Below, in pieces: positions 1 to 30,064 of a stretch of DNA of 30,064 nucleotides; position 1 is the stretch's first letter; each line of letters starts with the position of its first letter. The notes below the pieces were generated by a model. That model had not been told where the DNA came from. It made no database searches and was given only the letters and a program-made list of their open reading frames with translations. A program made the position numbers and the translations under genes. Source of the stretch: a virus; IMG/VR virus record IMGVR_UViG_3300029309_000230, positions 1-30,064 of that record. One strand, given 5' to 3'.

Positions 1-782
<782 letters not shown>

Positions 783-809
783 AATATTAACTAATTAAAA
801 TTAAAAATT

Positions 810-1721
810 ATGGCATTCAATGTGACGTCCAATTTTTCGGGGAAAGCAGCGGGATTCTATATCTCTGCCGCTTTAAAACAAGCAATCTCATTAGACTTTA
901 TTACATCTATTGAGAATATCAAATTTAAAAGTAATATACAGAAGATGGCTGGGTCTGGAGTAGTTAAAGACGCGACGTGCGACTTTACTGATGCTGGTAC
1001 TTTAGCTCTTACAGAAAAAGTTTTGACACCAAAGAATCTACAGATTAATCTTGACCTTTGCAAAAAAACTCTCTTATCTTCATGGGAAGCTCTTGAAATG
1101 AGAGCTGGTGCTGGTGCGCCACCACCTGTATCATTTGAGGATTATGTAATATCTTACATGGGTGAGATTATTGCTAATGCAACTGAAACTTCTATTTGGA
1201 GTGGTGCAGCTGCTAACAATGGTGAGTTCGAAGGGTTTTTAACTGCTACTACTGGTGCTTTCGCTGTAGATGGTACGGTAATATCATCAACTGCATCTGC
1301 AGCTTATTCAGCGGCAAATATTGTAGCTAACTTACAAACTTTAACAGCTGATATGGCTGCTAACATTTCACCTCTTTTAACTAGAGATGATTTATACATA
1401 TACATGAATGCTAAAACTTATGCTTTCTATGTATCAGCTATATCTACATTAGGATACTTAAATGCTTACAACATGGGTACTGATTACGTTCCTGTATTTG
1501 AAGGATATAAGATTGCTGTTTGTCCAGGTATGGCAGACAATCAAATGGTTGCGGCTGAAAGAGGTAACTTATTCTTTGGGACTGATTTATTAAGTGACCA
1601 CACTAGAATCACTATCATGGATATGGCTAACCTTGACGGTTCAGACAACATGAGATTAGTTGCTCGTTATAGTGGTGGTGTTCAGTTAGGGGTAGGTGCT
1701 GATATAGTTCACCAATCATAA
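810..1721 (+). CDS. Major capsid protein
   Basis: A 303-residue protein directly after the scaffold gene, 27 bases downstream. Length, position and composition (many Ala, Gly, Thr; only moderate charge; no signal peptide or membrane segment) fit a HK97-fold major capsid protein, which forms the icosahedral shell. The middle contains an Ala/Ser/Thr-rich stretch (residues 150-185) and the last third is a mixed alpha/beta region ending in a Gly/Val-rich strand, as expected for the A-domain. Codon use is less A/T-biased at the third position than in neighbouring genes, which fits a very highly expressed gene. The product is inferred from gene order, not from a recognisable catalytic motif. A strong stem-loop follows the stop codon. 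Confidence 0.75.
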   Translation: MAFNVTSNFSGKAAGFYISAALKQAISLDFITSIENIKFKSNIQKMAGSGVVKDATCDFTDAGTLALTEKVLTPKNLQINLDLCKKTLLSSWEALEMRAGAGAPPPVSFEDYVISYMGEIIANATETSIWSGAAANNGEFEGFLTATTGAFAVDGTVISSTASAAYSAANIVANLQTLTADMAANISPLLTRDDLYIYMNAKTYAFYVSAISTLGYLNAYNMGTDYVPVFEGYKIAVCPGMADNQMVAAERGNLFFGTDLLSDHTRITIMDMANLDGSDNMRLVARYSGGVQLGVGADIVHQS

Positions 1722-1734
1722 AAATAATTAAAAT

Positions 1735-1764
1735 AGTAGTAGGGGTGTAAAAGCCCTTACTACT
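1735..1764 (+). terminator. Stem-loop after the major capsid gene
   Basis: AGTAGTAGGGG (1735-1745) pairs with CCCTTACTACT (1754-1764): 11 pairs including one G-T wobble, around an 8-base loop. Only three T follow, so it may be a leaky terminator or a 3' stabiliser that raises the level of capsid mRNA relative to the next gene, rather than a full stop. Confidence 0.6.
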
Positions 1765-1787
1765 TTAACCTTTAAAAAATAAATAAG

Positions 1788-2378
1788 ATGGCATGTACTT
1801 CGTTGACTAAGGGTAGACAACTAGACTGTAATAGAGTAGCTGGAGGTGTAAAATTCATCTACTTTGCTGTGTATGACCAAATAGCATCATTTGCTTATGA
1901 TAGTACAAATTCTGAAGAAATAGATACAATAGATTTCGGTGGGAATAATATATACAGATATACAGTACCTAGGGGTTCTACATCAATAACAGACACTATA
2001 ACAGGCTCGACAGAGAATGGGACTATATTCTATGCCCCAGCAACTGCTATGGTGTTAAACAGATTAAAAGTAAAAACTCAAGAACAAGTAAAATTATTAG
2101 GGCAAACCCAAGTGGTTATCTTTGCGCAGCTTAATGCTACTCACCCAGCGACTGGGAATGATGTTATCATGGTATTAGGTATAAACAATGGTATGCAGTT
2201 GAATAGTGGTACTGAAGAAAGCGGTGCTGCCTTCGGTGACCGTTCAGGTTATACACTTAACTTTGATGGCCTAGAAAGTAGACCTATGGCAATGTTAGAA
2301 GATGTAGCGGCAGGTGCTGCAGCATTTTCTAATGCTGGTATAACTAACTTAAATAGTATTATTTCTACTGACGCTTAA
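1788..2378 (+). CDS. Structural protein, possible major tail tube or decoration protein
   Basis: A 196-residue beta-rich protein with no charged low-complexity or membrane segments. The C-terminal third (residues 140-175) has the pattern Gly-Asp-x-x-Gly-Tyr-x-Leu-x-Phe-x-Gly-x-Glu followed by a Pro-Met, resembling the end of tube-forming tail proteins as I know them. Its place directly after the major capsid gene, with an intergenic stem-loop before it and a terminator after it, indicates an abundant virion protein. Alternatives are a capsid decoration protein or a head-completion protein. If it is the tail tube protein, the gene is far from the tail module at 18112-28546, which would be an unusual order. 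Confidence 0.5.
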   Translation: MACTSLTKGRQLDCNRVAGGVKFIYFAVYDQIASFAYDSTNSEEIDTIDFGGNNIYRYTVPRGSTSITDTITGSTENGTIFYAPATAMVLNRLKVKTQEQVKLLGQTQVVIFAQLNATHPATGNDVIMVLGINNGMQLNSGTEESGAAFGDRSGYTLNFDGLESRPMAMLEDVAAGAAAFSNAGITNLNSIISTDA

Positions 2379-2395
2379 TATTATTTGTAGTTTTT

Positions 2396-2455
2396 ATATA
2401 GCTTGATGAAGGTGGGGTGGTTCGACCATCTATAGATTTATCTAGCGTTCATCAT
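2396..2455 (+). ncRNA. Predicted three-way-junction RNA element upstream of a terminator
   Basis: The non-coding stretch after the 1788 gene folds on paper as a closed junction. The outer stem is TGATGAA (2404-2410) with TTCATCA (2448-2454). Hairpin one is 2416-2421 with 2425-2430, six pairs including one G-T. Hairpin two is TAGA (2433-2436) with TCTA (2441-2444). An intrinsic terminator follows directly. This could be a 3'-UTR element or a small RNA processed from the capsid operon transcript. I do not recognise a known family. No promoter of the TAnnTTTG type is visible immediately upstream. Confidence 0.5.
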
Positions 2456-2489
2456 AAAAAGGGGTAGCTTAGGCTACTCTTTTTTTTTA
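2456..2489 (+). terminator. Intrinsic terminator of the capsid operon
   Basis: Stem GGGGTAGC (2461-2468) pairs with GCTACTCT (2473-2480), two of the pairs being wobbles, with a four-base loop TTAG. It is preceded by five A and followed by a run of T to 2488. It ends the transcription unit of protease, scaffold, capsid and tube-like genes. The A tract on the 5' side could pair with the T tract, so it could act on both strands. Confidence 0.8.
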
Positions 2490-2528
2490 TTAGCAAATAA
2501 AACCTAAGTATTTATATATTATAATAGT

Positions 2529-3746
2529 ATGATACAAGGAACTACAGAAACAACTTTCAAAGCTTACATTTGTACAGAAGATAATAGAATAGATACTGCT
2601 AAAGCATCTACTCAGATTAGGCACTTATTTAAAATTACAAATGATTTTAGTGGTGCTATAGTTTATTGCTACCCTACAGAAACAATATACAATAGATATA
2701 CAGAATTTACTTTTACTTATGCTTTAAACCCTGATATGTTTTTAGGGCAGGTAGATTTAAAACCCTCAGGTTATTATAAATATGAAGTATATGAGGTAGC
2801 ATGGATTGGTTCAGTAACAATAACTGATACAACTGCTCCTAGTACAGAAACTGATGTATTACCTGTAGCTGACACTAATGGTATTGTAAAAGGTTTAGTT
2901 ACTAAGGGTAAACTCTTTATAGATGATAAGTCTGGTACTGCTCAGGTACAATATACCCAACACCCAGAACCATCTGAAAACAATTATATTTGGTATGGTG
3001 ATAGTGGTTTTGAAAATGCTTTCAGTTTAGATTTTGATGGTGTAGATGATTATGTAGATTGCGGTGATGGACCTATATTTACTATAAACCATTCAGCTGC
3101 AAATAGAGGTTTTTCAGCATCATTATGGGTAAAGCTTACTAGTGGTGCTACAGCATCACAAATTATACTAAACAAAAGTGATTTCTTTAGTGCTGGTGCT
3201 TTTAGGTATGAGTATATAATAAGAACTGATTTTGAAAGTAAACCTAGAATAATTATTTATGGAGGTGATAGTAATGCTATATTCCAGCAATTTGTAATAG
3301 ATACTGTTTTAGCAGCTGATGTATGGTATCATATAGGCTTTACTTATGATTTAGGTGATGGTTCTACATCTATCTTAGGTTACTTAAACGGGGTACAAGC
3401 TACAGCAACAAGTGGGGGTACTTATACAAATCAGGGTACATGGTCTGCCCCTGTAAATACAGCAGCACCTTTGTTCTTTGCTAGACAAGCTGCAAACTAT
3501 GGACAAATAAAATTAGATGAGGTTGCTTTATTTGATGATACAGTAAGTGGTGGTAAGATGATATCATATTATAATAATGGTGAGCCTACAAACTTAGCAG
3601 CTGAAGCTAACATAATAGGGTACTGGAGGAATGGTGACCCTAATGGTACTGCTTCATTCCCTACAATAGATGACCTAACTTCTTTTGATAATGATGGTAC
3701 TATGACTAATATGGGTAGTAATGATATAATAAATGATGCACCATAA
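2529..3746 (+). CDS. Virion protein with C-terminal LamG/concanavalin-A-like domain
   Basis: 405 residues in two parts. Residues 1-157 form a beta-rich N-terminal domain, probably the virion anchor. Residues 164-390 form a LamG-like (concanavalin A-like lectin) domain: it starts with the typical Leu-x-Phe-Asp-Gly-x-x-Asp-Tyr-Val pattern, contains Phe-Ser-x-Ser-Leu-Trp-Val, and ends with the Ile-x-Gly-Tyr-Trp-Arg strand and Asp-Leu-Thr-Ser-x-x-Asn-Asp-Gly-Thr motif common in bacterial LamG_3 domains. Such domains bind polysaccharides. It begins a new transcription unit after the terminator and lies among head genes, which suggests a head fibre or capsid-bound adhesin rather than a tail fibre. 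That location is inferred from gene order only. The stop overlaps the next start (TAATG). Confidence 0.75.
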   Translation: MIQGTTETTFKAYICTEDNRIDTAKASTQIRHLFKITNDFSGAIVYCYPTETIYNRYTEFTFTYALNPDMFLGQVDLKPSGYYKYEVYEVAWIGSVTITDTTAPSTETDVLPVADTNGIVKGLVTKGKLFIDDKSGTAQVQYTQHPEPSENNYIWYGDSGFENAFSLDFDGVDDYVDCGDGPIFTINHSAANRGFSASLWVKLTSGATASQIILNKSDFFSAGAFRYEYIIRTDFESKPRIIIYGGDSNAIFQQFVIDTVLAADVWYHIGFTYDLGDGSTSILGYLNGVQATATSGGTYTNQGTWSAPVNTAAPLFFARQAANYGQIKLDEVALFDDTVSGGKMISYYNNGEPTNLAAEANIIGYWRNGDPNGTASFPTIDDLTSFDNDGTMTNMGSNDIINDAP

Positions 3747-3961
3747 TGAAATATGTAATATTTGAAATAGCAAATTTAGATACAGTAAACTTTAATGAAG
3801 TGCTAGAAAATAATGCTGATACATTAAGGTTATCAATAGATGGTACAAAAACAGTTTTAAAATTTGATGGTAAAACACCTGATTTTTTAGTAGGTTTACA
3901 ACAATATAACCACCAGGAAATACTTGCAATAATGCATACACCTGAATGGATTAACAGATAA
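3746..3961 (+). CDS. Small protein of unknown function before the portal gene
   Basis: 71 residues, starting within the stop codon of the LamG gene (TAATG) and ending 5 bases before the portal gene, so it is translationally coupled to both. It has no membrane segment, Cys pairs or recognisable motif; the predicted fold is mixed alpha/beta. The tight coupling suggests a virion or head assembly role. Confidence 0.65.
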   Translation: MKYVIFEIANLDTVNFNEVLENNADTLRLSIDGTKTVLKFDGKTPDFLVGLQQYNHQEILAIMHTPEWINR

Positions 3962-3966
3962 TAATT

Positions 3967-5988
3967 ATGAAAGAAATAGTAAATATTAATTTAGAAACAA
4001 GTACAGCACCTGAAATAAAAGAAGTAAGCAATAAAGAATATATTACTTATGGTACTGAAAACTGGGCTAACCTATATCCGCAGTTCTTGATAGATTTGTA
4101 TTATAACAGCTCTACACAGGCAGCGATTATAAATGCTACAGCTGAAATGATATCTGGTGAAGCTTTAGTAATTGAAGATGAAGAAGATAGAAACCTTGAA
4201 GCTAGGGTTAAACTAGAAAACTTTATTAATAGAGCAAATGGTAATGAAAGCTTACATGAAGTAATAAAAAAAATAGCTTTTGATTTTAAGCTACAAGGGG
4301 CTTTTGCCTTAAATATCGTTTGGACTAAAGATAGAACTGAAATCGCTGAAATCTACCATGTCCCTGTAGAAAAGGTTAGGGCCGAGCGACCAGATGAGTT
4401 TGGAAAAGTAAGGGCTTATTATTTATCATCTGATTGGGCTAATACTAGGCATAATAAACCTATAAGAATACCAGCCTTTAATGTTAATGATAGAACATCA
4501 CCTAACCAGTTAATGTATAGTGGGTTGTATAGCCCTAACATGAATGTTTACCACACCCCTGATTATGTCGCATCAAATAACTGGGCTTTGTGTGACCAGA
4601 AGATTGCAGAATTCCACTTAAATAATGTAGCTAATTCTTTCTCTGGGTCTTACATGATATCGTTCAATAATGGTGTCCCAACAGCTGAAGAGAGATACCA
4701 AATAGAAGAAAGCTTAAAAGAAAAGTTTACTGGTAGTAAATCAGCTGGTCGATTTGTTCTGACGTTTTCAGATGATAAGAGTAGAGCGCCAGAATTGATG
4801 CCTTTAAATACAGCTGATTTAGATAAGCAATATCTAGCCTTACAAGAGTTACTTGTACAGAATATCTTGACAGGTCACCGTGTGACTTCCCCGATGCTTA
4901 TGGGTATTAAAAGTGATACAGGTTTAGGTAATAATGCTGACGAGATTAATAGCGCTGCGAATTTTTACCTTAATACAGTTGTAAAACCATTCCAAGACCA
5001 CATAGTTAAAGAGTTAAGAAAAATATTCCAAGTTAATAACATGGATATGCCTGTAAACTTTGTACAGTTAAAGCCTATAACAACTAGGTTTACTAACCAA
5101 GATTTAATGGCAGTAATGACACAAGATGAAATAAGAGAGGAACTTGGGTTGCCACCATTAGATGAAGAGGTGGTAGTAAAAGAAGATTTAGCTAAAGTAG
5201 GTAGTATGATAACTGATGGCAAAGAATTGCCTTTATTTGATACTATAGAGGAAGCTGAAGCTGAAGCTAAAAAAATTGGGTGTAGCGGCCATCATGAACA
5301 TACCCAAGATGGTAAGACCTACTACATGCCATGTGAAAACCATGAGCAAATAAAAGAAACTGAACTTGATACTTTCTTAGCTAGCATGGAAGATATACCA
5401 GCTGACTGGGAGTTAATAAGTGAAGAGGTTGTTGATGGTGAACACCAAGACTTTGACTATGAAAAAGTAATAAACAATATAGCTAACGAAAAACTAGAAC
5501 TAGCTACCAGTACAGGTAGGGCAAACCCAAACGCAAGGAGTAGTCAAGATGGGTTAAATAAAAGTGGCACTGAGTTTTATAAGGTTAGGTATGTTTATAC
5601 TAATGATAACTTTTTAAAAAACAAAACTGGTACTACTAGGGACTTTTGCTCTAAAATGATGGAAGCTAAAAAAATATACCGTAAAGAAGATATACTAAAA
5701 ATGGGTAATATGGCTGTTAATCCAGGTTTTGGGCCTTATGGTGCTAATAGGTACTCAATCTGGTTCTACAAAGGAGGGCCACAATGTCAGCATTTTTGGT
5801 TAAGGCGCATCTATAAAGCACCACCTAGCCAAGATGGTAATGTTTACTACCCTGATAACGTACAAGACCAAGAATATATTGGTTATACGCAAGCAAAAAA
5901 CGAAGGCTTTACAGCACAAAAGAATGATAACTTAGTTGCTAAGCCACCTAAAAGAATGAAAAACCACGGATACATAAACCCCAGATAA
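3967..5988 (+). CDS. Portal protein with fused C-terminal module
   Basis: 673 residues. Residues 1-400 fit a phage portal of the Bacteroidota type: helical core, a wing region, and the segment around 300-335 (LTGHRVTSPMLMG and following Gly/Asn-rich loop) typical of the region before the long stem helix. The portal forms the dodecameric DNA entry ring at one capsid vertex. After a linker come a Cys/His cluster (Cys439, His442, His443, His445, Cys456, His459), which may bind zinc, and a distinct C-terminal module at 535-620 with Arg-Asp-Phe-Cys and Cys-x-His-Phe-Trp-x-Arg-Arg. I recognise this module as recurrent in phages of this phylum, attached to portal or head morphogenesis proteins; its function is unknown. 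The protein is longer than most portals because of this extension. Confidence 0.85.
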   Translation: MKEIVNINLETSTAPEIKEVSNKEYITYGTENWANLYPQFLIDLYYNSSTQAAIINATAEMISGEALVIEDEEDRNLEARVKLENFINRANGNESLHEVIKKIAFDFKLQGAFALNIVWTKDRTEIAEIYHVPVEKVRAERPDEFGKVRAYYLSSDWANTRHNKPIRIPAFNVNDRTSPNQLMYSGLYSPNMNVYHTPDYVASNNWALCDQKIAEFHLNNVANSFSGSYMISFNNGVPTAEERYQIEESLKEKFTGSKSAGRFVLTFSDDKSRAPELMPLNTADLDKQYLALQELLVQNILTGHRVTSPMLMGIKSDTGLGNNADEINSAANFYLNTVVKPFQDHIVKELRKIFQVNNMDMPVNFVQLKPITTRFTNQDLMAVMTQDEIREELGLPPLDEEVVVKEDLAKVGSMITDGKELPLFDTIEEAEAEAKKIGCSGHHEHTQDGKTYYMPCENHEQIKETELDTFLASMEDIPADWELISEEVVDGEHQDFDYEKVINNIANEKLELATSTGRANPNARSSQDGLNKSGTEFYKVRYVYTNDNFLKNKTGTTRDFCSKMMEAKKIYRKEDILKMGNMAVNPGFGPYGANRYSIWFYKGGPQCQHFWLRRIYKAPPSQDGNVYYPDNVQDQEYIGYTQAKNEGFTAQKNDNLVAKPPKRMKNHGYINPR

Positions 5989-5991
5989 GTT

Positions 5992-6567
5992 ATGGCATAT
6001 ATATTACTAATAAGCGAACAAAAATTAAAAGAGAGTACAGCTATCTCACAAAATTTAGATACTGAGATATTACTTCCTTATGTTAGGCAGGCACAAAAAA
6101 TTTATGTAGAATCTAAACTAGGTACAAAATTAACCGACAAATTAAAAGATTTAGTTAAGAATGGTACTCTAGGTAATGTAGGTAATGAAAACTACAAAAC
6201 CCTAGTTGATGATTATATAGGTGACATGCTCCCTAACTGGGCTTTTTATCATGCTGTCCCATTCCTCAGGTTTAAAGTAGAGAACGGGAATATTTATTCT
6301 AAGACTTCAGAAACTGGTGTAAGCTTAACAACTGAAGAAAGCCAACACCTAAGGGAAGAAATTAGGAATACTGCAGAATATTATACTGAAAGAATGATAG
6401 ACTATGTAAGGCAAAATATAAGCTTTTTCCCAGAATACAATACGAATACTGGGGCTGATGTTGACCCTGACCCGAATGCATATTACAATGGCATGAACCT
6501 TGAAAAGCCAAGGCAGGGTACTGAGCTTACTTTGAGAAACTTTTTAAATGCATCTGATTATTCATAA
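5992..6567 (+). CDS. Head-tail connector-like protein (DUF6712-like)
   Basis: 191 residues, mostly helical, beginning 3 bases after the portal gene. Length and the N-terminal helical pattern (a helix with Leu-x-Pro-Tyr-Val-x-x-Ala-Gln, then Leu-Gly-x-x-Leu) fit DUF6712, a family common in Bacteroidota phages and probably equivalent to the gp6-type adaptor that docks below the portal. The C-terminal tail is Pro/Asn-rich and probably disordered. The stop overlaps the next small ORF (TAATG). Adaptor function is inferred from size, helical content and position. Confidence 0.65.
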   Translation: MAYILLISEQKLKESTAISQNLDTEILLPYVRQAQKIYVESKLGTKLTDKLKDLVKNGTLGNVGNENYKTLVDDYIGDMLPNWAFYHAVPFLRFKVENGNIYSKTSETGVSLTTEESQHLREEIRNTAEYYTERMIDYVRQNISFFPEYNTNTGADVDPDPNAYYNGMNLEKPRQGTELTLRNFLNASDYS

Positions 6568-6683
6568 TGAAGAAACATTATAAACCTAAAAAAAATAACA
6601 TAACTAAGTTGAAATCATACTTAGATAAAAATAATAGCAATGGAAAAAGTAAGAGATACAGTACAAGTAGCTGTAGCAAATAG
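6567..6683 (+). CDS. Possible very small basic protein
   Basis: 38 codons, starting in the stop codon of the connector gene. The product is rich in Lys, Asn and Ser with no recognisable motif. It overlaps the start of the 6640 gene in another frame by 44 bases. Translational coupling supports it, composition does not; it may be only a coupling leader. Confidence 0.3.
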   Translation: MKKHYKPKKNNITKLKSYLDKNNSNGKSKRYSTSSCSK

Positions 6684-6798
6684 TACCGCAATAGGTTTTA
6701 GTATCACTGAATGTAATGAAATCTTAACATTCGTTTCACTGATATTAGCGATTGCCTTTACAATATATAAGTTCTTTAAATTTAACAAAGATGCCTAA
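6640..6798 (+). CDS. Small single-span membrane protein, holin or spanin-like candidate
   Basis: 52 residues, too short for routine ORF calling. A polar N-terminus (about 27 residues) is followed by one strongly hydrophobic helix at about 28-43 and a Lys/Phe-rich cytoplasmic-type end (KFFKFNK). Such a layout is usual for small phage membrane proteins next to lysis genes. It lies just upstream of the M15 endolysin and overlaps the next small ORF. It may work with, or instead of, the two-helix protein at 7319 in permeabilising the membrane. Confidence 0.6.
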   Translation: MEKVRDTVQVAVANSTAIGFSITECNEILTFVSLILAIAFTIYKFFKFNKDA

Positions 6799-6922
6799 AC
6801 GAAGAAAGCTCAACTCAAAAAACCCTAAGTATAAAAAAACAAATGAAAATGATATTAACGTTCGTAAAGAATTTGTTCATGAAGTTAAGGGGTGCAAAAT
6901 ATATAAACTATACTACCTCTAG
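6791..6922 (+). CDS. Possible small basic protein overlapping the endolysin start
   Basis: 43 codons starting inside the end of the 6640 gene (ATG overlapping by 8 bases) and running 80 bases into the endolysin gene in another frame. The N-terminus is very basic (MPKRRKLNSKNPKYKK). The start is well placed for coupling, but the long overlap with the peptidase gene makes it uncertain, unless the peptidase really starts at a later Met (6879). Confidence 0.35.
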   Translation: MPKRRKLNSKNPKYKKTNENDINVRKEFVHEVKGCKIYKLYYL

Positions 6923-7283
6923 TTTGGACTTAATTTATTTTAATGTTTCTGAATTTGATAGCCCTGATGAAGTTGGGTCTGGGTATAGAATGCAAAAAGA
7001 TTTCCTAAGGAGGTTAGATACTGCCCGTGGTATTGCTGGTATACCTTTTAAAATAAACTCAGGGTATAGGACAGCAGCCCATAATACAAAAATAGGTGGT
7101 AGGGTAGGTTCAAGCCACAAAAAAGGTTTAGCTGTTGATATTGCATACAAAGGCAGTAGAGAAAGGTACTTGATTATCAATGCTTTAATGGTAGTAGGTG
7201 TAAACAGGTTTGGTATAGGGAAGACTTTTATACATGCAGATGTTGATAAAAATAAAGATGAAGATGTGATTTGGCTCTATTGA
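6843..7283 (+). CDS. M15-family peptidase, endolysin
   Basis: 146 residues. Residues 33-146 form a peptidase M15 domain (D-Ala-D-Ala carboxypeptidase or L-Ala-D-Glu peptidase type) that cuts peptidoglycan stem peptides. Visible motifs are Ser-Gly-Tyr-Arg-Thr (73-77), Ser-His-x-x-Gly-x-Ala-x-Asp (His92, Asp99 as zinc ligands) and Phe-Ile-His-Ala-Asp-Val-Asp (His131 as third ligand). The family is the common endolysin of Bacteroidota phages. The first 15 residues are hydrophobic and basic and could be an uncleaved export segment or an artefact of choosing the first ATG; a start at Met13 (6879) would leave the domain intact. It lies beside the holin candidates, forming the lysis cassette. Confidence 0.85.
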   Translation: MKMILTFVKNLFMKLRGAKYINYTTSSLDLIYFNVSEFDSPDEVGSGYRMQKDFLRRLDTARGIAGIPFKINSGYRTAAHNTKIGGRVGSSHKKGLAVDIAYKGSRERYLIINALMVVGVNRFGIGKTFIHADVDKNKDEDVIWLY

Positions 7284-7318
7284 GCATTAACTTTGAATAT
7301 TAACTAAATTAATTTATT

Positions 7319-7504
7319 ATGAAATTTATTTTAACGCAATTACTTAAATCAAAAAAGGTATGGTTAGGTATATCATCTATTGTCATACCTATGGTTGCAA
7401 ACTTTTTAGGGGCTGATGAAGAAGCTGTATCTAAGATATGGTATTCTCTTTTAGCTATGTTATTAGGACAATCAGCTGCAGACTTTGGAAAGGAATCCAA
7501 ATAA
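7319..7504 (+). CDS. Putative holin (two membrane helices)
   Basis: 61 residues with a basic N-terminus, a hydrophobic segment at about 14-31 (VWLGISSIVIPMVANFLG), an acidic turn (ADEEA) and a second, weaker hydrophobic segment at about 41-53, ending with charged residues. Size and topology fit a class II-like holin. It follows the M15 endolysin after a 35-base gap and overlaps the next gene by 20 bases. A TAACTTTG box lies 24 bases upstream, but no correctly spaced TTG accompanies it. Confidence 0.65.
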   Translation: MKFILTQLLKSKKVWLGISSIVIPMVANFLGADEEAVSKIWYSLLAMLLGQSAADFGKESK

Positions 7505-8213
7505 GCGCTATAGATTAAAAAAGCATGAAATAGATGCTTTAGAAAAAATGCGGAACGCTGATAACCGAAATGTCTTGGTTATCGGCGATTTGCATGAACC
7601 TTTCTGCCTTGATAGTTATCTTAACTTCTGTATAGATAAGTACTATGAATACATGTGTACAGAGGTAGTTTTTATCGGTGACATCATTGACAACCATTAT
7701 TCTAGTTATCATGAAACTTCAGCTGATGGTATGGGTGGCCTTGATGAGTTACAACTGGCTGTTGAACGTATACAACGCTGGCGCAATGCCTTCCCAGTAG
7801 CTACTGTAATAATTGGCAATCATGACAGGATTATTATGAGGAAGGCCCAAACTTCTGCAATACCAAGTAAATGGATTAAATCTTATAAAGATGTTTTAGA
7901 AGTGCCTGAGTGGAACTTTGTTGAACGTTACGAAAAAGACAACGTACAATACATACATGGTGAGGGTGGGACTGCCAGAACTAAGTGTCGTGCTGATATG
8001 ATGAATACCGTACAGGGACACCTTCATACGCAAGCTTATTGCGAACACTATGTCGGTAAAAAATTTAGGGTCTTTGGTATGCAAGTCGGGTGCGGTATCA
8101 ACCATAAAGCTTATGCTATGTCTTATGCTAAGTATGGTAAAAGGCCAGCTGTTGGTGTCGGCATAGTGATGAACAATGGTAAAACACCTATTAATTTATT
8201 GATGGAACTATAA
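7485..8213 (+). CDS. Calcineurin-like metallophosphoesterase
   Basis: All five motifs of the family are present: Gly-Asp-Leu-His (34-37), Gly-Asp-Ile-Ile-Asp (65-69), Gly-Asn-His-Asp (111-114), His158-Gly159 and Gly-His-Leu-His (178-181). The enzyme coordinates two metal ions and hydrolyses phosphomono- or diesters; the substrate (nucleotide, nucleic acid or second messenger) cannot be told. The open frame begins with a TTG codon inside the putative holin gene. The first in-frame ATG is at 7548 and would remove 21 basic residues (RYRLKKHEIDALEKM) that look like a conserved helix, so I prefer the TTG start. It is the last gene before the large intergenic region. Confidence 0.85.
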   Translation: MERNPNKRYRLKKHEIDALEKMRNADNRNVLVIGDLHEPFCLDSYLNFCIDKYYEYMCTEVVFIGDIIDNHYSSYHETSADGMGGLDELQLAVERIQRWRNAFPVATVIIGNHDRIIMRKAQTSAIPSKWIKSYKDVLEVPEWNFVERYEKDNVQYIHGEGGTARTKCRADMMNTVQGHLHTQAYCEHYVGKKFRVFGMQVGCGINHKAYAMSYAKYGKRPAVGVGIVMNNGKTPINLLMEL

Positions 8214-8271
8214 TGTATATATTATATTTCTTTTTTACTGGTGAGAGTTTTTGGTAATATTCTTTTAATTA

Positions 8272-8310
8272 CTGTATCAGTTGTATCAGTTTTATACTGT
8301 CTTATACTGA
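8272..8310. repeat. Iteron-like repeat cluster
   Basis: Two exact tandem copies of TGTATCAGT (8273-8281 and 8282-8290) are followed by two copies of TTATACTG (8292-8299 and 8302-8309). The spacing is 9-10 bases, close to one helical turn. ATCAGT (8285-8290) and ACTGAT (8306-8311) also form an inverted repeat. This layout is usual for operator arrays or initiator-binding iterons. Confidence 0.6.
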
Positions 8311-8436
8311 TTATAATAGCTTTTAACGAACTTTTTAAGCTTTTTAATACCTACATACTACACATATAATTAAAGCCTTTATAAGAGGTTTTATACTTTA
8401 CTAACACATACTTTGTTAATAACTTTGTAAATTATT

Positions 8437-8467
8437 TTGTTAGTTATTATTTTTTTTATTACCTTTG
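8437..8467 (+). promoter_or_regulatory. Bacteroidota-type early promoter
   Basis: TTG at 8437-8439 (TTTG from 8436) and TACCTTTG at 8460-8467 are separated by 20 bases, matching the TTG / TAnnTTTG consensus of the Bacteroidota housekeeping sigma factor. The transcript would begin near 8472 and read into the early genes at 8638. A second -7-like box, TAACTTTG (8420-8427), has no matching TTG upstream. Confidence 0.75.
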
Positions 8468-8471
8468 TAGT

Positions 8472-8637
8472 GTTCAAAGTAGGCAGGTGGTAAGCTAATT
8501 TGAAAAGCGTTAAATAAAAAGTAACACCCCACCATAAGACCGAAAAGGTGAGCTATCACAAAAATAGCAGTCAGCTTTAAATATATCTGGCAACTGACTT
8601 AAACTTAAATTATGATATATAACTTAAATATAAAAAA
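8472..8637 (+). promoter_or_regulatory. Structured leader of the early transcript
   Basis: About 165 bases between the promoter and the first early gene with several possible hairpins: GGTGG (8486-8490) with CCACC (8529-8533), GCTAT (8552-8556) with ATAGC (8564-8568), and AGTCAG (8569-8574) with CTGACT (8594-8599). CACC (8530-8533) can alternatively pair with GGTG (8547-8550), which excludes the first stem. No known riboswitch is recognised. Confidence 0.4.
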
Positions 8638-8910
8638 ATGGAAAATTTAAATTATGTAGTTGAGTATAAACATAAAGTTCACGGTTATACTTTTATTATG
8701 GGGAGTGATGACTACTCTAAGTTTATGCATACTAAAAATGCAAGGGGTAAATATATTAACTCAAATGATGACTATGAAGTTGTAAGGTATATTTGGAAGC
8801 ATGAAAAGAAAAAAGAACCTATTACAGATTTACAATTTTATGTCTTATGTGGGGTTATGTGTATTGCTTTTATGTGTTCACTATTATTATATATACAATG
8901 GAATTACTAA
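8638..8910 (+). CDS. Early protein with C-terminal membrane helix, unknown function
   Basis: 90 residues: a charged cytoplasmic-type N-terminal part (1-62) rich in Tyr, Lys and Asp, and one strong membrane helix at about 65-86 (FYVLCGVMCIAFMCSLLLYI) at the end, so it is likely tail-anchored. It is the first gene after the early promoter, a position in which phages often encode host takeover or superinfection proteins, but no family is recognised. Its end overlaps the next gene by 13 bases. Confidence 0.65.
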   Translation: MENLNYVVEYKHKVHGYTFIMGSDDYSKFMHTKNARGKYINSNDDYEVVRYIWKHEKKKEPITDLQFYVLCGVMCIAFMCSLLLYIQWNY

Positions 8911-9167
8911 GCGAATACTGGGTACTTAAAGGCTGCTATGATGCTGTATCTGTTTATGATTATAATACTGATACTAAATGTGTTGATTATAAAAATTCAG
9001 GTGGGTGTGTTGTAGTGGTAGGTACTAAAGAACAAATAGGAGATAAGTTTAGATACATGTTGCGAAACCATGGGTGGCAATTAAGAGATAGCTTTGCTAT
9101 TGATACAAAACCTGAATGGTTACAACTGTATAATGAGAAAAAAGAATGTCTAATTTTAAATGCATAA
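8898..9167 (+). CDS. Small early protein of unknown function
   Basis: 89 residues from the ATG at 8898. An upstream in-frame ATG at 8847 would add a hydrophobic stretch that is only the shadow of the neighbouring gene, so 8898 is preferred; this gives a short 13-base overlap. The product is mixed alpha/beta with three Cys and a Trp-rich C-terminal half. No known motif. Confidence 0.6.
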   Translation: MELLSEYWVLKGCYDAVSVYDYNTDTKCVDYKNSGGCVVVVGTKEQIGDKFRYMLRNHGWQLRDSFAIDTKPEWLQLYNEKKECLILNA

Positions 9168-9169
9168 TA

Positions 9170-9376
9170 ATGGAAAAAGAACAAGAAATATTAAAAAGAA
9201 TGAATGATATTAATACTTTTCAATGCTGTGATGGTGAAGTTTACCTAAGGGGTACTGATGAGTGTGGTAAAGATTTTACTGTATGTTTTGATGCTTATAA
9301 TTTTTTAGAATGGATTGATACTGATACTGTATCTTACATAAAAGAACAAGTGATAAAGCATATAAAAAATAAATAA
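9170..9376 (+). CDS. Small acidic early protein of unknown function
   Basis: 68 residues from the ATG two bases after the previous stop. An in-frame ATG at 9146 lies inside the previous gene and is less likely. The protein is acidic with a beta-rich centre and a basic end. A short soluble early protein with no recognised family. Confidence 0.6.
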   Translation: MEKEQEILKRMNDINTFQCCDGEVYLRGTDECGKDFTVCFDAYNFLEWIDTDTVSYIKEQVIKHIKNK

Positions 9377-9392
9377 TATATTTACCAAAAAA

Positions 9393-9869
9393 ATGAAAGA
9401 TATGAAATTAAATGATTTAAACAAAGTACTGCCTTATAAGTGGCGGGTACAAAGTATAAGGTTTGGAAAGGCTACATGTGTAGCTTATATTGATGCTAGG
9501 GACTGCCAAGACCTACTTGATGAGGTTGTAGGCCAAGGTAACTGGCAGACAGTATACTATGAACAATGCGGGTTATTATTCTGCAAGGTTGGTATATACA
9601 ATAAAGAACTTAATGAGTGGGTATGGAAATCAGATACTGGTAGCGAAAGTAACGTTGAAAAAGAAAAAGGGCATGTATCTGATGCTTTTAAAAGGGCCTG
9701 CGTATCATGGGGTATAGGTAGGTTTTTATATAGGTTACCTATACAAACACTTAAAACACAAAAACATACAAACGGTAAGGAATACCCTTACATACCAGAA
9801 AAAGGTAAACTTATCTTTGATGGTGAAACTTTAACTAATTATATTAACTGGAAAATTAAAAACAATTAA
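9393..9869 (+). CDS. Rad52/22-family single-strand annealing protein
   Basis: 158 residues. The block at 79-113 (Ser-Asp-Thr-Gly-Ser-Glu-Ser-Asn, then Glu-Lys-Gly-x-x-Ser-Asp-Ala-Phe-Lys-Arg-Ala and Trp-Gly-Ile-Gly-Arg-Phe-Leu-Tyr) is the hallmark of Rad52-like phage recombinases. These bind single-stranded DNA as rings and anneal complementary strands during recombination-dependent replication and end repair. The N-terminal part carries the beta strands of the same core. The protein lacks a long C-terminal extension, as usual for phage members. It is followed by an SSB-like gene and later by a NinG-like nuclease, a coherent recombination set. Confidence 0.85.
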   Translation: MKDMKLNDLNKVLPYKWRVQSIRFGKATCVAYIDARDCQDLLDEVVGQGNWQTVYYEQCGLLFCKVGIYNKELNEWVWKSDTGSESNVEKEKGHVSDAFKRACVSWGIGRFLYRLPIQTLKTQKHTNGKEYPYIPEKGKLIFDGETLTNYINWKIKNN

Positions 9870-9872
9870 ATT

Positions 9873-10097
9873 ATGAAAAACGCTAAAATTATTGACTTTT
9901 CTAAAATAGGTAACAACCATTTTAGGGATAAAGAAATGTTACAACAATTTAAAAACCAATTACATATTGTAAAAGAATATGAAAAGAACGGTGTGGATTA
10001 TGTAATACTATCTACACTAGATGGGTTTACTTGTAAGATGGAAAAGAGCAATGTAGAAATAATTAAAAAGAATACTAAAACTAAAAAGAAAAAATAA
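9873..10097 (+). CDS. Small basic protein of unknown function in the recombination cluster
   Basis: 74 residues with a strongly basic C-terminus (about ten Lys in the last 15 residues), which suggests nucleic acid binding. It lies between the Rad52-like gene (3 bases) and the SSB-like gene (1 base), so it is surely co-translated. No family recognised. Confidence 0.65.
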   Translation: MKNAKIIDFSKIGNNHFRDKEMLQQFKNQLHIVKEYEKNGVDYVILSTLDGFTCKMEKSNVEIIKKNTKTKKKK

Positions 10098-10098
10098 C

Positions 10099-10422
10099 AT
10101 GATACAGATACACGGAACGATAACAAAAATTTTACCACTTGAACAAGGCACATCAAAAGCTGGTAACCAATGGCAAAAGCAACTATTTTTAATAGAACAA
10201 AACCAAGAACATAACCCAGTAGTTTGTATTGAAGCTTTTGGATCGGAAAAAATAAATAAGTTAAGTAAGTTTTCTGAAGGTGATACTGTTGACCTAGATT
10301 GTTTTGTAGGTAGTAGGGAGTGGAAAGGTAGGTACTTTACAACTATACAGGCTTTTAGGTTTAATAACCGAAATGCGCAAGTACACCAAGAACCTGAAAC
10401 TGAAGGTGATTTACCATTTTAA
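10099..10422 (+). CDS. DUF3127 / OB-fold single-strand DNA-binding-like protein
   Basis: 107 residues. The sequence begins with the pattern of DUF3127 proteins of Bacteroidota: Gly-Thr-Ile-x-x-Ile-Leu-Pro-Leu-Glu-Gln-Gly-Thr, then Trp-x-Lys-Gln and Phe, ending with an acidic tail, Asp-Leu-Pro-Phe, that closely resembles the C-terminal peptide (DDDIPF) by which bacterial SSB recruits partner proteins. The family is predicted to be an OB fold. Its place beside a Rad52-like annealing protein supports a role as phage SSB. Confidence 0.8.
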   Translation: MIQIHGTITKILPLEQGTSKAGNQWQKQLFLIEQNQEHNPVVCIEAFGSEKINKLSKFSEGDTVDLDCFVGSREWKGRYFTTIQAFRFNNRNAQVHQEPETEGDLPF

Positions 10423-10424
10423 AA

Positions 10425-10940
10425 ATGAAAGATATAGAAATATTTAAAAAAATAAGTAACGCTACTACTACAGCTTTAGGGTTGCCAGAAGATATATTAA
10501 AAAGCAAAAGCAGAAAACCTGACATTTGCTTAGGCCGTAAAATATGTACTGTTATAAGTTATAACAAAGGTATTAAAAGAGAAACTATAGCTAGTTTGCT
10601 AAACATGGATAGAACAGCGACTTATTATTATACTAAAATACATGAAAGTAGTTTTGATTCATGTATAAAGTATGCTAAGAACTATACTAAAGCACTTTTA
10701 AGTGTACAAAATTTTAAACCAAACGAAAAGGTATTTTTAGAAAAAGTATGGTTAATAAGGCATCTAAAAACTTTTGGTGTTAAGAATAGTAAAAAGCCAG
10801 AAATTATTTTTACTTTAACATCTGGCAAAATTAAATGTGATATTTATTCTGATTATTATTCTTTTAGCGATGACTATGATAATATCAAAAAAGCTATTGA
10901 GGGTTATAATTGTAAACTAAAATGGGAAAACATTAAATGA
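10425..10940 (+). CDS. DnaA domain IV-like DNA-binding protein
   Basis: 171 residues. Residues 18-80 follow the pattern of the DnaA C-terminal (TrpR-like) DNA-binding domain: a helix with Ser-Arg-Lys-x-x-x-x-x-x-Gly-Arg-Lys-Ile, a helix with Arg-Glu-Thr-Ile-Ala-x-Leu-Leu-Asn, and the recognition segment Met-Asp-Arg-Thr-Ala-Thr-Tyr-Tyr, where DnaA usually has Asp-His-(Ser/Thr)-Thr-Val. There is no AAA+ ATPase domain. The remaining part (85-171) is unknown. It may bind the phage origin, such as the repeat cluster at 8272-8310, or compete with host DnaA. The stop overlaps the next gene (ATGA). Confidence 0.6.
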   Translation: MKDIEIFKKISNATTTALGLPEDILKSKSRKPDICLGRKICTVISYNKGIKRETIASLLNMDRTATYYYTKIHESSFDSCIKYAKNYTKALLSVQNFKPNEKVFLEKVWLIRHLKTFGVKNSKKPEIIFTLTSGKIKCDIYSDYYSFSDDYDNIKKAIEGYNCKLKWENIK

Positions 10941-11566
10941 AAAATTTGTTAAGTAGTACCGCCTTTCTTATAATAAATAAAAACATAGCTTATATAGTTG
11001 GTTTAAAAGGGGCGGCGCTGCTAGCAGATTTAATTAGTAAAGAAGAATATTTTATATCTAACGGTATGGAAAATGGTTGGTTTTTTAATACTGAAAGTAA
11101 CATTCAAAAAGATACAACACTTACACCTTATCAACAACGCAAAGCAATTAAAGTATTGATAGACAATAACTTAATACAGGTTAAACGTAAAGGTATACCT
11201 GCTAAACAATATTTTAAAATAAATGAACAACAAGTCATTAAGTTACTTAACAACTTGTCATCAACAAACTTAACAACTATTAATAATAATAAAGAAATAA
11301 AAATTAAAAATAAATACTTTAAAAAGCCAACTTTAAGTGAGGTTAAAAGTTATTGTAATGAGCGTAAAAATAATGTAGATGCCGAAACATTTTGTGACCA
11401 TTATGAAAGTAAGGGTTGGCTTATAGGTAAAAGCAAGATGAAAGATTGGAAGGCAGCTGTAAGGACTTGGGAAAGAAGGGCTAAAACCAACCCAACCAAA
11501 AAAGCAACTATGAGTAAAATAGACACCCAGTTGAATGAATACTTAAAAGGAAAAGAATATTTATGA
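10937..11566 (+). CDS. Replication organiser-like protein (winged helix plus C-terminal domain)
   Basis: 209 residues. Residues 20-95 form a winged-helix domain (Gln-Arg-Lys-Ala-Ile-Lys-x-Leu, then a wing with Lys-Arg-Lys-Gly-x-Pro and Tyr-Phe-Lys-Ile). After an Asn/Lys linker, residues 128-182 hold the motif Pro-x-x-x-Glu-Val-x-x-Tyr, then Phe-Cys-x-x-Tyr-Glu-x-x-Gly-Trp and Met-Lys-Asp-Trp-Lys-Ala-Ala-Val-Arg-x-Trp, recurrent in phage replication proteins of the DnaD-like or helicase-loading type. It probably recruits the host helicase to the phage origin. It is coupled by ATGA overlaps to both neighbours. Confidence 0.65.
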   Translation: MKNLLSSTAFLIINKNIAYIVGLKGAALLADLISKEEYFISNGMENGWFFNTESNIQKDTTLTPYQQRKAIKVLIDNNLIQVKRKGIPAKQYFKINEQQVIKLLNNLSSTNLTTINNNKEIKIKNKYFKKPTLSEVKSYCNERKNNVDAETFCDHYESKGWLIGKSKMKDWKAAVRTWERRAKTNPTKKATMSKIDTQLNEYLKGKEYL

Positions 11567-11925
11567 AAACAATAGAACAAGAAACATTAAGCAACCTTAC
11601 AAAACAAGTTTATGATATTATAGCTAAAGCTGTAATTGAGTTGCAACACAAAACAGATGGTAAATCAATGGCTACACTATCTAAAATATTTGCAGCTAGT
11701 TTAAAAAAAGATTTCAAAAATTTAACTATAAACCAAGTTGCTGACGCATTTTATGAGGGTACTAGAAACTATAAAGAAAAACCTTTTATAAGTATCTGGT
11801 ATTTTTATAAATGGTTACATGTACATAAAAAGGTAATAGATAACGCATACTATGAAGTTAACACCTTAGGTAAACCAGCTGATAGAGTTTTGTATTACCA
11901 AGACAAACAAAAGCTATTAAAGTGA
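11563..11925 (+). CDS. Protein of unknown function in the replication cluster
   Basis: 120 residues, almost entirely helical, with a basic centre and a Trp-containing segment (Ile-Trp-Tyr-Phe-Tyr-Lys-Trp-Leu, about 78-85). It is linked by ATGA overlap to the replication organiser and by TGA/GTG overlap to the next gene, so a replication-loading role is plausible but only by association. Confidence 0.6.
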   Translation: MKTIEQETLSNLTKQVYDIIAKAVIELQHKTDGKSMATLSKIFAASLKKDFKNLTINQVADAFYEGTRNYKEKPFISIWYFYKWLHVHKKVIDNAYYEVNTLGKPADRVLYYQDKQKLLK

Positions 11926-12047
11926 TAGAATTTTTAAAGCATATAACTGGCTTATGTGGTGAACCCCACCCAAGTATATTGTCAGTTATATTTGGGACAC
12001 CATTTGTAAGCTATTTAATTTATAAATTTAAAAATAAAAGGAAATGA
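11922..12047 (+). CDS. 41-residue membrane protein with GTG start
   Basis: Starts with GTG overlapping the TGA of the preceding gene and ends with TGA overlapping the ATG of the next. The peptide begins with an amphipathic helix and Gly-Leu-Cys-Gly-Glu-Pro-His-Pro-Ser, followed by one hydrophobic helix (ILSVIFGTPFVSYLIYKF) and a basic tail. I recall similar tiny proteins with the Cys-Gly-Glu-x-His-Pro-Ser motif in other phages of this phylum, which supports a real gene. Function unknown; small membrane effector is a guess. Confidence 0.65.
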   Translation: MIEFLKHITGLCGEPHPSILSVIFGTPFVSYLIYKFKNKRK

Positions 12048-12370
12048 AAAAAATACTTATTACAGAAAAACAGGTTAAAAGTCAATCAGATGCTGTATTA
12101 TGGCATCTAAAAATGTATGGCCACATAACTAGTTATGAAGCTATAAAAGAATACGGGGCTACAAGGTTGTCAGGTATTATATTTAACCATAGAAAAAATG
12201 GTTATAGGATAGATAGTATACCTATACATAGGAAAACTAGGTTTGGTAAAACTGTTACATTAGCCAAATATGTTTATACTGAACCTAATAAAGAAATGAA
12301 CCTTTTTAAAAGCTGTAGTATCGTAAAAAGTACAAGGCCGTATACACTAGGTGGTTACGATGAATATTAA
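12044..12370 (+). CDS. Helix-turn-helix domain protein
   Basis: 108 residues. Residues 12-62 form a winged helix: Asp-Ala-Val-Leu-x-His-Leu-Lys-x-x-Gly-x-Ile-Thr-Ser-Tyr-Glu-Ala, then Gly-Ala-Thr-Arg-Leu-Ser-Gly-Ile-Ile-Phe and the wing, the pattern of small phage HTH proteins (HTH_39-like). It is likely a DNA-binding regulator of the phage or a replication helper. It ends just before a hairpin that closes the first part of the early transcript. Confidence 0.75.
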   Translation: MKKILITEKQVKSQSDAVLWHLKMYGHITSYEAIKEYGATRLSGIIFNHRKNGYRIDSIPIHRKTRFGKTVTLAKYVYTEPNKEMNLFKSCSIVKSTRPYTLGGYDEY

Positions 12371-12371
12371 C

Positions 12372-12442
12372 AAAAGGGGGTTGTAATTGAAACTTATAAC
12401 AATGAGCGGTTATACTTTGTGGATTTTACGTTTCCCCCTTTT
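12372..12442 (+). terminator. Long stem-loop, possible terminator or attenuator
   Basis: AAAAGGGGG (12372-12380) pairs perfectly with CCCCCTTTT (12434-12442). Inside lies a second hairpin, TATAAC (12395-12400) with GTTATA (12409-12414). The 3' T run is short and inside the stem, so termination may be partial. The element sits between the HTH gene and the NinG-like gene. Confidence 0.5.
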
Positions 12443-12458
12443 CAAAAGTAAACAATGA
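12402..12458 (+). CDS. Possible 18-codon leader peptide
   Basis: ATG at 12402, or TTG at 12387, reads into a TGA that overlaps the ATG of the NinG-like gene (ATGA). The peptide MSGYTLWILRFPLFKSKQ is hydrophobic then basic. Its translation would open the stem at 12372-12442, so it could act as a coupling or attenuation peptide. Support is weak. Confidence 0.25.
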   Translation: MSGYTLWILRFPLFKSKQ

Positions 12459-12862
12459 ATAAAAGCATAAGCAAATTAAGAAAAGAACTAGATAAGTGGT
12501 TTAGTTTATACATTAGGTTAAGAAATGCTAGCAATGGGGGTATCACTGAGTGTTTTACATGTGGAAAGCAAGACCATTATAAAAAATTACAATGCGGACA
12601 CTTCCAATCACGAAGGCATACAGCAACAAGGTGGAATGAACATAATTGCCAAGTCCAATGTGTTAAATGCAACATGTTCGAACAGGGCCGCCAATGGGCC
12701 TTTGGTAATAATTTAGATGCTAAGTATGGTAAAAGCACATCACAAGATTTATTTATTTTATCACGTTCAACTGTTAAAATGACTAGGGTAGATTATGAAA
12801 CTGAGATAGGTTATTACAAAACCTTTGTTAAAAACTTGAAATTAGAATTGGGGATTGAGTAA
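12455..12862 (+). CDS. NinG/Rap-like recombination endonuclease
   Basis: 135 residues. It contains Cys-Phe-Thr-Cys (Cys33, Cys36), Gln-Cys-Gly-His-Phe (47-50), Arg-Arg-His-x-x-Thr-Arg-Trp and Cys-x-x-x-Cys-x-x-Cys-Asn (65-73), the zinc-finger/HNH-like pattern of lambda NinG (Rap), which cuts Holliday and other branched DNA. The length is shorter than lambda NinG because N- and C-terminal extensions are lacking. It probably resolves recombination intermediates formed by the Rad52-like protein before packaging. Confidence 0.8.
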   Translation: MNKSISKLRKELDKWFSLYIRLRNASNGGITECFTCGKQDHYKKLQCGHFQSRRHTATRWNEHNCQVQCVKCNMFEQGRQWAFGNNLDAKYGKSTSQDLFILSRSTVKMTRVDYETEIGYYKTFVKNLKLELGIE

Positions 12863-12879
12863 CTTTTTTTTTAACTTTG
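12848..12879 (+). promoter_or_regulatory. Bacteroidota-type promoter abutting a start codon
   Basis: TTG (12848-12850) and TAACTTTG (12872-12879), 21 bases apart, lie at the end of the NinG-like gene. The expected transcription start is about five bases after the box, at or next to the A of the ATG at 12884. The mRNA would therefore be leaderless. It would drive the unknown protein, the sigma-like factor and probably the genes up to the terminase. Confidence 0.7.
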
Positions 12880-12883
12880 TCGT

Positions 12884-13243
12884 ATGACAAAACCAATTTA
12901 TGCCAACGAACAGCATAAACAAATTATAAAGCACTACCTAACTATATGTGATGATTTTGTAAAAGAAGTTAGCACCCCTACAAAATATAAAACATATAAT
13001 GAGGTACTAAATACAATTATACAATACCATAACAATTATGGCAAAGGTGCTAAAGAAAACAATTATTGGGATTGGCTTATGATAATACCAATTAATGTAA
13101 CTGTTATGACACAAGGCTATTTTGCTGGCATAGAAACCAAAAGTAAAAGGGCTGTTATAAATGCCTACAAAGTAGTATTACAAGAAATTTTAGAGCAAAC
13201 GGTTGATAAGATAGAAAACCTAGAACCTGTTATAGATGAATGA
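12884..13243 (+). CDS. Protein of unknown function, first gene of the second operon
   Basis: 119 residues, mainly helical, no Cys pairs and no membrane segment. The start is fixed by the promoter directly upstream (5 bases). It overlaps the sigma-like gene by 8 bases. Being the first, probably leaderless gene of the operon and coupled to a sigma-like protein, a regulatory role is possible, but no family is recognised. Confidence 0.65.
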   Translation: MTKPIYANEQHKQIIKHYLTICDDFVKEVSTPTKYKTYNEVLNTIIQYHNNYGKGAKENNYWDWLMIIPINVTVMTQGYFAGIETKSKRAVINAYKVVLQEILEQTVDKIENLEPVIDE

Positions 13244-13826
13244 TATATATATAGAAATATCAAAATTACATGGCAAGTTTAAAAAGATAGCTAGTAGGAA
13301 TACAAATGATGTAAACGAAATAGATGAAAGTGTACAAGAATTATACTTGTACTTTTTACAAATGAACCAAGACCTACTTAAAAAGATTTATACAAATGAT
13401 GGTTTAACTGGTGTAATTAAGTTTGGGACAATAATATTAAATAGAAGTTTAACAAGTAAAACTAGCCCATATTATTATAAATACAAAAAATACTATACAC
13501 ATATTGACAGCACTTGTTTTGTTACTACTAAAACTGCTAACTTACATTATAGCCAAGATAATTATTATAATAATAAGAGTGTTGAAAATATGCCAGAAGA
13601 TAAAACAAAAGGCATGTGGGAGAAACTAGAAAGCATTGACAAGGTGCTAGATAATTGCCACTGGTACGATAAGAAATTGTTTGAGTTATATTATTATGAA
13701 AGCAATACACTAGACAGTTTAGCGAAAAAAACTAAAATAAGTAGGAATAGTATATATACAACTATAGATAAGGTAAGGACAATAATAAAAGATAAAATAC
13801 ATGAAAAAGAGAAGGAAGAACACTAA
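13236..13826 (+). CDS. Sigma factor-like protein
   Basis: 196 residues. The N-terminal half (about 10-90) resembles a divergent sigma region 2: a helix with Asp-Glu-x-Val-Gln-Glu-Leu-Tyr-Leu-Tyr and a following Ile-x-Leu-Asn-Arg helix. The C-terminal 55 residues fit region 4: Trp-Tyr-Asp-Lys-Lys-Leu-Phe-Glu-Leu-Tyr-Tyr, then Ser-Leu-Ala-Lys-Lys-Thr-x-Ile-Ser-Arg-Asn-Ser-Ile-Tyr as the helix-turn-helix. The linker is unusually rich in Tyr and Asn. It may direct host RNA polymerase to late promoters. An alternative is a plain HTH regulator. Placed just before the late terminase cluster. Confidence 0.6.
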   Translation: MNDIYIEISKLHGKFKKIASRNTNDVNEIDESVQELYLYFLQMNQDLLKKIYTNDGLTGVIKFGTIILNRSLTSKTSPYYYKYKKYYTHIDSTCFVTTKTANLHYSQDNYYNNKSVENMPEDKTKGMWEKLESIDKVLDNCHWYDKKLFELYYYESNTLDSLAKKTKISRNSIYTTIDKVRTIIKDKIHEKEKEEH

Positions 13827-13920
13827 ATATTATGACCCAGTAAAGAACAATACATGGGTAATGATGTTCGGTTTTGAAATGCCTAAAACTATGACATACA
13901 GAAGATTGTGGACTAAATGA
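13801..13920 (+). CDS. 39-residue basic protein
   Basis: Starts inside the end of the sigma-like gene (26-base overlap) and ends with an ATGA overlap with the next gene. It is basic at both ends, with a Met/Phe-rich centre and the end Met-Thr-Tyr-Arg-Arg-Leu-Trp-Thr-Lys. The precise coupling at the 3' end supports translation. No family is known to me. Confidence 0.5.
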   Translation: MKKRRKNTKYYDPVKNNTWVMMFGFEMPKTMTYRRLWTK

Positions 13921-14315
13921 TGAAATTTTTTGTCCCAGATTATATATACCAAGAGAGGATAGCTATTTGTAAAGCGTGTGATTATTACTTTAGCTTAACA
14001 GGTTCATGTAAGGTATGTGGCTGTTTTATGAAAGTCAAGTCACGACTTGCACCGATGGGCTGCCCTAAAGGGTACTGGGAAAAAACAACTAAAATAGAAA
14101 CCCCAGATGAACTGCCTAAAGAGATAATTGAAGCTGTTAAAAATGTATGGCCTGATATAAAAACAGGTAAGGCTAAAGATGTTAGTGCAAAGAAAAGAAT
14201 GATAGAGCTTTATAATACAATACATGGTACTAGCTATAGTTATGGTACTAACTGCGGCTCATGTTTAAGTTCATGCTTTGAGGGCTTAAAAAGAATATAT
14301 AATAAATACAAATAA
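13917..14315 (+). CDS. Zinc-ribbon protein (DUF6171-like)
   Basis: 132 residues. Cys18, Cys21, Cys31, Cys34, Cys36 and Cys49-Pro form a zinc-binding cluster (Cys-x-x-Cys, then Cys-x-x-Cys-x-Cys, then Gly-Cys-Pro). This matches small Cys-rich proteins of Bacteroidota phages often labelled DUF6171. The C-terminal half contains a helix and a second Cys group (Asn-Cys-Gly-Ser-Cys-x-x-x-Cys-Phe). No enzymatic motif; nucleic acid or protein binding is likely. Confidence 0.65.
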   Translation: MMKFFVPDYIYQERIAICKACDYYFSLTGSCKVCGCFMKVKSRLAPMGCPKGYWEKTTKIETPDELPKEIIEAVKNVWPDIKTGKAKDVSAKKRMIELYNTIHGTSYSYGTNCGSCLSSCFEGLKRIYNKYK

Positions 14316-14318
14316 ACT

Positions 14319-14462
14319 ATGATAGAATTTACATTTTTTTGTTTAGGTATTATAATTATGGTTATGTTTATTATGGCTATGATATTAGATTACAAACTTA
14401 AACAACACGAAAAAAAAGAATTTTACGAAAATTTAAAAAGACATGACAAAACTAGATTATAA
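14319..14462 (+). CDS. 47-residue membrane protein
   Basis: A single membrane helix close to the N-terminus (residues 4-23, rich in Ile, Met and Phe) followed by a charged helical tail. It begins 3 bases after the zinc-ribbon gene and overlaps the DUF3310 gene by 20 bases. It is below usual length limits, but the hydrophobic-then-charged layout and spacing support a real product. Function unknown. Confidence 0.5.
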   Translation: MIEFTFFCLGIIIMVMFIMAMILDYKLKQHEKKEFYENLKRHDKTRL

Positions 14463-14703
14463 AAAAAATACCCAACCTCATTACTATATAGGTGGTATAC
14501 ATGGCTATTCAGCTAAAGATATTGTAGATGATTTTAACTTGAACCCATGGACTGCTCAGGCTGTACAATATATATTAAGGGCAGGCAAAAAAGAAGGTAA
14601 TACAACTGAGCAAGATATACAAAAGGCTATTAATGTTTTACACTTTGAGTTAGATAAGCTACACAAAGAAGGTCAAACAAAAACAGGGGGCTTAGCAAAA
14701 TGA
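14443..14703 (+). CDS. DUF3310 family protein
   Basis: 86 residues with the pattern His-Tyr-Tyr-x-x-Gly near the start, then Trp-x-x-x-x-Val-Gln-Tyr-Ile-Leu-Arg-Ala-Gly-Lys-Lys and Asp-Ile-x-Lys-Ala-Ile-x-x-Leu-x-Phe-Glu-Leu, the hallmark of DUF3310. Phage members are sometimes called nucleotide kinases without direct proof and are related to MazG-like all-helical proteins. Role in nucleotide metabolism is only likely. The stop overlaps the next start (ATGA). Confidence 0.8.
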   Translation: MTKLDYKKNTQPHYYIGGIHGYSAKDIVDDFNLNPWTAQAVQYILRAGKKEGNTTEQDIQKAINVLHFELDKLHKEGQTKTGGLAK

Positions 14704-14960
14704 CATTATATAAATGTGAATGCTGTAAAGAGCAAAAAGAAATAGCTAAAGCAACCATAGTGTTAAGGGGTAATAAGTGGGTATGTAAGGAAGCTGTATG
14801 CAGCTGTGGTAAATTTATGGATAGTGAACCTACTGATGGTATACCAAACCTTAAAAGAACTGAAGCTAGTTTAAGCATGAAAAAGAAAGGTGATGGGCTT
14901 TGGAAAAGTGCTAAGGAAAAGATTATAGGTGAAAGAGGTATAAACGAAAATTTTAATTAA
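14700..14960 (+). CDS. Small Cys-rich zinc-binding protein
   Basis: 86 residues. Cys6, Cys8, Cys9, Cys29, Cys34 and Cys36-Gly form a probable zinc ribbon in the first 40 residues, followed by Met-Asp-x-x-Pro and Gly-Ile-Pro-x-x-Lys-Arg-Thr-Glu. Similar short proteins occur in Bacteroidota phages, with no assigned function. It ends one base before the ParB-like gene, so it may belong functionally to that group. Confidence 0.6.
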   Translation: MTLYKCECCKEQKEIAKATIVLRGNKWVCKEAVCSCGKFMDSEPTDGIPNLKRTEASLSMKKKGDGLWKSAKEKIIGERGINENFN

Positions 14961-14961
14961 C

Positions 14962-15540
14962 ATGAAGCAAAAAGTAAAATTATACAAAATAAAGGGTAAC
15001 CCACTTAACCCTAGAATTATAAAAGATGCTAAGTTTAAAAAACTAGTAGCATCAATTAAAGAATTCCCAGAAATGTTAAAGCTTAGGCCTATAATTGTAG
15101 ATGAGAACATGATGATACTTGGTGGTAACATGCGCTGGAAAGCTAGCAAAGATGCTGGCCTAAAAGAAGTATGGATAGATACAGCTGAAAACTTTACGCA
15201 ATACCAAAAAGATATGTTTATAGTAAAAGACAATGTTAACTTTGGTGACTGGGATTGGGATATATTAGCTAACCAATGGGATAACGGTAACCTTAATGAA
15301 TGGGGTATGGACGTATGGCAGCCAGAAGAAGATGTTAGTAATATAACAGACTATAGCATGAATACTGTAGATGAAAAACTAGATAGGTTTTTAGATGCAA
15401 AGATTAAGAATATAACTATACCTTTTGAAACAGAAGAATTTAATAATGTAGTTACAAAGCTTGAAGTTATTATGAACAAGTATGGCTGTAAAGATTACAG
15501 GGAATTAATATATAAAGTTATAGAAAATGAAAAAGTATAA
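14962..15540 (+). CDS. Stand-alone ParB-like nuclease/partner protein
   Basis: 192 residues. Residues 8-75 form a ParB N-terminal (ParB/sulfiredoxin-fold) domain: Asn-Pro-Arg (16-18), Ile-x-Val-Asp-x-x-Met-x-Ile-Leu-Gly-Gly-Asn-Met-Arg (45-58) and the following Ala and Gly. After it comes Phe-Ile-Val-Lys-Asp-Asn-Val-x-Phe-Gly-x-Trp-Asp-Trp (86-99), which I know from ParB-methyltransferase fusions of phages. Here the methyltransferase domain is missing and the protein ends with a short helical tail. The gene overlaps the oxygenase gene by 14 bases. The ParB domain may direct the neighbour enzyme to DNA or act as a small kinase/CTPase. Confidence 0.75.
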   Translation: MKQKVKLYKIKGNPLNPRIIKDAKFKKLVASIKEFPEMLKLRPIIVDENMMILGGNMRWKASKDAGLKEVWIDTAENFTQYQKDMFIVKDNVNFGDWDWDILANQWDNGNLNEWGMDVWQPEEDVSNITDYSMNTVDEKLDRFLDAKIKNITIPFETEEFNNVVTKLEVIMNKYGCKDYRELIYKVIENEKV

Positions 15541-16360
15541 GCTTACTAAATATAAAGATAATAAAGATTTAATTAAAACTACACCAAAAGAAGAACACTT
15601 TGATACTGTAATAAAAGAAGATACTGCATTTTATTTAGATGGCGAGTGTATTGGTATTTATGTTAACATAGACAAAAAACTTTTAAGTTATGTAAGGGAA
15701 TGTGTAAAAGATACTAAGTATGTAGAAACTTACCGTACTAATGCATTGCCAACTAAAAGTAGTGTATTTGGTGCTTTGCCCCGTGTAGCATTAAGAAATG
15801 ACTTTTGCAGGTTTAGCAATAAAACAATAGAAGAAAAACAAAACTTCAATAAACTGTTTACATTCCAGAATACATTATGTGAAATATATAAAAAGTATTT
15901 GCCAGAACTTTATAATTACGATTTAAGCAAAGCTAGAGAATTAATTGATGATGACTATAGGTTAGTAGATACACCTTACACTACAGCAAATATAAACGTT
16001 AACCATGCTATTAAATACCATACTGATAGTGGTAATATTAAAGGTAGCTTTAGTAACGTGCTTATACTTAAAGAATACTGTACTGGTGGTGAGCTTGTTT
16101 TACCAGATTATAGGATAGCTTTAGAACAATCAGATGGCGCTTTGTGTATATTTAGGGGGCAGGAAGAAATACATGGTGTTATGCCTTTAAAGCCTTACAA
16201 AGAAAACTTTTATAGGGCTAGTATTGTATACTATACCTTAGCCCAGTTACATCACTGCTACCCTTACAAAGAAGAAGTAACAAGGCTAAACATTAAAAAA
16301 AGAGAACGTGCAGTTAAAAGAAGTAATAACATAGACCCACGGATAAATGGAACAAAATAG
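15527..16360 (+). CDS. 2-oxoglutarate/Fe(II) dioxygenase, TET/JBP-like
   Basis: 277 residues. Iron ligands His165-x-Asp167 (in Tyr-His-Thr-Asp-Ser-Gly-Asn) and His216 (Glu-Ile-His-Gly-Val) and the 2-oxoglutarate-binding Arg230 are visible, with Gly-Gly-Glu-Leu-x-Leu-Pro (187-193) and the strand Asp-Gly-Ala-Leu-x-Ile-Phe-Arg before the last His. The spacing resembles JBP1 (His189, Asp191, His239, Arg255 as I remember it), and the preceding Asn-x-Asn-x-Ala pattern also fits the TET/JBP family, which oxidises the methyl group of thymine or 5-methylcytosine in DNA. The fold is certain enough; the substrate is inferred. The gene sits between the ParB-like and terminase genes, with overlaps on both sides. 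Confidence 0.7.
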   Translation: MKKYKLTKYKDNKDLIKTTPKEEHFDTVIKEDTAFYLDGECIGIYVNIDKKLLSYVRECVKDTKYVETYRTNALPTKSSVFGALPRVALRNDFCRFSNKTIEEKQNFNKLFTFQNTLCEIYKKYLPELYNYDLSKARELIDDDYRLVDTPYTTANINVNHAIKYHTDSGNIKGSFSNVLILKEYCTGGELVLPDYRIALEQSDGALCIFRGQEEIHGVMPLKPYKENFYRASIVYYTLAQLHHCYPYKEEVTRLNIKKRERAVKRSNNIDPRINGTK

Positions 16361-16694
16361 AACAAAGATTAACAAGGAAAGAATGCTAAAAGCTTTAGAA
16401 GCTAGCTTAGGTGTTGTAACTACAGCTTTAAAAAAAACAGAACTATCAAGGACTAACTTTTATAAATGGTTAAAAGAAGATGAGGACTTTGCACAAAAGG
16501 TAAAAGAAATTGATAATATATCTAAAGATTTTATTAAAAGTAAATACTTTGAATGTATTAGTGACAAAGTACCTTCAGTTGTTTTACATGCTGCCAGAAA
16601 CCACTTAGGCTGGAACGAAACAAAAAAAGTAGATTTAACTTCTGGTGAAAACCCTTTTAAAGTAAATGTAAATATCAAAGGAATTGAACATTAA
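16347..16694 (+). CDS. terS: Terminase small subunit
   Basis: 115 residues. An N-terminal helix-turn-helix (Met-Leu-x-Ala-Leu-Glu-Ala-Ser-Leu-Gly-Val-Val, then Leu-Ser-Arg-Thr-Asn-Phe-Tyr-Lys-Trp-Leu) is followed by an oligomerisation helix and the segment Val-Leu-His-Ala-Ala-Arg-Asn-His-Leu-Gly-Trp, typical of small terminases in this group. It recognises the packaging start on phage DNA and feeds it to the large subunit. It overlaps the oxygenase gene by 14 bases and the large terminase gene by 11. Confidence 0.85.
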   Translation: MEQNRTKINKERMLKALEASLGVVTTALKKTELSRTNFYKWLKEDEDFAQKVKEIDNISKDFIKSKYFECISDKVPSVVLHAARNHLGWNETKKVDLTSGENPFKVNVNIKGIEH

Positions 16695-17994
16695 CCCTGT
16701 ATTTACTGATAGACAACAACTAGCGATAGAGTATTTATTTGATAAAAATACTAAAGAGGTTTTGTTTGGTGGTGCAGCTGGTGGTGGTAAATCATGGGTA
16801 GGGTGCGCATGGTTATTATTGTTATGCATGAAATACCCTAGTACAAGGTACTTGATGGGTAGGAGTAAACTAGATGCCTTAAAGAAAACTACACTTAATA
16901 CATTCTTTGAGGTTTGTAATGCATGGAAAATAAAATCAGGTGAACACTTTACATTCAATGCATCAAGTAACATTATTACTTTTATAAATGGCTCAGAAAT
17001 AATACTTAAAGATTTATTTTTATACCCAAGTGATAGGAACTTTGATAGCTTAGGTTCACTTGAAATAACAGCTGCCTTTATAGATGAAGCAAACCAAATA
17101 ACAGAAAAAGCCAAAAACGTTGTAGCCAGTAGGCTTAGGTATAAGCTTGATGAAAACAATTTAATACCTAAGATGCTTATGACTTGTAACCCAGCAAAGA
17201 ACTGGGTATATACAGAATACTATAGGCCAGCAAAAGATAATACAATAAAACCATACAGAAAGTTTATACAAAGTTTAGTTGGTGATAATGAATATATATC
17301 TAAACATTATGAAAAACAGCTATTTGAATTAGATGAACTAAGTAAACAAAGGCTGCTATTTGGGAACTGGGAATACGATGCAACACATGATAGCTTAATA
17401 GATTATGATGCTATACTAAATTTATTTAACCAAAAGGGCATAGATGGTGACAAGTATATATCTTGTGATGTGGCACGTTTTGGGAACGATAAGACAGTTA
17501 TTATGTTATGGCAAGGCTTACATGTCATGTATGTAAAAACGTTGCTTAAAAGCGCTGTAAATGATGTTGTTGATGAAGTTAAAAAACTACAACAAGAAAA
17601 CGCTGTCCCGCTTAGAAATATAATAGTTGATAGTGATGGTGTAGGTGGTGGTGTTACTGACTACTTACGTTGCCAATCATTTGTAAATAATGCTAAGCCA
17701 CTTAAAGGTGAAAATTACCAAAATTTAAAAACGCAATGTTATTACAAGTTAGCTGATTTAATTAACAAAGCCCAAGTGGGCATAAGGTGTAGTGATGTAA
17801 ATGTAAAAAACTATATGATAGAAGAACTTGAACAGGTAAGAACAAAAGATGCTGACAAAGATAACAGGTTGCAAATAATACCAAAAGACAACGTAAAAGC
17901 TATATTAGGTAGGTCGCCAGATTATGCTGATGCTTTAGCTATGCGCATGTATTATGAGATAGATGCTAATTATGGTAAATACTTTGTACAGTAA
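16684..17994 (+). CDS. terL: Terminase large subunit
   Basis: 436 residues. The ATPase part shows Walker A Gly-Gly-Ala-Ala-Gly-Gly-Gly-Lys-Ser (29-37), Walker B Ala-Phe-Ile-Asp-Glu-Ala (131-136) and the coupling motif Thr-Cys-Asn-Pro (167-170). The nuclease part shows Asp262 (Cys-Asp-Val-Ala-Arg-Phe-Gly), Asp316 and Asp318 (Val-Asp-Ser-Asp-Gly-Val-Gly) and Asp413/Asp416 (Ser-Pro-Asp-Tyr-Ala-Asp-Ala). It is complete. The start must be the TTG at 16684, because the first in-frame ATG lies after Walker A; the overlap with the small subunit stop supports coupling. This enzyme translocates DNA into the procapsid and cuts it. Confidence 0.95.
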   Translation: MNINPVFTDRQQLAIEYLFDKNTKEVLFGGAAGGGKSWVGCAWLLLLCMKYPSTRYLMGRSKLDALKKTTLNTFFEVCNAWKIKSGEHFTFNASSNIITFINGSEIILKDLFLYPSDRNFDSLGSLEITAAFIDEANQITEKAKNVVASRLRYKLDENNLIPKMLMTCNPAKNWVYTEYYRPAKDNTIKPYRKFIQSLVGDNEYISKHYEKQLFELDELSKQRLLFGNWEYDATHDSLIDYDAILNLFNQKGIDGDKYISCDVARFGNDKTVIMLWQGLHVMYVKTLLKSAVNDVVDEVKKLQQENAVPLRNIIVDSDGVGGGVTDYLRCQSFVNNAKPLKGENYQNLKTQCYYKLADLINKAQVGIRCSDVNVKNYMIEELEQVRTKDADKDNRLQIIPKDNVKAILGRSPDYADALAMRMYYEIDANYGKYFVQ

Positions 17995-17996
17995 AA

Positions 17997-18021
17997 GGGG
18001 GCTACTTGATTAAGCGCCCCC
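17997..18021 (+). terminator. GC-rich hairpin after the terminase gene
   Basis: GGGGGC (17997-18002) pairs with GCCCCC (18016-18021) around a 13-base loop, three bases after the terL stop. Only a short T group follows, so it is an imperfect intrinsic terminator, but in this A/T-rich genome such a stem is conspicuous. It separates the terminase operon from the tail operon. Confidence 0.6.
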
Positions 18022-18086
18022 AGTTTACGACAAGAGAAATGATTGAAAAAAATGAAATGAGGGACAAATATAAGACAATAAACTAA
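18006..18086 (+). CDS. Possible 26-residue peptide
   Basis: A TTG start inside the hairpin loop opens a short frame whose charged, protein-like product (ending MRDKYKTIN) is unlike random translation of A/T-rich DNA. No other evidence; translation would interfere with the hairpin. Confidence 0.2.
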   Translation: MIKRPQFTTREMIEKNEMRDKYKTIN

Positions 18087-18111
18087 AAAAACAATTTTTA
18101 TATAATATAAT

Positions 18112-18753
18112 ATGCAAGTAACTATAAATAAAGAAGGTAAGGAAAACAAGTTTACATTAATAAACAGTTGGCAAGATGTAACACTAGAAACTTATGCTGA
18201 GTTAATTAAATATAAAAAGAAGAGCAATACAGATGAAGCTTATACCCTTATAAATAGTATGAGTGATATACCAAGAAAGTTTGTTCAATCATTAAGTTTA
18301 AAAGATGTTACTGAGTTACTATCTAACATGGCTAACTTACAAGTGATAGAAGATAGTGGGTTAAAAGGTATAATAAGGGTTGGTAAAAAAAATTATGGCT
18401 TTCACCCAAACCTAGATGAAATAACTATGGGTGAGTATGCAGATTTAGAACACTTTATAGAAGATGGCTATATAAACCACTTACCAGAAATAATGGCTGT
18501 ACTTTATAGGCCAGTTGTAAGTAGAGATGGTGACAATTATACTATTGAAGCTTATGATGGTAATATAGAAGAAAGGGCAAAGTTATTTAGGAACATGAGG
18601 GCTAGTGAAGTGCAAAATGCGCTGGTTTTTTTTTGGGATTTCGGCAGCGAGTTATTACTGACTTTGCAATCGTATTTGATGAAAACCAAACTGATGAAAA
18701 AAGAATTAAATTCAATGGCGACTTTGCCAACAAGTGGGGCTGGTTTGGAGTGA
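18112..18753 (+). CDS. Tail assembly chaperone G-like
   Basis: 213 residues, starting after an A/T-rich leader. It has a beta-rich N-terminus and a mainly helical core with Leu-Glu-x-Tyr-Ala-Glu-Leu, Thr-Met-Gly-Glu-Tyr-Ala-Asp-Leu and, near the end, the block Ala-Leu-Val-Phe-Phe-Trp-Asp-Phe-Gly. In siphoviruses the G protein coats the tape measure during tail assembly. Codons 172-174 lie on a run of nine T (18626-18634), where a -1 shift joins it to the downstream T domain. Without shifting, translation adds 39 residues and stops at 18753. Confidence 0.75.
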   Translation: MQVTINKEGKENKFTLINSWQDVTLETYAELIKYKKKSNTDEAYTLINSMSDIPRKFVQSLSLKDVTELLSNMANLQVIEDSGLKGIIRVGKKNYGFHPNLDEITMGEYADLEHFIEDGYINHLPEIMAVLYRPVVSRDGDNYTIEAYDGNIEERAKLFRNMRASEVQNALVFFWDFGSELLLTLQSYLMKTKLMKKELNSMATLPTSGAGLE

Positions 18754-18884
18754 TGTATAGATTGACAGATGGTAAGATAGTTAATTTGCAAAAGGTAGCA
18801 AAGTTAGAATTATTAGAGTGTTTAACATGGTTAAGCTATGAAACTGATTTAGAAGAACAAAATAAAGTACAAATAAATGGTTAA
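18112..18884 (+). CDS. Tail assembly chaperone GT fusion by -1 frameshift
   Basis: Slippage by one base backwards on T9 (18626-18634) leads into the frame ending at 18884, giving about 257 residues. The downstream part has no ATG at its beginning (first in-frame ATG 18753) and continues with Lys-Trp-Gly-Trp-Phe-Gly-Val-Met-Tyr-Arg-Leu and Leu-Glu-Cys-Leu-Thr-Trp-Leu-Ser-Tyr-Glu, typical of T domains of these chaperones. The slippery heptamer T TTT TTT fits the X-XXY-YYZ rule. The arrangement G, shift, T directly upstream of tail genes is a conserved feature of long-tailed phages. Confidence 0.8.
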
Positions 18885-19425
18885 TAACAAAACATATAAT
18901 AATGTAGTAAATACTATACTAAGGATAGGTGAATTCCATGAACAAATATTTACAACATCAGTTGGTGATATTTGGCAAATAGATATGGATAAGGATACTA
19001 AATTTCCTTTAATGCATATTACACCTACAGCTGTTAGTACTGGTGATAGTGAGTTGGTTTATAACTTTCAGGTATTTATTATGGATATGGTAAGTGAGGA
19101 TAAGAACTGGACTAAGAATAATGAAAATGCAAACTTTACTAAATTAGTAAAACAACTTAACAACGAACAAGATGTGTTTAATGAGTGTTTACAGATAGCT
19201 ACAGATTTGATAGGTATACTAAGGCATTCAGAAAGGCAAAGCTTATCTGGTGTAAATGATATTAACAACCCTTTATATTTTACAGATGGCCAGTTTAGTA
19301 TAGAACCATTTCAGGAAAGGTTTGACAATTTATGCGCTGGCTGGGTTTTTAATGTTAATGTAGTAGTACAAAATGATTTCCAAACATGTAATATCCCAGT
19401 AACCCAAGAGGGGGCTGGTTACTAA
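18877..19425 (+). CDS. Tail terminator-like or tail completion protein
   Basis: 182 residues, overlapping the T frame by 8 bases. Mixed alpha/beta with a C-terminal pattern Phe-Asn-Asn/Asp-Leu-Cys-Ala-Gly-Trp-x-Phe-x-Val-x-Val, then Asp-Phe-x-x-Cys-x-Ile-Pro, recurrent in tail modules of Bacteroidota phages. Small proteins with this size and fold usually cap the tail tube or complete the head-tail joint. The assignment is by context and overall pattern only. Confidence 0.5.
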   Translation: MVNNKTYNNVVNTILRIGEFHEQIFTTSVGDIWQIDMDKDTKFPLMHITPTAVSTGDSELVYNFQVFIMDMVSEDKNWTKNNENANFTKLVKQLNNEQDVFNECLQIATDLIGILRHSERQSLSGVNDINNPLYFTDGQFSIEPFQERFDNLCAGWVFNVNVVVQNDFQTCNIPVTQEGAGY

Positions 19426-19426
19426 T

Positions 19427-19516
19427 ATGATAGAATATATAAAAAGGTTAAATAAAATAAAATTAGGTAAGGTTGAGATACAAATATTACCACCAAAAAT
19501 AAGTATTAAAATATGA
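19427..19516 (+). CDS. 29-residue small protein
   Basis: Begins one base after the previous stop and ends with an ATGA overlap to the next gene. The product ends in LPPKISIKI after a basic helix. Similar tiny frames with this ending seem to recur in related phages, from memory, which supports a real gene or a coupling peptide. Function unknown. Confidence 0.4.
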   Translation: MIEYIKRLNKIKLGKVEIQILPPKISIKI

Positions 19517-20310
19517 ATTACGAAGATGTAATAGAAAAGCTAGAAGCTATTAGCATAAAATTTGAAACGTATAACGATTACCCAGAAAGCGCTACTAACA
19601 ATGCTAAAAAAGTTATAAGGTGGAAAAAAGAACATGGTGATGAAGTTAAAGGAATGACAAGAACTGGCTGGACAAGAGCAGCACAGTTAGCAAGAAGAGC
19701 CAAGATTTCAAGGGACACGATTGCCCGCATGGCATCTTTTATGCGACACAAAAAAAATGCAGAAATAAACCCTGAGTTTAAAGCAACACCATGGAAAGAC
19801 AATGGGTATGTAGCATGGTTAGGGTGGGGTGGTACATCAGGTATAAACTGGGCTATTAATAAATTAAAACAAATTGACAAAAAAAAGCTAGCTAAGATAG
19901 GGCCTAGGGGTGGTGTAAAAAAAAGCCCTAAAGCCCCTAAAAGTGATACACCAAATAAAAACCCAAAAGGCAAAGGTACTGCTAAGGGTGATGCATCTAC
20001 ATCAAGGGGCGCTAAGGTATCTGCAAAAGATAGAGCTACACTACAAAAGAAATCAGATGATTTTAATAAAAGGTATAAAGATAAGTTAGGTTATGGTGTT
20101 ACATTAGGCCAGCTTAAAGCTGTATTCCAAAGGGGTTTGGGTGCTTTTAATACATCAAGCTCACCTAAAGTAAAGTCACCATCTAGGTGGGCTTTTGCTA
20201 GGGTTAATGCTTATTTGTATTTAGTAAAAAATGGTAGGCCACAAAACCCTAAGTATACAACTGATTATGATTTATTACCAAAGAAACACCCAAAGAGTAC
20301 AAAAAAATAA
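19513..20310 (+). CDS. Two-domain basic protein (DUF5824-like C-terminus)
   Basis: 265 residues, very basic. Residues 20-85 have the pattern Tyr-Pro-Glu-Ser-Ala-x-x-Asn-Ala-Lys, Thr-x-x-Gly-Trp-x-Arg-Ala-x-Gln-Leu-Ala and Ile-Ser-x-x-Thr-Ile-x-Arg-Met-x-x-Phe-x-Arg-His, a helical module seen in phage head protease-associated proteins. A Lys/Pro/Gly-rich linker follows (130-175), then residues 185-250 with Tyr-Gly-x-Thr-Leu-Gly-Gln-Leu-Lys-Ala-Val-x-Gln-Arg-Gly-Leu-Gly-Ala and Trp-Ala-Phe-Ala-Arg-Val-Asn, as in DUF5824. A DNA-binding virion protein or ejected internal protein is possible. Its place within tail genes suggests it is packaged or acts in assembly. Confidence 0.6.
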   Translation: MNYEDVIEKLEAISIKFETYNDYPESATNNAKKVIRWKKEHGDEVKGMTRTGWTRAAQLARRAKISRDTIARMASFMRHKKNAEINPEFKATPWKDNGYVAWLGWGGTSGINWAINKLKQIDKKKLAKIGPRGGVKKSPKAPKSDTPNKNPKGKGTAKGDASTSRGAKVSAKDRATLQKKSDDFNKRYKDKLGYGVTLGQLKAVFQRGLGAFNTSSSPKVKSPSRWAFARVNAYLYLVKNGRPQNPKYTTDYDLLPKKHPKSTKK

Positions 20311-20331
20311 TAAATAAATAAATAAAAAAAT

Positions 20332-20784
20332 ATGGCAGATTTAGTAACAACAATTTCCGAGACAGTGACTTTAAATGGGTCGCTTAGAGGTTCAAGCAAT
20401 GTAATAACTACTACTGGTATTGTAGATGTAATGGAACGTATATTGACTTGCGCACATTCAAACACTACAAAGATAGCTGTTTTTGCAACGACACCCCATA
20501 CAAGTCCTGGGGCAATAGATGTTGAAAATGTAACTTATGTTAGGGTTACAAACCTTAGTACTACAGATGCAATATATGTAGCTGTTATATCAGGTTCAAC
20601 AAGTTATACAGTAAAAGTTAGGCCAGAAGGTTCGCATATATTGTACAATGGTGAACAGGTTATGATAGGTGAAGCTAGTACTACACCATCATTACCAGCA
20701 ACTTTACAAACATTAGAAAGCATAGCTGTAAGGCCTTATGGCACTACAGATTGTCAAGTAGAATTATTTGTTGGCTTAACATAA
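20332..20784 (+). CDS. Small beta-rich virion protein
   Basis: 150 residues, rich in Thr, Val and Ser, with no charged patches or membrane helix; many short beta strands and the end Cys-x-Val-Glu-Leu-Phe-Val-Gly. The pattern Val-Arg-Val-Thr-Asn-Leu-Ser and the Gly-Ser-His-Ile-Leu-Tyr-Asn block look like a jelly-roll or decoration-type virion protein. The stop overlaps the next start (TAATG). The function cannot be specified further. Confidence 0.55.
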   Translation: MADLVTTISETVTLNGSLRGSSNVITTTGIVDVMERILTCAHSNTTKIAVFATTPHTSPGAIDVENVTYVRVTNLSTTDAIYVAVISGSTSYTVKVRPEGSHILYNGEQVMIGEASTTPSLPATLQTLESIAVRPYGTTDCQVELFVGLT

Positions 20785-21374
20785 TGGTAAACAGAAGGTT
20801 AGAAAATGCTATAAATAATTTTGGGCAGAAGTTAGTAAACTTATCAGCTGGTAATTTACAGCGTAATAAAAAAGGTAACGGAAACCTTGAAAGTAGTTTG
20901 CAGTATAGTATAAATGTAGATAGTGGTGTTTATACTTTAGACTTCATTATGGAAGATTATGGGGCTTTTGTAGATAAGGGTGTAAGTGGTGCAGGTGGTA
21001 AAATAAAAACAGGTAAACATGCTGGCACTTATGATGGTATAAACCAATATAAAAACTGGAAATCAGAAATATTAAATACAGATTTTAGGTTTGGTAGTGG
21101 TAGGTCATCAGGTAGTATATATAAAGGTATAGGTTCTTTTATAAGGAAAAAGGGTTTACAACCTAGGGTTGAAAAAGGTAAAAAAGGTGGTGGCCAATTT
21201 AAAACAACACTACCATTAAAGATAGCTATAGTTAAAGTGTTATGGACAAAAGGTATAAAAGGTATAAGCTTTTTCCAAAATGCTTTAAGGGTTACATATA
21301 AGAACTTTCAAGGTGAGTTTGCACGAGAGTTTAATTTAAGTGTTATAGATTTAATAAGAAAAGAAACAGCATAA
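20784..21374 (+). CDS. HK97 gp10-like neck or tail completion protein
   Basis: 196 residues from the ATG overlapping the previous stop; a longer frame from 20751 is a shadow of the previous gene. The segment Ser-Leu-Gln-Tyr-Ser-Ile, then Met-Glu-Asp-Tyr-Gly-Ala-Phe-Val-Asp-Lys-Gly-Val-Ser-Gly resembles the core of gp10-like proteins, which sit between the head connector and the tail. The rest is basic with Gly-rich loops. Function inferred from that core. Confidence 0.6.
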   Translation: MVNRRLENAINNFGQKLVNLSAGNLQRNKKGNGNLESSLQYSINVDSGVYTLDFIMEDYGAFVDKGVSGAGGKIKTGKHAGTYDGINQYKNWKSEILNTDFRFGSGRSSGSIYKGIGSFIRKKGLQPRVEKGKKGGGQFKTTLPLKIAIVKVLWTKGIKGISFFQNALRVTYKNFQGEFAREFNLSVIDLIRKETA

Positions 21375-21375
21375 A

Positions 21376-22800
21376 ATGGCAACATCAATAAGACAAAGAC
21401 CACTATTTTCTGGAAGTGATATACCAGTACCAGTAGGTCATGATATAATATTTGCACTAACAAATACTAATGTAATACAAAACCAAGTAGAAGTTAAGTT
21501 TGTAGCTAGAGTACATATAAGTTCTGGGCAGCCACCTAACATGAGTACAACAGATGATTTGGTAGGTACTTTTAGGTCTGTACCAAACAATAAGGGTATA
21601 GCTATATTTAACTTTAGAGATATTATAGAAAGTTTTGTTTCAGCTGACCATACAACAGCTTTTAGGGCTTTAGTTAAAGGTGAAGCTGATACTAATAAAG
21701 AGGGTGATAAATACCCTATACACATGATAGATAAGTGGAGTAGGAATAGAAACTTAGCTAGGTATTTTTCTGTAGAGTTTTGTGTAGAGTTTTTAGATAC
21801 TACAAGTGGTATTATAATAGAACAAGATTTCAGGAATAGTGCAAATCATATTATATTTAATGGTTATGTACTCAATGATGCATACTACCAAATTGGTGGG
21901 CCTTATGGGAATAGTTTTGGTTTTAGAATGAACCAAACACCAAACAACTATGTATTAGGTAGTGGTGTAGATAGCAAGTTTTTAACAAACATGCAACCTA
22001 CCCAGTATGTAAACAAAGATGATTATAGTACACTAACTTTATTTAGGGGTACTGATATAAATACAATTTCAATAAGGTATAAAAGGTATAGCGCTGGTTT
22101 TACAACAATTAGTTATGGTACATCTTCAGCAAATGGTTTAGGTACTCAGGGTACAAACATACAAAGGCAGATGGCTTATTTAGGTGTAGGCCCTGCAAAT
22201 ATAAGGCAGCATGATAGCACTTTTGGTACACATCTAGATAATGGTGATATTGAATACTACGAAGTACATGCTAGAGATGCATCAAACAACCAAATATCAC
22301 AAAAAATAACATACTATATAAACTGCCCTACCCTAAAAGGTTATGAGCCTATTAGGTTATGTTGGTTAAACCAATGGGGTGGGTGGGATTACTACACCTT
22401 TACTTTGAAATCTAGTAAAACTTTTAGTACATCAGGTTCTACATATAACCAGCTAGGTGGTAGCTGGGACGGTGAAGCTTACAAGCTTAACAGTTATAAA
22501 GGTGGTAAAAAAACCTTTAGGGTAAATACAGTAGAAAAAATTACTATGAACACAGATTACATAACTGAAAAAGAGGGGAAAGCTTTTGAGTTTTTAATTA
22601 ACAGCCCTGAAGTGATGTTATTATCTGGCTATCAAGATGAATCATCTTTAGAGTTTAATAGAAATGCAAATAATGAATATGTAAGGCCAGTAAGGTTAAG
22701 CACTAAAAGTATTACTAGAAAAACTATAGCAAATGATAACCTTATACAATTTACTTTTGAAATAGAATTAACAAAAACATTAAGAACTCAATCAGTATAA
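21376..22800 (+). CDS. Tail structural protein, probable distal tail or baseplate component
   Basis: 474 residues, beta-rich. The repeated Gly/Asn/Thr composition, Leu-Cys-Trp-Leu-Asn-Gln-Trp-Gly-Gly-Trp-Asp-Tyr-Tyr (about 327-340) and the final stretch of alternating hydrophobic strands recur in tail-tip genes of Bacteroidota phages. It lies directly before the 911-residue tail protein. No enzymatic motif seen. Position and size fit a distal tail protein or hub-adjacent protein. Confidence 0.6.
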   Translation: MATSIRQRPLFSGSDIPVPVGHDIIFALTNTNVIQNQVEVKFVARVHISSGQPPNMSTTDDLVGTFRSVPNNKGIAIFNFRDIIESFVSADHTTAFRALVKGEADTNKEGDKYPIHMIDKWSRNRNLARYFSVEFCVEFLDTTSGIIIEQDFRNSANHIIFNGYVLNDAYYQIGGPYGNSFGFRMNQTPNNYVLGSGVDSKFLTNMQPTQYVNKDDYSTLTLFRGTDINTISIRYKRYSAGFTTISYGTSSANGLGTQGTNIQRQMAYLGVGPANIRQHDSTFGTHLDNGDIEYYEVHARDASNNQISQKITYYINCPTLKGYEPIRLCWLNQWGGWDYYTFTLKSSKTFSTSGSTYNQLGGSWDGEAYKLNSYKGGKKTFRVNTVEKITMNTDYITEKEGKAFEFLINSPEVMLLSGYQDESSLEFNRNANNEYVRPVRLSTKSITRKTIANDNLIQFTFEIELTKTLRTQSV

Positions 22801-22801
22801 T

Positions 22802-25537
22802 ATGTCAGTACAATTAGCTGTATTTCCTCAAGTTGGTATAAATACCTCAAACCTAGCTAATCAAAATTACCAGTATTTAGTAGATTGCTTTAATTGGAAT
22901 ACTTTAAATACTTCAACAAGTAATACTATAGCTGGCTCACCTACTTTTGTACAAGACCAAATAAATTACTACCATGGTGTAGGTATTAATATTAACACAT
23001 TTTATAGGGGTTTTAGTACAGGTGTACAAGTTACTGAAGTTGCAAATGCAGCTGTTTTTCAGGTTGGGCATTCATGTATTATACAAAAAATAACTGGTGT
23101 TTTTCCTGGAGTAAATTACCAATTTAATGGTACTGTAGATTTATATACACCAGCGGCATCAAATGTATTTAAGCTATTAGAGTTTGATGGTAATGTGTTA
23201 AAAGCTACACATGTAATAAGTAACCTAACTGCATACCAAACTAATACAGGGGGTTCTTTTATTTTTAATTTTACTAATATTCAATTCCATTCTACTAACC
23301 CTACCCTAGTATTACACTACCATACATTCGGTGGTAGTGCATCAGCTTTCGTATTAAATAGGTGTTTTTTAAATAGAATGGTAAACCAGCCACCTACCTT
23401 TAATGCTTTATTTAATAATGGTGAAGTTATATTAGATTTGTATGAAGATGAAGATATACCATTAACATTAAGTATAGATGATTTTACAAAGGTTGCTGAA
23501 AAAGTACAATCTTATAGTAAGAGCTTTCAAATACCTCAAACCAAAAGGAATAAACAAACTTTCAATGATATATTTGAAATAACAAGGTTTTATGATGGTG
23601 TAGTGTTTAATCCTTATATGAAAACAGAATGTACACTAAGAGTAGATGGTATTCTTATTTTTCAGGGTTTTTTAAGGTTAATTGATATAAATGATAAGGG
23701 TGGTGAGGTAAGTTACAATATCAACTTATATAGTGAAAGTATAGCTTTAAAAGATGTTTTAGAAAGTAGGATAATAGGTGATATAGACTTTTCTGAACTT
23801 GACCATGAGTACCACTATGATAACATACAAGATAGTATAGGTAGCAATGGCTTAACTTTAGATAATAACCTACCAGCTGGTACTTATGCTGGAACAGCTG
23901 GAAGCAATAGAACATTGGTACTTAAATACCCATTTTGTGATTGGAAACATAAATACACTTTTGATAGTGTAGGTAACCCAATACTAAATAGGTTAGAAGA
24001 TGCTTTTAGGCCATGGATAAATATTAGGTATATAATAAATAAAATATTTGAACAAACACCTTTTAGGTGGAAAAGTGATTTCTTTGATAGTGCAGATTTT
24101 GGTAAACTTTTTATGGACTTTAACTGGGGTGATGATGGTATGCCAGTATCTAATGGTACAACCAGTAGTAATTTGGTGGCAACAGAGTTAGTAGGGCCTA
24201 CCTCAGCTATAACAACATCTTTTCAAACTTATGTTTATGAGAATTATGTAGCTTTTATAGGGCCTGCTAGTTTAAATGCTTTTACTGGTTTATATACATC
24301 ACCAAGTAATAATACCGAAATGATAGTAACTGGGACTTTATATTTTGATAATACAAGTGGCTCAGCTAGAACTATTACTTTACAACTTAGTGGTGACCAA
24401 GCTGGTGTACCTACAGTTTACTCAACGCTAACTTTTGTAATAGGGACTGGTACAACATCACACCCTATTACTTTTCCCCCTTTGAACTTGAACCTAGGTG
24501 ATACTTTTATTATGGAAGTTAAAGCTGATGCTACAGGTGTAAATGTTATTCCTGGTACTAGTTTTACTGCTTTGAGTGTAATTAACTATGATGAAACTAT
24601 AACAAATGTAGTAAACTCAGCTATTATAAATACTAACAGGGGTGAACTAGGTCAATGGGAGTTTTTAAGCGGTATACTTAAAATGTTTAATATGGTATCA
24701 CTACCAACAGACATACCTAATGAAATACAGTTTGAACCTTATGCAGATGTATTTATAAAAACTGGTACAGGTACAAGTTTAGCAGATAGAAGTGTGACAC
24801 ATGACTGGACTTACAAAATGGATACCCAAGATATAAAGCTAAAACCTTTAACAAACCTTAATGTAGATACGATATTCAAGTTTGAGGAAGATGATGATGA
24901 TTATGCTTTTAATGCTTATAAGAATGCTACTAGGCACTTGTATGGTAGTAAAAAATTTGATGCTAGTGGTGCTACCCTTTTAACAGGTAGTAAAGAAATA
25001 TCAGCTAAACCATTTGCGGCTACTGTTATGAAAAGATTAGAAAATAACTTAGATGAGTTTGTAGTACCAACTATATATGCTTTTGATGAAAGTTCTGGGA
25101 GTGAAAGTTTTGAAAATGCACCTAGAATATTATATGATACTGGGAGGTTAACACTTTTAAATAACCACTTTACAGTACCAGCCCAAAATGGTGTTGCTGG
25201 TGGTGATAAAACACAATATAGACAGTTTTCACATACTGATGTTGTTCCAGCTATTAGTAGTGATTACGATTTTGTTTTTGGTGAACAATTTTTGTTTAGT
25301 GGTATGGGTACTGCACCTTTAAATAATTTATTTAACCTTTATTGGTTACCTTATTTTAATGAGTTATATAACCCTGATACAAGAACACTAACTGTGAAAC
25401 TGAATTTATCAGCATCAGATATCAATACTTTTAAGTTTAATGATTTAGTTTTTGTTAAGCAAAGAATATTTAGGGTAAATAGAATAGATTATAAACCAAA
25501 TGATTTATCAACTGTAGAATTTATATTAATACCATAA
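22802..25537 (+). CDS. Large tail-tip / baseplate hub-like protein
   Basis: 911 residues. Residues 1-190 are a separate beta-rich domain. Residues 200-320 contain Glu-Asp-Ile-Pro-Leu-Thr-Leu-Ser-Ile and Ser-Tyr-Ser-Lys-Ser-Phe-Gln-Ile-Pro-x-Thr-Lys-x-Asn, followed by Leu-Arg-Val-Asp-Gly-x-x-x-Phe-x-Gly-x-Leu, a conserved module of tail-tip proteins in this phylum. The C-terminus (about 870-911) has Lys-Phe-Asn-Asp-Leu-Val-Phe-Val-Lys and a final strand. It probably forms the baseplate hub and carries surface-binding parts. TAATG overlap joins it to the next gene. Confidence 0.65.
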   Translation: MSVQLAVFPQVGINTSNLANQNYQYLVDCFNWNTLNTSTSNTIAGSPTFVQDQINYYHGVGININTFYRGFSTGVQVTEVANAAVFQVGHSCIIQKITGVFPGVNYQFNGTVDLYTPAASNVFKLLEFDGNVLKATHVISNLTAYQTNTGGSFIFNFTNIQFHSTNPTLVLHYHTFGGSASAFVLNRCFLNRMVNQPPTFNALFNNGEVILDLYEDEDIPLTLSIDDFTKVAEKVQSYSKSFQIPQTKRNKQTFNDIFEITRFYDGVVFNPYMKTECTLRVDGILIFQGFLRLIDINDKGGEVSYNINLYSESIALKDVLESRIIGDIDFSELDHEYHYDNIQDSIGSNGLTLDNNLPAGTYAGTAGSNRTLVLKYPFCDWKHKYTFDSVGNPILNRLEDAFRPWINIRYIINKIFEQTPFRWKSDFFDSADFGKLFMDFNWGDDGMPVSNGTTSSNLVATELVGPTSAITTSFQTYVYENYVAFIGPASLNAFTGLYTSPSNNTEMIVTGTLYFDNTSGSARTITLQLSGDQAGVPTVYSTLTFVIGTGTTSHPITFPPLNLNLGDTFIMEVKADATGVNVIPGTSFTALSVINYDETITNVVNSAIINTNRGELGQWEFLSGILKMFNMVSLPTDIPNEIQFEPYADVFIKTGTGTSLADRSVTHDWTYKMDTQDIKLKPLTNLNVDTIFKFEEDDDDYAFNAYKNATRHLYGSKKFDASGATLLTGSKEISAKPFAATVMKRLENNLDEFVVPTIYAFDESSGSESFENAPRILYDTGRLTLLNNHFTVPAQNGVAGGDKTQYRQFSHTDVVPAISSDYDFVFGEQFLFSGMGTAPLNNLFNLYWLPYFNELYNPDTRTLTVKLNLSASDINTFKFNDLVFVKQRIFRVNRIDYKPNDLSTVEFILIP

Positions 25538-26412
25538 TGAGTAGAGTAAGAACAAGCAGAATAAAATTAAATGGGCAAACAATGATGCCAGCTTTTGTAA
25601 CTAGTAATGGTATCGTAGTTTTTAGTGTAAGTGGTACTAACCTTACAGATGGTGTTGTACCAAATAGAGAAACATGTGAAAAGTATGGGTACTCTTATGA
25701 TGAAACTACTAGCACATGTTATGCTTTTAAAAGAAGTGTAAACCTAATCAAATCTGAATTTAAACAAAGCAATGAGGATAGGGGTTCAGGAAATGATATA
25801 AAAAGTGGTGTTATAAATAATGATATAAGAGGTGGTAATAATACTTTAAATGGTTTAAACAGAAATGATGTAACTATAGGTGATGAAAACACTTTAGCAA
25901 GTGGTGTGAATAATACAGTAACTATAGGGCAATTAGCTAATGTAACTACAAGCAATTCTCTATATATAGGTGGTAATACTACTGATGATTTGTTAGGTGA
26001 AAGGCAATCTATTCAACTTATTTATGGTTGCCAAACTACAGGTACTGCAAATGTATCAAGTGGTATAAATAATGTAAGTGGTGTAAGGTATGCTATACCA
26101 GATAATTGTATTATTTATTTTCATGCTGATACAATAGCTGTAAGGACAGGTGGCTCTTCTGGTACTGGGGCTGTAGGTGATTATGCATCTTATGTAGAAC
26201 GTGGTGTTATAATTAATAAAAGTGGTACGGCTAGTATACAAAGAGAAAGAGATACAATTAAAACAAGTGGTACTGTTACAAACTGGAGGATATTAGCAGC
26301 GGTAGGTACTGGTAACACTTTAGCTTTACAATGTAGGGGTAATACAAACCAGACATTAGAATGGTGTATGAATGTAACTATAACACAAATAACAACGAAT
26401 GTTAGTTTATAA
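25537..26412 (+). CDS. Tail fibre-like protein with YadA-type head repeats
   Basis: 291 residues. Residues 85-147 contain repeated units of the kind Ile-Gly-x-x-Asn-x-x-x-x-Gly-x-Asn-Asn-x-Val-x-Ile-Gly, as in the left-handed beta-roll heads of trimeric adhesins and some tail spikes. The N-terminal 65 residues form a small domain with Cys47 and Cys61, the C-terminal 150 residues a beta-rich domain. It probably trimerises and binds the host surface. It lies between the hub protein and the tape measure. Confidence 0.65.
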   Translation: MSRVRTSRIKLNGQTMMPAFVTSNGIVVFSVSGTNLTDGVVPNRETCEKYGYSYDETTSTCYAFKRSVNLIKSEFKQSNEDRGSGNDIKSGVINNDIRGGNNTLNGLNRNDVTIGDENTLASGVNNTVTIGQLANVTTSNSLYIGGNTTDDLLGERQSIQLIYGCQTTGTANVSSGINNVSGVRYAIPDNCIIYFHADTIAVRTGGSSGTGAVGDYASYVERGVIINKSGTASIQRERDTIKTSGTVTNWRILAAVGTGNTLALQCRGNTNQTLEWCMNVTITQITTNVSL

Positions 26413-26422
26413 AATATAAGAT

Positions 26423-28546
26423 ATGGCAGAAGAAATATATATGAGTATAAAGTCTGATGTAAAGTCAGCTACACAAGATACACAAGAATATGCTAATACA
26501 TTAAAAGGTGCAAAAGATAATGTAAAAGAAGTTAATGAACAACTATCTATACAGAATAGGGTTATAATAGATTTAGAAAAAGAACTATTAAGGTTACAAC
26601 AAATACAAGATAGTATTCCTAAAGGTGCATTTTATGCTGGCCAGCCAAAACTTACAGAAGATATAAGGAAAGTAACAGCTGAATTAAAAGCTGAAAAGCT
26701 AGGGTTAAAAGATTTAAAGCAGCAACAAAAAGAAGCTACTACCCAAATAAAAGAATTTAATCAAGCCCAAAAAGAAACTGGTGCTAGTTTAATAGATGAT
26801 ATTAAAAACTTTAAAGTATTCGGTATATCTATAAATGGTATAGCTGGTGGGTTTAAAAAGATAATACCTATAGCTAAGTTAGCTTTTGCAACAATTACAA
26901 GGGGATTAATATCTACTGGTATTGGTGCTATAGTTGTAGCGTTTGGTACGTTTATAGCTTACTTAACACAAACAAAAAAGGGTGCTGAGTTATTACAAAG
27001 GGTTTTTGCTGGTATAGGTGCTACCTTTAAAGTAGTTATAGATAGGGTATCAGGTATAGGTGAAGGTATAGCGCAAATATTTAGTGGTGATAGAATAGAA
27101 GGCTTAAAAACTATTGGTAGACAGTTTGCTGGAATAGGTGAAGAAATAGCTAAAGAAAGTAAACTAGCTATACAGTTAAAAGCTGATTTACAAGCTTTAG
27201 TAGATAGTGAAAGGGAGTTAAGTGTAGAAACTGCAAATAGAAGGGCTGAAGTAGAAGAGTTAAGGTTAAAGTCAGAAGATTTAACCCTAACAGATGAAGA
27301 AAGGTTAGAAGCTTTAGAAGAAGCTAATAGAATAGAAAGTGCTTTAATGGATAAAAGGGTAGCTAATGCTGAGGAAGCTGTAAGAATACAAACTGAGCAA
27401 ATGGCTAAAACTAAAAACTTACAAGAAGATTTACAGAAACTTGCAGATTTAGAAATCAAGCTAGCTAACATTAGAAGGGAAAGTAGTAGAAGGCAGCAAA
27501 CAGTTGAAGCTAAAGCAAACACTATTAGAAGGCGAAGAGAGCAACAAGAAAAAGCTGCACAAAAAAGGTTTATTAGAAGGCAAAATGAAAGGATTAAAAA
27601 ACAAAATGAGGTAGTAAGGGCTTTTAATAAATTAGCAGAAGACCAGTTTGTAAGGGCTATAAAAGATGAGGAAAAACAGGAACTATTTTTAGCAAAGCAA
27701 AGGTTTGAAGCTAGAGAAAAAGAAATTGAAAAAAATGTATTTAATGAGAAAAAGAAAGAAAAACTATTATTACAAAACTTTACTTTATTTGAAATAGAAA
27801 AATCTGATATTAAAAAGAAGTTTAGTGATGAAGCGGAAGAAAAAAGAAAAGCTGAAGCTGAAACATTAAAGAATATACAGAATGAAGCCCTACTATTAAA
27901 TATAGATGATGAAAAGAAAAGAAGAGATGAAGATTTAAGAATACAACAAGAAGCTGAATTAAAGGCAGCTGAAAGCTTAGATAATTCTGAGCAAGTACAA
28001 CAAGCAATAAGAGATAAGTTTAGGGCAATAGAAAAAAATAATAGAAAGCTAGATGCAGAAGAGAAAAAAGAACTTAATGAAGCTGTAGCAGCGGCAGCTT
28101 TAAGTACAGCAAGGCAAGGCTTATCATTAGCTACTGAGATTGCTGGTAAAGGTTCTAAAGTAGGTAAAGCTATTGCTGTAGCAGATGCTACTATATCTGG
28201 TGTACAGGGTGTACAAAATGCTTTTACTACAGCTCAAAAATCACCAGTAACAACTGTATTTCCAGCATACCCTATAGTACAAGCAGGTTTAGCAGCTGCC
28301 TTTTCAGCTGTACAAATAAAGAAAATATTATCATCTCAACCTCCTTCAGCTGGTGGTGGAGGTGGAGGTGGTGCTAGTGCAGGTGGTGGTGGTGGTCAAG
28401 GTTTACCATCTGGCCAAATGATGGGTGGAGGTTTTTCACTTGAAGATGCTCCAGCCCCAGAACCAGTCAAAGCTTTCGTTGTAACTGATGAAATGACATC
28501 AAGTCAGAACCAATTAGCTAATATTAGGCGAAGGTCTACTATATAG
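26423..28546 (+). CDS. Tail tape measure protein
   Basis: 707 residues. The first 130 residues are coiled coil, followed by a hydrophobic segment (about 145-185, including Ile-Gly-Ala-Ile-Val-Val-Ala-Phe-Gly-Thr-Phe-Ile-Ala-Tyr) that could enter the host membrane, then long charged coiled coils (about 240-560) and a second Ala-rich hydrophobic region. The C-terminus has a Gly-rich linker (about 660-690). It sets the tail length and is ejected with the DNA. By the usual rise of about 1.5 A per residue, the tail would be about 100 nm, i.e. medium for a siphovirus. Confidence 0.9.
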   Translation: MAEEIYMSIKSDVKSATQDTQEYANTLKGAKDNVKEVNEQLSIQNRVIIDLEKELLRLQQIQDSIPKGAFYAGQPKLTEDIRKVTAELKAEKLGLKDLKQQQKEATTQIKEFNQAQKETGASLIDDIKNFKVFGISINGIAGGFKKIIPIAKLAFATITRGLISTGIGAIVVAFGTFIAYLTQTKKGAELLQRVFAGIGATFKVVIDRVSGIGEGIAQIFSGDRIEGLKTIGRQFAGIGEEIAKESKLAIQLKADLQALVDSERELSVETANRRAEVEELRLKSEDLTLTDEERLEALEEANRIESALMDKRVANAEEAVRIQTEQMAKTKNLQEDLQKLADLEIKLANIRRESSRRQQTVEAKANTIRRRREQQEKAAQKRFIRRQNERIKKQNEVVRAFNKLAEDQFVRAIKDEEKQELFLAKQRFEAREKEIEKNVFNEKKKEKLLLQNFTLFEIEKSDIKKKFSDEAEEKRKAEAETLKNIQNEALLLNIDDEKKRRDEDLRIQQEAELKAAESLDNSEQVQQAIRDKFRAIEKNNRKLDAEEKKELNEAVAAAALSTARQGLSLATEIAGKGSKVGKAIAVADATISGVQGVQNAFTTAQKSPVTTVFPAYPIVQAGLAAAFSAVQIKKILSSQPPSAGGGGGGGASAGGGGGQGLPSGQMMGGGFSLEDAPAPEPVKAFVVTDEMTSSQNQLANIRRRSTI

Positions 28547-28714
28547 TGTTTAGCTATTTTAAAGCGTTCTAAGCAGATGAAAGGTGTTTTGAGTATATTA
28601 GTATTAAAAATTGTATAAATTAAAAAACCTGAGTAGACTGGCAAAATAAAAAATATTATGTTAAATAATAAAAATACAAAATCAAATAAATTAATTTAAA
28701 ATATATATAATAAT
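28547..28714. other. Intergenic gap before the head module
   Basis: 168 bases, very A/T-rich, between tape measure and protease genes. I see no ORF above 13 codons, no consensus promoter and no strong terminator. Its end shares an A/T motif (TATATATAATAAT) with the leaders at 2529 and 18112 and may hold a late promoter. Confidence 0.4.
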
Positions 28715-29431
28715 ATGCCTTGCAAAAAATGTGAAAACGGAAACTTTAAGTTCGGTAATACTGGTAAATGTAAGTATAAAACCAAAGCTGAATGTGAAGC
28801 TGATAACAAAGACTACTACGAAGATTTGAACGAAACTAAAATAGTTGAACTAGTTATCAATGATGAAAATGAAAGCCTTGCTATAGATGCGATAAGTCTA
28901 GTTACTGCACCAGCTATCGAACAAGACTTTGTATACTTTAACAAATCAAAAAACAACCTTACGTTAGCTAAAATAGATGAAGAAAAAAGAATGGTGGTAT
29001 CACCAGCCCTTATACCAAACAAGCAAATCTATAGGTATGATGCGCAAACAGATAGTGACTACTATGTTTACTTTAGCCCTGAAACTGTCAGGAAAGCTAG
29101 TGAGTTGTACTTAAAACATAATAACCACCATAAAGCTACTTACCAACACCAAGATAGGGTAAGTGGTGTACTAACAGTTGAAAGCTGGGTTAAGGAAGGT
29201 GATATGGATAAAAGTAAACTTTACGGATTTGACCTACCTAATGGCACTTGGTTTGTAAAGATGCGTATAGACAATGATGAGTTATGGCAAAAAATAAAAG
29301 AGGGTGAGTTGAAAGGTTTAAGTATCGAAGGCTACTTTACTAATCGTTTTGAAGCTATGCAGGAAAAACAAGAACCAACAAATGAAGAAATACTAAAAGC
29401 TTTGAACGAAATAATCAAAGAAATCAAATAA
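28715..29431 (+). CDS. XkdF-like prohead protease
   Basis: 238 residues. The N-terminus has a Cys group (Cys3, Cys6, Cys19, Cys27) and a charged segment. The core (45-210) contains Ile-Ser-Leu-Val-Thr-Ala-Pro-Ala-Ile, Val-Ser-Pro-Ala-Leu-Ile-Pro, Gln-His-Gln-Asp (His145) and Leu-Lys-Gly-Leu-Ser-Ile-Glu-Gly-Tyr-Phe (Ser203), matching the XkdF-like putative serine proteases of phage heads; His145 and Ser203 are likely catalytic. It degrades scaffold during capsid maturation. It lies directly upstream of the scaffold gene at the contig end and, on the circular map, of the scaffold at 51. The last four codons are also present at the left end. Confidence 0.8.
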   Translation: MPCKKCENGNFKFGNTGKCKYKTKAECEADNKDYYEDLNETKIVELVINDENESLAIDAISLVTAPAIEQDFVYFNKSKNNLTLAKIDEEKRMVVSPALIPNKQIYRYDAQTDSDYYVYFSPETVRKASELYLKHNNHHKATYQHQDRVSGVLTVESWVKEGDMDKSKLYGFDLPNGTWFVKMRIDNDELWQKIKEGELKGLSIEGYFTNRFEAMQEKQEPTNEEILKALNEIIKEIK

Positions 29432-30064
29432 ATAACTAACTAATATATATATTAAAAAAAAGAACCTATGGATTTAAAAGAACAAATTTTAGTAGCCTTA
29501 GGACTTAACAAAGAAGAAAAAACTAAGTTAGGTTGGCAGGGCAAGTCTGAAGATGGTACAATGTTTGTATCTACAGCAGAAGAGTTAGAAGCTGGTGTAG
29601 ATATATCTGTATTGACTGAAGATGGCAGTACAATATTATTACCTACAGGCAATTATTCTACTGATGAATTAAGTTTTACTGTAGAAACTGAAGGTGTAGT
29701 AAAAGAAGTTATGCGTAAAAAGAAAGAAGAAGAGGAAGAGGAAGAAGAAGAAGATAAGAAAAAAGAAGAAATGACAGCAGATGAAGCTTATGAAAAAGCT
29801 GAGTTTGAAGATAAAGATGATGAAGAAGATAAAGATAAGCGTAAGTATGCTGAGGAATTTCCTGAAACACCAGCTGAAAAAGCTGACTGGGCAAAAACTT
29901 ATGAAGAGATGAAAGATAAGGTTAAGAACCTAGAAGATGCTGTAGCTGATATTAAAGCTAGAATAGGTGAAACTGGTGATAAGGAAACAATGAGTGAGGA
30001 ATTAAAAGAAGAAAAAACAGAATTATCTTTAGAAGAATTAAAAGAAGAAAACATTAAGTTAAAA
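29418..30064. repeat. Right copy of the divergent terminal repeat
   Basis: Matches 1-647 as described for the left copy. It ends with the window, inside the scaffold gene. Confidence 0.85.
29468..30064 (+). CDS. Scaffold protein, second divergent copy (partial, cut by the window end)
   Basis: 199 codons, open to the end of the window. The protein is almost identical to residues 1-199 of the gene at 51 (changes such as Glu18 to Lys, Asn to Thr near 79, one Glu fewer in the run and one more in the following Asp/Glu segment). Most nucleotide changes are synonymous, so both copies are under selection. It is the same gene from another strain or a duplicate, not a separate function. Confidence 0.8.
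   Translation, partial: MDLKEQILVALGLNKEEKTKLGWQGKSEDGTMFVSTAEELEAGVDISVLTEDGSTILLPTGNYSTDELSFTVETEGVVKEVMRKKKEEEEEEEEEDKKKEEMTADEAYEKAEFEDKDDEEDKDKRKYAEEFPETPAEKADWAKTYEEMKDKVKNLEDAVADIKARIGETGDKETMSEELKEEKTELSLEELKEENIKLK

What the first reader, a model, noticed from the sequence alone, without database searches (positions are those of the whole stretch)
14962..17994. ParB-like protein and TET/JBP-like oxygenase coupled to the terminase genes: possible base oxidation before packaging
Four genes overlap in a row: stand-alone ParB-like domain, 2-oxoglutarate/Fe(II) oxygenase, small and large terminase. The oxygenase has the iron ligands His165, Asp167, His216 and Arg230 with spacing like JBP1. 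In TET/JBP enzymes the substrate is thymine or 5-methylcytosine within DNA. The ParB protein resembles the front part of ParB-methyltransferase fusions but lacks the methyltransferase, as if the modifying domain had been replaced by a separate oxygenase. I see no methyltransferase or hydroxymethylase in the genome, so direct thymine oxidation to hydroxymethyluracil would be the simplest idea. Known: TET/JBP family chemistry. Seen: motifs and overlaps. Inference: substrate and anti-restriction role.
Basis: partly seen in the sequence, partly recalled or inferred. Interest (0 to 1): 0.8.

Follow-up and report, generated by a model that had tools for sequence, protein, structure and literature searches.

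The report
ParB-docked TET oxygenase in phage
A small marine phage carries a real TET/JBP-type DNA-base oxygenase tied to a ParB-like partner just ahead of its packaging genes, and in sister phages the same ParB domain is paired at the same spot with quite different DNA-modifying enzymes, which suggests that ParB is an interchangeable adaptor for chemical DNA camouflage.

Summary
Window 14962-17994 encodes a ParB-N domain, Tet_JBP oxygenase, small and large terminase in overlapping frames. The oxygenase matches Pfam Tet_JBP (61.6 bits, cut-off 34.9); its model's 26 best PDB matches are all CMD1, CcTet, TET2 or NgTet1; iron and 2OG ligands are invariant in 87 homologs. No C5/N4/N6 methylase or thymidylate-synthase-like enzyme was found in this probably complete 29.4-kb genome. 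(2) In close relatives the same slot holds the same ParB N-domain with TAGT glycosyltransferase, Mom, ABC-GNAT or a fused methylase. (3) ParB's last ~70 residues follow TET (rho 0.88), the N-domain does not (0.22), and that tail recurs in TET-linked ParBs of other phyla. I infer a partner-specific docking tail on a shared ParB platform. Thymine as substrate is favoured, not shown: C5 methylases are no commoner with TET (6/47 against 11/48; 0/13 cultured phages), 8/13 cultured relatives carry the 5hmdU-linked kinase, and the 5mC-contacting His is Leu. ParB-TET as a thymidine-modification unit was already proposed for phage Tonitrus; the swappable slot and tail appear undescribed.

The parts
14962..15540 (+). 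ParB-like protein, 192 aa: ParB/Srx-fold N-domain plus helical tail, no HTH
   Evidence: Pfam ParB_N; PHROG 498/940/620; model matches ParB CTPase-fold structures 7bnr, 7bnk, 6sdk over ~100 residues; homolog upstream of TET in 77 contigs
14962..15315 (+). ParB N-domain (residues 1-118), shared with ParBs of other partner enzymes; G55xxR58 keeps the nucleotide-binding Arg
   Evidence: N-domain profile finds ParBs of the other partner classes in the lineage at E 1e-44 to 1e-61; R58 invariant among TET-linked ParBs aligned
15325..15537 (+). ParB C-terminal tail (residues 122-192), proposed TET-docking element
   Evidence: tail identity follows TET identity, rho 0.88 against 0.22 for the N-domain; tail profile finds no ParB of other partner classes in this lineage; profile match to tails of TET-linked ParBs of other phyla, 88-92% probability
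15527..16360 (+). TET/JBP-family 2-oxoglutarate/Fe(II) oxygenase, 277 aa
   Evidence: Pfam PF12851 61.6 bits; AlphaFold2 pLDDT 81.6; Foldseek top 26 all TET/JBP structures
16019..16027 (+). iron ligands His165-x-Asp167
   Evidence: 87/87 homologs
16172..16174 (+). iron ligand His216
   Evidence: 87/87 homologs
16214..16216 (+). 2-oxoglutarate-binding Arg230
   Evidence: 87/87 homologs; aligned to the corresponding Arg of TET2 and NgTet1
16238..16240 (+). Leu238, at the position of the 5mC-contacting His of TET2 and NgTet1
   Evidence: alignment to TET2 and NgTet1; L/M/I/P in 85 of 87, R in 2, never H
16347..16694 (+). small terminase (TerS) candidate
   Evidence: PHROG 4044 E=6e-5, position
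16684..17994 (+). large terminase (TerL)
   Evidence: Pfam Terminase_3 E=1e-16
14700..14960 (+). 86-aa gene of unknown family that marks the upstream edge of the variable slot
   Evidence: conserved upstream of the slot in TET and non-TET relatives
1..647 (+). left end, repeated at 29418-30064: wrap-around of a circularly permuted genome
   Evidence: 93.7% over 650 columns

Best explanation
ParB and the TET protein form one DNA-base-oxidation module. The ParB N-domain, a nucleotide-binding clamp-like fold, engages phage DNA; its ~70-residue tail docks the TET enzyme, which hydroxylates the methyl group of a pyrimidine in finished phage DNA, most likely thymine to 5-hydroxymethyluracil. It is made with the terminase genes and so probably acts on replicated DNA late in infection, before or during packaging, shielding it from host nucleases. 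In sister phages the same N-domain carries other tails and other enzymes, so the ParB is an adaptor at a swappable DNA-modification slot. Shown: family, fold, catalytic residues, gene order, swap of enzymes, co-inheritance of tail and TET. Inferred: docking, DNA loading by ParB, substrate, timing, benefit.
For: TET/JBP identity. ParB directly upstream of TET in all 77 contigs with upstream DNA, typically with a 14-nt overlap, and adjacent or near it in cultured Mycobacterium, Gordonia, Microbacterium, Rhodococcus, Arthrobacter, Prochlorococcus and Pelagibacter phages. Slot swap with TAGT, Mom, ABC-GNAT, ParB-N6/N4 methylase. Tail follows TET, N-domain does not; tail absent from non-TET ParBs but present in TET-linked ParBs of other phyla (Mann-Whitney p=0.001). 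Thymine: no C5 methylase or TS-like enzyme in the genome; C5 methylase 6/47 TET records against 11/48 relatives without TET and 0/13 cultured ParB-TET phages; PF18751 kinase in 8/13 of these, ADDT in Tonitrus, read as thymidine hypermodification in PMC11955845; Leu in place of the 5mC-contacting His.
Against: No biochemistry. No kinase, ADDT or TAGT follows TET in the window, nor a kinase in the 19 related TET contigs searched, so any 5hmU would stay unadorned; unadorned 5hmU at some T is a modest shield. Six of 47 TET records do have a C5 methylase, in L059 overlapping TET. Two ParBs (L013, L079) keep the TET tail on a very different N-domain, in L013 without the GxxR arginine, so nucleotide-driven loading is not general. 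Tail-TET co-inheritance could reflect linkage alone. Pairwise identities are not independent data.
Confidence: 0.5

Rival explanations
1. The TET enzyme oxidises 5-methylcytosine put into phage DNA by a host or occasional phage C5 methylase, as shown for other phage TETs.
For: Solved relatives (TET2, NgTet1, CMD1) act on 5mC; phage TETs active on 5mC are published (Burke et al. 2021, cited in PMC12730594; paper itself not held); C5 methylase in 6 of 47 TET records and overlapping TET in L059.
Against: C5 methylase is not commoner with TET than without (6/47 against 11/48), and 0/13 cultured ParB-TET phages have one; the 5mC-contacting His is Leu.
Confidence: 0.22
2. ParB and TET are neighbours in one mobile cassette but do not touch. 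ParB has its own job (nicking, regulation, packaging aid) and the tail moves with TET only because they are adjacent on the DNA.
For: The tail is the part of parB nearest to tet, so linkage alone gives some correlation; ParB/Srx proteins can nick DNA (cited in PMC12839542).
Against: The tail's relatives occur in TET-linked ParBs of unrelated phages (88-92% probability, E about 1e-6), whereas ParBs with nearly the same N-domain but other enzymes have unrelated tails; N-domains were swapped while tail and TET stayed together (L002, L013, L079).
Confidence: 0.22
3. ParB is not a targeting clamp but an NTP-driven helper needed for catalysis on duplex DNA, as proposed for DpdB with DpdA. (Compatible with docking; differs in what ParB does.)
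For: DpdB, a ParB-like ATPase, is described as driving dPreQ0 insertion by DpdA (PMC12839542); a DpdA-like gene follows ParB in L102; R58 of the P motif is conserved.
Against: Does not by itself explain the partner-specific tails; PMC12839542 notes DpdB is dispensable in some clusters; L013-type N-domains lack the P-motif Arg yet keep the TET tail.
Confidence: 0.2
4. The enzyme acts on something other than pyrimidine methyls in phage DNA: N6-methyladenine, RNA or free nucleotides.
For: CcTet has been crystallised with 6mA as well as 5mC duplex and is among the best fold matches; AlkB/FTO enzymes follow.
Against: Linkage to the thymidine-modification kinase and ADDT in relatives; ParB and terminase context points to DNA.
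Confidence: 0.08

Closest known systems
Thymidine-hypermodification genes of Rhodococcus phage Tonitrus (ParB-like, Tet-like, aGPT-Pplase2/ADDT, 5hmU DNA kinase; PMC11955845)
   Same: ParB-like gene, TET homolog (30% identity), near terminase; proposed thymidine oxidation
   Different: window has no kinase and no amino-acid transferase; different host phylum and terminase
Mycobacterium phage KayaCho genes 1-4 and cluster B relatives
   Same: ParB then TET then, one gene later, the large terminase; no C5 methylase
   Different: third gene, annotated as small terminase, is a PF18751 kinase
Phage TET with C5 methylase and glycosyltransferases (Burke et al. 2021, from memory and as cited in PMC12730594)
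   Same: Tet_JBP oxygenase in a phage
   Different: here no methylase and no glycosyltransferase; ParB partner instead
Eukaryotic TET2, NgTet1, CMD1, CcTet
   Same: fold, HxD...H...R, Ser at R+2, Val at R+4, Tyr at R+6 as in TET2
   Different: 277 aa; Leu instead of the 5mC-contacting His of TET2/NgTet1
JBP1/JBP2 thymine hydroxylases (base J)
   Same: same Pfam family; same proposed reaction
Phage ParB-N6/N4 methylase fusions (PMC12704722, PMC12783734)
   Same: same ParB N-domain in the same genome slot (L146, L168, L169)
   Different: enzyme fused rather than separate; no TET-type tail
DpdA-DpdB and Dnd systems (PMC12839542)
   Same: ParB-like NTPase paired with a DNA-base or backbone modifying enzyme
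   Different: host defence systems, other chemistry

Membership tests
TET/JBP dioxygenases (PF12851) | profile score over the curated cut-off | tested here: met
   61.6 bits, cut-off 34.9
TET/JBP dioxygenases (PF12851) | HxD...H iron triad and 2OG Arg | tested here: met
   H165, D167, H216, R230; 87/87
TET/JBP dioxygenases (PF12851) | nearest solved folds are TET/JBP enzymes | tested here: met
   top 26 Foldseek hits; model pLDDT 81.6 but low near 87-92, 169-171, 243-248
5mC-type TET | His at R+8 contacting 5mC | tested here: not met
   Leu238; that this His contacts 5mC is from published structures, from memory
5mC-type phage TET system | C5 methylase in the genome | tested here: not met
   no PF00145 match
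JBP-type thymine hydroxylase | oxidises T in DNA | not testable with these tools
   needs nucleoside LC-MS or enzyme assay
JBP-type thymine hydroxylase | linked glucosyltransferase (base J) | tested here: not met
   no TAGT match and no glycosyltransferase in the Pfam scans of window ORFs
Thymidine hypermodification system | 5hmU-DNA kinase (PF18751) | tested here: not met
   absent from G000 and 19 related TET contigs, present in 8/13 cultured relatives
Thymidine hypermodification system | amino-acid:DNA transferase / aGPT-Pplase | tested here: not met
   not among Pfam hits of window ORFs
ParB CTPase-fold proteins | ParB/Srx N-domain with P-motif Arg | tested here: met
   GGNMR with R58
ParB CTPase-fold proteins | nucleotide binding | not testable with these tools
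   binding differs between homologs (PMC12704722)
Canonical ParABS ParB | HTH (parS-binding) domain and ParA partner | tested here: not met
   structure matches only the N-domain; no ParA or ParB HTH family in the Pfam scans
ParB adaptor slot (proposed here) | partner-specific tail on a shared N-domain | tested here: met
   comparison sets for other partners are small
ParB adaptor slot (proposed here) | physical docking of tail to enzyme | not tested

The most novel reading that the evidence does not exclude
Phage ParB-like proteins in modification operons are a general plug-in platform: one DNA-engaging N-domain with exchangeable C-terminal tails, each matched to a different DNA-modifying enzyme (TET, TAGT, Mom, ABC-GNAT, methylase, perhaps DpdA), so that a phage lineage changes its DNA chemistry by swapping one tail-plus-enzyme unit in a fixed slot before the terminase. 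Unknown genes in the slot (310 aa in L127/L135/L137) would then be new DNA-modifying enzymes.
Probability: 0.45. Interest if true: 0.8.

Novelty: new variant of a known kind. Interest (0 to 1): 0.62.

Why it matters
A December 2025 study that found ParB domains beside a new cytosine-modifying enzyme states that their role in this setting 'remains unknown' (PMC12783734). The slot swap and the partner-matched tails give a concrete, testable answer: ParB is the adaptor. If right, it explains how phages change DNA chemistry in one recombination step, offers a way to find new DNA-modifying enzymes by their place after a ParB, and marks cultured phages (KayaCho, HTVC112P, MED4-117) in which thymine oxidation by a viral TET can be measured now.

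Tried and rejected
Prolyl hydroxylase or other non-nucleic-acid oxygenase: rejected by fold search. Prophage hosts: two scans of 84,980 bacterial and archaeal genomes found no relative, so the host is inferred only from the nearest isolates by terminase (Flavobacterium 11b, Cellulophaga phi10:1). Terminase as fixed partner: rejected, 44/57 TET contigs have another TerL. C5 methylase as tracking partner of TET: not enriched. Glycosyltransferase hidden elsewhere in TET genomes: no TAGT over the cut-off. RNA elements and tRNAs: none. Promoter and terminator scans in 13000-19000: no more than chance. Iyer 2013, Burke 2021 and Lee 2022 could not be read, so how far the ParB-TET linkage was discussed there is known to me only from memory. 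The identity of the 127-aa gene in slots without ParB was not resolved. No JBP sequence was available for a direct pocket comparison.
Full report
What is there. The four reading frames are real and overlap as described. The 277-residue protein at 15527-16360 is a TET/JBP-family oxygenase: Pfam Tet_JBP at 61.6 bits against a cut-off of 34.9, and a family profile that finds TET2, CMD1 and, weakly, NgTet1 and CcTet in the PDB. An AlphaFold2 model (pLDDT 81.6) has as its 26 best solved matches only CMD1, CcTet, TET2 and NgTet1 chains, followed by FTO and AlkB enzymes. His165, Asp167, His216 and Arg230 are invariant in 87 homologs. The protein before it is a ParB/Srx-fold N-domain followed by a helical tail; its model matches the CTPase fold of solved ParB proteins over about 100 residues and has no HTH part.

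The genome. The record is a 30,064-base virus contig whose ends overlap by 647 bases at 93.7% identity, with the prohead protease at one end and the scaffold gene at the other. It is therefore probably a whole circularly permuted genome of about 29.4 kb. HMM searches found no C5 methylase, N6/N4 methylase or thymidylate-synthase-like gene, no TAGT glycosyltransferase and no PF18751 kinase. Pfam scans of the remaining ORFs show replication, recombination and virion genes. The nearest isolates by large terminase infect Flavobacteriia.

Conservation. A scan of 2.9 million viral contigs gave 80 TET homologs at 51-89% identity. ParB lies directly upstream in all 77 that have upstream sequence (counting the window), in most with the same 14-nt overlap. 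The large terminase downstream is similar to the window's in only 13 of 57 contigs; eight of the others were examined and have different TerL proteins of the Terminase_3 or Terminase_6 kind in the same place. So ParB-TET is the unit and the terminase is a constant neighbour, not a co-inherited partner. Among cultured phages, ParB-TET near the terminase occurs in Rhodococcus, Mycobacterium, Gordonia, Microbacterium, one Arthrobacter type, Prochlorococcus and Pelagibacter phages at roughly 24-30% identity.

A swappable slot. Relatives found by the window's TerL and ParB keep the same gene order on both sides, but the slot between the 86-aa gene (14700-14960 in the window) and TerS varies. Of the 80 TerL relatives, 17 have a ParB with the window's N-domain there. 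Its partner is a TAGT glycosyltransferase in nine, a fused N6/N4 methylase in three, an unknown 310-aa protein in three, Mom in one and an ABC-ATPase-GNAT protein in one (classes assigned by Pfam on representatives and by length and position for the rest). None of 28 such records has a TET, and no TET record searched has a TAGT above the cut-off. More distant ParB relatives stand before a DpdA-like enzyme (L102), a radical SAM protein (L107) or a PAPS-reductase-like protein (L109). Most remaining TerL relatives have no ParB but an unidentified 127-aa gene.

The tail. In 73 ParB-TET pairs, ParB N-domain identity hardly follows TET identity (Spearman 0.22), while the identity of residues 124-190 follows it closely (0.88). 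In L002, L013, L015 and L079 the N-domain belongs to another ParB type but the TET-type tail remains; L002 shares its N-domain type with the methylase fusion L169. A profile of the TET-type tail finds none of the ParBs linked to other enzymes in this lineage, although their N-domains match at E 1e-44 to 1e-61. It does match, profile to profile, the tails of thirteen TET-linked ParB genes of actino-, cyano- and pelagiphages (92% probability, E 6e-7 when trimmed around the shared motif; 88%, E 3e-6 untrimmed; 0.1% when reversed). The radical-SAM-linked ParB gives an intermediate score (21%). The comparison sets for other partners are small (1-4 sequences) and the pairwise identities are not independent, so the contrast is strong but not a formal probability. 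The simplest reading is a docking tail matched to its enzyme.

Substrate. Nothing here measures it. Three comparisons favour thymine. C5 methylases are not commoner with TET (6 of 47 records) than in relatives without it (11 of 48), and none of 13 cultured ParB-TET phages has one. Eight of those 13 carry a PF18751 kinase, next to or near TET, and Tonitrus has an amino-acid:DNA transferase; the authors of that genome call this a possible thymidine hypermodification system with a 5hmU DNA kinase (PMC11955845). The residue eight after the 2OG-binding Arg, a His that contacts 5mC in TET2 and NgTet1 (from memory of the published structures), is Leu, Met, Ile or Pro in 85 of 87 homologs and Arg in two. 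Against thymine stand the published 5mC activity of other phage TETs (cited in PMC12730594) and the few TET records with a methylase, one overlapping TET (L059). The window has none of the downstream enzymes, so its product would be plain 5hmU, or be finished by unknown genes.

Mechanism and its grades. Shown: family, fold, ligands, gene order, exchange of enzymes, co-inheritance of tail and TET. Inferred from families: hydroxylation of a pyrimidine methyl; DNA engagement by the ParB fold. Inferred here: docking by the tail, action on replicated DNA late in infection, protection from host nucleases. ParB-like helpers of base-modifying enzymes have a precedent in DpdB with DpdA (PMC12839542). 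A 2025 survey of the ParB fold lists fusions to methylases in phages and finds that nucleotide binding needs the P-motif Arg (PMC12704722); the window keeps that Arg, but the swapped N-domain in L013 does not, so nucleotide-driven loading cannot be general.

Novelty. A phage ParB-TET unit with thymidine chemistry has already been proposed, and TET in phages is known, so the enzyme itself is a new member. What I did not find in the readable literature is the fixed slot in which one ParB N-domain meets many enzymes, and the tail that goes with each. PMC12783734 states that the role of ParB domains near DNA methylases remains unknown. Iyer 2013, Burke 2021 and Lee 2022 could not be read here, so priority is uncertain.

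Noticed in passing
L127:4736-5665, L135:4736-5665, L137:3651-4580: 310-aa protein in the ParB slot with no Pfam or PHROG match (L127 tested); by position a candidate new DNA-modifying enzyme.
   Followed up: partly
L098-L100, L093, L111, L140, L159: ParB-TAGT genomes without a TET gene; which hydroxylated base the glycosyltransferase uses is unclear (a thymidylate-synthase-like hydroxymethylase was not searched in these records). L098 and L100 add a nucleotide-sugar epimerase.
   Followed up: partly
L192 (Mycobacterium phage KayaCho) 1802-2377: Gene 3 annotated as small terminase scores 367 bits to the PF18751 kinase; probable misannotation.
   Followed up: yes
L087, L089, L192, L193: TET genes of several phages are annotated 'queuine tRNA-ribosyltransferase', and the ParB of Prochlorococcus phage MED4-117 as 'DNA methylase'; both look wrong. 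The DLP_6 TET (L092) is called 'SNF2 DNA repair protein'.
   Followed up: partly
L090:7527-8222 and L089:6192-6890: An FkbM-type methyltransferase sits beside TET in Pelagibacter phage HTVC112P and Prochlorococcus phage MED4-117; it might methylate the new hydroxymethyl group.
   Followed up: no
L059:9868-11716: A full C5 cytosine methylase overlaps the TET gene by a few nt, the only such direct pairing seen.
   Followed up: no
L013:7300-7920, L079:849-1442: ParB with a very different N-domain (in L013 lacking the GxxR arginine) but the TET-type tail.
   Followed up: partly
L090, L092: Pelagibacter HTVC112P and DLP_6 TETs have Asp at D+3 and Arg at R+8, where the others have Asn and mostly Leu: a second pocket type.
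   Followed up: no
L109:3140-4917: ParB followed by a PAPS-reductase-like protein, recalling Dnd/Ibr pairs.
   Followed up: no
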